A stretch of 64,000 bases of DNA from positions 930,001 through 994,000 of the forward strand of contig NZ_JAHDTI010000003.1 in the NCBI RefSeq assembly GCF_018531495.1. The letters are read 5' to 3'. Positions 1 to 64,000 of this stretch are shown here, one piece after another. The notes below the pieces were generated by a model. That model did no database searches. It had not been told where the DNA came from and saw nothing but the letters and a program-made list of their open reading frames with translations. The DNA comes from Nonomuraea sediminis. GTDB lineage: Bacteria; Actinomycetota; Actinomycetes; Streptosporangiales; Streptosporangiaceae. The position numbers were made by a program, and so were the translations under genes. The first letter of the stretch is position 1; each line of letters starts with the position of its first letter.

Positions 1-686
1 ACGTCGTGGTCGCGGGCGGCACCGAGGCCGCCATCCACGGGCTGAACATCGCCGCCTTCGCCGCCGCGAGGGCCATGTCCACCCGCAACGACGACCCGCA
101 GGGCGCCTCCCGACCGTGGGACCGCGACCGTGACGGGTTCGTGCTCGGCGAGGGCGCCGGCATCGTGGTGCTGGAGTCCGAGGAGCACGCCAAGGCGCGC
201 GGCGCGCGCGTCTACGCCTACGCCTCGGGTGTCGGCTACTCGGCCGACGGCTACCACATCACCAAGCCCGAGCCCGAGGGCCGGGGCATCAGCATGGCGA
301 TGACCCAGGCGCTCAACGACGCGGGCATCACCGGCCAGGACGTCAAGCACGTCAACGCGCACGCCACCTCGACGCCCGCGGGCGACGTGATCGAGGTGCA
401 GGCCGTGGCCAAGGCCATCGGCGGGCACCCGCTGGTCACCTCGACCAAGTCGATGACCGGTCACCTGCTCGGCGGCGCGGGCGGCATCGAGTCCGTCTTC
501 ACGATCAAGGCTCTGCAGGAGCGGATCGTGCCGGCCACCATCAACCTCAACAACCTCGACGACGGCATCGACGTGGACCTCGTCTACGGCAAGAACCGCG
601 AGCTGCCCTCGGGCGACATCGCGGCGGTCAACAACTCCTTCGGGTTCGGTGGCCACAACGTGACCGTCGTGTTCCAAGGGGCGTGA
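1..686 (+). CDS. fabF: 3-oxoacyl-[ACP] synthase II, 3' part only
   Basis: C-terminal 226 or so residues of a beta-ketoacyl-ACP synthase II; the gene begins left of the window, so the catalytic cysteine cannot be seen. The two catalytic histidines are present, in VNAHATSTPAGD and KSMTGHLLGGAGG, and the family's late GFGGHN motif lies near the end. The enzyme condenses malonyl-ACP with a growing acyl-ACP in the cytosolic FAS-II pathway. It is followed on the same strand by accD, as in actinobacterial fabD-fabH-acpP-fabF-accD operons. The lone-gene context and FAS-like sequence favour primary metabolism over a polyketide ketosynthase. Confidence 0.95.
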   Translation, partial: VVVAGGTEAAIHGLNIAAFAAARAMSTRNDDPQGASRPWDRDRDGFVLGEGAGIVVLESEEHAKARGARVYAYASGVGYSADGYHITKPEPEGRGISMAMTQALNDAGITGQDVKHVNAHATSTPAGDVIEVQAVAKAIGGHPLVTSTKSMTGHLLGGAGGIESVFTIKALQERIVPATINLNNLDDGIDVDLVYGKNRELPSGDIAAVNNSFGFGGHNVTVVFQGA

Positions 687-725
687 TGACCGGGCTTGTC
701 GAGGTCATCGATGAGCACGGCACCT

Positions 726-811
726 TGGTCATGAGATCAGCCTGGTCGTGAGATCCGGCTTGGTCGTGAGATCAGCCTGGTCATGAGATCGGCTTGGTCA
801 TGAGATCGGCG
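726..811 (+). repeat. 17-bp tandem repeat between fabF and accD
   Basis: Five head-to-tail copies of a unit like TGGTCATGAGATCRGCC start at 726, 743, 761, 778 and 795 and end right before the accD ribosome binding site. Each copy carries an ATGA or GTGA (overlapping start and stop), so ribosomes leaving fabF meet a series of one-codon start-stop sites. Function is unknown. Confidence 0.85.
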
Positions 812-822
812 AAGGAGGGCTC

Positions 823-2247
823 ATGACGGTGCTCGACAACCGGGCGGTGACGGAGGGCTCCGAGCAGGAGCCCGCCGATCCCCGCGATCCCGTCGTCCGT
901 CTCAGCGCGCTGCTCGACGAAGGCTCGCTGCGGTTGATCACTCCAGAGGACAGGAGCGGCGTCCTCGCCGCCATGGGCCGCGTCGAGGGTGTTCCCGTCG
1001 TCGCGTTCTGCAGTGACGCCCGCTTCCAGGGCGGCGCGATGGGCAGCGAAGGTTGCGAGCACATCGTGCACGCCTACGACGTGGGCGTCCGTGAGCGGGT
1101 GCCGGTCATCGGGATCTGGCACTCCGGTGGTGCGCGACTCGCCGAAGGCGTCGAGTCGCTGCACGCCGTCGGACGGGTCTTCGCCGCGATGACCAAGGCC
1201 TCCGGCCTCGTCCCGCAGATCTCCGTGGTCGTCGGCCCCGCGGCCGGCGGCGCGGCCTACGGGCCCGCGCTGACCGACCTGGTGATCCTGGCCGACTCCG
1301 GCCGGATCTTCGTCACCGGCCCCGACGTGGTGCGCAGCGTCACCGGCGAGGACGTCGACAGCGCCGCGCTCGGCGGGCCCGAGCCGCACGGCAAGCGCTC
1401 GGGCGTCGTGCACGTCGTCGCCAAGACCGAGTCCGACGCCTACCTCAAGGCCCGTGAGCTGGCCACGCTGCTCGGCCACCAGGGCCGGGTGCGCACCTCC
1501 GGCGTCGAGGAGGTCGACTTCTCCGCGTTCCTGCCGGAGTCGCCGCGCCGCGCCTACGACGTCAAGCCGCTGGTGAACGGCCTGCTCGACGAGCCCGGCA
1601 TCGAACTGCACCCCAAGTGGGCGCCGAACGTCGTCACCTCTCTCGGCCGGCTCGGCGGCCGGACCGTCGGTGTGGTCGCCAACAACCCGCTGCGGCTCGG
1701 CGGCTGCCTCGACGCCACGTCCGCCGAGAAAGCCGCCCGCTTCGTTCGTATGTGTGACGCGTTCGGCGTGCCGTTGGTTGTCCTCGTGGACGTGCCCGGT
1801 TACCTGCCCGGTGTCGGCCAGGAGCACGGCGGCGTGGTCCGCCGCGGCGCCAAGCTGCTGCACGCCTTCGCCGAGGCCTCGGTGCCGCGGGTCACGCTGG
1901 TCACGCGCAAGGCGTACGGCGGGGCCTACGTCGCGATGAACTCCCGCGCGCTGGGCGCCACCAAGGTCTTCGGCTGGCCGACGACCGAGGTCGCGGTCAT
2001 GGGCGCGGTGGCCGCGGTGCGCATCCTCAAGCGGCGCGAGCTGGCCGCCGCCCCCGAGGAGGAGCGGGCCGAGCTGGAGCAGCGGCTGGCCGAGGAGCAC
2101 TCGCGCCTGGCCGGTGGGCTGGAGCGCGCGCAGGAGCTGGGCGTGATCGACGAGGTCATCAAGCCGGAGGAGACGCGCGGCGCGATCGCCAAGCTCCTCG
2201 CCCAGGCCACCCCAGCCAGGGGCGCCCACGGCAACATTCCGCTCTAG
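823..2247 (+). CDS. accD: acyl-CoA carboxylase carboxyltransferase (beta) subunit
   Basis: 474-residue carboxyltransferase of the acetyl/propionyl-CoA carboxylase beta family. It transfers CO2 from biotin to an acyl-CoA to give malonyl- or methylmalonyl-CoA. The glycine-rich oxyanion loops are visible in both halves (VGPAAGGAAYGPALTD; GYLPGVGQEHGG; then KAYGGAYVAMNSR). There is no N-terminal zinc finger, so it resembles actinobacterial AccD6/PccB rather than E. coli AccD. Position directly behind fabF supports a role in supplying malonyl-CoA to FAS-II. The ATG is chosen because GAAGGAGGG (811-819) lies just before it. The 3' end overlaps a second tandem repeat and is followed by a strong terminator. 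Confidence 0.93.
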   Translation: MTVLDNRAVTEGSEQEPADPRDPVVRLSALLDEGSLRLITPEDRSGVLAAMGRVEGVPVVAFCSDARFQGGAMGSEGCEHIVHAYDVGVRERVPVIGIWHSGGARLAEGVESLHAVGRVFAAMTKASGLVPQISVVVGPAAGGAAYGPALTDLVILADSGRIFVTGPDVVRSVTGEDVDSAALGGPEPHGKRSGVVHVVAKTESDAYLKARELATLLGHQGRVRTSGVEEVDFSAFLPESPRRAYDVKPLVNGLLDEPGIELHPKWAPNVVTSLGRLGGRTVGVVANNPLRLGGCLDATSAEKAARFVRMCDAFGVPLVVLVDVPGYLPGVGQEHGGVVRRGAKLLHAFAEASVPRVTLVTRKAYGGAYVAMNSRALGATKVFGWPTTEVAVMGAVAAVRILKRRELAAAPEEERAELEQRLAEEHSRLAGGLERAQELGVIDEVIKPEETRGAIAKLLAQATPARGAHGNIPL

Positions 2248-2317
2248 GCTCGTTCACCCGCTCTAGGTTCGTTCACCCGTTCGGGGTTCGTTCACCCGTT
2301 TGGAGTTCTTCAACGAA
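2242..2317 (+). repeat. 19-bp tandem repeat over the accD stop codon
   Basis: Four consecutive 19-bp units (starts 2242, 2261, 2280, 2299) built on CTCTAGGTTCGTTCACCCG; the fourth is degenerate. The first unit contains the accD stop codon TAG and the array runs up to the terminator hairpin. It is unrelated in sequence to the 17-bp array before accD. Confidence 0.85.
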
Positions 2318-2319
2318 GA

Positions 2320-2352
2320 GGCCCCCACATCGCCGGTGGTGATGTGGGGGCC
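2320..2352 (+). terminator. intrinsic terminator of the fab-acc operon
   Basis: GGCCCCCACATC (2320-2331) and GATGTGGGGGCC (2341-2352) form a perfect 12-bp stem around nine bases that can extend the stem further. No long T tract follows, as is usual in this phylum. Confidence 0.85.
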
Positions 2353-2507
2353 TGTTCGGTGTGAAGTCCGGGGCGTCGTCTCTTCCTGGTGCCTGGGTCA
2401 CGTGCGCCGTTGAGGCGGGTCACCCGTCCACCACGGGAGCAGCGCCTGGGCGCGCCCTCAGCGGGCGACGGCGGGAGGCGGGTTGGGCGGCTTGCCGTAC
2501 AGAATGA

Positions 2508-3002
2508 TCAAACAGCCGCATGAAGCCAGCGGACAGGCGCGCCGTCGCCGGCGTAGCGGAAGGGCTCGAGCTCCTCGTCCCAGGGGCGGCCGAGCATCCT
2601 GTCCAGCTCGTCCTCCAGTGAGCAGCGGCCCTGGGCGGACATCAGCATGACCGTGCGCAGCCTGTCCTCGGGGATCATGATGTCGCCCGCCGCGCCGATG
2701 ACCGCGCTGAAGGCGCCGAGCGTGGGCGTGTAGGCGTGGCGGGAGCCGTCGACTCCCTGCGAGGCGTCCTCGGTGATCTCGAACCTGATGCGCTGCCAGC
2801 CCATGAGGGAGGACGTGATGGCGGCTGCGATGCCGGGGCGACCCTCCCACTCCGCCTGCGCGCGCACCACGTTGGGCGCGGCTGGTTGCGGCGTCCACGT
2901 CAGGTCGACAGGCACGCCGAGGACACCCGCGACCGCCCATTCGATATGAGGGCACAGCGCGGGCTGAGCCGAGTGGACGTAGAGCACGCCACGAGCAGAC
3001 AC
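2508..3002 (-). CDS. DUF3145 family protein
   Basis: 164-residue cytosolic protein of the actinobacterial DUF3145 family, beginning SARGVLYVHSAQPAL after the initiator. It is typically encoded next to the FAS-II genes, as here, but its biochemical function is unknown to me. The GTG at 3002 is preferred because GGGAGG sits five bases upstream in the transcript and it gives the family's usual length; an in-frame extension to 3062 lacks this support. It converges on the fab-acc operon terminator. Confidence 0.85.
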   Translation of the reverse strand: MSARGVLYVHSAQPALCPHIEWAVAGVLGVPVDLTWTPQPAAPNVVRAQAEWEGRPGIAAAITSSLMGWQRIRFEITEDASQGVDGSRHAYTPTLGAFSAVIGAAGDIMIPEDRLRTVMLMSAQGRCSLEDELDRMLGRPWDEELEPFRYAGDGAPVRWLHAAV

Positions 3003-3176
3003 CGGACCTCCCGATCGGTACGAGGTGCGCCTTCCCCAACGGCCTCGCCCCAGGATGATCACAAGTGACTAGGGAGAGACTACCGTCGGTCGCTATCCGA
3101 CACCAGAGGGGGGCCATACCAAGTTGTTGCGAAGGTGACACGTGACACACGGACGATCGCGGAAAGATACCGCCTC

Positions 3177-4175
3177 ATGGACCTCCAATCCGTCGGCGAG
3201 GCGCTCATCCGGCCAGGCCAGCTGCTGACCGACCGCAGCGCCCTGTCCGCGACCGCCCGCTGGACCCAGGCCGTGGCGGAGGCGGACGGCTTCTGCGTGA
3301 TCCGTCTGACGCCCGGTGTCGACCCGTGCGAACTGGCGGTGGATCTGCGGGAGAAGGGGTTCCGCGCCTCGCCCAACCACGTACTCGCCGGGCAGCCGCT
3401 GTTCTTCGGCGGGCCCGCCTCGCGGCCCTTCCCCACGCCCAAGATCGCCTTCAAACCGGGCAGGGACCGCACCTCCGCCGTGGTCGCGCTGCTCGACACC
3501 GGCGTGGCCGAGCACCCGTGGTGGTCGGGCAGCCGCTGGTACCGCAACCTCGGCAAGGAGGCGGCCGACGCCTCCGAGGGCGCCCAGGCCGGGCACGGCA
3601 CGTTCATCGCCGGGCTGCTGCTGCGCGCGGCGCCGGGAGCCGTGCTGAAGGTGTCCCGGGTGCTCGACGGCGACGGCGTGGGCGACGAGGCCGGCGTGGT
3701 GCGCGCGCTCAACCGGATGCGCGAGCGCCCGCCCCAGGTGCTCAACCTGTCCTTCGGCTGCCACAGCTTCGACGACAGGCCGCCGCCGCTGCTGGCCGAC
3801 GCGCTGGGAGCCCTCTCCGACACGGTCGCCGTCGCCTGCGCGGGGAACACCGCCTCCGACCGGCCGTTCTGGCCCGCCGCGCTGCCGGGGGTCGTCGGCG
3901 TGGGGGCGCTGGACGCCGCCGGGGAGCGCAGGGCGCCGTTCTCCGGCTTCGGGCGGTGGGTGGACGCCTGGGCTCCCGGCGAGTGGCTGACCAGCAGCTT
4001 CCCCGGGTTCTCCGGCTACGCGGCGTGGAGCGGGACCTCCTTCGCCACCGCGCTGGTCGCCGGGGCCGTGGCGGCACGGGCCGGTGACCGTACGGCCAAG
4101 CAGGCGGCGGAGGACTTGATGCGGGACTCCCGGCAAATTCCCGATCTGGGGGTTGCCATCCCGTGGACTCTGTAG
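3177..4175 (+). CDS. S8 family subtilisin-like serine peptidase, cytosolic
   Basis: 332-residue subtilase with the full catalytic triad: Asp107 (ALLDTGVAEHP), His140 (GHGTFIAG) and Ser288 (SGTSFATALVAG), plus a likely oxyanion Asn in CAGNTAS. No signal peptide or membrane segment is seen at the chosen ATG, so it should act inside the cell, unlike most subtilases. The start at 3177 has GGAAAG upstream; a longer GTG start at 3135 is possible. The first ~100 residues are not a recognised inhibitor propeptide. It lies 74 bp upstream of a sigma factor and three genes from a CHAT protease on the same strand, so the genes are probably one functional unit. Substrate unknown. Confidence 0.88.
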   Translation: MDLQSVGEALIRPGQLLTDRSALSATARWTQAVAEADGFCVIRLTPGVDPCELAVDLREKGFRASPNHVLAGQPLFFGGPASRPFPTPKIAFKPGRDRTSAVVALLDTGVAEHPWWSGSRWYRNLGKEAADASEGAQAGHGTFIAGLLLRAAPGAVLKVSRVLDGDGVGDEAGVVRALNRMRERPPQVLNLSFGCHSFDDRPPPLLADALGALSDTVAVACAGNTASDRPFWPAALPGVVGVGALDAAGERRAPFSGFGRWVDAWAPGEWLTSSFPGFSGYAAWSGTSFATALVAGAVAARAGDRTAKQAAEDLMRDSRQIPDLGVAIPWTL

Positions 4176-4249
4176 AGTTTACGCTCAGTCCTCGGCCCAT
4201 CACGAGGAGGCAGGATCGCCTCCCGTGGCGCACGGCGAAGGAGGCCCGC

Positions 4250-4771
4250 ATGCGCGATCCAGCGGTACTGCTCGACGCGGCGGCCGACGGCGACCATGCG
4301 GCGTGGGTCGAGCTGACCAACCGGTTCGGTCCTCGCCTGTGGGCCGCTGTCCGCGCGTGCGGGCTCGGCGAGGCCGACGCGGCGGACGCCGTGCAGGGCG
4401 CCTGGCTGCGGCTGCTCGAAAATCTTCACACGATCAAGGATCCGGCGGGCGTCGGCGCCTGGCTCACCACCACGGCACGGCGCGAAGCGCTGCTGATCCT
4501 CCGGAAGGAAGTGCCCGGGCTCCCTTCCTACCTACCGGTGTCAGAACCGGATCCCGCCGCCGAGGTCCTCGACGCCGACACCGGCCAGAGGCTGTGGCAG
4601 GCGGTCTCCTCTCTCCACGAGCCATGCCGGTCGATGTTGAAGCTGGTCGCCGTCGGCGAGCGGCAACTCGCGACACGGTTGGGGCTCCCACCAGGCAGTG
4701 TCGGGCCCACCCGGGCTCGCTGCCTTGAACGGCTGCGCACCCTGATCTCACCACAGGAGACGGTGCAATGA
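4250..4771 (+). CDS. ECF-type RNA polymerase sigma factor
   Basis: 173-residue sigma-70 family protein with only two domains: region 2 at about residues 7-85 (promoter -10 recognition and core binding; ADAVQGAWLRLLENL is the region 2 core) and region 4 at about 115-165 (LATRLGLPPGSVGPTRARCLERL helix-turn-helix, -35 recognition). The ATG at 4250 is chosen because GAAGGAGG ends seven bases before it; an upstream in-frame start at 4163 lacks one. The stop overlaps the next start (ATGA, 4768-4771). It likely directs expression of its own operon or a stress regulon; target promoters cannot be inferred. Confidence 0.88.
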   Translation: MRDPAVLLDAAADGDHAAWVELTNRFGPRLWAAVRACGLGEADAADAVQGAWLRLLENLHTIKDPAGVGAWLTTTARREALLILRKEVPGLPSYLPVSEPDPAAEVLDADTGQRLWQAVSSLHEPCRSMLKLVAVGERQLATRLGLPPGSVGPTRARCLERLRTLISPQETVQ

Positions 4772-5214
4772 GCAACGACGAGTATCTGCTGGCGGCGCTC
4801 CGGCTCGCCGCCGGGAACGATCCGATTCCCGCGCACGTGTCCGCCACGGCGCGCAACACGTTCGCGCTGCGGGTGCCCCACGCGGTCACCGCCACGCCCG
4901 TCGAGTCCCCCTCCGGGGGCGGCGTCCGCGGGGGCTCCGGGCCGCGCCTGATCCGCTTCTCGGCCGCCGACCTCGTCTTCGACCTGGAGGTCAGCGTCGG
5001 CGACGGGCTCATCGACATCGCGGGGCAGGTCTCTCCGCCGCCCGGGGAGGGCGCCCACGTCGACGTCCGCACGCCGCATCTCACGCTCTCCCGGCCGCTC
5101 GGGCTGACCGGGCAGTTCGCCGCTACCGGACTGCCGCCTGGGTGGCTCAGCGTCGTCTGCCATCGGCGTGATCACGCGCCTGTCCAGACCCGGTGGGTGC
5201 GTATACGCCCGTGA
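4768..5214 (+). CDS. small beta-rich protein coupled to the sigma factor; possible antagonist
   Basis: 148 residues, no recognised enzymatic motif. The first ~40 residues are helical and resemble the start of actinobacterial sigma-associated proteins (LLAALRLAAGNDPIPAHV), followed by a Gly/Pro linker and a domain of alternating beta strands (about residues 58-148). It has no membrane segment, signal peptide or zinc-binding HxxxCxxC motif, so it is not a classical ZAS anti-sigma factor. Its start overlaps the sigma stop (ATGA) and its stop overlaps the CHAT start (GTGA), implying equimolar coupled synthesis. A sigma antagonist or a CHAT substrate are both reasonable guesses and neither is shown. 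Confidence 0.6.
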   Translation: MSNDEYLLAALRLAAGNDPIPAHVSATARNTFALRVPHAVTATPVESPSGGGVRGGSGPRLIRFSAADLVFDLEVSVGDGLIDIAGQVSPPPGEGAHVDVRTPHLTLSRPLGLTGQFAATGLPPGWLSVVCHRRDHAPVQTRWVRIRP

Positions 5215-7973
5215 CGGCCGAGAAGACCCCGTCGAACCGCCCGCGGCAGACCGCTGCGGGGTCCTTCGCGCTGCCCAAGGCGTCCTCTCCCGCTCCTGGC
5301 TCGTCCGTGCCCGCCGCGCGCCGGTCCTCCTCGGACGCCCACCCGCCTGATGCGCCTGCCGAGATCTCCACGCCAGGCTTCGACCTTCCCGGGTCCCCGC
5401 GTATTCCTTCGGCGCGCACCTCGACCGACGAGCCGGACGTGGGGCCGCCTGCCCGCTCCCGGACAGAAGCGTCGGCGGGGCTGGTGGGGGCCGCGGAGAT
5501 GGCGGTCGTGCGGGCGATCATCGATCCGCCGAAGGCGCTGCGTGAGGCCCGCGCCGTCCTGGCGCGCGCAGAACGCGAGCGGGACGTCGAGGCCGCCGTG
5601 GTGGCGCTGCGCGGGATGGCGCTGGCCGCCAGGGAACTGGGCGACCTGCACGGCGCCGAGCGGCACCTGCGGCGGGCGATCGCCACGCAGGGCGCCCCCG
5701 CCGAGCGCGTCGCGCAGGCCAGGCTGTCGCTCGTCACGGTCAGGACCGAGCGCGGACACCCGCTGCAGGCGCTCAGGGTGGCGGCGCTGGCCTGGGCCTA
5801 CCTGTCGCCGCTCGACCGGGCCAAGCTCGACACGCAGCGCGCCGTCGCGCTGGCCCACCTGGGCCGCCACGTCGAGGCCGTGGCCGCGTGCGACCGTTCG
5901 CTGGAGGCTCTCGCGGCGGCGCCGGCCAGCATCGACAACCGGCGGTTCCTGGCGGGCGGCCTGCTCAACCGGGGCCTGGTGCACGCCTACCGCGGCGACT
6001 GGGACACCGCGCTGACCGACATCACCGCCTGCCGCGAGATCTCCGCCGAGGCGGGCCTCGACTACCTCGGCCGGCTCGCCGCCGCCAACCTGCCCTTCCT
6101 CGCGGTACGGCGGGGCGACCTGGCGACCGCGTTCGCCCGGTACCGCGAGGCGGAGGACACGCTGTTCGGCTTCCCCGAGCGCCTGGCCACGATGCGGGCC
6201 GACTTCGCCGGGGCGCTGCTGGCCGCCCATCTGCCCGGCGAGGCCAGGGCCATGCTGAGCCTGGCCGTACCCGATCTGGAGGCGGCAGGCGCGCATGTCG
6301 CGCTGGCCGAGGCGAGGCTGAAGCTGGCCCAGGTCGAGCTGCTCACCGGCGATGCCAGGCAGGCGCTGGCGGTGGCGCGGCGCGCCGCCCGGGACCTGGC
6401 GGGTCAGGATCGCGACGCGTGGCTGCCGCTGGCCGCCGAGGTCGTGCTGCGGGCCCGGCTGGATCTGGAGGAGCACACCGGCGCGCTCCTCGACGAGCTG
6501 GTGACCTGCGCCGACGAGCTGGAGTCCGAGTCCGCCCACGTCGCGGCCGCCGCGGCGCTGCGGCTGGTGGCGGCCGAGGTGGCGCTGGAGCTGGACGACC
6601 ATCCCACCGCTTCCGCCCAGCTCGACCGGCTGATCTGCGACGACCGGCATCGCGAGGCCGCGCCCCGTGACGGTTCCACGCCGTTGGCCTCCGCGGCCCA
6701 GGCCGCCCATCTGGACCGGCCGTCCTCGCAGGTGCCCGCGCTGGTCAGGCAGCACGCGCTGGCGCTGGAGGCGGCCCTGCAGGAGGACACGGCCAGCGCC
6801 TTCCGCGCGGTGCGCGACGGGCTGGCCGAGGTGGGATGCCAGGTGGAGGCGTTCGAGGACCCGGCGCTGCGGGCTCATGTGGCGCGGGCGGGCGAGCGGC
6901 TGGCCTCCTTCGGGCTCGGGCTGGCGATCCACGGCGGGCTGGCCGAAGAGGTCTTCGAATGGGCCGAACGCTGGCGGGCCGTCGCGTCCTCCTCCGGCCC
7001 CGGCGTCTCCGACCTCTGCCGGGTACGGCAGGCGCTGGGCGACGCGGCGCTGGTGGAGTACATGGTCGACGGTGGCCGCCTGCTGGCGGTGGCGATCACC
7101 TCGCACGGCATCGCGCTGCGGCGGCTCGGGGCGGTGGACGAGGTCACCGACGCGGTCGTCCAACTCCGTTACGCCATGCGGCGCACCAGCCTGCGCGACG
7201 CCACGCACGCCGCCTCCCACGTGGCGGCCGCGGCCCGTGAGGTCGAACGGCTCGTGCTCGGGCCGCTGCGGGCGGAGCTCGACGGCCGGGAACTGGTGGT
7301 GGTGCCCGCCGGTCCGCTGCACACGCTGCCGTGGGCGGCCCTGCCGTACCTGCACGACAGGCCGGTGAGCGTGACGGCGAGCGCGGCCGGGTGGCTGCGG
7401 GCGCGTTCGGCCGTGACGCCGCGGGTGGCGCCGCTGGTGCTCGGGGCTTTCGGGCCCGGGCTGGAGTACGCGCAGGCCGAGGTGGATCACGTGGTCGGCG
7501 GGTATGCGGGCGGGGCCGTGGTGCCCGGGCGGCGCGCGGACGTCCTCGCCGGGCTGGCCAGGGCGGACGTCTTCCACCTGGCGGCACACGGCGTCTTCGA
7601 CTCGCGCAGCCCGCTGCTGTCGGGGATCACGCTGGATGACGGCCCGCTCATGGCCTACGACCTGCTGCGCCTGCCCAGGACCGCCGGCCTGGTCGTGCTG
7701 TCGTCCTGCGACTCGGGCATGGCCCGCACCCCCGCCGAGGGCGCGCCGCTGGGCCTGGCGGGAACATTCCTGTCACGCGGCACGTCCTGCGTCGTGGCCG
7801 GCATGATCCCGGTCCGCGACGACGAGGCCCTGGCGGTCATGACCCTCTTCCACGAACTCCTCGCCGCCGGCCAACCCCCCGCCCACGCCCTCGCCACCGC
7901 CTCCACCAAAACCACCGTCCAGGCCTTCACCTGCTTCGGCGCCGCCGACCTCCCCATAACATCCCCCTCCTAA
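5211..7973 (+). CDS. TPR-repeat CHAT domain (caspase-like) protease
   Basis: 920 residues. A low-complexity Pro/Ser/Thr region (about 1-95) leads into a long series of TPR-like helical repeats (about 95-560) and a C-terminal CHAT domain. The CHAT catalytic pair is intact: His793 in FHLAAHGVFDSRSPLLSG and Cys833 in VVLSSCDSGMA. CHAT (caspase HetF associated with TPRs) peptidases are clan CD cysteine proteases that usually act in stress or conflict signalling. The GTG start at 5211 is chosen because it overlaps the preceding stop as GTGA; an in-frame GTG at 5193 also exists. Likely cytosolic. Presumably the TPR array senses a partner and activates the protease on a substrate such as its operon neighbours. 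Confidence 0.88.
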   Translation: MTAEKTPSNRPRQTAAGSFALPKASSPAPGSSVPAARRSSSDAHPPDAPAEISTPGFDLPGSPRIPSARTSTDEPDVGPPARSRTEASAGLVGAAEMAVVRAIIDPPKALREARAVLARAERERDVEAAVVALRGMALAARELGDLHGAERHLRRAIATQGAPAERVAQARLSLVTVRTERGHPLQALRVAALAWAYLSPLDRAKLDTQRAVALAHLGRHVEAVAACDRSLEALAAAPASIDNRRFLAGGLLNRGLVHAYRGDWDTALTDITACREISAEAGLDYLGRLAAANLPFLAVRRGDLATAFARYREAEDTLFGFPERLATMRADFAGALLAAHLPGEARAMLSLAVPDLEAAGAHVALAEARLKLAQVELLTGDARQALAVARRAARDLAGQDRDAWLPLAAEVVLRARLDLEEHTGALLDELVTCADELESESAHVAAAAALRLVAAEVALELDDHPTASAQLDRLICDDRHREAAPRDGSTPLASAAQAAHLDRPSSQVPALVRQHALALEAALQEDTASAFRAVRDGLAEVGCQVEAFEDPALRAHVARAGERLASFGLGLAIHGGLAEEVFEWAERWRAVASSSGPGVSDLCRVRQALGDAALVEYMVDGGRLLAVAITSHGIALRRLGAVDEVTDAVVQLRYAMRRTSLRDATHAASHVAAAAREVERLVLGPLRAELDGRELVVVPAGPLHTLPWAALPYLHDRPVSVTASAAGWLRARSAVTPRVAPLVLGAFGPGLEYAQAEVDHVVGGYAGGAVVPGRRADVLAGLARADVFHLAAHGVFDSRSPLLSGITLDDGPLMAYDLLRLPRTAGLVVLSSCDSGMARTPAEGAPLGLAGTFLSRGTSCVVAGMIPVRDDEALAVMTLFHELLAAGQPPAHALATASTKTTVQAFTCFGAADLPITSPS

Positions 7974-7985
7974 CACCCCGGCCTT

Positions 7986-8125
7986 GTAAGGCGGTGAAGC
8001 GGGACCGTGGTGCCCGGAGAACGAAGCGTCGTGGCGGTGGGCACTGGCATCGACTCGCCGGAAGCGCCGGGCGCGGGTCCTCAGCCGGAGTACGGCGGGC
8101 GGCCGGTGGCGGCGGCCCGCCGTAC
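7986..8125 (-). repeat. MITE-like intergenic repeat, copy 1
   Basis: 140-bp copy of the dispersed repeat, reversed relative to the copy at 10180. Its right end is GGCCCGCCGTAC (8114-8125) and its left end a decayed GTAAGGCGG. The body contains the family core, which reads GGCGCTTCCGGCGAGTCGAT on the minus strand. Behind it (8121-8177) a 19-bp unit with ACAAGATGAAGCCC is repeated about three times. The gap 7974-8195 holds nothing else. Confidence 0.75.
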
Positions 8126-8195
8126 AAAATCAAGCCCTCCGCACAAGATGAAGCCCTCGGCACAAGATGAAGCCCCCGGCACTAAGAAAAGGGAA

Positions 8196-8975
8196 TCAGC
8201 CTGTGGCGACCGGGCGGGTCGGGTCGGATACCCAGTTGGACCAGGAGCCGACGTAGAGGGCGGCGGGGAGGCCGGCGACCTCGAGGGCGAGGACCTCGTG
8301 GGCGGCCGTGACGCCGGAGCCGCAGTAGGCGCCGACGCGGTCACCGGCGCCCAGCGCGGTGAAGCGGTCGCGCAGCGTCCGCGAGGACAGGAAGCGGCCG
8401 TCAGGGCCGAGGTTCTCGGTGGTGGGCGCGCTGACCGCGCCGGGGACGTGGCCCGCGACCGGGTCGATCGGCTCCACCTCGCCCCGGTAGCGCTCCCCCG
8501 CCCGGGCGTCGAACAGCGTCCCGGCGGCCGCGAGGGCGGCGGCCTCGTCGGCGGTCAGGATCGGCATGCCGCCGGGCCTGGCGGTGAAGTCGCCCTCGGC
8601 GATCTCCGGCTCGTCCTGGACCAGCGGGCCCTGCAGGCCGCCGTCGAGTACGCGGACGTCCTGGTGGCCGAAGTACCGCAGCGTCCACCAGGCGCGGGCG
8701 GCGAACAGGTTGCCCTGGTCGTCGTAGACGACGACGCGGCGGCCGTTCGACACGCCGAGGCGGCGCATCGCGGCCTGGAAGCTCGCCGCGTCGGGCAGCG
8801 GGTGCCTGCCGTCGGGGCCGGGCGGCGCGGCCAGGTCGGCGTCGAGGTCGCAGAAGACCGCGCCGGGGATGTGACCTTCGAGGTAGAGCCCGTGCGCGGG
8901 CGGCCCGCCGAGCCGGTAGCGGACGTCGAGCAGGGTCGCGTCGCCGAGGTCGTCGAGCGTGATCAGCGGGCTCAT
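8196..8975 (-). CDS. sseA: sulfurtransferase, 3-mercaptopyruvate type
   Basis: 259-residue protein with two rhodanese domains; the N-terminal one is inactive and the C-terminal one carries the catalytic Cys218 in the loop CGSGVTA. That loop is characteristic of 3-mercaptopyruvate sulfurtransferases, whereas thiosulfate sulfurtransferases usually have CRKGVT. It moves sulfane sulfur from mercaptopyruvate to a thiol or cyanide acceptor in the cytosol. Its start overlaps the stop of the phosphodiesterase gene (TGA at 8972-8974 inside the ATGA), so the two are translationally coupled. Confidence 0.88.
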   Translation of the reverse strand: MSPLITLDDLGDATLLDVRYRLGGPPAHGLYLEGHIPGAVFCDLDADLAAPPGPDGRHPLPDAASFQAAMRRLGVSNGRRVVVYDDQGNLFAARAWWTLRYFGHQDVRVLDGGLQGPLVQDEPEIAEGDFTARPGGMPILTADEAAALAAAGTLFDARAGERYRGEVEPIDPVAGHVPGAVSAPTTENLGPDGRFLSSRTLRDRFTALGAGDRVGAYCGSGVTAAHEVLALEVAGLPAALYVGSWSNWVSDPTRPVATG

Positions 8976-10093
8976 CGGGTGGTTACCTCCAGGAAGGGCA
9001 CGTACTGCTCGGCCGCTGTCATCGATCCGTGGAAACCGGTGAACAGGGCCTCGATGCGGTGGCTCGCCGAGGCGGTGATGGCCAGGTCGGTGTACGGCAC
9101 GGCCACGACGTCACCGATCCGCTCCAGCCACGCGTCGCGGACCGTGGGTCCGAACCAGCCCGACTCGACCGCCTCCTGGCGCGACACCACCCAGGCGTCT
9201 GCGGCCAGGGTCTCACGCCAGGCCTCGAGTACGGCGGGTGCGGCGCCCTTTTCCGCGTAGACGTGTCGTGCCCTGGCCTCGCCGCCGAGCAGGGACACGC
9301 CCTCCATGAGCGCGGGGGTGGTGTCGGCGTCGATCTTGCGGGTGGCGTTGACCATGCCGTGGTCGGCGGTCACGTACAGGGCCGAGCCTGGTGGCAGGGC
9401 CTCGGCCAGGCGTTCGGCCATGCGGTCGACGATCTCCAGGTGGCGCAGCCACTCCTCGTCGCCCCAGCCGACCAGGTGGCCCGCGGCGTCGAGGTCACCG
9501 TAGTACACGGTGACGTGGGCGCGGGGTTCCTGGAGCGCGTGCCGTACGGCTGCAATGCGGTCGTCCACGGAGTCGGCGGGCAGGTAGCGGACGCCGCGGA
9601 AGACGGCCTCGGTCAGGCCGGTGCCCTCGAACTGGGCCGGTCCGACATATCCGGCGGCGATGCCGGCCGCGGCGGCGCGCTGGTAGACCGTGTCGGCGGG
9701 CTGCCACACCGCGGGATCCATCATCGCCCCGCCGGGCAGCGTCCAGCGCAGGCAGTTGAACAGGTGGCCCGCACCCGGGACGGCCAGCATCATGCCCAGC
9801 ATCCCGTGCTCGCCCGGCGCCATGCCCGTGCCAAGCGAGCACAGGCTCGTCACGGTCGTCGCGGGGAAGCCCGCGGTCAGCGTCCTGCCGTCCAGGCTCG
9901 CCAGGAACGGCGCCCTGTCGCCGTGAACCCGCAGCAACTCAGCGCCCAGCCCGTCGACCAGGAACACGCACACGCGATCGACGGCCGCCAGGCCGAGGGC
10001 GTTGCTCCCGCCTCCGCCCAGCGCGGCCAGCACAGACCCGGACGCATCGGCCAACGACCCCAACCCGTAACGCGGCACCACCGGCTCGCCCAT
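8972..10093 (-). CDS. nucleotide pyrophosphatase/phosphodiesterase family protein
   Basis: 373-residue member of the alkaline phosphatase superfamily, type I phosphodiesterase branch. Metal ligands and the nucleophile can be seen: Asp47 in CVFLVDGLG, Thr79/80 in GFPATTVTSL, the Asp/His pair in YGDLDAAGH, and VTADHGM near residue 255. The family hydrolyses phosphodiester or pyrophosphate bonds in nucleotides; the substrate is not predictable here. No signal peptide is visible, so it is probably cytosolic. First gene of a two-gene unit with the sulfurtransferase. Confidence 0.85.
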   Translation of the reverse strand: MGEPVVPRYGLGSLADASGSVLAALGGGGSNALGLAAVDRVCVFLVDGLGAELLRVHGDRAPFLASLDGRTLTAGFPATTVTSLCSLGTGMAPGEHGMLGMMLAVPGAGHLFNCLRWTLPGGAMMDPAVWQPADTVYQRAAAAGIAAGYVGPAQFEGTGLTEAVFRGVRYLPADSVDDRIAAVRHALQEPRAHVTVYYGDLDAAGHLVGWGDEEWLRHLEIVDRMAERLAEALPPGSALYVTADHGMVNATRKIDADTTPALMEGVSLLGGEARARHVYAEKGAAPAVLEAWRETLAADAWVVSRQEAVESGWFGPTVRDAWLERIGDVVAVPYTDLAITASASHRIEALFTGFHGSMTAAEQYVPFLEVTTR

Positions 10094-10179
10094 GCGCCGA
10101 TCCTAGCCCTGCTGTCCCGTTCCTTGACGAGCTCCCGCACGCACCTGACCAGCCCTCGCACGGCTTTGAGGAGCTTCTC

Positions 10180-10320
10180 GTACGGCGGGCCGCCGCCACC
10201 GGCCGCCCGCCACACTTCGGCTGAGGGCCCGCGCCCGGCGCTTCCGGCGAGTCGATGCCCCTTGCGCACCGTCACGGCGCATCGTTCTCCGGGCACCACG
10301 GTCCCCCTGGCCCGCCGTAC
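10180..10320 (+). repeat. MITE-like intergenic repeat, copy 2 (complete)
   Basis: 141 bp bounded by perfect 12-bp inverted ends, GTACGGCGGGCC (10180-10191) and GGCCCGCCGTAC (10309-10320). The body carries the conserved core GGCGCTTCCGGCGAGTCGAT. I see no obvious target-site duplication. Best reference copy in the window. Confidence 0.85.
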
Positions 10321-10456
10321 ATCTCCTCCCCAGCGCTGGGCCTGGCGTCGTCGTTGGGAAGCCGTGCAACGAGGCGCCGGTGCGGCGAGGAGGGGTGCGG
10401 CGGGGCTCGGCGCCATGCGGTCGGCGCGTGCGGGGAGTCGGGGTGAGGCACCCTGC

Positions 10457-10591
10457 GGTCGGCGAGCGCGCGAAGCGGGACGCGGTCGGCGAGCGCGCGA
10501 AGCGGGACGCGGTCGGCGAGCGCGCGAAGCGGGACGCGGTCGGCGAGCGCGCGAAGCGGGACGCGGTCGGCGGGCGCGAGAGGCGGGGTGA
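10457..10591 (+). repeat. 27-bp minisatellite
   Basis: Five head-to-tail copies, the first four nearly identical, starting at 10457, 10484, 10511, 10538 and 10565, unit beginning GGTCGGCGAGCGCGCGAAGC. The rest of the gap (10592-10758) is GC-rich with no gene that I can support. A reading frame runs through the array but is an artefact of the 27-bp (multiple of three) period. Confidence 0.9.
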
Positions 10592-10758
10592 GGCGCCGTG
10601 CGGGCGGCGGACGCGGGAGGCGAGGCCGGGCGGAGGACTACGCAGGCAGTGGGGGCGACGCGGATACGGGTCGGCCTGGTGGAGCGGGGGTGGCGGTGGG
10701 AAACGCGCGTGGGGGAGCGCCCGTCGGCGGGGTTGGGGGGAGGCCGCGTGAGGGGAGG

Positions 10759-11349
10759 TCAGGAGGCGGCGCGGGCGGTGGCTTCCGAGAGGGACTTGGC
10801 GAAGGCGAGGACGTGGGAGACCGCCTCGGGCCCGTCGGCGGCCTCGCTGACCCGGAGCGAGAGGTCGTCGGCCGTGATGGCGCCGGTGTAGCCGTGGTCG
10901 GCCTCGCAGTTCTCGTCGCCGCAGGTGGCGGGTTCGAGGTCGACGTGGGAGATGGCACCCCAGCCGATCGTGAGCGTGGCCTCGGTGGGCGCGACGCCGG
11001 GGACGTAGGAGGCCGGGTCCGGCACGACGCGCGTGACCGCGACGGACTGGATGCGGCTGAGCCTGACCGCCTCGGTGGTGGTGGAGGCGTGGGAGGTGGA
11101 CACGCCCTCGACTGCCGGGTGCTCGTCGGTGTGGCAGACCAGCAGCCTGGTGGCCGACAGGACCAGGACCGTGACGTGCCTGCGTACCTCCATCGCCGGG
11201 TCGAAGGTCGCCTCGTGGTGGACCACGAACGCTGTCACGGCCTCCTTGCCCAGCGCGGATTCGACCGCGTCGGTGACGAGGTCGGGGTAGTAGCCGCTGC
11301 GCTCGATCGCTTCGCGCAGGCCCGCAGCGGAGACTCGGGTTTCCCTCAT
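10759..11349 (-). CDS. DUF5998 family protein
   Basis: 196-residue cytosolic protein matching the actinobacterial DUF5998 family. It has a mixed alpha/beta core with HVTVLVLSATRLLVCHTDEH and a CGDENCEADH motif, which could bind a metal. The ATG at 11349 is chosen because GGATGGAG lies just upstream in the transcript; a longer start at 11388 lacks such a site. The family is widely conserved near the phosphodiesterase gene in actinomycetes, and its function is not known to me. Confidence 0.75.
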   Translation of the reverse strand: MRETRVSAAGLREAIERSGYYPDLVTDAVESALGKEAVTAFVVHHEATFDPAMEVRRHVTVLVLSATRLLVCHTDEHPAVEGVSTSHASTTTEAVRLSRIQSVAVTRVVPDPASYVPGVAPTEATLTIGWGAISHVDLEPATCGDENCEADHGYTGAITADDLSLRVSEAADGPEAVSHVLAFAKSLSEATARAAS

Positions 11350-11570
11350 GGCTCCATCCTGCCAGGACCGCGCAGTGCGCTCACCCACCGGACATAACGC
11401 TAGATAACATCTTTAATCCATATAACGCGGAATGGCCAAGCCAACAATTACCCGCCGCCGCCTCTTTCCCCGGTTTGTGATCAGGTGGAGCTGGCTATCG
11501 ATTAGGGCGGAGACCAGGCCTGTTGCACTGAGTGCGGGCATTCTCAACGAATATCCTCGGGGGAATTGAA

Positions 11571-12290
11571 ATGAACTACGAACGCCTCCGTGGCCTCACC
11601 GCCATGACCGCGTTCCTGGCCGGACTGTCCTTCGTGACCTCAAGCGCGCCCGCCCGCGCCGCGGCGCCGTGCGTGATCTCCTCCTCGACCAAGGGGACGT
11701 GCGTGGAGGGCATCGCGGGCACGCTCACGCTCAACCAGACCGACGTGCGCGGGCTGAGGGTCGCCTTCGACCTGTACCTGTGGGACATCAAGCCGGACGA
11801 GGAACTCCACTTCAGCTCCGAACCCAGCTTCTGCCTGGCCAAGGCCGCCACGGGTTGCGACGTCGCGGTCAGCGTGCCCGGCCGCGTGCTCCGCGACACC
11901 GTGACCTCCCCCGGCTACACCTACATCCCCGGCAAGCAGCCGGACCACGCCGTGGACACGACCGCCAAGCGGCACGTGGAGATCGCCGTCTCCGACACCG
12001 GGACGCTGACCGTGTCCGTCCGCTTCACCGACAACGGCCCGCTGGTGCCGATAGTGAAGAACCCCAACGTCACCAGGCTCTCCACCCCGATCAAGGTCAG
12101 CTGGGCCGCCACCGCGAACGGCTCCAAGGTCACCCACACCACCAGCGGCTCCCTGGCGGGCGAGTCCGACGCCTTCATGCAGCTCAAGCCCACCGGCAAC
12201 GGCCCGGTCAAACTCCCGGAGGAGTGCTCGGAGGGCTGCTCCATCTCCATCAACGACGGCTACATGGTCGTCACCGGCCCCAACCCGTAG
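11571..12290 (+). CDS. secreted six-cysteine protein of unknown function
   Basis: 239 residues with a Sec signal peptide (positive start, hydrophobic stretch 9-23, cleavage probably after an Ala near residue 30 in APARAAAP). The mature part is beta-rich and has six cysteines in three close pairs, each separated by 3 to 8 residues (CVISSSTKGTC, CLAKAATGC, CSEGC), so three disulfides are likely outside the cell. The ATG at 11571 follows GGGGGAA. No family recognised. It is a single-gene unit between repeat-filled gaps. Confidence 0.75.
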   Translation: MNYERLRGLTAMTAFLAGLSFVTSSAPARAAAPCVISSSTKGTCVEGIAGTLTLNQTDVRGLRVAFDLYLWDIKPDEELHFSSEPSFCLAKAATGCDVAVSVPGRVLRDTVTSPGYTYIPGKQPDHAVDTTAKRHVEIAVSDTGTLTVSVRFTDNGPLVPIVKNPNVTRLSTPIKVSWAATANGSKVTHTTSGSLAGESDAFMQLKPTGNGPVKLPEECSEGCSISINDGYMVVTGPNP

Positions 12291-12316
12291 CGTTTCCTTC
12301 ACAACCACATCACCTT

Positions 12317-12457
12317 GTACGGCGGGCCGCCGCCACCGGCCGCCCGCCGCACTACGGCCGAGGACCCGCGCCCGGCGCTTCCGGCGAGTCGATGCCACTT
12401 GCCCACCGCCACGCCGCTTCGTTAACCATGCACCCCGGCCCCTCTCCCCCGCCGTAC
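12317..12457 (+). repeat. MITE-like intergenic repeat, copy 3
   Basis: 141 bp, the same length as copy 2. The left end TTGTACGGCGGGCC (from 12315) and right end GCCGTACAA show the extended inverted end. The core with CTTCCGGCGAGTCGATG is conserved. Confidence 0.85.
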
Positions 12458-12775
12458 AACGCGCCGAACAACCACCACACACCACCTCACCGCCCCCGGC
12501 GCGGTGAGCGCAGACCGCCGAACACGAGCGCCGACCTCGACCGCACACCTCCTCACCGACCCGGCGCCTGGACACGTGACCATGGGCAGCCACGGTCCCC
12601 CTGCCCCGCCGTACAAGGCGCCGGACAACCGCCGCACACCTTCTCGCCGACCCCGGCGCGGTGAGGGCAGACCGCCGTACGCGGGCGCCGACCTCGGCCG
12701 TGCACCTTCTCGCCGACCCGGCGCCTGGAAGCGTGACCCACGGTCCCCCTGGCCCGCCGTGCATTCCTGGGCCCT
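12454..12775 (+). repeat. about 150-bp tandem duplication behind MITE copy 3
   Basis: Two diverged direct copies (12454 to about 12610 and 12611 to about 12760) share blocks such as CCGACCCGGCGCCTGGA and CCACGGTCCCCCT and end with GCCGTAC-like or GCCGTGC sequence. Pieces of the same blocks occur at 20.4-20.6, 29.2-29.5 and 35.3 kb. The gap 12291-12804 holds no other feature. Confidence 0.7.
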
Positions 12776-12804
12776 CAGACTCTGATGCACCTGCGGGGTG
12801 GGGA

Positions 12805-15414
12805 TTAGGAGAGGCGGCGGGGGGCCGTGTCTTGGCGGGGGGCCGTGGGGGTGCGGAGGTGGGCTCGGGCGGACAGGACTATGACGGTGGATTCGCCTAC
12901 GAGGACCTGGTCGAGGTCGAGTCGGGATACTTCAGGGAGGTCGCTGGCCAGGCGGCCTACTCGGACGAGGAGGTCCTCCAGGGCGGATACGGCCACGGGT
13001 GGGTAGCCGTACTCGCCGAACAGCAGGGGGGCGGCGCGGACCGATCGGACCAGGCCGGCGGCGTCCTCGGTCGTGAGGGGGGCGAGGCGGTAGCCCTGGT
13101 CGAGCAGGAGGCGCGCGGTGACTTCGCCGAGGCCGAACGACACGACGGGGCCGAAGGCGGGGTCCTCGACCACGCTGACCACCGTGGGCACCGCGGGCTG
13201 GGGCGCCATCCGCTGTACGGCCAGCTCCACGTCGTCGCCGAGCTGGGCGGCGAACTCGGCGTAGGCGTGGCGGACGCTGTCGGGTCCCGCCAGGCCGAGC
13301 CGTACGGTGCCCGCGCGGCGGGAGGCGTCGGGGTCGGCCACCTTGAGCACGACAGGCCAGCCCAGGCGTCCGGCGGCCTCGACCGCCTCCTCGGGCGAGC
13401 GGACGAGGTCGGCGGGCCAGACGTCGAGCCCGTAGCAGGCCAGGAGCTGGGCGGCGTCCCATTCGCCGTCATTCAGGTGGCGCTCGACCAGGGCCTTGGC
13501 GCGCGCGGTGTCGATGTCCTCGAGCGCGGGCGGCGGCACGACCGGTTGCGCCCGCCATTGGGCATATTTCACGACCTGGGCTAGGGCTCTGACCGCCTCC
13601 TCCGGCGCCGCGTAGGAGGGGATCGAACCTCGCGACGGCGTGGCCCCGTCGCCGACCCGCAGATCGGGATGCATCCCCAGATGCCCCTCGAAGGTGGCGA
13701 GCACCGGCTTGCCCGAGTCGTGCGAGACCCGCAGCAGCTCGGCCGCCACGTCGGAGGCCGCGCCGGGGATCGGCGGTGTGTACACCACCACGGCCGCGTC
13801 CACCTCGGCCGAGCCCAGCACGTCGGCGAGGGCCTTGCCGAACTCGGCGGCTCCGGCCGCGGCGCCCAGGTTGACCGGCGGCCGGGGCTCCAGCCCGGCC
13901 GTGACGCAGGCGTCGACGGCGAGCAGCCCGAGCGCGTCGGAGTTGGTGACCAGCCCGACCCGCGGCCCGGCGGGCAACGGCTGGTAGGCCAGCAGCTGGC
14001 CGACGTCGAAGAGCTGGATCAGGTCGTCCACCCGGATCAGCCCGGACTGGGAGAACAGCGAGCTGATCGCCGAGTCGGGCAGCCGCAGCGACTCGGCGGA
14101 GTGGCTGACGGGGGTGCCGCCGCTCTTGACCACCACGATCGGCTTGCTGCGGGAGATCCGGCGGGCCAGGCGGGTGAACTTGCGCGGATTGCCCAGGGAC
14201 TCCAGGTAGAGCAGGATCACCTCGGTCGAGGGATCCTCCTCCCAGTACTGCAGCAGGTCGTTGCCCGACACGTCGGCCCTGTTGCCCGCCGAGACGAACG
14301 TGGAGATGCCCATCCCCCGCTGCGCCACCCGCTGCAGCAGCGCGGTGCCCAGGGCGCCCGACTGGCTGAAGAAGCCGACCCTGCCCCGGCCGGGCACGGT
14401 GGCGGCCAGCGTGGCGTTGAGCCTGACCGAAGGGTCGGTGTTGGCGATGCCCAGGCAGTTGGGCCCCACCACCCGCAGGCCGTAGGCGCGGGCCAGGCGG
14501 GCCAGCTCGTCCTGGCGGGCGCGCCCCTCGGCGCCGGTCTCGCCGAAGCCCGAGGAGACCACGACCAGCCCGTGCACGCCCTTCTCCGCGCACTCCTTGA
14601 CGACGTCGATCACGCCGTCGGCGGGCACGGCCACGACGGCCAGGTCGACGTCGCCATCGATGGCGCTCACGCTCGGGTAGGCGCGCACGCCCGCCACGGC
14701 CCGCACCTCGCGGTGCACCGGGTAGACGGGCCCGGTGAAGTCGGCGGCCAGCAGGTTGCGCAACACGGTCTGGCCGACGCCGCCGGGCTCGCGGGAGGCG
14801 CCGATCACGGCGACCGAGCCGGGCGACAGCAGCCGCCCGATGGATCTGGCCTCGGCCCTGTGCTCGCGGGCGGTGGTCACCTCGGCGGCGGTCTGCGTCG
14901 GGGTCAGGTCGAGCGTCATGCGCACCACGCCGTCGGCGAAGCGGCTCTCGGCGGTGTATCCGGCCTGCCGTAGCACGCCCATCATCTTCATGTTGGCGGG
15001 CAGCACGTCGGCGATGAAGCGCTGGATGCCGTTCTCACGGGCGGTCGCGGCCAGGTGCTCGAGCAGGACGGAGGCGACGCCGCGGCCCTGGTGGGCGTCC
15101 TCGACGAGGAAGGCGACCTCGGCCTCGCCCTCACCGGTCCTGTCGTAGCGGATGACGGCCACCATCTCGGTGCCGATCGTGGCGATCAGCGCGACCCGGT
15201 TGACGTAGTCAACGGTGGTGAACCGGGTGACCTCGCGATCGCTCAGCCGCGGACGCGGGCCGAAGAACCGGAAGTAGATCGATTCGTCTGACAAACGCGA
15301 GTAAAAAGCCAGGAGGCGGTCGGCGTCGGCGGGCCGGATCGGGCGCACGTGAGCGGTGCCGCCGTCGGCCAGGACGACGTCAGCCTCCCAGTGAGCCGGA
15401 TACTGAGCCTCCAC
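12805..15414 (-). CDS. GNAT acetyltransferase fused to ADP-forming acyl-CoA synthetase
   Basis: 869 residues in two parts. The N-terminal GNAT domain (about 10-165) has the acetyl-CoA loop EDAHQGRGVASVLLEH. The rest resembles ADP-forming acetyl-CoA synthetase: a CoA-binding Rossmann domain (PGSVAVIGASREPGGVG), a CoA-ligase domain and a C-terminal ATP-grasp region. This GNAT-first order is the one described for Streptomyces lividans PatA-type protein acetyltransferases, which acetylate lysines of acyl-CoA synthetases and other enzymes. Whether the synthetase part is active cannot be told here. GTG at 15414 gives the usual family start (YPAHWEADVVL); an ATG at 15462 is an alternative. It lies divergent from the PfkB gene. 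Confidence 0.85.
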   Translation of the reverse strand: MEAQYPAHWEADVVLADGGTAHVRPIRPADADRLLAFYSRLSDESIYFRFFGPRPRLSDREVTRFTTVDYVNRVALIATIGTEMVAVIRYDRTGEGEAEVAFLVEDAHQGRGVASVLLEHLAATARENGIQRFIADVLPANMKMMGVLRQAGYTAESRFADGVVRMTLDLTPTQTAAEVTTAREHRAEARSIGRLLSPGSVAVIGASREPGGVGQTVLRNLLAADFTGPVYPVHREVRAVAGVRAYPSVSAIDGDVDLAVVAVPADGVIDVVKECAEKGVHGLVVVSSGFGETGAEGRARQDELARLARAYGLRVVGPNCLGIANTDPSVRLNATLAATVPGRGRVGFFSQSGALGTALLQRVAQRGMGISTFVSAGNRADVSGNDLLQYWEEDPSTEVILLYLESLGNPRKFTRLARRISRSKPIVVVKSGGTPVSHSAESLRLPDSAISSLFSQSGLIRVDDLIQLFDVGQLLAYQPLPAGPRVGLVTNSDALGLLAVDACVTAGLEPRPPVNLGAAAGAAEFGKALADVLGSAEVDAAVVVYTPPIPGAASDVAAELLRVSHDSGKPVLATFEGHLGMHPDLRVGDGATPSRGSIPSYAAPEEAVRALAQVVKYAQWRAQPVVPPPALEDIDTARAKALVERHLNDGEWDAAQLLACYGLDVWPADLVRSPEEAVEAAGRLGWPVVLKVADPDASRRAGTVRLGLAGPDSVRHAYAEFAAQLGDDVELAVQRMAPQPAVPTVVSVVEDPAFGPVVSFGLGEVTARLLLDQGYRLAPLTTEDAAGLVRSVRAAPLLFGEYGYPPVAVSALEDLLVRVGRLASDLPEVSRLDLDQVLVGESTVIVLSARAHLRTPTAPRQDTAPRRLS

Positions 15415-15559
15415 AGTCCCGAGCGTACCTGCAGGCGCTATTGGGCAACGCTTGTGCATCGAAGGGTGCCAGTGTCCGAGGTCCGGCCCACGAGCAGGCT
15501 GGGAGCTGTTACTTTTGCCGTGGCCAGGCTCGTTCTGAAGGCAGCAAGGTGGTGGCATC

Positions 15560-16453
15560 ATGACGCGGGTCGTCGTGGTGGGCGATCTCATGACCGACGC
15601 GGTCGCTCGCGCCCGTTATGCGCTCGCCAGAGCGAGCGACACTCCGGCGATCGTGACGATGCACGGTGGCGGATCCGGGGCGAACATCGCCTCGTGGCTC
15701 GCGGTGGAGGGCGCGGAGGTGGCGTTCATCGGCCGCCGCGGCGCCGACATCACCGGGCGCAACCGCGACATGGAGCTCATGGGTTACGGCGTCGACGCCC
15801 GCCTGGTGATGGATCCCGAGCGTCCCACCGGCACCTGCGTGGTGCTCGTGACGCACAAGGGCGAGCGCACGATGCTGTCCGACCCGGGCGCCAACGCCGC
15901 GCTGTCGCCGGAGGACCTGCCGCGCGACCTGTTCAACGGCGGCGGCCACCTGCACCTGTCCGGCTACACGCTGATCAACGAGGGTTCCCGCGACGCCGGG
16001 TTCGCCGCGCTCGACATGGCGCGCAGGTCGGGGATGTCCATCTCGGTCGACTGCTCCTCCTCGGCGCCGCTCGAGCGCACCGGGGCCGAGCCGTTCCTGG
16101 AGTGGACGAACGGCGCCAAGCTGCTGTTCGCCAACGCCGACCAGGCGAAGGTGCTGACCGGGCGCGAGGAGCCCGAGGCCGCGGCCAAGGTGCTGACGGC
16201 CTGGTTCCCGCAGGTCGTGATCAAGATGAACGCCGACGGCGCGCTCTGGTACACCAACGGCCGTCCCGACCCGGTGCACGTGGCGGCCGAGCCGGTCGAC
16301 CGGATCGTCGACGGCACGGGCGCCGGTGACGCCTTCTGCGCCGGGTTCCTGCCCCCATGGCTGGAGGGCAAGCCGCCCGCGGAATCGCTGACCGCCGGGT
16401 GCCACCTGGCCGCCAAGGCCATCGCCCACCTGGGCGCCCGCCCCCGCCTCTAG
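15560..16453 (+). CDS. PfkB family carbohydrate kinase
   Basis: 297-residue ribokinase-like kinase. The N-terminal substrate motif GGSGANIASWLA and the C-terminal signature DGTGAGDAFCAGF are both present, with Asp257 of GAGD the catalytic base. It transfers phosphate from ATP to a sugar or nucleoside in the cytosol; the substrate (ribose, pseudouridine, fructose phosphate or other) is not readable from the sequence. Divergently arranged with the acetyltransferase gene, a pairing I believe is shared with Streptomyces. Single-gene unit. Confidence 0.85.
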   Translation: MTRVVVVGDLMTDAVARARYALARASDTPAIVTMHGGGSGANIASWLAVEGAEVAFIGRRGADITGRNRDMELMGYGVDARLVMDPERPTGTCVVLVTHKGERTMLSDPGANAALSPEDLPRDLFNGGGHLHLSGYTLINEGSRDAGFAALDMARRSGMSISVDCSSSAPLERTGAEPFLEWTNGAKLLFANADQAKVLTGREEPEAAAKVLTAWFPQVVIKMNADGALWYTNGRPDPVHVAAEPVDRIVDGTGAGDAFCAGFLPPWLEGKPPAESLTAGCHLAAKAIAHLGARPRL

Positions 16454-16488
16454 CTTCCGGCAAAGAGCTTTCTCACACCGAACGGCCC

Positions 16489-16620
16489 GTACGGCAAGGC
16501 CGCGCCACCGCCGCCCGCCGTCGTGCGCCGGCGCCGCGTGTCCGGCGTTTCCCTCATGGGGTGAGTGTTGCTCGCCGCAACGGCGCTCGGGATCCGGGGG
16601 CCACGAGCTGCCTTGGCGTG
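16489..16620 (+). repeat. degenerate MITE-like repeat
   Basis: Begins GTACGGCAAGGCC and keeps the order of blocks seen in the other copies (CCACCGCCGCCCGCCG, then CGCCGCAACGGCGC) but the core and right end are decayed. Occupies the gap between the PfkB gene and TnpB element 1. Confidence 0.45.
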
Positions 16621-16693
16621 GTGATTTCCACGCCTTATCGTGGGATCTCCGTGGTCCGCGTGGCGTGGGCGGGCGTGGAGGTGAGGGAGGCAG

Positions 16694-16800
16694 GTGACTC
16701 CTCCGCCTCCTGGAGGAGGCGGCTTCTCGCTAAGCCGCTTCCGCAGCCTGGCGAAGGGCAAGCCCTGCCCTCAAGATGTTGATCGCCGCGTTCACGTCGG
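16694..16800 (-). ncRNA. putative omega-RNA of TnpB element 1
   Basis: In TnpB systems the guide RNA overlaps the 3' end of tnpB and runs out of the element's right end. Here the tnpB 3' end is followed by a hairpin CCGCCTCC/GGAGGCGG and then GAGTCAC in transcript sense. The predicted guide is the flanking sequence CTGCCTCCCTCACCTCCACG (complement of 16674-16693). The 5' limit is not resolved. Confidence 0.45.
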
Positions 16801-17926
16801 CGTGCGCCTCGTGCCCGCATGCCGTACATCGGAACTCGGCCTGGGTGACACGGTTCTCCTTCACGCAGTGCCCGCATCGGGCACAGGCGCGGGAGGTGTT
16901 GGCGGGGTTCACTGCGATCACCTCTCGACCGGCGCTTTCAGCCTTGTGCGCGAGGACCGTCAGGAACACCCCCCAACCCGCGTCCAGGATCGAACGGTTG
17001 AGACCCGACTTCTGGGCCACATTGGTGCCGGGCGCGTCCACGGTGCCGGAGGCCGACCGGGTCATGTTGGCGATCTGCAAATCCTCGTGCACGATCACGT
17101 CGTAGTCGCGGATCAGCGCGAGCGCCGCCTTATGGGCCCCGTCAAGACGCTGACGGCGCACCTTTGCGTAAAGCGCAGCAATCCGCGCAACGGCCTTTCG
17201 GCGCCGCCTGGAGCCGCGTTTCCTGCGAGCAAGGTCCTGCTGTGCGGCGGCGAGACGGTCGGCGGTCGCGGCAAGGTGACGCGGATTGGCCACGTGCCGG
17301 CCATCGCTGGTGGTGACCAGCCAGGCAACACCCATGTCCACGCCCACTACCGCACCCGTCGCCGGCAGAGGCCGGGCGGGCACCTCATCGCACGACAGCA
17401 CGACGAACCAGCGGGAGCCCTCCCGCTTCACGCTGATCGTCTTGACGCTGCCCAGCACACGACGGTGCCGATGCACCCGCACCTGCCCGACGCCCTGAAG
17501 GCGCACGAACGTGGCGCTCAGGTGGTGAGGCTGGGAGTCCCACCGGCAGCCGTCGCCGTCCTTGGGCCACTCCACCGTGTCGAACCAGCCCCGCCCCTTG
17601 AAACGCGGGAACCCGGGCGTGCGACCGGCCTTGACGCGGTCGAAGAACGCGCGGAACGCCTTGTCCAGCCTGCGGAGCGTGGCCTGCTGGGAAGAGAACG
17701 ACCACCGGGCCTGCCCGTCGGGGTCCTCGGTCCGGATGTGCTTCAACTCGCCGGACTGGTCACCGTACCCAACCGTCACACCCGCCCTGCGGTAGGCCGT
17801 ACGACGGTGTTCGAGAGCAGCGTTGTAAAGCACCCGATGGTCCTCCAGGCATGCCGTCAACGCGGCGGCCTGCCTGCTGGTGGGGCGCAGCAGGAACTTG
17901 AACGACCTGCGCACACCCACCCCCAA
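16730..17926 (-). CDS. tnpB: RNA-guided endonuclease TnpB (element 1)
   Basis: 398 residues, full length for the family. An N-terminal helix-turn-helix/wedge region (SFKFLLRPTSRQAAALTACL) is followed by a RuvC nuclease with all three acidic residues: Asp197 (VGVDMGVAW), Glu281 (HEDLQIANM) and Asp377 (HADVNAAINIL). A zinc ribbon with CxxC pairs (CARCGHC, CTACGH) lies between the last two. It should be an active RNA-guided DNA nuclease that favours element retention. It shares only partial sequence with the other TnpB here, so the two are different lineages rather than recent copies. Confidence 0.9.
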   Translation of the reverse strand: MGVGVRRSFKFLLRPTSRQAAALTACLEDHRVLYNAALEHRRTAYRRAGVTVGYGDQSGELKHIRTEDPDGQARWSFSSQQATLRRLDKAFRAFFDRVKAGRTPGFPRFKGRGWFDTVEWPKDGDGCRWDSQPHHLSATFVRLQGVGQVRVHRHRRVLGSVKTISVKREGSRWFVVLSCDEVPARPLPATGAVVGVDMGVAWLVTTSDGRHVANPRHLAATADRLAAAQQDLARRKRGSRRRRKAVARIAALYAKVRRQRLDGAHKAALALIRDYDVIVHEDLQIANMTRSASGTVDAPGTNVAQKSGLNRSILDAGWGVFLTVLAHKAESAGREVIAVNPANTSRACARCGHCVKENRVTQAEFRCTACGHEAHADVNAAINILRAGLALRQAAEAA

Positions 17927-17947
17927 CCCGAACCGCAGTGATCAACG

Positions 17948-17976
17948 CTACCGGTCGGCACCGACAAACCCGGAAG
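17948..17976 (-). repeat. left-end motif shared by both TnpB elements
   Basis: 29-bp sequence just upstream of the tnpB start, matching 27697-27725 upstream of the second tnpB at 26 of 29 positions by eye, around a core CGGCACCGACAAA. It probably belongs to the transposon left end (transposase recognition) or the tnpB promoter. Confidence 0.7.
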
Positions 17977-18093
17977 GAGACTTGGATGCGCGAATCTCGC
18001 AGATCACCACACACTCGGGCCTTGACAGCCATCCCGCTCCCGATTCCCCCGTCGCCTGAAGACGACGGTCCCCTCGGGAGAACTTGATGGGCG

Positions 18094-20193
18094 TCAGCTG
18101 ACCGTGGCCAGCGCCAGCGGCAGCACGGCGGGGGCGCCGGCGTGCCGTACCAGGGCGGCGGCCAGCGTCATCGTCCAGCCGGTGTCGATGCGGTCGTCGA
18201 TCAGCAGCACCGGACCGCCGCAGCCGGCGATCGCGGCGCCGAGCTCGCGCGGCATGGCCAGCGTGCCGCGGACCGCCTGGACCCGCTTGGCGCTGTTGAA
18301 CTGCCGTCCGGGCGGCCCCGCCCGGTAGCCGAGCTCGCCCAGATACGACAGCCGCCCCACCGACGCCAGCCGCTCGGCGAACCCGCGCACGAGCAACGGC
18401 CGCGAGGAGGAGGGCACGTTGACCACGGCCACCGGCCGCTCCTGCCAGCTCCACGACGACAGCACCTGGATCACGGCCTTGAACATGTCGTCGGCCATCG
18501 CCTGGTCGGGGCCGTTGAACAGCTCGCGCAGCCGGTTTCCCCAGCCGATGTCGGTCAGGCGGCCGAGCGCCCGCCCCGGCTCCGCGCCCAGCTCCGGCTT
18601 GATCCTGCCGGACAGGTCGGCCAGGCCGGTCGGCCACTGCCTGCGCGCCTCCACCTCGACGCCCGGCCTGGCCAGGCGCTGCCTGGCGGCGTCGACGGCC
18701 CCGCCGGAGACCTCGGCCGAGCGGTGGTTGCCCGTGCAGTTGTCGCAGCGCCCGCACGGTGCGGCCGCCTCGTCGTCGAGGTGTTTCCGCAGGTACTCCT
18801 CGCGGCACTCGGTCGTGGTCTGGTAGCCGAGCATCGCCTCCTGCTCGGCCCTGCGCTCGGCGGCGATGCGGGCGTAACGCTCGGTGTCGTACTCCCAGGG
18901 CTGGCCGGTGGCCTCCCAGCCGCCCTTGACCCGCCTGACGGCGCCGTCGACGTCCAGGACCTTCAGCATCATCTCCAGGCGGCTGCGGCTCAGGTCGACC
19001 GCGGTCTCCAGCGCCGGGGTCGACATCACGCCGCCCGCCTCCAGGGTGGCCAGCGTGGCCCGCACCACGGGCTCCGGCGGGAAGGCCAGCGAGGCGAAGT
19101 AGGCCCAGATGTCCCGGTCTTCGGTGCCGGGCAGCAGGATCACCTCGGCCCGCTCCACGCCGCGCCCCGCCCTGCCGACCTGCTGGTAGTAGGCGACCGG
19201 CGACTGCGGGGCGCCCACGTGGACGACGAACCCCAGGTCCGGCTTGTCGAAGCCCATACCGAGCGCGCTGGTGGCCACCAGCGCCTTGATCTTGTTGTTG
19301 AGCAACGCCTCCTCGGCCTCGAGCCGCTCGGCCGGGTCGGTCTGGCCGGAGTAGGCGGCCACCTCGTGGCCCTGCTCGCGCAGGTAGCCGGCGATCTCGT
19401 GGGCGGCGGCCACGGTCAGCGTGTAGACGATGCCGGAACCCTCTAGCTCGCGCAGGGTCTGTGCCAGCCACGCCAGGCGCTGCTCGGCCGTGGCCTGCCG
19501 TACGACGCTCAGGTGCAGGCTGTCGCGCTCCAGCGGGCCGCGCAGCACGACGGCCTCGTCGACCCCCGTCGCCTCGAGTTGCTCGGCCACGTCGCGCGTC
19601 ACCCGCGCGTTGGCGGTCGCCGTGGTCGCCAGCACCGGGATCCCGGGCGGCAGCTCGCGGAACAGCGTCGCCAGCCTGCGGTAGTCGGGGCGGAAGTCAT
19701 GACCCCAGTCGGAGATGCAGTGCGCCTCGTCGACCACGACGAGCCCGGCGCTCTCGGCCAGCTCGGGCAGCACGTTGTCGCGGAAGTCCGGGTTGTTGAG
19801 CCGCTCGGGGCTGACCAGCAGCACGTCGACCTCGCCGTCGGCGACCCTGCCGTAGATCTCCTCCCACGCCTCGGGGTTGGCCGAGTTGATCGTCACGGCG
19901 CGGATGCCGGCCCGCTCGGCGGCGGCGATCTGGTTGCGCATCAGCGCCAGCAGCGGCGACACGATGACGGTCGGGCCCTCGCCCATGTCGCGCAGCAGCC
20001 CGGTCGCCACGAAGTAGACGGCCGACTTGCCCCATCCTGTGCGCTGCACCACCAGCACCCTGCGCCGGTCCACGACCAGCGCCTGGATGGCGGCCCATTG
20101 GTCCTCGCGCAGCCGCGCGTGGTCGCCGGCGAGCGCGCGCAGCCGCTCCTCGGCCTCTTCCCGCAGCATCCCGGCATCGGGGGCGTCAATCAT
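18094..20193 (-). CDS. recQ: RecQ-family ATP-dependent DNA helicase with phosphoribosyltransferase-like C terminus
   Basis: 699 residues. Superfamily 2 helicase core: Walker A QRTGWGKS with Lys56, DEAH box at residues 155-158 (VVVDEAHCISDWGHDF), ATTATANARV motif III and VGRAGRG motif VI, then the RecQ zinc-binding region with CGRCDNC. The last ~130 residues look like a type I phosphoribosyltransferase fold (Ser-rich loop near VVNVPSSSRPLL, PRPP-type loop LLIDDRIDTGWT at 663-674), as in ComF proteins. Role: 3'-5' unwinding in repair or recombination. The ATG at 20193 has AAGGAG just upstream; the open frame continues much further upstream through repeats and is not coding. It lies downstream of the TauD gene on the same strand but 524 bp apart. 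Confidence 0.88.
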   Translation of the reverse strand: MIDAPDAGMLREEAEERLRALAGDHARLREDQWAAIQALVVDRRRVLVVQRTGWGKSAVYFVATGLLRDMGEGPTVIVSPLLALMRNQIAAAERAGIRAVTINSANPEAWEEIYGRVADGEVDVLLVSPERLNNPDFRDNVLPELAESAGLVVVDEAHCISDWGHDFRPDYRRLATLFRELPPGIPVLATTATANARVTRDVAEQLEATGVDEAVVLRGPLERDSLHLSVVRQATAEQRLAWLAQTLRELEGSGIVYTLTVAAAHEIAGYLREQGHEVAAYSGQTDPAERLEAEEALLNNKIKALVATSALGMGFDKPDLGFVVHVGAPQSPVAYYQQVGRAGRGVERAEVILLPGTEDRDIWAYFASLAFPPEPVVRATLATLEAGGVMSTPALETAVDLSRSRLEMMLKVLDVDGAVRRVKGGWEATGQPWEYDTERYARIAAERRAEQEAMLGYQTTTECREEYLRKHLDDEAAAPCGRCDNCTGNHRSAEVSGGAVDAARQRLARPGVEVEARRQWPTGLADLSGRIKPELGAEPGRALGRLTDIGWGNRLRELFNGPDQAMADDMFKAVIQVLSSWSWQERPVAVVNVPSSSRPLLVRGFAERLASVGRLSYLGELGYRAGPPGRQFNSAKRVQAVRGTLAMPRELGAAIAGCGGPVLLIDDRIDTGWTMTLAAALVRHAGAPAVLPLALATVS

Positions 20194-20290
20194 GTGCTCC
20201 TTGTTACCATCTCCCGCCGACGCTTTTCTCCTCTTGCAGGTTTGCTCGCTGCTCTTGTACGGCGAGACCGCCCCGGATGCTTCTGCTGTC

Positions 20291-20425
20291 GTACGGCGAA
20301 GCCGCCCCACCGCCACCCGCCGTACTCCGGCTCGGCACTGTCCAGGAGACGCTCCTGCGGTGATGCGGGGTTGCGCGCCGTTACGCCGCTTCGTCACCCA
20401 CATCCCACGGTCCTTGGCACGCCAG
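20291..20425 (+). repeat. MITE-like repeat, variant B
   Basis: About 135 bp starting GTACGGCGAAGCC and containing the block TGTCCAGGAGACGCTCCTG and GATGCGGGGTTGC, which recur almost unchanged at 36391-36528. A truncated second start, TTGTACGGCGAGACC, lies at about 20256. Confidence 0.7.
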
Positions 20426-20559
20426 GGGCCGCCCGGGTCTTCTCTCGCCGGCGGGTGGGCTTCACCGCGCCGGGGTCGGTGGGGAGGTGTGCGGCGGTGG
20501 TCCGGCGCCCTGTGCGGCGGGCGACGGGGGGCCGTGGTGCCCGGGAAACGGAACGCACA

Positions 20560-20700
20560 GGGCGCCGGGGCCGGGGGGACCGTGGTACCCGCGTCACGAG
20601 GCGCCGTGACGGCGAGAAACCGGCGCCGACTCGCCGCAAGCGCCGGTCGCGGGCCCTCGGCGGACGTCGGCGGGCGGCCGGGTGCGGCGGCCCGCCGTAC
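20560..20700 (-). repeat. MITE-like intergenic repeat, reversed copy
   Basis: About 141 bp ending in GGCCCGCCGTAC (minus one mismatch) at 20700, with the family core in reverse and the block GGGGACCGTGGTACCC that matches the far part of copy 2. Together with 20291-20425 and mosaic fragments between, it fills the gap 20194-20717. Confidence 0.7.
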
Positions 20701-20717
20701 AGGATCACCGCGAAAGA

Positions 20718-21542
20718 TCAGGACTTGTCGGTGTGCTCGGGGAAGGCGTTGACGGTGACGCGGTGCATGCGGCGCCGCTCGGTGTAGTCCGCGACGGCGT
20801 AGTGCTGGGTGGGCCGGTTGTCCCAGAACGCCAGCGTGCCGGGCGCCCACTTGAGGCGGCACTGGTACTCGGGCGAGCGGATGTGGTCGATCAGCAGCGG
20901 CAGCAGCGCCTCGTTCTCCCGGTCGGACAGGCCGACCAGGCGCGTGGTCGAGGCCCGGTTGACGAACAGCGCCTTGCGCCCCGTCTCGGCGTGCACCCGC
21001 ACCACGGGACGCTCGATCGGCGGCCACTTGGCCTGGATCTCCGCCAGGTCGAACGGGTGCCCCTTGGAGATGGCCTTCTTCATCGACATCGTGATGTCGT
21101 GCACGGCCGTCAGCTCGTCACACAGGCGCTGCAGCGGCTTCGACAGCGACTCGTAGGCCAGGTAGGTGTTGGCCCAGCAGGTGTCGCCGCCCACGCTGGG
21201 CAGCTGGACGCAGCGCAGCAGCGAGCCCATCGGCGGCGTCGGCTCGAAGGTGTTGTCGCTGTGCCACTCGTCCCCGCCCTCACCCTTGGGCGAGGTCTGG
21301 TCGAGCACGTGGATGGGGCTGTCGGAGTCCTTCTTGAAGGCCGGGTGATTGAGCGAGCCGAAGTTCAGCGCGAACTGCAGATGCTGCTCGTCGTCGATGT
21401 GCTGGTCGCGGAAGAACAGCACGAGGTGCTTCAGCCACCCCTCCCGGAGCGTCGCCACCTCTTCCTGGGAAAGCGGTTTGCGCAGATCGACGCCGCTCAC
21501 CTCGGCGCCGATGTGCTTGGTCACGGGGTGAAACTCAATCAT
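20718..21542 (-). CDS. TauD/TfdA family 2-oxoglutarate-dependent dioxygenase
   Basis: 274 residues of the taurine dioxygenase family. The non-haem iron triad is His94 and Asp96 (EWHSDNTF) and His247 (RPTQHYAV), and Arg257 or Arg261 should bind 2-oxoglutarate. Such enzymes oxidise a substrate next to a sulfonate, sulfate ester or similar group, releasing succinate and CO2, usually for sulfur or carbon scavenging. The exact substrate is unknown. The ATG at 21542 has no ribosome binding site and lies about seven bases after a good -10, so the message is probably leaderless. A perfect palindrome inside the promoter points to control by a repressor that is not encoded nearby. Confidence 0.87.
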   Translation of the reverse strand: MIEFHPVTKHIGAEVSGVDLRKPLSQEEVATLREGWLKHLVLFFRDQHIDDEQHLQFALNFGSLNHPAFKKDSDSPIHVLDQTSPKGEGGDEWHSDNTFEPTPPMGSLLRCVQLPSVGGDTCWANTYLAYESLSKPLQRLCDELTAVHDITMSMKKAISKGHPFDLAEIQAKWPPIERPVVRVHAETGRKALFVNRASTTRLVGLSDRENEALLPLLIDHIRSPEYQCRLKWAPGTLAFWDNRPTQHYAVADYTERRRMHRVTVNAFPEHTDKS

Positions 21543-21548
21543 GCCCGG

Positions 21549-21577
21549 ACCATATAACCAAGCAATTGCTTGGTCAA
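21549..21577 (-). promoter_or_regulatory. promoter with embedded 18-bp operator for the TauD gene
   Basis: On the minus strand TTGACC (21572-21577) and TATGGT (21549-21554) are spaced 17 bp apart. Between and overlapping them lies the perfect palindrome ACCAAGCAATTGCTTGGT (21557-21574). Size and symmetry fit a TetR-type repressor site. Confidence 0.7.
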
Positions 21578-21626
21578 GTACGATTCGTGTCGCGGGCACC
21601 CGCGCTTCTTCGGCACAATGTTCGAC

Positions 21627-24074
21627 ATGGCCCGACGCACGACAGCACCCCCGCCGGAGGATTTCGAGGAGCGGATCGTCGACATCGACGTGTCCGCCGA
21701 GATGCGCGCCAGCTACCTCGAGTACGCCTACTCGGTCATCTACCAGCGCGCCCTCCCCGACGCCCGCGACGGCCTCAAGCCCGTCCAGCGCCGCATCCTT
21801 TACTCGATGAGCGAGATGGGGCTGCGTCCCGACCGGGGCCATGTCAAGTCCTCGCGCGTCGTCGGCGACGTGATGGGCAAGCTGCACCCCCACGGTGACA
21901 GCGCCATCTACGACGCCCTGGTACGGCTGGCGCAGCCGTTCTCCATGCGCCTCCCCCTGGTCGACGGCCACGGCAACTTCGGGTCCCCCGACGACATGCC
22001 CGCCGCCATGCGTTACACCGAGGCCAGGCTCGCGCCGCCGGCGATGCTCATGGTGGAGTCGCTCGACGAGGACACGGTCGACTTCAAGCCCAACTACGAC
22101 GGGCAGGAGACCGAGCCCACGGTCATGCCGTCGGCGTTCCCCAACCTGCTGGTCAACGGCACCACCGGCATCGCGGTCGGCATGGCCACGAACATGGCGC
22201 CGCACAACCTCGGCGAGGTCGTGGCCGCCGCCCGTCACCTGATCAAGAAGCCCGAGGCCACGCTCGACGAGCTGATGCGCTTCGTGCCTGGCCCCGACCT
22301 GCCGACCGGCGGCTCGATCATCGGCCTGCAGGGCGTCCGCGACGCCTACGAGACCGGGCGCGGCACGTTCCGCATGCGCGCCAAGGCCACCGTCGAGCAG
22401 ATCACCCCGCGCCGCAAGGGCATCGTCGTCACCGAGCTGCCCTACAACGTCGGTCCCGAGCGCGTGGTCACCAAGATCAAGGAGCTGGTGACCTCCAAGC
22501 GGCTGGCCGGCATCAGCGACCTGAAGGACCTCACCGACCGGCACAAGGGCCTGCGCCTGGTCATCGAGATCAAGAACGGCTTCATCCCCGAAGCGGTGCT
22601 TGAGGAGCTCTACCGGCTCACGCCGATGGAGGAGACCTTCGGCATCAACAACGTGGCGCTCGTCGACGGCGAGCCGCGCACGCTGGGCCTGCGCGAACTG
22701 CTGCAGGTCTACGTCGACCACCGCCTCGAGGTCGTCCGTCGCCGCTCCGAATACCGGCGCCGCAAGCGGCAGGAGCGCCTGCACCTGGTCGACGGCCTGA
22801 TCATCGCGCTGCTCAACATCGACGAGGTCATCCAGGTCATCCGCTCGAGCGACGACTCCGCCCAGGCGCGCAGCCGCCTGATGGAGGTGTTCGACCTGTC
22901 GGAGATCCAGGCCGCCTACATCCTCGACACGCCGCTGCGCCGCCTCACCAAGTTCGACAAGCTCGAGCTCGACCGCGAGAAGGCGGTGCTGAGCGACGAG
23001 ATCGCCGAGCTGACCGAGATCCTGTCCTCCGAGACGCGGCTGCGTCAGGTGACCTCCGGCGAGCTCGCGGAGGTGGCCAAGAAGTACGGCACGCCGCGCC
23101 GTACCGTGCTGCTCGAGTCGTCCGGCGTGGAGCGCAACGCGACCGTGTCCCTGGAGGTCGCCGACGACCCGTGCCTGGTGCTGCTGTCGTCCACCGGCCT
23201 GCTGGCGCGCACCAGCGACGCCGAGCCCCTGTCGGGCGAGGGCGATCGGACCGCCCACGACGTGCTGGTGTCGGTGGTGCGCAGCTCGGTGCGCGGCAAC
23301 GTGGGCGTGGTGACGTCGCAGGGCCGCATGATCCGGGTGAACGTGGTCGACCTGCCCACGCTGCCTCCGTCGGCGAACCCGCCGTCCGTCTCGGGCGGCC
23401 ACCCCGTGTCCGAGTACGTGTCCCTGGAACCCGACGAGATCGTGGTCGGGCTGGGTTCGCTGGATCCCGACGGGCCAGGGCTCGCGCTCGGCACCGCGCA
23501 GGGCGTGGTCAAGCGGGTGGTGCCCGAATACCCGGGCAACCGCGACGACTTCGAGGTGATCACCCTCAAGGACGGCGACCGCGTGGTCGGGGCCGTCGAG
23601 CTCGAGTCCGAGGATCACGACCTGGTGTTCATCGCCTCGGACGCCCAGCTGCTCCGCTACCCCGCCTCCCAGGTCCGCCCGCAGGGGCGCCCGGCCGGAG
23701 GCATGGCCGGGATCCGCCTCGACGGTGACGCGTCCGTCATCTGGTTCGGCGTGGTCGACCCCGCGCGTCCCGCCCAGGTGGTCACGGTGGCGGGCTCCTC
23801 CACCGCCCTGCCGGGCACTCAGGTCGGCGGCGGCAAGGTCTCCGACTACGCGGAGTTCCCCGCCAAGGGCCGCGCCACCGGCGGCGTCCGCGCCCAGCGC
23901 TTCCTCAAGGGAGAGGACGTCCTCCTGCTCGCCTGGGCAGGCCCGGCGCCCGCCAAGGCCGTCTCGTCCACCGGCAAGCCCATCCCCCTCCCCACGGAGA
24001 TAGGCCGCCGAGACGGCTCAGGAGTCCGCCTCACCCACACCATCGGCGCCGTCGGAGGCTCCCTGGGCGCCTAA
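21627..24074 (+). CDS. parC: DNA topoisomerase IV subunit A
   Basis: 815 residues of the GyrA/ParC family. The catalytic tyrosine is Tyr130 ([10 protein letters not shown]) and the C-terminal half forms the beta-pinwheel DNA-wrapping domain. It decatenates daughter chromosomes with ParE (encoded at 42662-44728). The quinolone-determining helix reads [13 protein letters not shown] with Ser92 and Asp96 kept, the susceptible state. The N terminus [17 protein letters not shown] is very close to Streptomyces ParC, which supports the ATG at 21627 and ParC over GyrA. Divergent from the TauD gene. Confidence 0.93.
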
Positions 24075-24115
24075 TGGGCCCTCGCTTTCCGGCTTTCGCG
24101 GCTCGGGCTGTTCTC

Positions 24116-24166
24116 GTGGGGGAGCGCCAAGCTCCCCCACACCCCCTTGGCAGGGGTGCACCCCTG
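24116..24166 (+). terminator. bidirectional terminator after parC
   Basis: GTGGGGGAGC (24116-24125) and GCTCCCCCAC (24131-24140) form a perfect 10-bp stem with a five-base loop. A second perfect palindrome, CAGGGGTGCACCCCTG, follows at 24151-24166. They separate parC from a convergent gene. Confidence 0.8.
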
Positions 24167-24253
24167 CACCCGCGCCAAGGCGGGCAGCAGGCGTAGCTCA
24201 GATCCCCGAGCCCGCCCCGTCACCGGCTCGCCTTCCAGCCTGCCTGGCTTGGT

Positions 24254-24757
24254 TCAGTCTTCGTCGAACGCGAGAACAGTGACGATCACCCCGTTACCGA
24301 CCCCGATCACGACCGCGTCGAAGACATGTCGCGTCACGGGGTTCCAACTGGTGAGGTCGGTGTTGGTCCACCAGTGGGTCCCATGTCCAAGCAGGCGGAG
24401 CAGCGAGCCGAACACCTGCCTGGCTTTGGCCTCGTCGTAGCGCCCACGCGAGTGGTAGGCCAGCGTGGTCGAGGCGATGCTGACCAGCCGACGCAGCGCC
24501 CCGGCTTGGTCGATCTCGCCGAGGCGGCTGCTGAGTTCGTCAGGGGTATCCGGGACGTCGACGGGCACATCGGGGTACCAGCGCTCGAACAAACCCAGGT
24601 CGCCCATCAGGCGGAACACCTCAAGCGGCATGCTTTGCGCATCACCGAGGTTCGTCCAGGCGCGCATCTCGCCGTTACCGAGGGGACCTGTCAAACCGGC
24701 CAGCAGAGCGCGGATGCGGTCGAGTCGCTCGGAGACAGCCGACGCATCGGTGTTCAT
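24254..24757 (-). CDS. hypothetical protein
   Basis: 167-residue acidic, mostly helical protein of no recognised family, without signal peptide or membrane segment. The final ~45 residues (WWTNTDLTSWNPVTRHVFDAVVIGVG) look like a compact beta sheet. The ATG at 24757 has no convincing ribosome binding site. It is convergent with parC and about 700 bp from the toxin gene on the other strand; an immunity role is conceivable but nothing in the sequence shows it. Confidence 0.6.
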   Translation of the reverse strand: MNTDASAVSERLDRIRALLAGLTGPLGNGEMRAWTNLGDAQSMPLEVFRLMGDLGLFERWYPDVPVDVPDTPDELSSRLGEIDQAGALRRLVSIASTTLAYHSRGRYDEAKARQVFGSLLRLLGHGTHWWTNTDLTSWNPVTRHVFDAVVIGVGNGVIVTVLAFDED

Positions 24758-24904
24758 ACCGGCCAGCGTTCCACAGGAGATCTCGACGACGGCAAGCCGG
24801 GGAACGCGGCGAGCGGATCTTGGATCAGGCGAACGCCTGGCGGGACCAGGTTCTCGGAGACGTTGCCGCGGCCGGGTGTGATGGGGGTGCCTAGGATCTG
24901 GCGC

Positions 24905-25366
24905 ATGTCTCGGTTCGAGGTTGTCACGGAGATTCGGGCGCCGCGGGAGTTGGTCTTTGACGCGTCGCTGTCCGTCGAGGTGCATACGTCGTCGATGCAT
25001 GCCTCGGGTGAGCGGGCCGTGGCGGGGGTCACCGAGGGGATGCTGGCGCTGGGCGATCAGGTGACGTGGGTGGCGCGGCATTTCGGGGTGAGGTGGCGGC
25101 TGACCTCCACGATCAGCGGGCACGACAGGCCGGTCTCGTTCGTGGACGAGCAGGTGGCCGGGCCGTTCCGGCGCTGGTATCACGAGCACCACTTCGAGGC
25201 GGCCGGCGGGGGCACGGTCATGCGGGACGTGGTCGAGTTCTCGGCGCCGTTCGGGCCGGCGGGGGCGCTCGCGGAGGTTCTGGTGCTGCGGCGGTACATG
25301 GCCCGGCTCATCCTGCTGCGCAATCGGCACATCAAGGAGCTGACCGAGGCCGCGTCTCGGGGCTGA
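24905..25366 (+). CDS. SRPBCC (START-like) family protein
   Basis: 153 residues with the typical SRPBCC layout: first strand FEVVTEIRAPRELVFDASLS, two short helices, the curved sheet with GDQVTWVARHFGVRWRLTS, and a long C-terminal helix (residues 125-148). The fold binds a hydrophobic ligand or acts as a cyclase/dehydratase; no specific function can be read. The stop codon lies six bases before a solo copy of the MITE end (25372-25383). Confidence 0.75.
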   Translation: MSRFEVVTEIRAPRELVFDASLSVEVHTSSMHASGERAVAGVTEGMLALGDQVTWVARHFGVRWRLTSTISGHDRPVSFVDEQVAGPFRRWYHEHHFEAAGGGTVMRDVVEFSAPFGPAGALAEVLVLRRYMARLILLRNRHIKELTEAASRG

Positions 25367-25371
25367 GGCGC

Positions 25372-25383
25372 GGCCCGCCGTAC
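25372..25383 (-). repeat. solo MITE-end sequence
   Basis: GGCCCGCCGTAC, identical to the right end of the complete repeat at 10180-10320, with no element body beside it. It lies directly behind the SRPBCC stop codon. Confidence 0.5.
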
Positions 25384-25463
25384 AGCATTTCCAGCTATAG
25401 GGTGACTTAGGTGGTTCGTTAGGCTGTAGTGCTCCAAGTGATGAATGGGGTGCCTGTCGGGGG

Positions 25464-26456
25464 ATGAGTCTGCAACTGCCTAGGCAACTTACCGTTGCGA
25501 TGAGTATGACCGGCTACGAGTGGCCGGCCGTGAATGAGGACAGGCTGGGCACTTCGGGGTGGCACTGGGTCTCCTTGGGTGGAACACTCCATCAGCACCA
25601 CACGGATGCGGGGGACGCCGCGGGGCGGGTGTTCGCGCGTAACGACGGGGCGGATGTGGCGGCGATGCGCGAGAGCATGGCCGTGTCCGCCGAGGACGGC
25701 GGGGATCACGCCAGGGTGGCGCTGCTGATCGGCGGCGCGTGCGTCGTGGGCGGGGCGCTGGTGCTGGCGTGGAAGGTCGGCATCATCGCCGCGCTGGTAC
25801 GGCTGGCCGTACGGATCGCCAGAGCCCTGAGCGCGTCGGCGGTGTCGATGGGGGCGTCACTGGCCTCGCTGCCGATGTCGGTCCTGGTGACGCGCGTGGC
25901 CATGCGGCAGACGCTGCGGCGGATCGTGGGGATGCTCAAGCGGCTGGTCGTGGCACCGTTCGAGAAGGCGGCCGAGTTGCTGGCGCGCAGCAAGGCCCGG
26001 CTGGGCGTCAAGCCGGATCCGCTGCGGGCGGCGGCCAACAGGTCGGTCAACGTGCGGGCCATCACCCCGAAGCCCATCTACCGCAGCGACCGGCTCATCC
26101 TGCGGCGGGCCGACGACCGCGCGCCGGATGAGGTGTTCGGGCCAGGCTTCCATCCCCGCAATCCGGCCAACACCGACCTGGAGTCGCACCTGCGGTTCGA
26201 GGAGTCGGCGTTCGTCAGCACCACCAGGCTCGACAATCCGATGGACATCTTCCCCACCAAGTACCTCTACGACGTGGACGCGCCGGGCGGGATCGACCTG
26301 GAGAAGACCATGGGCAGCGCGCTGCGGACGGCCCATCAGCGGGAGGTCGCCTTCCCCGGCGGCATCGAGGGGCGCTTCATCCGGGGCGCCCGGCCCTACG
26401 ATCCGGAGACCGGGCAGTTCGGCGAGTACATCGCCAACCCGCACTTCCGGCCTTGA
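25464..26456 (+). CDS. ADP-ribosyltransferase toxin, pierisin/scabin-like
   Basis: 330 residues. N-terminal part (1-80) resembles WXG/EspC-type secretion modules (GYEWPAVNEDRLGTSGWHW), then a hydrophobic stretch at about 84-123 that could cross the membrane, a basic linker, and a C-terminal pertussis-toxin-like ADP-ribosyltransferase domain (about 205-330). Visible NAD-site residues: Arg215 (LRRADDRAPDEVF), the STS-like STT at 252-254 (FVSTTRL), and Gln292-x-Glu294 (HQREVAFPGG). The QxE form is typical of guanine- or DNA-modifying enzymes (pierisin, scabin) and of arginine-specific ones with ExE only when altered. Start 25464 follows GGGGG; ATGs at 25500 and 25506 are possible. Its stop lies in the end of TnpB element 2. 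Confidence 0.75.
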   Translation: MSLQLPRQLTVAMSMTGYEWPAVNEDRLGTSGWHWVSLGGTLHQHHTDAGDAAGRVFARNDGADVAAMRESMAVSAEDGGDHARVALLIGGACVVGGALVLAWKVGIIAALVRLAVRIARALSASAVSMGASLASLPMSVLVTRVAMRQTLRRIVGMLKRLVVAPFEKAAELLARSKARLGVKPDPLRAAANRSVNVRAITPKPIYRSDRLILRRADDRAPDEVFGPGFHPRNPANTDLESHLRFEESAFVSTTRLDNPMDIFPTKYLYDVDAPGGIDLEKTMGSALRTAHQREVAFPGGIEGRFIRGARPYDPETGQFGEYIANPHFRP

Positions 26457-26560
26457 CATCCTCCCCCGCCCGGAGGCGGGGGATTCCAACCCATCTCACG
26501 CTGAGAGGAGGACAGGTCGAGGTTCGCGGTGCACCGGCCCGGCAACCCGTGGCCCTTCCC
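26453..26560 (-). ncRNA. putative omega-RNA of TnpB element 2
   Basis: In transcript sense the tnpB 3' end is followed by the stem and then GGAGGATGTCAA, a 3' end known from IS1341-like TnpB guide RNAs. The guide would be GGCCGGAAGTGCGGGTTGGC, the complement of 26433-26452, which is the last part of the toxin coding sequence. The 5' limit is uncertain. Confidence 0.6.
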
Positions 26561-27686
26561 GCGCAGACACGGCATGCCCTGCCGCGTGTTCGATATTGCG
26601 AGCCGCGTTCACGTCAGCGTTGCAGGCGTATCCGCAGGACCGGCAGGCGAAGACGGCTTGGCTCTCACGCGCCTTCGCATCCACGATCCCGCACGCCGAG
26701 CACCGCCGGCTCGTGTACGCGGGATTGACCTTGACGATCCGGCCGGGGGCTTTGTCCTCCAGCCGCTGGACGAGCTGTCCCCACGCCGCGGCGAGGATGC
26801 CGCGGTTGAGCCCGGCCTTGGCACCCACGTTGCTGCCTGGCCGCTCGATAGTGCCCTTCGCCGACCTGGTCATACGGCGGATCTTCAGGTCCTCGACGAC
26901 TATCACGTCGAAACGGCGGGCCAGGTCGGTGGAGGTCTTCTCCACCCAGTCCCTGCGCCGATCCACCTCACGCGCCTTCAGCTTCGCGATCGCCGCCTTG
27001 ACCTTGACGCGCCGATTGGAGCCGCGTCCGGCCCGGGCCATCCTGCGCAACAACAGCAACAGGCGGCGCCTATCGCTCCCGCGAAGACCCGGCGCCTTCA
27101 GCCTCTCGCCGGTGGACAGCGCAGCCGACACGGCCACGCCCCGGTCCACGCCCACCATCTGGCCCGTGCCCGGTGCGGGGATCGCTTCAGGGATGGCGGC
27201 GAAGGCCACATGCCAGCGCCCTGCACGGTCGCGGGTGACCCGGTAGGACTTCACTGCGTCCGGTACGGCACGCGACCAGCGAAACCGCACCCACCCCACC
27301 TTCGGGATCTTCACCTCGCCCACGTGGCGGGACAGACAGCGCACGTCACCCGCCTTGACCGCGACGATCCGGAACCCCTCGCCCTGGCCGCGGCTGCGCC
27401 AGGTCGGGCGCCGGTGGGTGCCGCCGAAGAAGTTGGCCATGGCTTGGGCGAAGTCCTTCAACGCCTGCTGCTGCACCACGATCGACCCTGCCCGAAGCCA
27501 CGCGAACCCCGCCCGCGCCAGAGTCAGCTGACGGCACTGCTCAGCGAACCCCGGCGCGCTCTTACGTCCCGGCTTCCAATGCTGGTGCTGCTCAACCGCG
27601 AGATTCCACACATATCGGGCGTGCCCGCAATGCTCCAACAGCGCCGCCTCTTGAACAGGCGCGGGCTGCAGCCGGTAGCGGGACAC
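26496..27686 (-). CDS. tnpB: RNA-guided endonuclease TnpB (element 2)
   Basis: 396 residues from the GTG at 27686 (SRYRLQPAPVQEAALLEHC is the usual N terminus). RuvC acidic residues are Asp181 (VGVDRGVAVS), Glu265 (VVEDLKIRRM) and Asp358 (CNADVNAARNI), with a zinc ribbon formed by CSAC and CRSC. All catalytic positions are intact. Part of the basic helix contains a run of leucines and arginines (RRRLLLLLRRMARAGRG). The open frame extends to 27986 but the upstream part covers the left end and is not coding. Confidence 0.9.
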   Translation of the reverse strand: MSRYRLQPAPVQEAALLEHCGHARYVWNLAVEQHQHWKPGRKSAPGFAEQCRQLTLARAGFAWLRAGSIVVQQQALKDFAQAMANFFGGTHRRPTWRSRGQGEGFRIVAVKAGDVRCLSRHVGEVKIPKVGWVRFRWSRAVPDAVKSYRVTRDRAGRWHVAFAAIPEAIPAPGTGQMVGVDRGVAVSAALSTGERLKAPGLRGSDRRRLLLLLRRMARAGRGSNRRVKVKAAIAKLKAREVDRRRDWVEKTSTDLARRFDVIVVEDLKIRRMTRSAKGTIERPGSNVGAKAGLNRGILAAAWGQLVQRLEDKAPGRIVKVNPAYTSRRCSACGIVDAKARESQAVFACRSCGYACNADVNAARNIEHAAGHAVSAREGPRVAGPVHREPRPVLLSA

Positions 27687-27696
27687 GCCCAGCAAC

Positions 27697-27725
27697 CTAC
27701 CGACCGGCACCGACAAAACCGGAAG
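27697..27725 (-). repeat. left-end motif shared by both TnpB elements
   Basis: Second copy of the 29-bp motif at 17948-17976 (26 of 29 identical by eye), here 11 bp upstream of the tnpB start. Confidence 0.7.
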
Positions 27726-27801
27726 ACCAAAGCATCCGACCGTTCCGCGCTTCCTCCCCGCCCTCAAGGACGGGGCCTCCACGCTGGAGGCGTCTGGTGA
27801 C

Positions 27802-28077
27802 TCAGATCGCGCTGGCGTCGTCGGCGTCGCGATGCGTGGTGGACATCCTGCCCACCCGCAGGCCGTCGTCCCGCATCGTGGCGGCGCGCGAGGCGTAGGT
27901 GTCGAGCGCATCCTGCGTGACCGACCTGTAGAGCGAACCGACGAGCGTGTCCAGCTCACCCCACGGGTCGAGTTGCTCGAACGCACTGACGTGCCCGTGC
28001 AGCGACTGGCCGATCCTGATCAGCTCGTCGCGGGCGTCGTGAAGGTCCTGGTACGAGACGTTGATCCCCCCTGCCAT
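27802..28077 (-). CDS. EspC-like small helical protein (type VII secretion associated)
   Basis: 91 residues in two helices separated by LDPWGELDTL. The pattern (start INVSYQDLHDARDELIRIGQSL, central WG, then a long helix and an acidic tail RDADDASAI) matches the ESX-associated EspC/DUF2580 group, which resembles WXG100 proteins. Such proteins are exported by, or assist, type VII secretion. It is encoded opposite and beyond TnpB element 2 relative to the ADP-ribosyltransferase toxin; whether it serves that toxin is unproved. Starts with ATG at 28077. Confidence 0.65.
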   Translation of the reverse strand: MAGGINVSYQDLHDARDELIRIGQSLHGHVSAFEQLDPWGELDTLVGSLYRSVTQDALDTYASRAATMRDDGLRVGRMSTTHRDADDASAI

Positions 28078-28133
28078 GGCCTCGACACTACCGGGTTGAC
28101 CTGGAGTGCGGTCCAGCGGGCAGACTCGGGCCC

Positions 28134-29138
28134 ATGCGATATCGGATCTTGGGGACGGACCCGCGCACGCAGCGCAGGGTGAGCGTGCTGAGCCTGGGCG
28201 CCATGCTGTTCGGCACCGCCACGGACGAGGCGACCTCGTACGCGATTCTCGACCGGTACGTCGAAGCCGGGGGAAGCTTCATCGACACCGCCAACAACTA
28301 CGCCTTCTGGGTGAACGGCACGCAGGGCGGCGAGAGCGAGACGCTGCTCGGCCGGTGGCGGCGCAGCCGGGGCATCGGCGACGAGGTCGTGATCGCCACC
28401 AAGCTCGGCGGGCGTCCGCTGGCGCCCGCCAGGCAGCGCTCGCGGGAGATCGAAGGACTGTCGGCCAAGGTGATCAGGGAGGAGTCCGAGCGCAGCAGGG
28501 AACGGCTGGGCGTGGACCGGCTCGACCTGCTCTACACCCACGTCGAGGACCCGTCGGCGCCGCTCGGCGAGACCGTGGAGGCGCTCGCCGAACTGGTCGC
28601 CTCGGGCGGCGCCGGTCTGCTCGGGGCCAGCAACCACTGGGCGTGGCGGGTCGAGCGGGCCAGGAACCTGGCCGCGCAGGCCGGGCTCCCCGGCTACGAG
28701 GTGCTCCAGTACCACCACAGCTACCTGCGCCCGCGCACCGACCTGCCCACGCTCCGCTCCCCCGACGGGAACGTCGGCGTGACGGGCGGCGACCTGCTCA
28801 GCTACGTGCGGGAGAATCCCTCGCTGGCCCTGGTGACCTACTCTCCGCTGCTCGGCGGTGCCTACGTACGGCAGGACAAGCCGCTGGGCGTGGACTTCGA
28901 CCACCCGGGCAACCCCGCCCGGCTGGCCGCGCTGCGCGAGGTGGCCCGGGAGACAGGGGCGACGGTGAACCAGGTGGTTCTCGCCTGGCTGATGGGCGGC
29001 GACGTGCCGATGATCCCCCTGGTGGGCGCCTCCTCGGTGGCCCAACTCGAGGAGAGCCTCGCCGCCGTCGACCTCGACCTCACCCCCACCCAGAGATCCC
29101 ACCTCAACACAGCAGGCACCGAAGGCTACGCCGGCTAA
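28134..29138 (+). CDS. aldo/keto reductase
   Basis: 334-residue TIM-barrel NADPH-dependent oxidoreductase. The catalytic tetrad can be seen: Asp in FIDTANNYAFW, Tyr in the same motif, Lys in IATKLGG and His in LDLLYTHVED. The C-terminal NADP-binding segment includes PLVGASSVAQLEESL. It reduces an aldehyde or ketone in the cytosol; the substrate is unknown. It begins 56 bp from the divergent EspC-like gene. Confidence 0.9.
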   Translation: MRYRILGTDPRTQRRVSVLSLGAMLFGTATDEATSYAILDRYVEAGGSFIDTANNYAFWVNGTQGGESETLLGRWRRSRGIGDEVVIATKLGGRPLAPARQRSREIEGLSAKVIREESERSRERLGVDRLDLLYTHVEDPSAPLGETVEALAELVASGGAGLLGASNHWAWRVERARNLAAQAGLPGYEVLQYHHSYLRPRTDLPTLRSPDGNVGVTGGDLLSYVRENPSLALVTYSPLLGGAYVRQDKPLGVDFDHPGNPARLAALREVARETGATVNQVVLAWLMGGDVPMIPLVGASSVAQLEESLAAVDLDLTPTQRSHLNTAGTEGYAG

Positions 29139-29163
29139 CCCCGCACCACGCCACGCCCACACA

Positions 29164-29540
29164 CGCTCGCCCTGGGGCGCACCCTCTGCCCATCACCGCA
29201 CGAGAAGCACGCGCGCATGCCACGCTGCGCGCCGTAACAGCGCGCCGCCCTCCACCGCACACCACCCCACCGACCCGGCGCGGGAGGCGAGGCCTCGACC
29301 GGTCGCGGGGTGTGCGGTGCGGGCCCGGGCGGGGCTGTTCCGCGTCGCGCGCCGTAAGAGCGCACCGACCTTCACCGCACACCACCCCACCGACCCGGCG
29401 CGCGGAGGCGTGGCGCGGGCCCCGGACCGCGCCACGTTCACGGACGCTCGACCTGAGGCGCGCCCTCTGCCCATCACCGCACGAGAAGCGCGGGTGGGCG
29501 CATGCCACGCGGGGCGCCGTAAGAGCGCGCCGACGTACAC
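29164..29540 (+). repeat. mosaic direct repeats
   Basis: Module X (CCCATCACCGCACGAGAAGC) occurs at about 29164-29224 and 29445-29509. Module Y (CACACCACCCCACCGACCCG) occurs at about 29230-29282 and 29350-29402, 120 bp apart, with a partial third start at 29515. Module Y is related to blocks at 12.5 and 35.3 kb. Nothing else is seen in 29139-29590. Confidence 0.75.
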
Positions 29541-29590
29541 GTCTCGGGGGATGGGGGTCGTCGGGGGGTGGGAGTTGTGGTTGGGTCGGT

Positions 29591-29606
29591 GAGAGAGCGC
29601 TCTCTC
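29591..29606 (+). promoter_or_regulatory. LacI-type operator before the GH3 gene
   Basis: GAGAGAGCGCTCTCTC is a perfect 16-bp palindrome 18 bp upstream of the GH3 start codon. The GAGCGCTC centre is the core of operators for CebR-like LacI repressors of glycoside genes in actinomycetes. The repressor is not in the window. Confidence 0.7.
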
Positions 29607-29624
29607 GCCGACACTGGAGGTTCT

Positions 29625-32591
29625 GTGCGTACTCGCTTATGCGCGGCGCTCACGCTCGTAGCCGCGCTCCTCGTCGCACCACCGGCCCGGGCCGAGGCCG
29701 GACCCCCGCTGACGATCACGGACTTCGAGGGCGACGGGCTGCCGCCCGGCGTGTTCGCCTGGGGGAACGATGGGCCGTCCACACCGGCGCTGGCCGTGCA
29801 GGCCGACACCGAGCGGGGTGGGCGGGTGCTGAAGGTGGACTACCACGTCTCCCAGTGGGGCGGCTGGTCGCACGACCTGACCACGGCTCAGGACTGGTCA
29901 CCGTACGAGGGATTCTCGTTCTGGGTGAAGGGGACCGCGTCAGGACAGAAGGTCGCGTTCGAGATCAAGGACGGCGGCGCGGGGGCGGGCAGCTCGGAGC
30001 TGTTCGAGTCGTCGTTCACCGACACCTCGGCGAGCTGGCGGCAGATCAAGGTGCCGTTCACGGAGTTCACCCGCCGCACCGACTACCAGCCGGGCGGCGC
30101 GCCCACCGACGGCGAGCTGGACCTGGTCGCGATGTGGGGCTACGCGATGCGCCTGCCGACCACCTCGGGCACCCTGCTCTGGGACGACGTCCAGGTGTAC
30201 GGCACGGCACCGCCGAGACCCGTCAGGCTGAGCACCGACGCGCCCGTCTACCCGGTGGACGAGGCCGGATCCGCCCGGGTGGGCGTGACGGTGACCACGT
30301 TCGACGGAAAGCCGCTGCCTGCCGACCTCGCCGTGGACTATCGGACGGGAACGGGGACCGCCACCCCCGGACAGGACTACACCCCCGCCCAGGGCACGCT
30401 GACGTTCCCGGCCGGGACCGCCTCGGGAGCCACGAAGACCGGCACGATCCAGACCCTGGGTGACGGCGCGGCCGAGACGGCCGAGACGATCCCGATCGAG
30501 CTGTCGGGAGCCGGGACCCGCCCGCCGCAGGAGGCCCCAGTGGTCGTGATCAACGCGCATGGCCTGCCGTACCTGTCGCGAAAAATGCCGATCAAGGATC
30601 GGGTGGCGGATCTGCTCAAGCGGATGACACTCGAGGAGAAGATCGGGCAGATGACCCAGGCCGAGCGCCAGGCGCTGGGCAAGCAGGGCGACATCGCCAC
30701 CTACCTGCTGGGGTCGCTGCTGTCGGGAGGCGGATCGACCCCGGCCGCGAACACGCCCAAGGGCTGGGCCGACATGGTGGACGCCTTCCAGCTCAGAACC
30801 CGGCAGACGCGCCTGCAGATCCCGCTGATCTACGGCGTGGACGCGGTCCACGGCCACAACAACGTCTACGGCGCGACGATCTTCCCGCACAACGTCGGGA
30901 TGGGCGCCACGCGCGACCCGGACCTGGTCGAGAAATCCGGAAGGATCACCGCGGCCGAGGTCAAGGCCACCGGCGTCCCGTGGGCCTTCGCGCCGTGCGT
31001 GTGCGTGTCGCGCGACGACCGCTGGGGCCGGGCCTACGAGTCCTTCGGCGAGGACCCGGCGCTGGTCTCCCGGATGACGACGATCATCGACGGGCTGCAG
31101 AGCCAGGGGGTGCTGGCCACGGCCAAGCACTACGTGGGCGACGGCGGCACCACCTACGGCACCTCGACCACCGGCGACTACAAGATCGACCAGGGCGTCT
31201 TCACGGGCAGCAGGGCGGAGCTGGAGGCGATCCACCTGCCGCCGTTCGAGGCGGCGGTCAGGCGCGGGGTGGGCGCGGTCATGCCCTCCTACTCCAGCGT
31301 CGGCCCGACCAAGATGCACGCGAACAAGGAGCTCATCACCGACGTGCTCAAGGGCCGGCTCGGCTTCAAGGGTTTCGTGATCAGCGACTGGCAGGCCATC
31401 GACCAGATCCCCGGCGACTACCCGAGCGACGTGCGAACCTCGATCAACGCCGGGCTCGACATGATCATGGTGCCGTACGCGTTCCAGAGCTTCGAGTCGA
31501 CGCTGAAGGACGAGGTCGCCGCCGGCCGGGTGCCCGTCTCGCGCATCGACGACGCGGTGTCCAGGATCCTGGCGCAGAAGTTCCGCCTGGGGCTGTTCGA
31601 GCACCCCTACGCGGACCGGTCGGGCGAGGTGGGCTCCGCGGCGCACCGCGCGGTCGCCCGTACAGCTGCCGCCGAGTCGCAGGTCCTGCTCAAGAACGAC
31701 GGGCACCTGCTGCCCCTGGCGCCGTCCGCCAAGGTCTACGTGGCCGGGTCGAACGCCGACGACCTGGGCAACCAGACCGGCGGGTGGACGATCACCTGGC
31801 AGGGCTCCTCGGGTCCGATCACGCAGGGCACCACGATCCTGCAGGCGATCAGGGCGCGGGCGGCGTCCGTGACGTACTCGGCCGACGCCTCCACGCCCAC
31901 CGCGGGTCACGACGTCGGCGTGGTGGTCGTGGGCGAGAAGCCGTACGCGGAGGGCATGGGCGACGTCGGCGTGAACGGCCACACGCTCGACCTGTCGGCG
32001 GCCGACAGGGCCGCGGTCGACCGGGTGTGCGGGGCGCTGAAGTGCGTGGTGCTGGTGGTCTCGGGGCGCCCGCTGGTGCTCGGCGACCTGTCGCGCGTCA
32101 CGGCGCTGGTGGCCTCGTGGCTGCCGGGCACCGAGGGGGCCGGGGTGGCCGACCCGCTGTTCGGGGCCGTGCCGTACACCGGCAGGCTGCCCTTCACCTG
32201 GTTCAGGTCGGAGGCCCAGCTGCCGATCAACGTGGGTGACGGGACCTACGACCCGCTCTTCCCCTACGGCTGGGGGCTGCGGACCGACTCGGCGCGCGAC
32301 CGGCTCGCCGCGGCCCGGGCGGTCCTCGCCCGCGGTGACGGCCCGTCGAAGGCGGCTGCGGCGGTGCTCCGGCACGACCCCGGCTTCACCGCGCTGGCCA
32401 CGGCCGCGTCGCTGCTCGAGAAGTCGCACACCGACGCCTACGCCCAGGACGACGCGGTCGTCTCGGTGGCCAGGGACCTGGCGCAGGCCGGAGGCAAACG
32501 CCCCGACCTGCAGGCCCTGGCCGACCACGAGCTCGCCTCCGGCAACCTCAGGAAGGCGGTGGACCTGCTGGCCCAGTCAGTCGCGGCATAG
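29625..32591 (+). CDS. secreted glycoside hydrolase family 3 enzyme
   Basis: 988 residues. A Sec signal peptide (about 1-25, ALTLVAALLVAPPARA) is followed by a CBM11-like carbohydrate-binding domain (about 30-195), a Calx-beta-like domain (about 205-310), the GH3 barrel (about 320-570) with the nucleophile Asp588 (VISDWQAID) at its edge, and the GH3 alpha/beta sandwich (to about 870). The last ~100 residues are helical and unassigned. Such enzymes release glucose or xylose from beta-glucans or oligosaccharides outside the cell. GTG 29625 is chosen for its GGAGG (29616-29620). The palindrome just upstream suggests induction by the sugar product. Confidence 0.88.
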   Translation: MRTRLCAALTLVAALLVAPPARAEAGPPLTITDFEGDGLPPGVFAWGNDGPSTPALAVQADTERGGRVLKVDYHVSQWGGWSHDLTTAQDWSPYEGFSFWVKGTASGQKVAFEIKDGGAGAGSSELFESSFTDTSASWRQIKVPFTEFTRRTDYQPGGAPTDGELDLVAMWGYAMRLPTTSGTLLWDDVQVYGTAPPRPVRLSTDAPVYPVDEAGSARVGVTVTTFDGKPLPADLAVDYRTGTGTATPGQDYTPAQGTLTFPAGTASGATKTGTIQTLGDGAAETAETIPIELSGAGTRPPQEAPVVVINAHGLPYLSRKMPIKDRVADLLKRMTLEEKIGQMTQAERQALGKQGDIATYLLGSLLSGGGSTPAANTPKGWADMVDAFQLRTRQTRLQIPLIYGVDAVHGHNNVYGATIFPHNVGMGATRDPDLVEKSGRITAAEVKATGVPWAFAPCVCVSRDDRWGRAYESFGEDPALVSRMTTIIDGLQSQGVLATAKHYVGDGGTTYGTSTTGDYKIDQGVFTGSRAELEAIHLPPFEAAVRRGVGAVMPSYSSVGPTKMHANKELITDVLKGRLGFKGFVISDWQAIDQIPGDYPSDVRTSINAGLDMIMVPYAFQSFESTLKDEVAAGRVPVSRIDDAVSRILAQKFRLGLFEHPYADRSGEVGSAAHRAVARTAAAESQVLLKNDGHLLPLAPSAKVYVAGSNADDLGNQTGGWTITWQGSSGPITQGTTILQAIRARAASVTYSADASTPTAGHDVGVVVVGEKPYAEGMGDVGVNGHTLDLSAADRAAVDRVCGALKCVVLVVSGRPLVLGDLSRVTALVASWLPGTEGAGVADPLFGAVPYTGRLPFTWFRSEAQLPINVGDGTYDPLFPYGWGLRTDSARDRLAAARAVLARGDGPSKAAAAVLRHDPGFTALATAASLLEKSHTDAYAQDDAVVSVARDLAQAGGKRPDLQALADHELASGNLRKAVDLLAQSVAA

Positions 32592-32948
32592 GCAGAACGG
32601 GTGACCGGCCGGGTCGAGGAAGACGCGGAACTGATCGTCCTCGCTCGGCTGGTACTCGTGCTTGACCGCGCCGATCTCCAGCACCTGCTTCTCGGCCACG
32701 TCCAGATCGTCCACGGTCACGTCGAGATGCAGTTGCTGGGGTCGCTCGTTGCTCGGCCAGTCCGGCGGCTGGTGGTCGGGGGCCAGCTGGAAGGCCAGCC
32801 GCTTGGGCGACCCGCCGTCGCTGACCACGACCCAGTCGTCCTCCACCGAGACGATCGGCCAGCCGAGCAGCTTGGAGTAGAACTCCGCCAAGGCCCGCGG
32901 ATCAGGGCAATCCAGGACGGTCGTGCGATACCTCGCGATGGCATTCAT
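32577..32948 (-). CDS. VOC (glyoxalase/bleomycin resistance) family protein
   Basis: 123 residues made of two beta-alpha-beta-beta-beta modules: YRTTVLDCPDPRALAEFYSKLLGW, then LHLDVTVDDLDVAEKQVLEIGA and a final FLDPAGHPFCLC. Possible metal ligands are the His in QLHLDV and the Glu/His of the last motif. Function within the superfamily is open. AAAAGGGG precedes the ATG. The 3' end overlaps the convergent GH3 gene by 15 bp. Confidence 0.85.
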   Translation of the reverse strand: MNAIARYRTTVLDCPDPRALAEFYSKLLGWPIVSVEDDWVVVSDGGSPKRLAFQLAPDHQPPDWPSNERPQQLHLDVTVDDLDVAEKQVLEIGAVKHEYQPSEDDQFRVFLDPAGHPFCLCRD

Positions 32949-32990
32949 AGGACCCCTTTTATCGTGGCTCGTGGCGGCAAGAATGGTGTC

Positions 32991-33554
32991 ATGGCTGCCA
33001 ACTCGTTCATGGTCCCTCTCGGTACTCCCGCTCCGCACTTCGATCTCACAGCCATCGACGGCGGGAGCGTCTCCCTGACGGACCTCAAGGGCTCGCCCGC
33101 GACGCTCGTGATCTTCCTGTCCAACCACTGCCCCTACGTGCGCCACATCGAGCACGGGCTCGGGGCCATGGTCGCGGAGTACGGCTCGCGCCTGTCGGCG
33201 GTGGGCATCTGCAGCAACGACAACGTCAACTACCCCGACGACGACGCCACGCACCTCGCCGAGCAGGCGGTCCGCGCCGGGTTCACCTTCCCCTATCTGC
33301 TCGACGACACCCAGGAGGTGGCCAAGGCCTACCGGGCGGCGTGCACGCCGGACTTCTTCCTGTACGACTCGGCGCTCAAGCTCGCCTACCGCGGCCAGTT
33401 CGACGCCTCCCGCCCACGCAACGACACCCCGGTCACCGGCGAGTCACTCCGCCAGGCCGTGGACGCGCTCCTCACCGGCGCCCCGGTCGACACCGACCAG
33501 ATCCCATCCATCGGCTGCAGCATCAAGTGGAAGCCAGGCAACGCACCAGCCTGA
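32991..33554 (+). CDS. thioredoxin-fold (AhpC/TSA redoxin) protein
   Basis: 187 residues with the redoxin fold: PAPHFDLTAIDGGSVSLTDLKG, then the active-site segment FLSNHCPYVRHIE, and a later cis-proline region TPDFFLYD. A single cysteine stands at the CPYV position instead of CxxC, so it is more likely a 1-Cys peroxiredoxin-like protein or a redox partner than a disulfide reductase. No signal peptide. It is divergent from the VOC gene with 42 bp between starts. Confidence 0.8.
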   Translation: MAANSFMVPLGTPAPHFDLTAIDGGSVSLTDLKGSPATLVIFLSNHCPYVRHIEHGLGAMVAEYGSRLSAVGICSNDNVNYPDDDATHLAEQAVRAGFTFPYLLDDTQEVAKAYRAACTPDFFLYDSALKLAYRGQFDASRPRNDTPVTGESLRQAVDALLTGAPVDTDQIPSIGCSIKWKPGNAPA

Positions 33555-33578
33555 TTCCCTCTCCCACACCACAACCTG

Positions 33579-33690
33579 CCTCCGCCGTACGGCAGACCCA
33601 TCTTGACGCCTCTGCCGTACGGCAGGCGTGCCTTGACGCCTCCGCCGTACGGCAGGCCCGCCTTGACGCCCCCGCCGTACCTCGCGCCGT
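33579..33690 (+). repeat. 30-bp tandem repeat with GCCGTACGGC palindromes
   Basis: Three full units (33579, 33609, 33639) and a partial fourth. Each holds the perfect palindrome GCCGTACGGC (33584, 33614, 33644) and TTGACG. The palindrome is half of the MITE end placed back to back. Confidence 0.85.
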
Positions 33691-33840
33691 ACGCGCCGCG
33701 GGCCATCGCAGCGACCGTCGCACGTAGCCCCGAGCGCGCCTTGAACCCCGCAACGACCCGCCGTACAGAACGCCATGGCAGCGACGGCCGTACAGGGCGT
33801 CGTAGGCCACCACGGCGGGGCCCGCCGTACGAGTCCGTGC

Positions 33841-33955
33841 GGTGGCGTGACAGGCGCGGCCTCGGGGGTGGCGGACGGGCGCGGCCTTGGGGGTGGCGTG
33901 ACGGGCGCGGCCTTGGGGGTGGCGTGACGGGCGCGGCCTTGGGGGTGGCGTGCCG
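33841..33955 (+). repeat. 27-bp tandem repeat
   Basis: About four units of GGTGGCGTGACGGGCGCGGC followed by CTTGGGG, slightly irregular in the second unit. Between this and the 30-bp array (33691-33840) lie more GCCGTAC fragments and no gene. Confidence 0.85.
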
Positions 33956-33968
33956 TACGTGGAAGGGG

Positions 33969-34283
33969 TCAGGTGTGGGCGGTGGTGGCGTGGGGGATGG
34001 CGAGGAGGAGTTCGTGGGGCTGGCCGCCGGGCCAGTCGCGGATGAGGCGGCGGCCGGAGTCGCCGGGGTCGAAGTCCTCGCAGCCGAGCGGCCCGTAGCA
34101 GCCGGCCCGGTCGAGGAGCAGGATGAGCGGGTCGTCGTCGGGCAGGCCGGCGGCGTAGGCGGCGGCGTCGAGCAGCGCCAGCGCGGCCCTGGCGTTGCGG
34201 CCGTCGTCGTTGGACTCCACCCGGTCGAGGCGGCGGCGGGCCTGGGCGCGCAGGTAAGAGGCGAGCGATTCGGACCTACTCAC
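33969..34283 (-). CDS. hypothetical protein
   Basis: 104 residues, mostly helical at the start (SLASYLRAQARRRLDRVES, ARAALALLDAAAYAAGL), then DDPLILLLDRAGCYGP and a charged C terminus. No family recognised. It has sensible codon use and an ATG at 34283 preceded by AAGGTTG. Coding status is likely but not certain because it borders a repeat array. Confidence 0.55.
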   Translation of the reverse strand: MSRSESLASYLRAQARRRLDRVESNDDGRNARAALALLDAAAYAAGLPDDDPLILLLDRAGCYGPLGCEDFDPGDSGRRLIRDWPGGQPHELLLAIPHATTAHT

Positions 34284-34421
34284 GACAACCTTCTTCGATC
34301 ACATACCATGGGCTACGACATCATCACGCAAAGTGAGCGTTGATCGTGGGACCTTGGCACAACTCCGCCTGTCGCACCCCCGCGAAAGCCCACCAATGAG
34401 GCATGCGGGACTATCTATGTC

Positions 34422-34919
34422 ATGAGTCCGTTTGACGACCTACTCACCGCTAACGCGAAATATGCGGAAACGTTCGAAGACTCCCATCTCACCGGGCGGG
34501 CAGCACGCGGATTGGCCGTTGTCACCTGCATGGACTCCCGCATCGACCCGCTCGGCCTGCTAGGCCTGAAGCCCGGCGACGCCAAGATCCTGCGCAACGC
34601 CGGCGCCCGCGTCACCGACGACGTCCTGCGCACGCTGGTGCTCGCCGTCTACCTGCTGGGCGTCGAACGCGTCCTCGTCATGCCGCACACCGACTGCGGC
34701 ATGTCCAAGGTCACGGACGCCGACGTGCACGAACTGACCCAGAAGAGCGGCGTGGACACCCGCAGCCTGGAGTTCCACACCGTGCCCGACCAGGACGCCG
34801 CCCTCCGCCACGACCTCACCCGCATCCGCACCACCCCCTTCCTCCCCGAGGACATGCCGATCGCCGGCGCCATCTACGACGTCCGCACCGGAAAACTCCT
34901 CCCCATCGCCATCCCCTAA
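34422..34919 (+). CDS. beta-class carbonic anhydrase
   Basis: 165 residues, short type. Zinc ligands Cys36, His89 and Cys92 (VVTCMDSRID, MPHTDCGM) and the Asp38-Arg40 dyad are all present. It interconverts CO2 and bicarbonate in the cytosol, supplying bicarbonate for carboxylases such as that of accD. The small size matches single-domain actinobacterial homologues. Single-gene unit. Confidence 0.92.
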   Translation: MSPFDDLLTANAKYAETFEDSHLTGRAARGLAVVTCMDSRIDPLGLLGLKPGDAKILRNAGARVTDDVLRTLVLAVYLLGVERVLVMPHTDCGMSKVTDADVHELTQKSGVDTRSLEFHTVPDQDAALRHDLTRIRTTPFLPEDMPIAGAIYDVRTGKLLPIAIP

Positions 34920-34941
34920 CCCCGAGACAACCCCCTCACCT

Positions 34942-35134
34942 TGCCCAGTGCAGGACGCTCACCTCGCCCACGCGTGCCGTATATCCCACGGCAGGACCTT
35001 CACCCTGCCCAGGGCATGACGCCCACCTCGCCCAGGCGTGCCGTACATCCCAGGGCAGGACCTTCACCCGGCCCAGGGGCAAGACGCTCACCTCGCCCAG
35101 GCATGCGGTACACCCCAGGGCAAGACGCTCACCC
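34942..35134 (+). repeat. 64-bp tandem repeat
   Basis: Three copies with exactly 64-bp period (34942, 35006, 35070), sharing CTCACCTCGCCCAGGCGTGC and CCAGGGCAGGACCTTCACCC. They lead directly into a MITE-like copy. Confidence 0.85.
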
Positions 35135-35135
35135 T

Positions 35136-35275
35136 GTACGGCATGCCGCCCCACCGGCCGCCCACCGCACTTCGGCCGGCGACCCGCGGGCGGCGCTTCC
35201 GGCGAGTCGATGACAGTCACCCACCGCCACGCCGCACGGAACCCCCGTCCCCCGGCCCCGCCTGACCGCCACCTC
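35136..35275 (+). repeat. MITE-like intergenic repeat, copy with decayed right end
   Basis: Starts GTACGGCATGCC and keeps the core GGCGCTTCCGGCGAGTCGAT at about 35191-35210; the right end is degenerate. It is followed by mosaic fragments with GCCGTACAA up to about 35350. No gene is seen in 34920-35464. Confidence 0.7.
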
Positions 35276-35464
35276 GCAGCCCTTCCTGTCGCAGGCACCG
35301 GGGTTCCCGGCCGCCCGCCGTACAAGGCGCCGACCTCCGCCGTACAACATCCCACCGACCCGGCGCCCGCAGACGCGCGCCCGCGGGGCGTACGCGTGGA
35401 GGCGCGTCCGCGAGGCGTGCCCGTGGAGGCGTACGCGCGGGGACAGACAGGGAGCGGGTCGGGG

Positions 35465-35923
35465 TTAGCGGGTGCGGAGGTTGGTGATTTCGGTGGTGAA
35501 GATGGTTTCTGTTTTGGTGAGGAAGGATTTGATCAGGTCGAGTTCCTCGTCCGTGTAGTCCGACATGGCCGCGCGCCAGGACTTGATGAGCGGGGCGAAG
35601 ATCGGCACCACGTCGGACGCGGTGCGTTCCAGGTTCAGTGACACCACGACCTTGCGGCGGTCGGCGGTGTCGCGTTCGCGGCGGACGTAGCCCACGGCCT
35701 CCAGCCGGTCGATCACGCCCGTGACCGACGCCGTGGTGATGCCCGCCTGCCTGGCGAGTTCGCTGGCCGTCAGCGGGCCGCTGCTCAGCAGGTTGAGGCA
35801 GTGCAGGTCGGTGGTGTTGATCCCGATCCGCTCCGCTGCGGCCTGGCTCATGGACACGGTCAGCACGTTGGCCCGCCGCAGCGCGTCGAGCAGCCCGTTG
35901 ATCGCTTCAGCACGGCTTGACAT
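35465..35923 (-). CDS. MarR family transcriptional regulator
   Basis: 152 residues with a winged helix-turn-helix (LTASELARQAGITTASVTGVI, then the wing RRERDTADRRKVVVSL) between helices for dimerisation. Such regulators repress nearby genes until a small ligand binds. It is divergent from a SnoaL-like gene and the shared 87-bp gap contains symmetrical CTAG sites that are probably its operator. AAGGAG lies upstream of the ATG. Confidence 0.87.
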   Translation of the reverse strand: MSSRAEAINGLLDALRRANVLTVSMSQAAAERIGINTTDLHCLNLLSSGPLTASELARQAGITTASVTGVIDRLEAVGYVRRERDTADRRKVVVSLNLERTASDVVPIFAPLIKSWRAAMSDYTDEELDLIKSFLTKTETIFTTEITNLRTR

Positions 35924-35954
35924 CCCGCCGCCAACTCCTTAGCGTGCCAAGTGT

Positions 35955-35990
35955 CTAGGAAAACTAGAGATCCAATTCTCTAGCCACTAG
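35955..35990. promoter_or_regulatory. probable MarR operator with four CTAG sites
   Basis: CTAG occurs at 35955, 35964, 35980 and 35987. The inner pair forms the inverted repeat CTAGAGA (35964-35970) and TCTCTAG (35977-35983). CTAG is normally rare in high-GC actinomycete DNA, so four within 36 bp is striking. Confidence 0.65.
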
Positions 35991-36010
35991 GTTACCGGAA
36001 GGATGTCACG

Positions 36011-36385
36011 ATGAAAGACATCGTCATGCGCTTCTACGACGAGATCCTCAACCAGAACAGGCTCGAGGTGGCCGACGAGATCGTCTCCCCCGCCTTCGAA
36101 GGCGGCCGCGGCTCGACCGGACCGCAGGCCATCAAGGAGACCGCGCAGTACCTCCGCTCCGCCGTACCCGACCTGAGTTTCGACATCGAGGACGTCATCT
36201 CGGACGGCGACCGCGCCGCCACCCGCTGGACCCTGCGCGGCACGCACCAGGGCGACTTCTTCGGCTTCGCCCCCACGGGCGGGCCGCTGGAGATCCGCGC
36301 CTGCGTCTTCTTCCGCTTCGAGGACGGCCGCGTCTCGGAGGTGGTGCCCGTCATCGACGTCAGCTCCCTCTTCAGGGCTGCTTAG
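36011..36385 (+). CDS. SnoaL-like (NTF2 fold) ester cyclase family protein
   Basis: 124 residues with the NTF2-like cone: N-terminal helix VMRFYDEILNQNRLEVADEI, GPQAIKETAQYLRSAVPDL, then the beta sheet with RWTLRGTHQGDFFG and RFEDGRVSEVVPVID. Members range from polyketide cyclases to uncharacterised stress proteins. It is probably controlled by the divergent MarR protein. Confidence 0.85.
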   Translation: MKDIVMRFYDEILNQNRLEVADEIVSPAFEGGRGSTGPQAIKETAQYLRSAVPDLSFDIEDVISDGDRAATRWTLRGTHQGDFFGFAPTGGPLEIRACVFFRFEDGRVSEVVPVIDVSSLFRAA

Positions 36386-36390
36386 CCCCC

Positions 36391-36528
36391 GTACGGCAAG
36401 CCACCCCACCGCCAGTCGCCGCACTCCGGCTGGGCCCCGTCCAGGGAGACGCTCCTCAGGAGATGCGGGGTTGCTCACCGTCACGCCGCCCGGGACCCAC
36501 GACCCCCGGTCCCGGGTGGCCGCCGGAC
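36391..36528 (+). repeat. MITE-like repeat, variant B
   Basis: 138 bp from GTACGGCAAGCC to GGCCGCCGGAC, closely matching 20291-20425 (shared GAGACGCTCCT and GATGCGGGGTTGC). It fills most of the gap 36386-36578. Confidence 0.75.
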
Positions 36529-36578
36529 AAGGCGCCAAGCGATCACGCCGGTGCCGGTCGGCAAGAGGATGCGGGTGC

Positions 36579-37235
36579 TCATCCGGGCCGATGGTGTCGT
36601 GGCACGACCAGGCCCGACTCGTAGGCGGCGACCACGGCCTGGGTTCTGTCGCGCAGGCCGAGCTTGTTCAGCACCCGGCTGACGTGGGTCTTCACGGTCT
36701 CCTCCGTCACCGTGAGGCGGCCGGCGATCTCCGGGTTGGACAGGCCCTCGGCGACCAGGCGCAGCACCTGCGTCTCGCGCGGGGTCAGGCCGGCGGTGGC
36801 GACGGCCTCGGGCTGGGGGCGCAGCTGGGCGAACTCGTCGATCAGGCGCCGGGTGATCGACGGCGCCAGCAGCGCCTCCCCCGCGGCGATGACGCGCACG
36901 GCGTCGAACAGGCGCTCGGCGGTGACGTCCTTCAGCAGGAAGCCGCTGGCACCGGCGCGCAGCGCGTCGTAGACGTACTCGTCGAGGTCGAAGGTGGTCA
37001 GGATGAGCACGCGCGGCCCGTCGCCGAGCCGCTTGGTGGCCTCGATGCCGTCCATGACGGGCATGCGGATGTCCATGAGCACCACATCGGGCGACAGCTC
37101 GCGGCACACGCGCACCGCCTCGGCGCCGTCGGAGGCCGTCGCGACGACCTCGAAGTCGGGCTGGGTGTTGAGCAGCTCGGCGAAGCCGGTCCGCACCACC
37201 AGGTGGTCGTCGGCCACCACGATCCGCACGCTCAT
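36579..37235 (-). CDS. NarL/LuxR-family response regulator
   Basis: 218 residues: receiver domain with phosphoacceptor Asp55 ([13 protein letters not shown]) and acidic pair Asp9-Asp10, then a LuxR-type helix-turn-helix ([25 protein letters not shown] is the signature; residues about 150-210). It overlaps the kinase stop codon (ATGA), so the two are co-translated. The target is probably the divergent ABC operon. Confidence 0.92.
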
Positions 37236-38458
37236 GCGGACGCTCCCGGGAGGCGGACCTGGATCAGGAACCCGCCGCCGGGGTCGGCGGCGGTGGACAG
37301 CTCGCCGCCGACGGCGACCGCCCGTTCCCGCATCCCTGCCAGCCCATGTCCTGTGTCGGCCTCGGTGGACGGGCCAGGGCCGTTGTCGCGGACGCGCAGG
37401 TGCAGGGCGTCGCCGGCGTAGTGGAGCTCCACGTCCACGGCGGCGCCCGGCGCGTGCCTGCGGGCGTTGGTGAGGGCTTCCTGGACGATGCGGTAGGCGG
37501 CCAGCTCGACGCCGGGGTCCAGCAGCGCGGGCGATCCGCTCAGGATCAGCCGGACCGCGGACCCCGACGCGTCGCGCGACTCGTCGATCAGTTCCCCCAG
37601 CTCCCGCAGCCCCGGCTGAGGCCGCCGCACGTCGGGCTCCGCCTCGGCGTCCTCCCGCAGCACGCCGAGCAGCCGTCGCATCTCGGTCAGCGCGGACCTC
37701 GCCGTGTCGCCGATGGCCGACAGCCGCTCGGCGCCCGCCTGCGGCATGCCGGGGGTGGTGAGCCTGGCCGTCTCTGCCTGCACCGCGACCATGGAGATGT
37801 GGTGGGCGACCACGTCGTGCAGCTCGCGGGCGATCCTGGCCCGCTCGCCCCTGGCGGTGTGCTCGAGCAGGGAGTCGGCGATGCCCTGCCGGGCGGCCGC
37901 GCTCTCCGACGCCTCCCCCTTGGCTCGCCGTACCAGGCCTGCCAGGGCGGCGGCCGGGCCGAGCGAGGCCAGCACGAGCGTCAGCACGCGCGCCTCGCCG
38001 TCCAGCCCGCCCACCACCGCGAGCAGCGGAAACGGTACGGCGAGCAGCACCGACAGCCGTGAGCCCGCCAACCCGAGGCGGTAGCCGGCGATCAGCTGGG
38101 CGGCCGCGCCCGCCACGGTCAGCGTCTGGAAGGCCGTCAGCGACAGCACGCCCGCGGCCGACACGACCAGGGCGGCGCCCCGTTCCCGCAGCACCGCGAC
38201 CGGCAGCGTGGTGGCCAGCGCGAGCAACGGGAAGATCACGTAGTAGAGCGTGACGTTGCCGCCGTCGGCGGGCGGCGGGGTCAGCGAGTGCGGCAGGGGG
38301 TACCCGGCGGGGACCGTCTCGGAGTAGTCGCCCATGAGGGAGGCCAGCCGGGTCGTGCGGGCCTGCGCGATCGACTCGGCGACCGCGAACAGGGCGAGCA
38401 GCGCGCCGACCACGGCGATCCGCCGTCCACTCTCGACCCATTCGTGCACGAGTGTCAT
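37232..38458 (-). CDS. NarL-type sensor histidine kinase
   Basis: 408 residues. Five or six membrane helices in the first ~170 residues, then a HisKA_3 dimerisation domain with the phosphoacceptor His in [15 protein letters not shown] and a C-terminal HATPase with [16 protein letters not shown] and RDNGPGP. It autophosphorylates on His and signals to the response regulator encoded behind it. ATG 38458 is chosen; an alternative ATG at 38485 adds nine residues. No clear ribosome binding site precedes either. Confidence 0.88.
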
Positions 38459-38584
38459 TGTCACCGACGCAAGGACCTGGGGCATCCCTCGCACGAGGGA
38501 GGAGCCGTAGCTCACGCCAGCGACGGCGAAGATCGCTCCGCGCCGTGACGACCGCGGGTGGCGGGCGTCCCTAATCTGCCTGGC

Positions 38585-39499
38585 ATGGAAGCAATCATCG
38601 AGGTCGCCGGGCTGCGCAAGCGCTTCGGCCGCACCCTGGCGCTGGACGGCATGTCGTTCACGGTCGCGCCGGGGCAGGTGACCGGGTTCGTCGGACCGAA
38701 CGGCGCGGGCAAGTCCACCACGATGCGGGTGGTGCTCGGGCTGGACGCGCCGGACGAAGGGCGCGCGCTGGTGGGCGGCAGGCCGTACCAGAGCCTGCGG
38801 CGGCCGCTGAGCCACGTGGGGGCGCTGCTTGACGCCGCGGCGCTGCAGCCCAGCAGGACGGGACGCAACCACCTGCTGTGGCTCGCGCACTCGCAGGGGC
38901 TGGGCGCAGGCCGGGTGGACGAGGTGATCGAACTGGTCGGGTTGGGCCCGGCGGCGCGGCGCAGGGCAGGCGGCTACTCCCTCGGCATGCGGCAGCGGCT
39001 CGGGATCGCCGCGGCGCTGCTCGGCGACCCGCCGGTGCTCATGCTGGACGAGCCGTTCAACGGGCTCGACCCGGAGGGCATCGTGTGGATCAGGGGCCTG
39101 CTGCGGTCGCTGGCCGAGCAGGGTCGTGCCGTGCTGGTGTCCAGCCACCTGATGAGCGAGCTGGAGGACACCGCCGGCCATCTCGTGGTGGTGGGCCGCG
39201 GCCGGGTGGTGGCGGACACCAGCGTGGCCGACCTGATCGCGACGGCCTCCCGCGGCAGGGTCACGCTGCGCACGTCGGCGCGGGACGAGGCGATGGCCGC
39301 GCTCGCGCACGCGGGCGCCACCGTGGCCGCGACCGGCCGCGACACAGTGACCGTCACCGGGATGCCGTCGGAGCAGGTCGTGGCGCTGCTGGGCCGCGGC
39401 CGGGTGCCGTTCTCCGAGGTGGCCGCGCACCGGGCGACGCTCGAGGAGGCCTACATGGAGCTCACCAGGGACGCCGTCGAGTTCAGGGCGGCGTCGTGA
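38585..39499 (+). CDS. ABC transporter ATP-binding protein
   Basis: 304 residues. Walker A GPNGAGKST with Lys43, signature YSLGMRQRLGIA and Walker B LMLDEPFNGLD are intact. The C-terminal ~90 residues form the extension common in BcrA/CcmA-like drug and peptide resistance exporters. It powers the two permeases encoded next; the stop overlaps the first permease start (GTGA). Confidence 0.92.
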   Translation: MEAIIEVAGLRKRFGRTLALDGMSFTVAPGQVTGFVGPNGAGKSTTMRVVLGLDAPDEGRALVGGRPYQSLRRPLSHVGALLDAAALQPSRTGRNHLLWLAHSQGLGAGRVDEVIELVGLGPAARRRAGGYSLGMRQRLGIAAALLGDPPVLMLDEPFNGLDPEGIVWIRGLLRSLAEQGRAVLVSSHLMSELEDTAGHLVVVGRGRVVADTSVADLIATASRGRVTLRTSARDEAMAALAHAGATVAATGRDTVTVTGMPSEQVVALLGRGRVPFSEVAAHRATLEEAYMELTRDAVEFRAAS

Positions 39500-41001
39500 T
39501 CCGGGCGGAATGGACCAAGTTCAGGACCGTGCGCGGCTGGGTGGTCGGCATGGCGGTGTCCGTACTGGTCATCGTGCTGCTCGGGCTGCTGTACGCGGCG
39601 GGCAGCCACAGCTCCTGCATGCAGGGCACCAAGGAGGTCCCCTGTCCCGCCATCCCCGTGGGGCCGGGCGGGGAAGGGGTGAACGATCGGTTCTACTTCG
39701 TGCACCAGCCGCTGACCGGCGACGGGAGCATCACGGCCCGGATCACCTCGATGACCGGGATCATCACCTATCCGCCGCCCAACCACGACCAGATCGTCAA
39801 GGGCCTGGTCCCGTGGGCGAAGGCCGGGATCATCGTCAAGGAGAGCACGAAGCAGGGCTCCACCTACGCGGCGGTGACGATGACCGGCGGCCACGGCGTG
39901 CGGATGCAGCACGACTTCACCGAGGACACGGCCGGCAGGCCGGGCACCGCGCCGCGCTGGCTCCGCCTCACGCGCCAGGGCGACACGATCACCGGCTACG
40001 AATCGGCCGACGGAGCCGCCTGGACTCAGATCGGCACCGCTCGCCTCGCAGGGCTGCCGGAAACGGCGCAGATCGGGCTGTTCGCGAACTCGCCCGGCGA
40101 CCTGACCGTGAAACAGCAGTCGCTGGGCGGCTCCATCGCGCAGATGCGCTTCACGCAGACCACCGCCGAGTTCGACCACGTCACGGTGCAGGGCGAGACG
40201 TCGGGGAGCGCGTGGTTGCGCGATGAGGTGGGCGGCACCAGGAATGTGACCGACTGGGAGAAGTACCACCACCCGGGCGGGCTGGTCCAGTCGGGCGACA
40301 CGTTCACCGTAACGGGCTCCGGTGACATCGCGCCCCTGGGGGCCGAGGGCGGGCCGACCCCGGCGCAGACACTGACCGGGCTGCTGGCCGGGCTGATCGT
40401 GGTGATCGTGGTGGCGGTGCTGTTCATCACCGCCGAGTACCGGCGGGGGCTGATCCGCACCACGCTGATCGCCGGCCCGCGGCGGGAGCGGGCGCTGCTG
40501 GCCAAGGCGGCGGTGATCGGTTCGGTCGCGTTCGCCGCCGGGCTGGTGGCCGCCGCGATCGTGGTGCCGGTGTCCACGGCGATCCTGGAGGGCAACGGGA
40601 CCCACATCCTGCCGGTCTCCGCGCCGACCCAGGTGCGGCTGGTGCTGGGCACCGCGGCGCTGGTGGGGATCTCGGCCGTGTTCGCGCTCGCACTCGGGGC
40701 GCTGTTCCGTCGCAGCGCGGCGGCCGTCGTCGCGGCCATCGCGGTGATCGTGGTGCCGCAGATCCTGGCCACCGCGTCGGTGCTGCCGATGCCGGCCGCG
40801 CAGTGGCTGCTGCGGCTCACGCCCGCTGCCGGGTTCGCGATCCAGCAGACGATGATCGAGTATCCGCAGGTGCCGGCCTACTACGCGCCCTCCGATGGCT
40901 ACTATCCGCTGTCGCCGTGGGGCGGCATGGCCGTCATGTGCGGCTACGCCGCCCTCGCCCTGGCCTTCGCCGTCCACCGCCTGCGCCGGAGGGACGCATG
41001 A
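39496..41001 (+). CDS. ABC transporter permease with an extracytoplasmic lectin-like insert
   Basis: 501 residues, about twice the usual length. One membrane helix (about 15-37) is followed by a ~250-residue outside domain and then five or six helices (about 295-495). The outer domain has the pattern of DUF1349/LamG-like sandwiches: FYFVHQPLTGDGSITARI, WAKAGIIVKES, LRLTRQGDTITGYESADG and QIGLFANSPG. Such folds bind sugars. It forms the membrane channel with the next gene; the insert may bind a cell-wall or substrate glycan. GTG start overlaps the ATPase stop. Confidence 0.85.
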   Translation: MIRAEWTKFRTVRGWVVGMAVSVLVIVLLGLLYAAGSHSSCMQGTKEVPCPAIPVGPGGEGVNDRFYFVHQPLTGDGSITARITSMTGIITYPPPNHDQIVKGLVPWAKAGIIVKESTKQGSTYAAVTMTGGHGVRMQHDFTEDTAGRPGTAPRWLRLTRQGDTITGYESADGAAWTQIGTARLAGLPETAQIGLFANSPGDLTVKQQSLGGSIAQMRFTQTTAEFDHVTVQGETSGSAWLRDEVGGTRNVTDWEKYHHPGGLVQSGDTFTVTGSGDIAPLGAEGGPTPAQTLTGLLAGLIVVIVVAVLFITAEYRRGLIRTTLIAGPRRERALLAKAAVIGSVAFAAGLVAAAIVVPVSTAILEGNGTHILPVSAPTQVRLVLGTAALVGISAVFALALGALFRRSAAAVVAAIAVIVVPQILATASVLPMPAAQWLLRLTPAAGFAIQQTMIEYPQVPAYYAPSDGYYPLSPWGGMAVMCGYAALALAFAVHRLRRRDA

Positions 41002-41801
41002 ACGGGCGGTCACGCATGGCGTGGGCACTACGGGCGGAATGGACGAAGTTGTGGACCGGCGGCGGCGGCACCTGGTGGCTGCTCTTCGGGGTCGTGGCGC
41101 TGACCGTGGCCGTGAGCGCGGCGTCTTCGGCGCTGACGTTCCCGGACGCGTGCCCGCGCACCGGCTGCCTCCAAGACCCTGTCAAGATCAGCCTGACCGG
41201 CGTCGCCGTCGGGCAGGTGGCCGTCGCGATGCTCGCCATCCTGGCGGTCTCGGGCGAGTACGCGACCGGCATGATCCGTACCACCCTCACCGCGCTGCCG
41301 CGCAGGAGCACGCTGCTGGCCGCCAAGGCGGCCGTCGTCACCGGGCCGATCCTGGCGACCGCGGTCGCGGCCGTGCTGGGAGCACTGGCCGCCGGGCGGC
41401 TGCTGCTGCCCGGCAACGGCTTCACCCCCGAGCACGGCTACCCGCCGCTGTCGCTGACCGACGGGCCGACACTGCGCGCGGCGGCGGGCTCGGTGCTCTA
41501 CCTGGTGCTGATCGGGCTGCTGAGCCTGGGCGTGGGGGTCATGGTCAGGGATTCCGCCGCGGCCATCGGCGTGACCCTGGGCCTGCTCTTCCTGCCCCTG
41601 CTGCTGTTCATGATCCCAGACGCCGACCTGCGGACACTGATCTTCCGTGTCACCCCGATGAACGCGGGCCTGGCCATCCAGGTGACCCGCGACCTGGCCT
41701 CCTGGCCGATCAGCCCGTGGGCGGGCCTGTCAGTGATGACCGCATGGGCCGGCGCCGGCCTGCTGGGCGGCGGCCTCCTTCTCCGTCATCGCGACGCCTA
41801 G
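40998..41801 (+). CDS. ABC transporter permease
   Basis: 267 residues of the ABC-2 type with about six membrane helices (first at about 25-45) and the cytosolic loop GEYATGMIRTTLTALPRR, which also occurs in similar form in the preceding permease (AEYRRGLIRTTLIAGPRR), showing they are paralogues. It lacks the outer domain of its neighbour. The ATG overlaps the previous stop (ATGA). Confidence 0.9.
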   Translation: MNGRSRMAWALRAEWTKLWTGGGGTWWLLFGVVALTVAVSAASSALTFPDACPRTGCLQDPVKISLTGVAVGQVAVAMLAILAVSGEYATGMIRTTLTALPRRSTLLAAKAAVVTGPILATAVAAVLGALAAGRLLLPGNGFTPEHGYPPLSLTDGPTLRAAAGSVLYLVLIGLLSLGVGVMVRDSAAAIGVTLGLLFLPLLLFMIPDADLRTLIFRVTPMNAGLAIQVTRDLASWPISPWAGLSVMTAWAGAGLLGGGLLLRHRDA

Positions 41802-42260
41802 GACGGAGCCGGTGGCGGTCAACCAGCGGCCCTCGCGCATCAGGTCGCGCCCCGGCAGCTCGTTGACCTCCCGCCAGGCCTGGATCCGCCGCGGAAGGAT
41901 GCGGAAGTACAGGTACGGCGTGGCCAGCCGGCGCGGGTCGAACCCGGTCTTGGCCGCGAACGCGTCACCGACCGCCTGCGGCAGCTCGGCGATCGTCACC
42001 ACCTGGACGGTGCCCTCGATCAGCACCACGTCACGGGTGGGGCCAAGGCCGACGCGCACCGTGCCGCGGGCCCGCAGGTTGCGCCCCGTGGGACTGGACT
42101 CAGGGGTCGACATCAGCAGGGTGCCGGCGTCCCACAGGAACGACAGCGGTATCAGATATGGGGACTCGCCGGCGGTCGCCACCCAGCAGTCCACGTCGTT
42201 GGCCAGCCGGTGCAGGGTGTCCATCCTGCGCTGCTCCCTGCTGCGGGGCTCATCAAGCAT
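41730..42260 (-). CDS. pyridoxamine 5'-phosphate oxidase family (flavin-binding) protein
   Basis: 176 residues with the split-barrel fold: VDCWVATAGESPYLIPLSFLWDAGTLLMST, then NLRARGTVRVGLGPTRDVVLIEGTV. Such proteins bind FMN or F420 and reduce or oxidise small molecules. The start is the second of two adjacent ATGs (42260), which is better spaced from GGAGG; the first lies at 42263. The coding region overlaps the convergent ABC permease gene by 72 bp, and the final ~24 residues (rich in Ala, Gln and His) lie in that overlap. Confidence 0.82.
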   Translation of the reverse strand: MLDEPRSREQRRMDTLHRLANDVDCWVATAGESPYLIPLSFLWDAGTLLMSTPESSPTGRNLRARGTVRVGLGPTRDVVLIEGTVQVVTIAELPQAVGDAFAAKTGFDPRRLATPYLYFRILPRRIQAWREVNELPGRDLMREGRWLTATGSVLGVAMTEKEAAAQQAGAGPCGHH

Positions 42261-42263
42261 CAT

Positions 42264-42625
42264 GACCTCCTCTTTCGGGTGCGATGCTGCCAGTGCGGAG
42301 GACGATACGCGAGGCGCCGCCCCCTCGCGGCGCGTCATCAGGCTCCGGCGATCTCCCGATGTCCGCCATCGTGGCAGGCCGTATCGATAGATTTGCGATG
42401 CATTTCCTATGTGACGGTATGTAGCGGAAGCTCGCCGCGAATCCAGGCGGTGCGCTCGGGCCCACCGCTCCCGCCTGTGACCGCCCAGGCGATACGCACG
42501 CCGCCCGCGAAGCTGGGATCGCGCACCAGGTGGTGTGCCCACGCAACGGTGTGCGGGGTCCGGGAGCGAGCCTGCTTGGCTGATCTCAAGGGTTCGGGCC
42601 GGCGGCGCCGTACCTCTGGAATGCG
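42264..42625. other. gap with no supported gene
   Basis: About 360 bp between the flavin-protein gene and the parE terminator. Short frames exist on both strands but none has a start site, family match or typical third-position GC pattern. The stretch around 42385-42420 is AT-rich for this genome and could be a promoter. Confidence 0.5.
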
Positions 42626-42652
42626 AAACGCCGGCCATGAAGGCCGGCGTTT
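42626..42652 (-). terminator. parE terminator
   Basis: AAACGCCGGCC (42626-42636) and GGCCGGCGTTT (42642-42652) form a perfect 11-bp stem with a five-base loop, ten bases behind the parE stop and ending in T residues in transcript sense. Confidence 0.9.
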
Positions 42653-42661
42653 CGGTGGTGG

Positions 42662-44728
<2,067 letters not shown>

Positions 44729-44974
44729 TCCAGCTCCTCTGGTCAAGGATCGAACACCAGTGCGTAGCCTACCGTTCTTCCCGCCTACGCGCGTACAAGC
44801 TTGCCATCACTGACGGTTTGCCGTTACCAACCGGCTGATCGTCATTACTTTGGGATACATTCCGCTCTCGGCGTAGTCGGGTAGCGGTTGGGAACGTCTC
44901 TGTCCGGTTAGATGTTGTCTCAAGTGACTGACGCCAGATCCTCGCTTCGGCGGGGGTGACCCGAAAGGCGATAC

Positions 44975-45205
44975 GTGACTGGAGCTCTCGCCCCCGTTAA
45001 GCCGCTGACGGCCCTCGACCGTTGCGACCGCTGCGGCGCCCAGGCCTACATTCGCGCGACCCTGCCTGTGGGTGGGGAGCTGCTGTTCTGCGCCCATCAT
45101 GGGCGTCAGCACGTGGCAGCGCTGCGCGAAAAGGGCGCCGAAATCCTGGACGAGTCGGCTCGGCTCAGCGAAACCCCTGCAACCGCCACCAACGAGGAAC
45201 GCTAA
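44975..45205 (+). CDS. DUF7455 family small zinc-ribbon-like protein
   Basis: 76 residues with CDRCGAQAYIRA and LFCAHHGRQH, a likely CxxC...CxxH zinc site, and a charged C-terminal helix. Homologues occur next to parE and hrdB in actinomycetes; function unknown to me. GTG start at 44975. It is followed by a strong hairpin and a convergent gene. Confidence 0.8.
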   Translation: MTGALAPVKPLTALDRCDRCGAQAYIRATLPVGGELLFCAHHGRQHVAALREKGAEILDESARLSETPATATNEER

Positions 45206-45220
45206 CCACATATACGAGGT

Positions 45221-45247
45221 ACGGCGGGCCCTTCCTGGGTCCGCCGT
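45221..45247. terminator. bidirectional terminator that resembles a MITE end
   Basis: ACGGCGGGCCC (45221-45231) pairs with GGGTCCGCCGT (45237-45247) around TTCCT, with one G-T pair. The left arm with the preceding GT is the MITE end GTACGGCGGGCC. Confidence 0.85.
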
Positions 45248-45250
45248 TTC

Positions 45251-45931
45251 TCATTTCACCCGATAGTGGTAGCGATCCCGGACCTCGAACCCCTCGCTCC
45301 TGTACAGCGCCTGGGCGGCCGGGTTCGACGCGGTGGTGACCAGATAGGCCTGCTCCGCCTGCCGTACCAGGGCGCGGAGCACGCTGGAGGCCAGCCCGCG
45401 GCGGCGCGCGGCGGGCAGCGTGGCCATGCAGTAGATCCCGACCGTGTCGCCCTGCGGGACGCCTCGGCCCACGGCCAGCGCCACACCGTCCTCCTCGACG
45501 GCCGCGTAGCGCGCCTTGACGCCCGTGCAGATGCGTCGGGCCGCCTCCAGGCCGTCGGCGTAGCGGCCGTCCACCGACCACCAGGTGTCCAGCCAGCCGT
45601 CCCAGGGTTCGTCCTCGACCCTGACCCGGTGCCGCGGCTCGCCCTGGGGTGAGCCCGCCATGATCAGCGTGGGGTCGACGAGGCCGTATGCCCTGCTCTC
45701 CAGTTCCGCGTCGAGCTCCTCGGCGACGCCTGGACCCATCGAGAACGCGCACGGCAGGCCGCGGGCGGCGTAGAAGGCCTCGGCGGCCTCGACGTCGCCG
45801 CGCTCTCCCAAGGGCAGGACGGAGTTCGCCCGTTTCGTGACACCTCCCGCGTATCGGAAGGTCCAGCCGCGGGAACGTTCCCGTTCGAAGGCGGGCCAGG
45901 CCTCGTCTATCAGGCTGTCGTAGTCACGCAT
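45251..45931 (-). CDS. GNAT family N-acetyltransferase
   Basis: 226 residues with an N-terminal half of GNAT-like fold lacking an obvious P-loop and a C-terminal GNAT domain with the acetyl-CoA loop LPAARRRGLASSVLRAL. The motif TKRANSVLPLG near residue 32 is typical of a subgroup of two-domain GNATs. It transfers acetyl groups to an unknown amine. ATG at 45931, 30 bp from the divergent yaaA-like gene. Confidence 0.87.
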   Translation of the reverse strand: MRDYDSLIDEAWPAFERERSRGWTFRYAGGVTKRANSVLPLGERGDVEAAEAFYAARGLPCAFSMGPGVAEELDAELESRAYGLVDPTLIMAGSPQGEPRHRVRVEDEPWDGWLDTWWSVDGRYADGLEAARRICTGVKARYAAVEEDGVALAVGRGVPQGDTVGIYCMATLPAARRRGLASSVLRALVRQAEQAYLVTTASNPAAQALYRSEGFEVRDRYHYRVK

Positions 45932-45961
45932 GCCGGAACCCTAGCGTTAAGCTGCGGAATC

Positions 45962-46678
45962 GTGCTGATCCTGCTGCCGCCGTCCGAGGGCAAGGCCGCC
46001 GAGGGCAACGGTCCCGCCGTCGGCGAGCTGTCCTTCCCCACGCTCGACCGGGCCCGCAGGCGCGTGGTGAGCGCGCTGGTCAAGGCCTCGCGCCGCCGCG
46101 ACGCGCTCGACGTGCTCGGCCTGTCGCCCGGCCAGGCGCCCGAGCTGGCCAAGAACCTGGCGCTGAAGACAGCGCCCACGCTGCCCGCCGCCGAGCTGTA
46201 CACGGGCGTGCTCTACGACAACCTGGGCCTGGCGACCCTGTCCCCCGAGGCACTGGCCAGGGCCGAGGAGTCGGTGCTGATCTTCTCCGGCCTGTGGGGC
46301 GTGCTGCGGATCACCGACCGGATCCCGCCCTACCGCCTGTCGATGGGTGTCACGCTGCCGCCGCTCGGCGGTCTGGCCGCCTTCTGGCGCCCCTTCGTGG
46401 CCAAGGAGCTCGACCGGCTGCCCGGCCTGGTCGTGGACCTGCGCTCCTCGACGTACGCCGCCGCGTGGAAGCCCGGCGAGCGCGCGGTCGGGGTCCGCGT
46501 GCTGCGCGACGGCAAGGTCGTCAGCCACATGGCCAAGGCCACCCGCGGCGAGGTGGCCCGCGCGCTGCTCGAGAACCCCGCCGACCCGGCCACCCCTGAC
46601 GAGCTGGCCAAGCTGCTTGATGAGCTGGGCTATGCCGTACGGCTCGCGCCGGGCAGGATCGACGTCACCGTGGAGTGA
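45962..46678 (+). CDS. yaaA: YaaA family peroxide-stress protein
   Basis: 238 residues beginning LILLPPSEGKA, the hallmark of YaaA/DUF328, with the later conserved motifs IFSGLWGVLRITDRIPPYRL and VVDLRSSTYAA. In E. coli YaaA lowers free iron and limits DNA damage under peroxide; the actinobacterial role is presumed similar. GTG start. Ends one base before the convergent GOLPH3-like gene's stop. Confidence 0.88.
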   Translation: MLILLPPSEGKAAEGNGPAVGELSFPTLDRARRRVVSALVKASRRRDALDVLGLSPGQAPELAKNLALKTAPTLPAAELYTGVLYDNLGLATLSPEALARAEESVLIFSGLWGVLRITDRIPPYRLSMGVTLPPLGGLAAFWRPFVAKELDRLPGLVVDLRSSTYAAAWKPGERAVGVRVLRDGKVVSHMAKATRGEVARALLENPADPATPDELAKLLDELGYAVRLAPGRIDVTVE

Positions 46679-46679
46679 G

Positions 46680-47321
46680 TCAGCGGTAGATCGCCGTGGC
46701 CTGGTTGGCGATGTAGGACTCCAGGGCCTTCATGATCTGGGCGATCGCCGGTTGGGTGGCCTGCGTCAGATCGGCGAGGCGGGCCCTGATCTCGGCGGGG
46801 CGGTCGCTCAGGTAGAGGGCGTCCTCCAGGCGGAGCAGCCGCACGAGCTCGCACAGCGCCAGGTCGGCCGGCGTGGGCTGCTCGTGGCCCATGACGGGCA
46901 GCCTGACCCGGGCCATGGCGACCGTGAGCGGCCCGTGGCCGACGGGGACGTACCGGATCGAGGTTCCGATGAGGCGCCGCCGTACCGTCGTCTGGATGAG
47001 CCCCAGCGTGTCCAGCTGGCGGGCCGTCGACTCGAGCATGTCGCCGGACAGGACGGCCAGCCACTGCACGATCGGCATCCGCTGCTGAGGCACCGCGGCC
47101 AGCAGCCGCATGCAGGCCTCGTCCTGCAGCTGGGCGGGACCGGGCCGCCCGGCGCCGAGCACCAGGGTGTGCCCCTCGAAGGCCAGGGCGCCGAGCAGGG
47201 CGAGGTCCGCCAGCATGGCGGCGGCCAGCCCGGCGCCCAGGGTGGGGACGTGGATGGAGGGCGCTCCCTTCTCGCCGTGGGCGATGAGGAACAGGTCGTA
47301 CGGCAGCGGGAGACGTTCCAT
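46680..47321 (-). CDS. GPP34/GOLPH3-like protein
   Basis: 213 residues, mainly helical, with the family opening LPLPYDLFLIAHGEKG and GLAAAMLADLALLGAL. Eukaryotic GOLPH3/Vps74 bind phosphoinositides and sort Golgi enzymes; the many actinobacterial members are uncharacterised and probably bind membranes or lipids. It lies six bases behind the APC permease gene, so the two are in one operon. Confidence 0.85.
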   Translation of the reverse strand: MERLPLPYDLFLIAHGEKGAPSIHVPTLGAGLAAAMLADLALLGALAFEGHTLVLGAGRPGPAQLQDEACMRLLAAVPQQRMPIVQWLAVLSGDMLESTARQLDTLGLIQTTVRRRLIGTSIRYVPVGHGPLTVAMARVRLPVMGHEQPTPADLALCELVRLLRLEDALYLSDRPAEIRARLADLTQATQPAIAQIMKALESYIANQATAIYR

Positions 47322-47327
47322 GTTCTG

Positions 47328-48713
47328 TCAGAGCCGTTCGTGTGACAGTCCGGCCAGCCTGGGCTTCAGGCCGGCCGCGTAGAGGATGCCCAGGATCGCC
47401 ACGCCGAGGGCCAGCCAGATCAGGCCGACGATCTGGGCGGCGAGGTTGGCGTTCCAGACGACGAAGGCCAGGATCACGAAGCCGATCACCGGCGAGATCA
47501 GGTGCCGCCAGTAGTCCTTCGACCCGCTCCTGATCAGGTAGTGCGCGATGACCGACACGTGCAGCACCATGAACGCGATCATCGCCCCGAAGTTGATCAG
47601 CGTGGTCAGCACGCCGATGCCCTGGTCGTCGGTGAACACCAGCAGGCCACCGGGCAGCACCAGCCCCAGGAAACCGACCAGCAGGATCGCGTTGACGGGC
47701 ACGAGCCGCTTGAGCGAGACCTTGGCCAGGAAGCGCGGCAGCTGCCCGTCACGCGCGATCGCGAACAGCAGCCGGGAGGTCGCCACCTGCGCCACCATCG
47801 AGTCGGCGATCCCCCAGGCCGCGGCCGTGGCGACGGCCGTCACACCGCCCAGCCAGCCGCCGCCCGCCGACGAGGCGATGTCGAAGAAGGCATTGGAACG
47901 CTCGGTGCCGTGCGCGAGCAGGTCGGCCGTGTTCGGAGCGAGCAGCGCGGCCACCCACGTCTGCGCGATGAACAGCAGCCCGGCCAGCCCGAGCGCGGCC
48001 GCCATGGCCTTGCCTATCTCCCGCGACTCGCCGCGGGTCTCCTCCGACAGCATCGCGATCCCGTCGAACCCGAGGAAGCTCAGCACCGCCACGGACACCG
48101 CACCGAAGATCACCGACACGGAGAACGTGCCGGAGTTGAACAGCGGCTCGAACGACATCCCGTTGCCGCGCCCGCTCAGCAGCGCCCACACCCCGACCGC
48201 GAGGAACAGCCCGAGCACCACCAGCTCGCAGATCAGGAACACCTTGGTGGCCGTGGCCGTGATCTTGATGCCGAGCAGGCTGACGGTGGTGTTGAACACC
48301 ACGAACAGCACCAGCCACACCCATACCGGTACGGCGGGCACCACGGCGTGCATGGAGGTGGAGGCGACCAGGTAGAGCAGGCTCGGCACCAGCAGGTAGT
48401 CCAGCAGGATCGCCCACCCCGCCAGGAACCCGACGCCCGGGTGGATGGCCCGCCCCGCGAAGCTGTAGACGCTGCCCGCCAGCGGGAACGCCTTGACCAT
48501 CTGGCCGAAGCTGGCGGCGGTGAAGGTGAGCGCGACCACGCCGATGAGGTAGGCGAGCGCGACCATCCCGCCGGAAGCCTGGAACACCTGCCCGAAGATC
48601 GCCATCGGTGCGATGGGCACCATGAAGATCAGACCGTAGAACATCAGGTCCGTGAAGCTCAGGGATCGGCTCAGTTCCTGCTTGTAGCCGAACTCAGATA
48701 AGGACGTCGCCAT
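47328..48713 (-). CDS. APC superfamily amino acid permease
   Basis: 461 residues with twelve membrane helices. The first helix has the substrate-site motif FYGLIFMVPIAPMAIFG and helix 6 has SFLGFDGIAMLSEETRGE, both typical of amino acid/polyamine/organocation transporters. It would import an amino acid or polyamine by cation symport. ATG 48713 follows GAGAGGCG. First gene of a two-gene unit with the GOLPH3-like protein. Confidence 0.88.
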   Translation of the reverse strand: MATSLSEFGYKQELSRSLSFTDLMFYGLIFMVPIAPMAIFGQVFQASGGMVALAYLIGVVALTFTAASFGQMVKAFPLAGSVYSFAGRAIHPGVGFLAGWAILLDYLLVPSLLYLVASTSMHAVVPAVPVWVWLVLFVVFNTTVSLLGIKITATATKVFLICELVVLGLFLAVGVWALLSGRGNGMSFEPLFNSGTFSVSVIFGAVSVAVLSFLGFDGIAMLSEETRGESREIGKAMAAALGLAGLLFIAQTWVAALLAPNTADLLAHGTERSNAFFDIASSAGGGWLGGVTAVATAAAWGIADSMVAQVATSRLLFAIARDGQLPRFLAKVSLKRLVPVNAILLVGFLGLVLPGGLLVFTDDQGIGVLTTLINFGAMIAFMVLHVSVIAHYLIRSGSKDYWRHLISPVIGFVILAFVVWNANLAAQIVGLIWLALGVAILGILYAAGLKPRLAGLSHERL

Positions 48714-48931
48714 GGGTCGCCTCTCGGGGGGGTGCACAACCAACGGAGGCAACCTTAGGCACACGCGTCACTCCACACCAGATCAAACCCCAGGTTGGCC
48801 GCATACCGCCCAACTCCGCGATATGCGGCCACATCGCCGCGAGGTGCCTCTATGCCCTATCCGGCCGGGCATCCAGAAGATCCCGGTTGGCCTCCCGAGC
48901 TGTCGGGTTCCGAGTCGATCCCTGGCCTGCG

Positions 48932-48953
48932 CGGCCCCCGGCGCCGGGGGCCG
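48932..48953. terminator. palindromic terminator after the cyclophilin gene
   Basis: A 22-bp perfect palindrome (left half CGGCCCCCGGC) lies six bases behind the cyclophilin stop codon and can fold as a hairpin in either direction. Confidence 0.75.
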
Positions 48954-48959
48954 TGCCCG

Positions 48960-49691
48960 TCAGGGGTGGGTGACGCAGGCGTCCTGGATGTCGGCCGGGA
49001 GGACCGGCTTGCCGTCCACCGGCGGCGTGGGCCCGTCGGGCTCGGGCTGGATGCCGCCCGCGGCGATCTCGTCCAGGGCGGCCAGCCCGGGCCCGTCCAC
49101 GGTCCCGAAGATCGTGTAGTTCGGCCGCAGCCCGGAATCCCCGTACACCAGGAAGAACTGGCTGCCGTTGGTGTCGGGCCCGGCGTTGGCCATGGCGAGC
49201 ACGCCCCTGGCGTACGTCCTGCGCGCGCCGGTCGGATCCCCTGGCCACGGCGGCAGGTCGGTGGGCAGCTCGTCCTTGAACTTGTATCCGGGGCCGCCCT
49301 CGCCGGTGAAGCTCGGGTCGCCGCACTGCAGCACCTTCAGCCGGTCGTAGGCGGTCAGCCGGTGGCAGGAGGTCGCGTCGTAGAAGCGGTGGCGCACCAG
49401 ATGCACGAAGCTCTGTACGGTGCACGGCGCCTTGGCCGGGTCGAGCGCCAGCCCGATGTCGCCGTGGTTGGTCTTGAGCACGACGGAGACCGGGCGGGTC
49501 GGCGTGTGCCGCGGGTCGGGCGGCAGCGGCACCTTCCTGACGGCTGGATCGTCCGGCGTCTCGGTGTAGCCGCACGGTCCGTGCGTCGTCCTCGGCGGCC
49601 GATCGGCGGCACCGGCGGGCAGCCCCGCTCCCACCACCGCTCCCGCGGCCACCGCCACCACCGCGATCCGTAAAGCACCTCTCCTGGACAC
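48960..49691 (-). CDS. secreted cyclophilin-type peptidyl-prolyl isomerase
   Basis: 243 residues. The N terminus carries a twin-arginine-like signal (SRRGALRIAVVAVAAG) with cleavage expected after about residue 30. The cyclophilin domain (about 65-225) has SVVLKTNHGDIGLAL, FTGEGGPGYKFKDE and ANAGPDTNGSQFFLVYG. It would speed folding of exported proteins outside the membrane. GTG 49691 is chosen for its upstream GGGAGGG. Confidence 0.87.
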   Translation of the reverse strand: MSRRGALRIAVVAVAAGAVVGAGLPAGAADRPPRTTHGPCGYTETPDDPAVRKVPLPPDPRHTPTRPVSVVLKTNHGDIGLALDPAKAPCTVQSFVHLVRHRFYDATSCHRLTAYDRLKVLQCGDPSFTGEGGPGYKFKDELPTDLPPWPGDPTGARRTYARGVLAMANAGPDTNGSQFFLVYGDSGLRPNYTIFGTVDGPGLAALDEIAAGGIQPEPDGPTPPVDGKPVLPADIQDACVTHP

Positions 49692-49839
49692 AGTGCCCTC
49701 CCATGAAGTGATCGACAGACTCCCCGACATCTAGTCGATCTACCGAGTAGCGTCAAGGGGCTGTCAAACGACCCGTCGCGAACCTCCAGGTAGGCCCGAG
49801 AACGCCGGCCGACCTCTTCGTCCCTGCCGAACAGTCCCG

Positions 49840-51231
49840 TCAGGGCAGGAGCAATCCCCAGTAGAGGGCCCACGGGACGAACGCGGTCCCGCCGACGGCG
49901 AGCAGCGTGAGCCGGACGCGTTCCCCGGACGCCTCCGATCGGCGCCTGACCACCCAGGTCAGCACGGTGGCGATCACGACGGTGACCGCGAGCGCCTGCA
50001 GCGCCAGCCAGATCACCGGGCGCCCGGCGAGGAGCGGGCCCGGCGAGGCGAGCTTGGCCCCGCTCATCAGGACGGGGACGAGATAGCCGAGGAACCCGGC
50101 CACCGTGGCGAGCCCGGCGGCCGCCAGCACTCGGGGCGACCGCCCGACGGCCGGCCGCACCCGCCCGCGGACGCGGCGGACCAGCGCTACCACCGGGTAG
50201 CCCGCGAACGCGACGATCATCAAAAGGAGGACGGCGAGCTGCGCGAACGCCGACTCCCACCAGGCAGGCCGCGGCACGGGCACGCTCAGCGAGGCCTGCT
50301 TCGGCAGCGGGTCGGGGGCCTGGGCGGTCGGGAGCCGGCCGGCTGACACCGACCGGACCCAGTCGCCGACCAGCTGGGCGTACCCGGGCGCGAGCGCGGG
50401 CAGCCGGGTCACGCCGTGGTCGGGGCTCTGATGGGCGGCGTGGTCGGCGTCAGGCACGTAGCGCAGGGTGTAGTGCCGGTTGCCGCCGCGCTCCAGGGCG
50501 GCGGCGAGCAGCGGCGGGGTCTCCTGCGGCGGGGTGAGGAGGTCGTCGGCGCCCCAGATGCCCAGCATCGGCTGCTTGACGTGCTCCAGCACCGGACCCG
50601 GCGAGTACCAGGGTTCGGGGAACAGGCCGCCGTCGGCGATCACGCGGTACAGGTTCGGCTCGGCGCGGTCGACCAGCGACCCGGACACTCCGGCCTTGCG
50701 CAGGCCCGCGGCGGTGGCCCAGGTCTGCTGGCGCAGCGGCTCCAGGGCGTTGCCGCCCACCGTGACGACGAAGGCGACCTGCGAGGACTGCGAGGCGGCC
50801 AGCGGCGCGACCCAGCCGCCCTCGCTCAGGCCCCAGATGCCGACCTTCGCCGGGTCCACCCCGGGCTGGGCGCGCAGGGCGGCCACCGCGCCGAGCGCGT
50901 CCCGAGCGAGTTGCCCGTAGTCCCGGTGGAAGAGCGAGTAGCCGGACGACCGCTTGTCGTAGACGAGCACCGACATGCCCGTGCGGGCGAACGCGACGGC
51001 CTCGCCCATCAGCTTGGTGCGCGGGGTCCCCTCCCCCGCACCGTGCACGAGGACCATGCCGGGGTGCCGGTCCGGTGAGCCCGCCGGGGTCAGCACGGTG
51101 CCGTGCAGGACGATCCCGCCGTCTCCGCGGAAGGTGATCTCGGAGCTGACCGGTTCTGACGCTGCGGCTGCCGGCGTGGCGGCGAGGCCCAGGAGCACGA
51201 CGGACGCGAGGAGCAATCGAATCATTCGCAT
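49840..51231 (-). CDS. secreted alpha/beta hydrolase with membrane C terminus
   Basis: 463 residues. A signal peptide (about 1-24) precedes an alpha/beta hydrolase domain with nucleophile Ser136 (GIWGLSEGGW), a probable Asp in GIWGADDLLTPP and His in DADHAAHQ. The final ~130 residues contain about four membrane helices (near 330-350, 370-390, 410-430 and 440-460). The catalytic domain therefore faces outside. Acts on an unknown ester or peptide. It is divergent from the ArsR gene, whose product may repress it. Confidence 0.82.
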   Translation of the reverse strand: MRMIRLLLASVVLLGLAATPAAAASEPVSSEITFRGDGGIVLHGTVLTPAGSPDRHPGMVLVHGAGEGTPRTKLMGEAVAFARTGMSVLVYDKRSSGYSLFHRDYGQLARDALGAVAALRAQPGVDPAKVGIWGLSEGGWVAPLAASQSSQVAFVVTVGGNALEPLRQQTWATAAGLRKAGVSGSLVDRAEPNLYRVIADGGLFPEPWYSPGPVLEHVKQPMLGIWGADDLLTPPQETPPLLAAALERGGNRHYTLRYVPDADHAAHQSPDHGVTRLPALAPGYAQLVGDWVRSVSAGRLPTAQAPDPLPKQASLSVPVPRPAWWESAFAQLAVLLLMIVAFAGYPVVALVRRVRGRVRPAVGRSPRVLAAAGLATVAGFLGYLVPVLMSGAKLASPGPLLAGRPVIWLALQALAVTVVIATVLTWVVRRRSEASGERVRLTLLAVGGTAFVPWALYWGLLLP

Positions 51232-51244
51232 ATGCCGAGAGTAA

Positions 51245-51294
51245 TCTGCAGAGAAGTCTCGGCAAAGCTAAGTCTGCAGATATCCCTCTGCAGT
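51245..51294. promoter_or_regulatory. triple TCTGCAGA operator
   Basis: TCTGCAGA is present at 51245-51252 and 51273-51280 and TCTGCAGT at 51287-51294, all within the 69-bp gap between the divergent hydrolase and ArsR genes. Spacings are 28 and 14 bp, so they lie on a similar helix phase. Confidence 0.65.
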
Positions 51295-51300
51295 ATTAGC

Positions 51301-51873
51301 ATGCTCATCATGAAGGATGAGACGGGCCACCTGGTCGACGACGCCGACAGGCTGAAGGCGCTGACCCACCCGATGCGCCGCACGATGCTGCGCCATCTGT
51401 CCGGCGGTCCTGCCACCTCGACGACCCTGGGTGAGCTGCTCGGCGCGAAGACCGGCACGACCAGCTACCACCTGAGGCAGCTGGAGAAGTACGGGTTCAT
51501 CGAGGAGATCCCCGAGCGCTCCACCGGCCGGGAGCGCTGGTGGCGCAGGGTGGAGGCGACCAGGGACATCCGCCTGCCCACGCCGGACCAACTGGCCCCG
51601 CAGGACCGCCCGGCGCTGGAGGCCTTCCACCAGGCCTGGATGGCGGAGGAGCGGGAGCTGCTCGACCGCTTCCCTGCCGCCTACCTGCGGGATCCCGCGT
51701 GGGCGAAGGCCTCGCGGGGGATGGCGCACGTGAGCGCGCAGGAGCTGGACGCCTTCTTCGAGGAGTACATCGCGCTGCTGCGCAAATACAGCCATCGCGA
51801 CGCGGCCCCGGACGCGCGCGCGGTCATGGTGCGCCTGCTCGCCTTTCCCTGGGACTCATCCGAGCAGGAGTAG
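51301..51873 (+). CDS. ArsR-type winged-helix regulator
   Basis: 190 residues with an N-terminal winged helix (LTHPMRRTMLRHLSGGPATSTTL... then TTSYHLRQLEKYGFIEE) and a helical C terminus. No metal-binding cysteines are seen, so it is not a metal sensor. Probably represses itself and the divergent hydrolase through the TCTGCAGA sites. ATG at 51301; a second ATG at 51310 is possible. Confidence 0.82.
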   Translation: MLIMKDETGHLVDDADRLKALTHPMRRTMLRHLSGGPATSTTLGELLGAKTGTTSYHLRQLEKYGFIEEIPERSTGRERWWRRVEATRDIRLPTPDQLAPQDRPALEAFHQAWMAEERELLDRFPAAYLRDPAWAKASRGMAHVSAQELDAFFEEYIALLRKYSHRDAAPDARAVMVRLLAFPWDSSEQE

Positions 51874-51889
51874 GCGGCGCGCGGACAGC

Positions 51890-51922
51890 GGTATGGGGGG
51901 AGCCAAGGCTCCCCCCCATACC
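51890..51922. terminator. bidirectional terminator
   Basis: GGTATGGGGGGAGCC (from 51890) pairs with GGCTCCCCCCCATACC (to 51922) around AA with one bulge. It serves both the ArsR gene and the convergent sigma factor gene. Confidence 0.88.
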
Positions 51923-51948
51923 GACTGTGAAACGTGAAGCCGTTGCCC

Positions 51949-53595
51949 TTAGTCCAGGTAGTCGCGCAGGACCTGGGAGCGGCTCGGGTGACGGAGCTTG
52001 GACATGGTCTTGGACTCGATCTGACGGATGCGCTCGCGCGTCACGCCGTAGACCTTGCCGATCTCGTCCAGCGTCTTCGGCTGCCCGTCGGTGAGGCCGA
52101 AGCGCATCGACACGACGCCCGCCTCGCGCTCCGACAGCGTGTCGAGAACGGAGTGCAGCTGCTCCTGCAGCAGCGTGAAGCTGACGGCGTCGGCCGGGAC
52201 GATGGCCTCGGAGTCCTCGATGAGGTCACCGAACTCGCTGTCGCCCTCCTCACCCAGCGGGGTGTGGAGCGAGATGGGCTCGCGCCCGTACTTCTGGACC
52301 TCGACCACCTTCTCGGGGGTCATGTCCAGCTCTCGGGCGAGCTCCTCCGGCGTGGGCTCGCGGCCCAGGTCCTGCAGCATCTGCCGCTGGACGCGGGCCA
52401 GCTTGTTGATCACTTCGACCATGTGGACCGGGATGCGGATGGTCCGCGCCTGGTCGGCCATGGCACGCGTGATCGCCTGCCGGATCCACCACGTGGCGTA
52501 GGTGGAGAACTTGTAGCCCTTGGTGTAGTCGAACTTCTCCACCGCGCGGATCAGGCCCAGGTTGCCCTCCTGGATGAGGTCCAGGAAGAGCATGCCGCGG
52601 CCGGTGTAGCGCTTGGCCAGCGAGACCACCAGACGGAGGTTGGCCTCCAGCAGGTGGTTCTTGGCCCTGCGGCCGTCCTCGGCGATCCACTCGAGCTCGG
52701 CGCGGACGTCGACCGGCAGGCTGTCGGTCTCGCCGCCGCCGAGCTGCTCCTCGGCGAACAGGCCGGCCTCGATGCGCTTGGCGAGCTCGACCTCCTGCTC
52801 GGCGTTGAGCAGGGGGACCTTGCCGATCTGCTTGAGGTAGTCCTTGACCGGGTCGGCGGTGGCGCCGGCGGCGGCCACCTGGGCGACCGGGGCGTCATCG
52901 TCGTCGTCGGACAGGATGAGGACCTCGTCCTCGACCTTCTCGACCGCGGCCACCTCGGCGGGCTTGGGCCCGTCCTCGGACTCCTCGGAGTCGTCGGAGT
53001 CGTCCCCGCCGTCGCTGTCGTCGGAGTCGTCCTCGGCGACGATCTCCTCGTCGTCGACCTCGATGTCCTCGAGGTCCTCCAGCTCCACGTCGCCGTCGAG
53101 CTCGAGGTCCTCTTCCTCGTCGGTCTCGGCCTTGGAGTCGGCAGGCCCAGCGTTGTCAGGCTTGGCCTTGTTGGCGGGCGGCGCGGGCGCCGCCTTCTTG
53201 GCCGCGGGCGCGGCCTTCTTGGCAGGGGCCGGCTTCTTGGCGGCCGGCTCGGCTTCGACGGTGCCCACGACCGCGGTCACGGTCTCGGGCTGCTGCTCTT
53301 TGGCGGCCGCTGCGGCCTTGGTCTTGACGGGGGCAGCGGTGCGGCGCTTTGCTGGACCACGAGACTTCTTCGGCGCAGCCGAATCCGCGGCGGTCACCAC
53401 CACGGTCACGCCCTCTTTGCTGAGGTTCCGCAAGAACGCGGCGGCGTGCGACATGGGGATGTCCGCCTCCTCGAAGGCTTGACGGACATCCTCAGACTCG
53501 AGGAAACCCTGCGAGCGCCCACGCTCGAGCAGTCGCTGAATGACGGGCTCGTTCAGCTCTTGTGGCTTCGAGCGAGTCGAACTTGCAGGCGACAC
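51949..53595 (-). CDS. hrdB: principal RNA polymerase sigma factor
   Basis: 548 residues. Lys/Ala/Pro-rich segment (about 60-140) and a very acidic segment (about 150-240) lead into sigma regions 1.2 ([16 protein letters not shown]), 2.1-2.4 ([20 protein letters not shown]), 3 and 4.2 ([19 protein letters not shown]). It directs housekeeping transcription. GTG 53595 is chosen because GAGAGG lies upstream and the N terminus then aligns with Streptomyces HrdB. The long charged N-terminal extension is usual for this group. Confidence 0.93.
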
Positions 53596-53810
53596 GAACA
53601 CCTCTCGAACGAACACGTGGCGACAATGGACCCAGATGGCCGGTGGGGGATCGTCTGGAGCTTTGACGGACCTGCTCAGCATTCTGGCACGACCACGCAC
53701 TCCATACGGCCACCTCCCGGCGGTTGACCTCCACCCTAGGCCGACCCGGACAGTAGTGCGTACGTAAGCGCGCCACTGATACCCGAAAGCAACCCTTATG
53801 ACTGATTCAT

Positions 53811-55904
53811 TCAGTCACTCTTCGTGGCTGGCGGTACGTGAATGGCCAGGGCGGTAACGTCATCATCCTGTTCATATCCAGACAACATCCGGTCAACCAG
53901 GAAGTCCAACAACATATGCGGACTACTGACCACCTCAGGCGGAGCTTCGGTCACAACACTGCAAATCTCTGCCAGTCCGGCATCCAGCCCGCGCTTCCTG
54001 TTCTCGACGAGACCGTCGGAGTAGAGCACGGCTGTATGGCCGGGCGGCACCACGAACCGGAACTGCCTGCGGCTGGTCGGCCAGCCTAGCGGAGTACCGG
54101 GCTCGGCGTCGCACAGGATCGCCGTGCCCTGAGGAGAAACCAGCACGGGTGGCGGGTGACCGGCCAGCGCCAGCGTGCCCTCGCCGGTGACGGGCTCGAC
54201 GACCATGTAGGCCAGCGTGGTGACCTGCTCCTCCTCCTCGGTGGCCTCGAAGACCCGGTCGAGACCGGTCAGCACGGCCGCGGGCGGCGGATTGGTCAGG
54301 GCCAGCGCCCGCATCGCGTTGCGGATGCGGCCCATACCCGCCGCGGCCTTGACGCCCTTGCCCATGACGTCGCCGACGACGGCCGCGACCCGGCCGTCCT
54401 GCAGCACGAACGCGTCGTACCAGTCGCCGCCCACCTGGACGTGGCGGCTGCCGGAACGGAAGCGCTGGGCCAGCACCAGCCCCTTGACGACGGGCAGGCG
54501 GTCGGGCAGCAGGCTGCGCTGCAGCGTCTCGGCGGTGCGGTGCTCGCGCTCGAACAGCGTGGCCCGCTCGACGGCCAGCGCGCACTGGCCGGCCAGCGCC
54601 TCCAGGAAGACGCCGTCCTCCTGGGAGATCTTCTGCGGCCTGGTGAAGGAGAAGCGCAGCGCGCCCAGCGCCCGGCCCGCCGCGAGCAGCGGCAGGCCCA
54701 CCCAGGCCCGCTCGTCGCTGTGGGCCAGGTAGCTGGTCAGCACCTCCTCGTCGCCGCCCGCCTCGAGCAGCTGGGCCTTCAGCGACTCGGGGGACTCGGC
54801 GAACACCGGCCTGCGGCTGTTGACCGCCATGGTCATCACGCTGGAGTGCGACAGCGGGATCTCCTCGCCCGCCGTACCCGAGGCCTCGGGGACGCCCTCG
54901 CCGTTGATCAGCTTGAGCGCGGCCCTGTCGGTGTCGAGCAGCGCGACCGCGGAGCGGTCGGCGGCCAGGGCCGTGCGGCCCACGTCGACGATGACCTGCA
55001 TGACCTGCTCGACCGTCAGCGCCTCGGCCAGCATGGCCGTGGCGCCCTGCAGCCTCGCGGTGCGCAGGGCGGCGGCGCCGAGCTGGTCGGTCAGCCTGCC
55101 GCGCATCTCCTCGGCCTCGCGCTGCGGCGTGACGTCGGTGTTCGCGCCGACCCACTCCACGACCCTGCCGTGCCTGATGATCGGTACGGCGCGCACCTCG
55201 AAGTGCCGGTAGCCGCTGGCCCGGGTGCGGACCCGGTAGTTCCACTCGAACATGGTCCGGCCGCGCAGCGCCTCGCGCCAGGCCTCCTCGGTCTGCTGGC
55301 GCTCCTCCGGGTGCACCACGTCGAGCCAGCCGTGGGCGAGGTACTCCTCCAGACCCTGGCCGGTGATCGCGCGCCACTGCGGCGCGTCCTCGACGACGGC
55401 GCCGGTGGGCGAGGTGATCCAGACCAGCTGCGACTGGGCCTCCACCAGCGAGCGGTAGCGCTCCTCGCTGCGGCGGAGATCCTCCTCGGTCTGGCGGCTC
55501 TCGGTCACGTCCAGCCCCACCAGGGCGACCGCCCGCAGCTCGCCCTCGGCGTCGTGCACGGGCGAGAAGGACAGTGACCACTGCTGGTTGTTGCCGTCGG
55601 GGGTGCGCACGCGGACGCGTCCCTCGGTGACCGGCGCGTCGCTCTCGACCACGGCCTGGACGGCGTGCGTGATCAGCTGGTTGAGATCGGCTGTCAAGGT
55701 CTCGGCCGGGGTGCGCCCGGCCAGCCGGTCGGCAGGCACGGCGACGACGTCGGTGAACACGTCGTTGACGCGCTGGAACTTGCCGTCAGCGGTGAAGAAG
55801 GCGAAGGCGAACTCCGCCTCAGACAGCAGGCCCTTGAAGAGGGCGGAGTCTGAGATGTCCACATCCGACTCCCGGGGACGAGGAACGGAGGTCTCGGCGC
55901 TCAT
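53811..55904 (-). CDS. PAS-PAS-GAF SpoIIE-type PP2C phosphatase
   Basis: 697 residues: PAS (about 20-140), PAS/PAC (about 150-280; [29 protein letters not shown]), GAF (about 300-455), then a SpoIIE PP2C phosphatase (about 470-690) with [17 protein letters not shown] and YSDGLVENR metal-binding motifs. It would dephosphorylate an anti-sigma antagonist in a partner-switching stress pathway in response to light, redox or ligand. No anti-sigma kinase is encoded nearby. ATG 55904 follows GGAGGTGCC. Confidence 0.88.
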
Positions 55905-56098
55905 GATCGGCACCTCCGTCGCGTGCCAGGGTCTCCCACGCGGCACATCTCCATAACTGTGTATCGGCGTAGCGCAGCTCCGGGCGACCGGATTCTGCAG
56001 TACATCATCGGCGATGGGCATGCATGGACGGAAGCCCCAGCCGCCATACGGTCAACGCATCCTGTCAAAATCGCTCCACGTTGCGCAGCAAGATCAGG

Positions 56099-56668
56099 CT
56101 ACTTTGCCTTGGCCGCCCGCTTGGCCTCCTGCTTGGTGGACCGTACGCGGCCCAGGCTCTCGTCGTCGACCACGTCGGCCACCGACCGGAACGAGCCCTG
56201 CTCACCGTAGGCCCCCGCCGCCTCGCGCCAGCCGGGCGGCTCCACGCCGAGCTGCTTGCCGAGCAGCGCGACGAAGATCTGTGCCTTCTGCTTGCCGTAG
56301 CCCGGAAGGTCTTGCAGCCGCTTGAACAAGTCTTTGCCGTCGGCGGCCTCTGCCCAGATCCTGTCGGGCTTCCCGTCGTAGTGCTCGACGAGGTAGGCGG
56401 CCAACTGCTGGACACGGGCCGCCATCGACTTGGGATAGCGGTGCACGGCCGGCTTCTCGGCCAGCAGCGCGGCGAACGCCTCCGGGTCGTAGGAGGCGAT
56501 CTCCTCGGCCGTCAGGTCGTGTCCGAGCCGCTCCGAGATGGTGTACGGACCCGTGAACGCCCACTCCATCGGGATCTGCTGATCAAGCAGCATGCCGACG
56601 AGCAGGGCGAGCGGACTGCGGCCGAGCAGTGCGTCGGCCTCGGTCCGCTGGGCGAGCTGGATGCGCAT
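56099..56668 (-). CDS. HhH-GPD family base-excision repair protein
   Basis: 189 residues. The helix-hairpin-helix (LQDLPGYGKQKAQIFVALLG) and helical N terminus (ADALLGRSPLALLVGMLLDQQIPMEWAF) match the HhH-GPD glycosylase fold. The usual catalytic Asp/Lys of MutY/Nth enzymes is not obvious, and no FeS cysteines are seen, so the activity is unclear. ATG at 56668. Confidence 0.78.
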   Translation of the reverse strand: MRIQLAQRTEADALLGRSPLALLVGMLLDQQIPMEWAFTGPYTISERLGHDLTAEEIASYDPEAFAALLAEKPAVHRYPKSMAARVQQLAAYLVEHYDGKPDRIWAEAADGKDLFKRLQDLPGYGKQKAQIFVALLGKQLGVEPPGWREAAGAYGEQGSFRSVADVVDDESLGRVRSTKQEAKRAAKAK

Positions 56669-56880
56669 GAAGACAGCTTCGCACGAATGGCGCTCTCCCG
56701 TTCGTCGTCTGGTCGGGCACGCCCGACCAGACGAGGGAACCCCTGCCACATAACGAGAAACGAAGACAGGCCGCATGGAGGCTTGACACCCGCCCGAGAA
56801 CGGATGGAATGAGAACGCAAGTCGCCCTGCGTCCGCTCCCGGGGGGTTTGCCCTCGGGCTTCCAGAGGAATCTCACGTCT

Positions 56881-57105
56881 ATGCTCGCTCTGGCCACACG
56901 CTTCCCCAGGGAGCCGGTGAGTCTTCGGCTGGCCGAAGAGTTCCTGACCGTGCCCGTCGACACGATCGACCGATGTGTCGCAGACGTGTGCGCGTGCGCG
57001 GCTCACCTCGGCATCGACGCGACGCCCGACGTCGTCGAGCGCATCGCGCGTGAGCATCTGCTCGCCATCGTCAACTCGGCACCTCCGCCGCGGAACCCCC
57101 GGTAA
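56881..57105 (+). CDS. small hypothetical protein
   Basis: 74 residues from the ATG at 56881, helical throughout (VSLRLAEEFLTVPVDTIDRCV; IDATPDVVERIAREHLLAIV). A longer frame from 56809 is possible, but the first 24 residues look non-coding. No family recognised, though the two-helix pattern suggests a conserved actinobacterial protein. Confidence 0.6.
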   Translation: MLALATRFPREPVSLRLAEEFLTVPVDTIDRCVADVCACAAHLGIDATPDVVERIAREHLLAIVNSAPPPRNPR

Positions 57106-57150
57106 CATCGGGGTCACCAGGCCGCGTTAAACGCGCCGTTTACGCCTGGA

Positions 57151-58701
57151 ATGCGAGAGAGTGAGGGCGTGCGCCGACACCGACGAGAACCCCGGGAGAG
57201 CACCCCGCCAGACGATGTGTTCAAGGAGATGGTGCAGGCGGCCCGCGAGCTGCTCGCCGTTCGCAGCCCCCTTGACGCGGAGTTGATGGTCTCCGACATG
57301 ATCGGCGCCTGGTGGGGCAGGCGGGTGCATGGCGGCGACGTGGAGCAGGTCCTGGGCGAAGGTCTGGTGGATTTCGCCGCGAAGGCGGGCACTCCCGCGT
57401 CGCTGACGCTGCTGATCTGCCTGGCGTATCTCGGTACGGCACGCCAGGGCGCCAAGGCGGAGGGCGCGGCGCTGGCGATGATGGAGTCGGGCGTGGCGCG
57501 CCCCGGCTGGGCCGACCGGGTCGGCGCGGTCAAGCCGACCGGCTGCTGGGTCTCCCGCGACGCCTACGGCGACCAGGACACGGTGATCTGCACGTTCGCC
57601 TACAGCGGGCAGGACCGGCACGCGCTGGTCATGGTCGTCGACCACAACATGTCGGGGATGGCGCGCGACGCCTGGGTGTCCTCACATGTCGACAAGCTGC
57701 TCGAGCAGGCCAGGGCGGAGGCCGCGGGCAACCCGATGCTGCTGTTCGAGGAGATCGAGCCGCAGCAGGCCAGGGCGCTGCTCGAGTCGGCGATGAAGGC
57801 CACGGGCGAGCCGAAGACGCCGCCGCCGGTCAGCGACAGCTACAGCGCCTATCACGCCTTCGCCCGCTCCCGGCTCAAGGCGCTGCCGCCGGGGCGCAAG
57901 CGGCCCGCGCCGCTGCACATCGAGGCCCCCTACAGCCGTGAACGGCGGGCCATGCTGGCCGCCGAGTTCCTGGCCTCCGACGCGGCCGAGCACCTGTCGG
58001 ACCCGTCGGCCGCCTCCCGCTGCGCCGACCACATCATCGACTACGGCTGCGAGCAGGACTTCGGGCGTCCCCTGCGGGTCAGCCCGACCAAGTGCGAGAC
58101 GTTCCTGCTCGACTGGCTGCCGCGCAAGGTGATGCTGAGCCAGGCCGAGCAGGAGGCGATGCCGCACGCGCTGTCGGCGTGGGTGCGTTTCGCGGCCCGC
58201 CGTACCGCGCTGCCCGAGCAGGGGCTGAAGGCGACGCTGGACGCGGTGTGGGAGGCGACGGGCAAGTTCCCCGAGGCCTACCGCGATCCGACCTCGTTCG
58301 GGCTCGACCGGCCGCTGCTGGAGCGGCTGCTGCCTGACGGCGACCTGTCGGCGCTGGCCAGGAGGGTGTTCGCGTTCCCCTTCCTGACGGGCACACACGG
58401 CGGGGTGTATCTGGACGACCTCAATCCGGCCGACGAGGCCGACCGGCGCACGCTGCTGGAGATCGACCACGTCGGCGCGGTCGACGAGGAGCACCTGGCC
58501 TGGCACGAGGAGATCGCGACCCGGCTGTGGGAGGGCGATCCGCCGCAGCTGTGGGAGGCCGCGCAGCGGCTGCTCGACCTGGGGCACGACCGGCACGACG
58601 TGCTGCACGTGCTGATCGAGATCGCCGAGCGGATCGGCGGCGACCCGGAGGAGCTGGCCGCCGCCCTGGACGACATCGCGGACATCCCCGACGAGATCTA
58701 G
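57151..58701 (+). CDS. conserved hypothetical protein
   Basis: 516 residues, soluble, without signal peptide. N-terminal ~200 residues alternate helices and strands (DTVICTFAYSGQDRHALVMVV, then DHNMSGMARDAWVSS); the middle is helical. The last ~60 (HEEIATRLWEGDPPQLWEAA, then HDRHDVLHVLIEIAE) resemble the DUF1841-like tail in which a short helix carries an HDVLH motif. I do not recognise a full-length family. It sits 19 bp before the thioesterase-like gene on the same strand, suggesting an operon. Confidence 0.75.
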   Translation: MRESEGVRRHRREPRESTPPDDVFKEMVQAARELLAVRSPLDAELMVSDMIGAWWGRRVHGGDVEQVLGEGLVDFAAKAGTPASLTLLICLAYLGTARQGAKAEGAALAMMESGVARPGWADRVGAVKPTGCWVSRDAYGDQDTVICTFAYSGQDRHALVMVVDHNMSGMARDAWVSSHVDKLLEQARAEAAGNPMLLFEEIEPQQARALLESAMKATGEPKTPPPVSDSYSAYHAFARSRLKALPPGRKRPAPLHIEAPYSRERRAMLAAEFLASDAAEHLSDPSAASRCADHIIDYGCEQDFGRPLRVSPTKCETFLLDWLPRKVMLSQAEQEAMPHALSAWVRFAARRTALPEQGLKATLDAVWEATGKFPEAYRDPTSFGLDRPLLERLLPDGDLSALARRVFAFPFLTGTHGGVYLDDLNPADEADRRTLLEIDHVGAVDEEHLAWHEEIATRLWEGDPPQLWEAAQRLLDLGHDRHDVLHVLIEIAERIGGDPEELAAALDDIADIPDEI

Positions 58702-58720
58702 TCTCGTAGAATATTGTTCT

Positions 58721-59482
58721 ATGTCGATGTACTCGCCGCTCGGGGCCGGTCGTTATCTCGCCTCGGAGCACACCCAGGGGCCGTGGGACACCGGCTCGCA
58801 GCACATGGGCCCGATGTCCGCGCTGATCGTGCACGAACTGGCGCAGACCGCGCCGCGGCCAGGGCTGGAGCTGTCGCGGCTGGCCGTGGACGTGTTCGGT
58901 CCCGTGCCCGTGGGCGAGCTGAGCGTGCGGACCGACGTGATCCGCGACGGCAAGCGCGTCCAGTGCCTGTCGGCCAGCGTGTGGTCGGGCTCCCGCGAGT
59001 ACGCCCGGGCGACCGCGTGGCGCATCCGCGAGGCCGAGACGCCGCCGTCGGGTGCCCGGCAGGCGCCTCTCCCCATTCCTGAAAATTCCAGCGATTCATG
59101 GCTGGCGACGGGCTTCGGGTACGGCAGGGCCGTGGACTGGCGCTTCGTCAGCGGCGACGCCTTCGTGCCGGGGCCGGCCACGGTGTGGGGTCGGGTCAGA
59201 GTGCCGCTGGTCGAGGGCGAGGAGATCACGCCGCTGGAGCGGCTGGTCCTGTTCGCCGACAGCGGCAACGGCGTGAGCCCCACCCTGGATTTCGCAAAAT
59301 ATCTCTTCGTCAACGTCGATCTGGTGATCTCGCTGTTCCGTCCCCCGGCGGGCGAGTGGATCTGCCTGGACGCGGAAACCAGGACGGGACCGTCGGGGCG
59401 CGGGCTGACCCAGACCACGCTCTACGACGTCTCCGGCGAGGTGGGCACGGCGACCCAGACGTTGTTCGTCGCGCCGAGGTAG
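58721..59482 (+). CDS. thioesterase family protein (TesB-like)
   Basis: 253 residues with two hot-dog modules: GPWDTGSQHMGPMSALIVHEL and LSRLAVDVFGPVPVGELSV in the first, and LDAETRTGPSGRGLTQTTLYD in the second. Similar proteins hydrolyse acyl-CoA. The second module has the conserved Asp/Gln region around LTQTTLYD. Substrate unknown. Follows the hypothetical protein by 19 bp. Confidence 0.82.
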   Translation: MSMYSPLGAGRYLASEHTQGPWDTGSQHMGPMSALIVHELAQTAPRPGLELSRLAVDVFGPVPVGELSVRTDVIRDGKRVQCLSASVWSGSREYARATAWRIREAETPPSGARQAPLPIPENSSDSWLATGFGYGRAVDWRFVSGDAFVPGPATVWGRVRVPLVEGEEITPLERLVLFADSGNGVSPTLDFAKYLFVNVDLVISLFRPPAGEWICLDAETRTGPSGRGLTQTTLYDVSGEVGTATQTLFVAPR

Positions 59483-59501
59483 CCACTGCCATGATGGTGT
59501 C

Positions 59502-60257
59502 ATGGTGATCGACCTCAACGCTGACCTGGGCGAGGGCTTCGGCATCTGGCACCTCGGCGACGACCTGGCGCTGCTCGACATCGTCACGAGCGCCAACGTC
59601 GCCTGCGGCTTCCACGCCGGCGACCCGGTGACGATCAGGCGCACCTGCGCGGCCGCCGTCGACCGCGGGGTGGCGATCGGGGCCCAGGTCTCCTATCGCG
59701 ACCTGGCCCACTTCGGGCGCAGGGAGATGGACATGGAGCCCGAGGAGCTCTGCGCCGAGGTGCTGTACCAACTGGCCGCCGTCGACGGGATCGCCAGGGC
59801 GATGGGCGGGCGGGTCTCCTACGTCAAGCCGCACGGGGCGCTGTACAACCGCATCGTCCGCGACGAGGTGCAGGCCGCGGCCGTGATCGACGCCGTGGCC
59901 GACTACGACCCCGCGCTGCCCGTGCTCACCCTGCCCGGCTCCGCGGTGCACGCCGCGGCGGCGGCCGAGGGGGTGCCCACGGTCGCCGAGGCCTTCGCCG
60001 ACCGGGCCTACACCGCCGCGGGCACGCTGGTGCCGCGGCGCGAGGAGGGCGCGGTGATCCACGACGCCGAGGCCGTCGCTGCGCGCGCCGTCCGCATGGC
60101 CGTCGCGGGCACGGTGACCGCCCAGGACGGCACCGAGGTGCCGGTTTCCGCCCGGTCCATCTGCGTCCACGGTGACACTCCCGACGCGGTACGGCTCGCG
60201 CAGGCCGTACGCGACGCGCTGCTGGGGGCCGGGGTGGCCCTCCAGGCGTTCGCGTGA
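59502..60257 (+). CDS. pxpA: 5-oxoprolinase subunit A
   Basis: 251 residues of the LamB/YcsF family: NADLGEGFGIW at the start and ANVACGFHAGDP with the conserved catalytic residues, then KPHGALYN. With PxpB and PxpC it hydrolyses 5-oxoproline to glutamate using ATP in the cytosol. GTGA overlaps the next gene, so pxpABC is one translationally coupled operon. Confidence 0.93.
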   Translation: MVIDLNADLGEGFGIWHLGDDLALLDIVTSANVACGFHAGDPVTIRRTCAAAVDRGVAIGAQVSYRDLAHFGRREMDMEPEELCAEVLYQLAAVDGIARAMGGRVSYVKPHGALYNRIVRDEVQAAAVIDAVADYDPALPVLTLPGSAVHAAAAAEGVPTVAEAFADRAYTAAGTLVPRREEGAVIHDAEAVAARAVRMAVAGTVTAQDGTEVPVSARSICVHGDTPDAVRLAQAVRDALLGAGVALQAFA

Positions 60258-60874
60258 GCATCAGGACTGCCGGGGAACACGGGCTGCTGGTTGAGACCGC
60301 GGGGCTCGAGGAGTCACACCGGCTCGACGCGCTGCTGCGGGAGCAGCGGCCCGAGGGCGTGGTGGAGATCGTCCCCGGCCCGTCGACGGTGCTGGTGGTG
60401 GCGCCCGGGGTGGACCCCGCGCGGTTGCGGGTCCAGCTGGAGGCGTTGCTGGCCCTCGCGTCACCGGCTCCTGGCGGCGAGCCCGCGGAGGCCGGCGAGG
60501 CGGTGGTCGTGCCGGTGGTCTACGACGGGGCCGATCTGGCCGACGTGGCGGCCGAGGCGGGGGTGCCGGTGGAGGAGGTCGTGGCGCGGCACACCGGACG
60601 GGAGCTGGTCGTGGGGTGGCTGGGGTTCGCGCCCGGGTTCGCCTATCTGACCGGGCTGGATCCGGTGCTGCACGTGCCCAGGCTGGCGACGCCGCGGACG
60701 TCCGTCCCCGCCGGGTCCGTGGCGATCGCCGGGCCGTACTCGGCCGTGTACCCGAGCGCGTCGCCCGGGGGGTGGCGGCTGCTCGGGCGAACCTCGCTGC
60801 GGGTGTGGGACGTCCGCGCCGACCCGCCGTCGCTGTTCCGCCCGGGGATGCGTGTGCGGTTCGAGGCCGCATGA
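60254..60874 (+). CDS. pxpB: 5-oxoprolinase subunit B
   Basis: 206 residues of the KipI/PxpB family with GFAPGFAYLTGLDP, the conserved APGFAYL motif and PRTSVPAGSVAIAG. Together with PxpC it forms the ATP-dependent subunit complex. Starts within pxpA (GTGA) and ends within pxpC (ATGA). Confidence 0.93.
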   Translation: MSIRTAGEHGLLVETAGLEESHRLDALLREQRPEGVVEIVPGPSTVLVVAPGVDPARLRVQLEALLALASPAPGGEPAEAGEAVVVPVVYDGADLADVAAEAGVPVEEVVARHTGRELVVGWLGFAPGFAYLTGLDPVLHVPRLATPRTSVPAGSVAIAGPYSAVYPSASPGGWRLLGRTSLRVWDVRADPPSLFRPGMRVRFEAA

Positions 60875-61722
60875 TCGAGGTGCTCGCGCCCGGGCCCTAC
60901 GCGACCGTCCAGGACCTGGGGCGCCCCGGGTACGCCCATCTCGGGGTCCCGCACTCCGGCGCCGCCGACGCGGTCTCGCTGCGGCTGGGGAACCGGCTCG
61001 TGGGCAACCCCGAGGGCCTGGCGGGGATCGAGCTGACCTACGGCGGGGCGCGCCTGGCCTTCCGCTCCGGCGCCTGGATCGCGGTCACTGGCGCCCCCTG
61101 CCCGCTGTCCGTCCCGCCCTCCGCGGCGGGCGGGTGCGGCGTGCCGTTCTGGGTCCCGCCGGGCGGTGTGGTGGCCTTCGGCGCGCCCCGGTGGGGTCTG
61201 CGGACGTACGTGGCGGTCCGTGGCGGCATCGACGTCGAGCCGGTCCTGGGCAGCCGCTCCACCGACTCGCTCTCCGGCCTGGGCCCCGCTCCCCTGCGCC
61301 CCGGCACGGCGCTGCCCGTGGGCGTCCCCGGGCGCTCGGAGATCGTCGCGGACCTCGCCCCGCCCGGTGAACCCCCACCCGGCGTGCTGCGCGTGGTCCC
61401 CGGACCCCGGGACGACTGGTTCGTCCCGGGCGCGCTCGCGACCCTGTGCGGCTCGCCCTACCGGGTCACCCAGGACAGCAACCGCGTCGGCGTCCGCCTC
61501 TCGGGCCCCGGGCTCGCCCGCTCCCGGACCGGCGAACTCCCCAGCGAGGGCATGGTCCCCGGCGCGATCCAGGTCCCGCCCAGCGGGCAGCCCATCGTCT
61601 TCCTCGCCGACCACCCGCCCACGGGCGGCTACCCCGTCATCGCCGTCCTGCGCACCTGCGACCTCCCCATCGCCGCCCAACTTCCCCCCGGCACCCCCGT
61701 CCGCTTCACCCTGCACGCCTAG
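60871..61722 (+). CDS. pxpC: 5-oxoprolinase subunit C
   Basis: 283 residues of the KipA/PxpC family: GPYATVQDLGRPGYAHLGVPHSG, RTYVAVRGGIDVEPVLGSRSTD and PSEGMVPGAIQVPPSGQPIV motifs. Completes pyroglutamate hydrolysis with PxpAB. The stop overlaps the convergent deiminase gene by four bases. Confidence 0.92.
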   Translation: MIEVLAPGPYATVQDLGRPGYAHLGVPHSGAADAVSLRLGNRLVGNPEGLAGIELTYGGARLAFRSGAWIAVTGAPCPLSVPPSAAGGCGVPFWVPPGGVVAFGAPRWGLRTYVAVRGGIDVEPVLGSRSTDSLSGLGPAPLRPGTALPVGVPGRSEIVADLAPPGEPPPGVLRVVPGPRDDWFVPGALATLCGSPYRVTQDSNRVGVRLSGPGLARSRTGELPSEGMVPGAIQVPPSGQPIVFLADHPPTGGYPVIAVLRTCDLPIAAQLPPGTPVRFTLHA

Positions 61723-62705
61723 AGGAGCGGCTCCTGCTGGGTGATGCAGTGAATGCCGCCGCCCAGCGCGAAGATGGCCCGGGCGTCGACGAACTCGATC
61801 GCCCGGCCGGGGAACAGTTCGGCGAACTGCCCGGCGATCTCGGCGTCTCTGGGGTCGTCGAAGGAGCAGAGCAGGACCAGGCCGTTGGCCAGGTAGTGGT
61901 TGATGTAGGAGTAGTCGACGAGCTTGCCGTCGGCCTCGGTGACGGTGGGCGCGGGCACCTCCACGACATCCAGCGGCCGGCCTCTGGCGTCGGTCGAGGC
62001 GCGCAGGATGGCCAGGTTCTCGCGCGTGACCTCGTAGTCGGGGTGCAGCGGATCAGGCTGCACGTGACACAGCACCAGGCCGGGCCGCGCGAAGCAGGCC
62101 AGGAGGTCGACGTGGCCGTTGGTGCCGTAGCCGCCGTAGTCGGCGGTCAGCCCGCGCGGCAGCCAGATGACCTTCTGGACCCCGAGCAGCCGGCGGAGTT
62201 CGGCCTCCGCGTCGGCCTTGGTCCATCCGGGGTTGCGGCGCGGGTCGAGCTGCACGGTCTCGGTGACCAGTACGGTGCCCTCGCCGTCGACGTGGATGCC
62301 GCCGCCCTCGCCGACCATGCCGGTCCGGTGCCGGGGAACGCCGATCCGGTCCAATACGGACGCCGCCACCTGGTCGTCCTTCTCGTACGGTGCCCAGCCC
62401 CAGCCGTTGAAGGTCCAGTCGACGCCGTGCAGCGCGCCCTCGTGCTCGACGAAGGTCGGGCCGTTGTCGCGCAGCCAGCAGTCGTCCAGTGGCTGCTCCA
62501 CCACCTCCACCCGGGGATCGAGCCAGGCGGCGGCCGACGCCTTCTCCGACGGGTCGACCAGCATGGTGACCGGCTCGTGGCCGACGATCGTGTTGGCCAC
62601 CGACGACCAGGCCCGGTAGGACTCCTCGGGGGTCTGCAGCACGTAGCCGACGGGCCAGGACATCCAGGTACGGCGGTGCGGCCGCCACTCAGGAGGCATG
62701 AACAC
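61719..62705 (-). CDS. agmatine deiminase / peptidyl-arginine deiminase family protein
   Basis: 328 residues. The catalytic Cys is in the C-terminal motif GGGIHCITQQEP and the His in NGHVDLL; the DNGPTF Asp is also present, as in agmatine deiminase. It converts a guanidino compound to a ureido compound and ammonia in the cytosol. GTG 62705 has AAGGAG at a proper distance; an ATG at 62699 would remove two residues. It follows the urease-like gene by 10 bp on the same strand. Confidence 0.88.
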   Translation of the reverse strand: MFMPPEWRPHRRTWMSWPVGYVLQTPEESYRAWSSVANTIVGHEPVTMLVDPSEKASAAAWLDPRVEVVEQPLDDCWLRDNGPTFVEHEGALHGVDWTFNGWGWAPYEKDDQVAASVLDRIGVPRHRTGMVGEGGGIHVDGEGTVLVTETVQLDPRRNPGWTKADAEAELRRLLGVQKVIWLPRGLTADYGGYGTNGHVDLLACFARPGLVLCHVQPDPLHPDYEVTRENLAILRASTDARGRPLDVVEVPAPTVTEADGKLVDYSYINHYLANGLVLLCSFDDPRDAEIAGQFAELFPGRAIEFVDARAIFALGGGIHCITQQEPLL

Positions 62706-62715
62706 GAGGGGCTCC

Positions 62716-64000
62716 TTAGAGGAAGTAGAGACGGTTGAGGGAGACCGAATCGGCCGGCTCCGCGTGCAGGGGGTCGCCGTCGAGGGTGACCAGGCCGTAC
62801 GGGTCGACCTCGACGTGGCCGAGCCTGGCATTGCGCACCAGCGAGGCGGGGCCGATGCCGCGGGTGCCGCGCACGCCGACGCGGCGCCGCCTGGTGGGCA
62901 TCCGGTCGCCGTCGGCCGCGGCCTGGGCGACGAAGGCCACCGACAGGTCCGCGGCGGTGGCGCCGTGCGCGCCGAACTGCGGGCCGAGCACCAGCGGCTG
63001 GCAGGTGTCGGTGGAGGCGTTGGGGTCGCCCGTCACGCCGTAGGCGGGGAAGCCGGCCTTCAGCACCAGTTGGGGCTTGGCGCCGAAGTAGGCGGGCTGC
63101 CACAGCACGATGTCGGCCAGCTTGCCGGCCTCCAGGGAGCCGACCTCGTGCGCCAGCCCGTGCGCGATGGCCGGGTTGATCGTGAGCTTGGCCAGGTAGC
63201 GCAGCACCCGCTCGTTGTCGTTCCTGTCGGGCGCGCCGAGGTCGGCCTTCATCTTGCCCGCCATGGCGAAGGTACGGCGCACGGTCTCACCCGCGCGGCC
63301 CATGCCCTGGGCGTCGGAGGAGGTGATGCCGATGACGCCCAGGTCGTGCAGGACGTCCTCGGCGCCCATGGTGCCGGCCCTGATCCGGTCGCGGGCCAGC
63401 GCGGCGTCGCCGGGCAGGTCGAGCTTGAGCCCGTGCACCGAGACGATCATGCCGTGGTGCTCGGCCAGCGCGTCCCTGCCGTAGGGCAGCGTGGGGTTGG
63501 TGGAGGAGCCGATCACGTTGGGCACGCCGGCCAGCTTGAGCACGTTGGGCACGTGCCCGCCTCCGCAGCCCTCGATGTGGAAGGCGTGGATGGTCCTGCC
63601 CTCGAGCACGGCGAGCGTGTCCTCCACCGACAGGCACTCGTTCAGCCCGTCGGTGTGCAGCGCCACCTGCACGTCGTGCTCCTCGGCCACGCGCAGCGCG
63701 GTGTCGAGCGCCCGGGTGTGCGCGCCCATGTCCTCGTGCACCTTGAACCCGGACGCGCCTCCTTCGACCAGCGCCTCGACCAGCGGCGCGGGGTCGGAGG
63801 AGGAGCCGCGGGCCAGGAAGCCGATGTTCACCGGCCAGGCGTCGAAGGCGTTGAAGGCATGGCGCAGCGCCCAGGGCGAGTTCACCCCGACGCCCCACAC
63901 GGGCCCGAACTCCTGCCCGATGATCGTGGTCACGCCGGAGGCGAGCGACGCCTCCATGATCCGGGGCGACATCAGGTGCACGTGCGTGTCGATCGCGCCG
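62716..64000 (-). CDS. ureC: urease alpha subunit-like amidohydrolase, 5' part outside window
   Basis: About 428 residues of a urease alpha subunit; the frame continues past the window edge (GAIDTHVHLM at the N end). Nickel-site features are kept: carbamylated Lys in GFKVHEDMG, His in ALHTDGLNE, His in EGCGGGHV, Asp in SSDAQGMGR. The mobile flap differs: the usual MVCHHL is IVSVHGL here, losing the flap Cys while keeping one His. It hydrolyses urea or a related substrate. Together with the deiminase and pxpABC it suggests nitrogen release from guanidino compounds. Confidence 0.88.
   Translation of the reverse strand, partial: GAIDTHVHLMSPRIMEASLASGVTTIIGQEFGPVWGVGVNSPWALRHAFNAFDAWPVNIGFLARGSSSDPAPLVEALVEGGASGFKVHEDMGAHTRALDTALRVAEEHDVQVALHTDGLNECLSVEDTLAVLEGRTIHAFHIEGCGGGHVPNVLKLAGVPNVIGSSTNPTLPYGRDALAEHHGMIVSVHGLKLDLPGDAALARDRIRAGTMGAEDVLHDLGVIGITSSDAQGMGRAGETVRRTFAMAGKMKADLGAPDRNDNERVLRYLAKLTINPAIAHGLAHEVGSLEAGKLADIVLWQPAYFGAKPQLVLKAGFPAYGVTGDPNASTDTCQPLVLGPQFGAHGATAADLSVAFVAQAAADGDRMPTRRRRVGVRGTRGIGPASLVRNARLGHVEVDPYGLVTLDGDPLHAEPADSVSLNRLYFL

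Follow-up and report, generated by a model that had tools for sequence, protein, structure and literature searches.

The window examined here is a 64,000-nucleotide stretch of the Nonomuraea sediminis genome, in which four ORFs encode a subtilase (S8), an ECF-type sigma factor, a small protein (SM), and a protease that carries TPR and CHAT domains. An earlier note, made from the sequence alone, had placed these genes in a row on one strand with start/stop overlaps joining the last three, and all four ORFs were found on the + strand in that order. The features discussed below are as follows.

3177-4175, + strand: S8 subtilase, 332 aa (Pfam Peptidase_S8)
3495-3497, 3594-3596 and 4038-4040, + strand: codons of the S8 catalytic triad D107, H140 and S288 (aligned rows)
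4173-4178, + strand: TAGAGT, a −10-like element of the form TANNNT, overlapping the S8 stop codon and conserved across Nonomuraea
4250-4771, + strand: ECF-type sigma factor, 173 aa, with sigma2 and sigma4 (Sigma70_r2, TIGR02937, homologue model)
4768-5214, + strand: SM, a small protein of 148 aa that may act as a soluble anti-sigma factor (AF2 model, upstream sigma factor)
4927-4929, + strand: near-invariant Arg54 codon of SM, in a linker predicted to be disordered; a candidate for protease cleavage or for docking
5211-7973, + strand: TPR-CHAT caspase-like protease, 920 aa (Pfam CHAT, TPR_1, TPR_12)
7587-7589 and 7707-7709, + strand: codons of the CHAT catalytic pair H793 and C833 (aligned rows)

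Organization of the locus and its proteins

Both overlaps are real, with ATGA at 4768 shared by the sigma factor and SM genes and GTGA at 5211 shared by the SM and CHAT genes. The ATGA overlap is kept in 55 of 56 aligned loci, which exceeds chance; these include all 55 Nonomuraea rows, and the single row that lacks it (L053) comes from another genus. Beyond Nonomuraea, the sigma factor and SM genes overlap in 31 of 112 pairs, making the arrangement common there and not fixed. The SM/CHAT overlap is not conserved: 8 of 56 rows place the CHAT start there. The TAGAGT element is a possible separate promoter for the sigma factor and SM genes, and a TANNNT-like sequence can be read by eye at the same place between S8 and the sigma factor gene in several other genera. 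A scan of positions 2950-8300 for TTGACA/TATAAT-type promoters returned no site and likewise missed this element. Stable chromosomal surroundings flank the cassette, with DUF3145 on one side and a phosphodiesterase and DUF5998 on the other (proteins scanned: DUF3145, rhodanese, phosphodiesterase, and DUF5998). No Rfam family was detected in the window at cut-off. An RNA element upstream of S8 was also considered and is unsupported, because Rfam gave no hit there at E ≤ 1 and the region folds no better than its shuffled versions (z 0.68).

The two proteases carry intact catalytic residues, at exactly the positions given in the earlier note. For S8, Peptidase_S8 matches residues 101-299 (1.8e-24), and the D/H/S triad is intact in 82 of 82 aligned rows, the window copy included. 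Approximately 100 residues precede the catalytic domain and no membrane helix is seen. The label 'cytosolic' is reasonable: over 19-residue stretches the highest Kyte-Doolittle mean is 1.48, too low for a typical membrane helix. For the TPR-CHAT protein, the CHAT domain spans residues 674-900 (Pfam, 2.2e-31), and His and Cys are kept in all 86 non-gap rows of an 88-row alignment. TPR_1 and TPR_12 exceed their Pfam cut-offs, and TPR-like repeats lie within residues ~107-392, the last of them weak. A phmmer search with the CHAT protein gave no match among PDB sequences at E ≤ 0.1.

The description of the second gene product as a two-domain sigma factor is borne out by a TIGR02937 (NCBIfam) match above cut-off (6.3e-12), and by a homologue model that contains sigma2 and sigma4 and aligns to ECF sigma structures across both. 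Sigma70_r2 matches the window protein at 2.6e-9, and no Pfam region-4 match was obtained for it.

SM had been called beta-rich, which holds for its C-terminal portion but not for the whole protein. Its AF2 model (pLDDT 86.5) opens with two helices (residues 3-14 and 22-33) and continues through a linker (48-56), predicted to be disordered (pLDDT < 50), into a beta-sandwich (60-146). The window copy has no match in Pfam, NCBIfam, or PADLOC at E ≤ 1, CarboxypepD_reg included. This family is matched at E ≤ 1 by 73 of the 78 members of the SM alignment (best 1.8e-5). SM probably resembles this regulatory-like fold rather than the carboxypeptidase enzyme. A structure search of the PDB with SM alone gave no match at E ≤ 0.001, and a profile of the 78-row alignment retrieved two PDB chains with E values of 1.1 and 1.3, which are not credible. 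Arg54, in the predicted linker, is invariant across the 78 rows, and 163 of 165 distinct SM sequences carry R at this position.

Distribution and co-occurrence

The earlier note had named the absence of conserved neighbours as a refuting result; the genes are conserved as neighbours in other genomes. SM is present in 54 of 54 genomes of the genus, and in 99 of 296 genomes and 42 of 105 sampled genera of the class. Of 114 loci, 111 have a sigma factor gene immediately 5′ of SM; 87 have CHAT in the vicinity and 81 have S8. Thirteen loci have CHAT and no nearby S8, and thus S8 may be dispensable or located elsewhere. CHAT itself is variously found downstream of the sigma-SM pair, divergent from it, or unlinked. 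In 20 genomes the sigma-SM pair stands alone, and an S8-CHAT pair was present elsewhere in 10 of the 11 that were checked. A 1273-aa gene near one such isolated pair (L173) was considered as a protease, and matches NAGPA and Metallophos instead. By raw counts uncorrected for phylogeny, SM and a dedicated CHAT occur together in 99 genomes, SM without this CHAT in none, and this CHAT without SM in two. No fusion of sigma factor and SM into a single ORF exists among the 114 loci. SM matched one of 72,556 records in a plasmid search, an 11.85-Mb Nonomuraea replicon, and mobile carriage is therefore not supported.

A possible protease-gated switch and its alternatives

The sigma factor and SM very probably function as a pair. 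The suggestion in the earlier note that SM holds the sigma factor draws some support from the nearly constant upstream sigma factor gene and from a tethered AF2 model of the homologous pair at locus L071, in which the two genes were joined by reading the stop codon as glycine. In this model the sigma factor is closed, as it is in several but not all anti-sigma-bound structures. The chains of SigE-RseA, AlgU-MucA, SigE-ChrR, and BldN-RsbN align to the modelled sigma factor over sigma2 only, and the SigK structure fits at 6.9 Å. SigG1, which was crystallised without a separate anti-sigma factor, also aligns (136 residues, 4.4 Å). The closed form may be the AF2 default. Coevolution was analysed on 166 sigma-SM pairs (Neff 99); no clear interface emerged, and the SM helices were not enriched (0.36 versus 0.30). 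An apparent cluster between sigma4 and the SM helices carries no weight because it changes with the length of the list (p 0.0025 for the top 25, 0.9975 for the top 15) and the block size was set afterwards. On balance, inhibition of the sigma factor by SM is slightly favoured.

Our leading account, to which we give not quite an even chance, is that the locus encodes a soluble, protease-gated sigma switch with SM as the anti-sigma factor. The N-terminal helical hairpin of SM would bind the sigma factor and keep sigma2 and sigma4 closed, leaving it unable to join RNA polymerase. On detecting an intracellular signal, TPR-CHAT would become active and cut SM, either directly or by activating S8. 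The cut would most likely fall in the exposed linker around Arg54. The hairpin would thereby be parted from the beta-sandwich and degraded, and the freed sigma factor would transcribe its regulon. Relief of inhibition through cleavage of SM by CHAT, suggested by analogy, is somewhat less probable than inhibition itself, and participation of S8 in the cascade is a more tentative element. Arg54 is retained in 20 of 20 loci that lack a local S8 or CHAT, and so this residue may bind the sigma factor rather than mark a cleavage site.

Several other explanations would account for parts of these data. Perhaps the strongest, although unlikely, is that no anti-sigma factor is involved and the proteases degrade the sigma factor, with SM as an adaptor that delivers it to CHAT or S8 until a signal halts proteolysis. 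Sigma factor proteolysis of this kind is proposed for ECF54 in the available part of PMC8999054, the adaptor role being our addition, and the pairing of SM with the sigma factor and its co-occurrence with CHAT suit an adaptor equally well. However, this account calls for proteases that are already active at rest, the sigma factor in the tethered model takes a shape known from some anti-sigma complexes, and the TPR-CHAT protein described in the available part of PMC10028731 frees a sigma factor by cleaving its inhibitor. Slightly less probable is an effector arrangement, in which the sigma-SM pair senses stress, with the SM beta-sandwich perhaps binding the signal, and drives transcription of CHAT and S8 as a cell-death or defence module. 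CHAT and subtilase domains do occur in defence systems (weak PADLOC matches to BovA, 3.5e-5, and to a subtilase, 1.8e-7), and a CHAT gene that is often divergent from the sigma-SM pair or unlinked could be a regulated target. Nevertheless, S8-CHAT is kept as a unit of its own with no sigma factor called beside it in the loci examined, and a cassette present in every genus member searched does not look like a mobile defence island. The promoter scan, having found no site, does not decide the matter. The stable chromosomal surroundings would also permit a gene order simply inherited among neighbours with unrelated functions. This is very improbable and is largely contradicted by the recurrence of the same sets in rearranged form, where CHAT may follow the sigma-SM pair, diverge from it, or lie elsewhere, and by a dedicated CHAT accompanying SM in 99 of 99 genomes.

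Comparison with known systems

Clusters of this type are widespread in the class, and the published mechanism, in the part of the literature available, is a proposal. Should SM prove to be an inhibitor that CHAT cleaves, ordinary actinobacteria would offer a caspase-like protease with a specific substrate and a specific output, with Arg54 of SM and Cys833 of CHAT as single-residue handles on the proposed switch.

The earlier note was aware of no published precedent for precisely this combination of four parts, yet the gene context is already in print. In the literature searched, the one description of this context is PMC8999054, whose available part cites Casas-Pastor 2021 and Huang 2015 and lists an ECF54 example from Geodermatophilus. 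There, ECF54 factors are placed with carboxypeptidase, subtilase, and CHAT proteins, proteolytic control is proposed, an anti-sigma factor is said to be absent, and the proteases are said to act on the sigma factor itself. The window resembles this description in having a two-domain ECF sigma factor with subtilase and CHAT neighbours, a likeness of described context rather than of an ECF54 sequence model. The 'carboxypeptidase' is probably SM, a protein of CarboxypepD_reg-like character. Unlike that review, as far as its available part extends, we propose SM as an anti-sigma factor. If this is correct, the published view of these sigma factors would need revision.

NepR and CnrY are two-helix anti-sigma factors. 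The modelled sigma factor is closed like their partners (5uxx and 4cxf) and the SM model likewise opens with two helices, a likeness of predicted structure; SM differs in its C-terminal beta-sandwich, and no membrane helix is seen. Another system, with a DUF1822 TPR protein and EACC2 in place of TPR-CHAT, SM, and the subtilase, likewise links a caspase-like protease to an ECF sigma factor, and a transcriptional output has been proposed for it.

An experimentally known parallel is type III-E CRISPR, where the TPR-CHAT protease Csx29 was shown to cut the ECF sigma inhibitor Csx30 (PMC10028731, available part). Both systems combine a TPR-CHAT protein and an ECF sigma factor with one further protein, which in the CRISPR circuit inhibits the sigma factor (CASP-sigma) and is cleaved. 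The window CHAT protein falls below the Csx29 cut-off (NF041237, 17.3 bits versus 300), and SM has 148 aa whereas Csx30 residues up to 560 are named in the accessible text. In contrast to the type III-E circuit, the cassette adds a subtilase, and its locus occurs in all 54 genus members searched. By analogy, the cassette might be a CRISPR-free, chromosomal counterpart of Csx29-Csx30-CASP-sigma in actinobacteria, with a subtilase zymogen relay, cleavage of SM at Arg54 that would convert a caspase-like signal into transcription, and separated halves acting in trans, a version that we regard as rather doubtful. Should CHAT indeed relieve the sigma factor by cutting SM, the CRISPR Csx29 circuit and the actinobacterial circuit could share an older design.

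The four genes and their products

The cassette lies on one strand of the window:

3177-4175, + strand: S8 subtilase (Pfam/NCBIfam S8, 1.8e-24)
4250-4771, + strand: ECF-type sigma factor (Sigma70_r2, 2.6e-9; TIGR02937, 6.3e-12)
4768-5214, + strand: SM, a small protein of 148 aa (ORF)
5211-7973, + strand: TPR-CHAT protease (CHAT, 2.2e-31; TPR repeats also matched)

All four ORFs claimed in an earlier note are present as described there, with the S8, sigma and CHAT identities backed by Pfam and NCBIfam, and its numbering of the catalytic residues is correct (D107/H140/S288 in S8; H793/C833 in CHAT). No stretch in any of the four proteins reaches the hydrophobicity typical of a membrane helix.

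Of the 78 aligned SM sequences, 73 match the CarboxypepD_reg model at E <= 1, with 1.8e-5 as the best value. At that threshold the window copy has no match to this model, nor any other in Pfam, NCBIfam or PADLOC. An AF2 model of SM (pLDDT 86.5) contains helices at residues 3-14 and 22-33, a disordered linker at 48-56, and a beta-sandwich at 60-146. Within the linker, Arg54 is invariant across the 78 alignment rows, and position 54 is arginine in 163 of 165 distinct SM sequences, with both exceptions, as aligned, having a nearby arginine. One SM homologue (locus L058, 5865-7028; 392 aa) carries a low-complexity insertion of ~240 residues within the beta domain.

The CHAT His and Cys are conserved wherever the alignment has no gap (86/86 rows), as is the S8 triad in 82/82 rows, and with these catalytic residues intact both proteins look, from sequence, like working enzymes. 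Ahead of the S8 catalytic domain are 96-145 residues in the window protein and seven relatives scanned, and many of 29 aligned rows share an SPNHVL-like motif in this N-terminal part, which we take to be a propeptide. It is possible that S8 is a zymogen activated by CHAT.

Conservation and gene layout

All 54 genomes of the genus, the window's own among them, encode SM, and across the whole set of relatives the count is 69 of 98. The SM search gave 22 loci from named genomes, every one Nonomuraea, which marks the window as coming from a Nonomuraea-like actinomycete. Within the genus, 45 loci were retrieved by position (L062 and L087-L130; some are truncated by contig ends). Every one has sigma, SM and CHAT genes, and 44 have S8 as well, the exception (L094) lacking an S8 match. 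Gene order and the single strand are kept, and in L062 the S8-to-sigma gap is 770 bp. The four-base ATGA overlap of sigma and SM is seen in 55 of 56 rows, including all 55 from Nonomuraea, and in 31 of 112 pairs outside the genus; this coupling is therefore fixed in the genus and common elsewhere. The CHAT start overlaps the SM stop in only 8 of 56 rows.

Some Nonomuraea genomes carry a second, diverged S8-sigma-SM cassette (L061, L063, L064, L073-L083), with CHAT on the opposite strand wherever seen (all but L081). The intergenic DNA at 2995-3130, between S8 and a divergent DUF3145 gene (Pfam 3.4e-69), is >90% conserved at most positions across 53 aligned loci (52 Nonomuraea, window included); an Rfam search of this segment gave no match, and its folding is not special.

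An SM profile search of 296 class genomes identified SM in 99 of these, spanning 42 of 105 genera and 114 places. Eighty places were fetched, and the remaining 34 comprise 3 from the own genus, 8 already collected, and 23 omitted (split pieces, weak matches and others). Together with 34 loci from earlier searches, the fetched places make up 114 loci classified by profile, among them the genus orthologue L062, several additional copies from Nonomuraea genomes, and some loci truncated by a contig end. In 111 loci SM is immediately preceded by a co-directional sigma gene (112 have one within 450 bp). A CHAT gene is part of 87 loci, co-directional in 48, and S8 of 81. All four genes are together in 73 loci. 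The most frequent layout is S8-sigma-SM with a divergent CHAT (35 loci), followed by the layout of the window (25 loci). There are 13 loci with CHAT and no S8, seven with S8 and no CHAT, and 20 with neither. This last group includes L166, L167 and L234, which are short contigs or lie at contig ends.

The phosphodiesterase and DUF5998 genes 3′ of the window cassette (8975-11388) also flank an isolated sigma-SM pair from another family (L173, 8309-10051), and similar-looking flanking genes occur in several further loci. These common flanks suggest an ancestral chromosomal position. A tandem array (27-bp period, 4.9 copies, 97% matches) is present at 10455-10587.

Sigma-SM and S8-CHAT modules

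Genomes with a lone sigma-SM pair encode CHAT elsewhere in 20/20 cases. The surroundings of this CHAT were fetched in 11 of the 20, and S8, detected with the same profile, is divergent and adjacent in 10; in the eleventh, the contig ends beside CHAT. The system CHAT profile scores the window CHAT at 397 bits, the unlinked CHATs of 12 genomes at 281-369 bits, and two other CHATs at 73 and 43 bits, and leaves unreported the two further CHATs in the genome from which the window comes. By profile score, then, the unlinked CHATs fall in the same subfamily as the window CHAT. With S8 adjacent in 10 of the 11 cases, the system therefore consists of two modules, sigma-SM and S8-CHAT, which stand together in the window but can be apart in other genomes.

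Any CHAT at E <= 1e-10 is found in 155/296 class genomes, corresponding to 99/99 genomes with SM versus 56/197 others (Fisher p 1.8e-38, uncorrected for phylogeny). The system-specific profile (E <= 1e-40) identifies 101/296 genomes, namely the 99 with SM and two without (G137 and G195), and no genome among the 296 has SM without this CHAT. Single misses are possible in these counts because the candidates scored per genome were limited in each search.

Proposed mechanism and relation to known systems

The best reading of the cassette, which we hold tentatively, is a protease-gated sigma switch, in which SM would act as a soluble anti-sigma factor that restrains sigma until protease action. Arg54 is retained in 20/20 loci without local proteases. 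This argues against a role of the residue confined to cleavage by neighbouring proteases, and is compatible with action in trans or with a part in binding sigma. Direct degradation of sigma itself is rather unlikely here; for the ECF54 group, the parts of PMC8999054 drawn on here suggest proteolytic control without an anti-sigma factor as possible. Slightly less probable again is an arrangement in which the proteases are effectors under the control of sigma. A coevolution analysis of sigma and SM (166 pairs, Neff 99) showed no clear interface and favoured none of these readings.

ECF54 sigma genes are described in the same parts of that paper alongside carboxypeptidase, subtilase and CHAT proteins. 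The window cassette matches this gene context in its subtilase and CHAT and, probably through SM, in the carboxypeptidase part, a likeness by context and not by an ECF54 sequence model, which fits a cassette of a kind already known. Portions of PMC8195603 present a related theme, in which EACC2-caspase proteins are linked with an ECF sigma factor and with a TPR protein. A non-exhaustive literature search found no other description of the four-gene set. Judged by analogy with the sections of PMC10028731 used here, the closest mechanistic counterpart is the Csx29-Csx30-CASP-sigma circuit; the window CHAT scores 17.3 bits against a Csx29 model cut-off of 300, and the cassette is not counted as a member. 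As a new point, the ECF54 'carboxypeptidase' part is probably SM rather than an enzyme. Relative to the material of PMC8999054 and PMC8195603 considered here, we also offer as new SM as the constant partner of sigma, S8-CHAT as a separable module, the near-perfect co-occurrence of SM and CHAT, and the linker arginine of SM.
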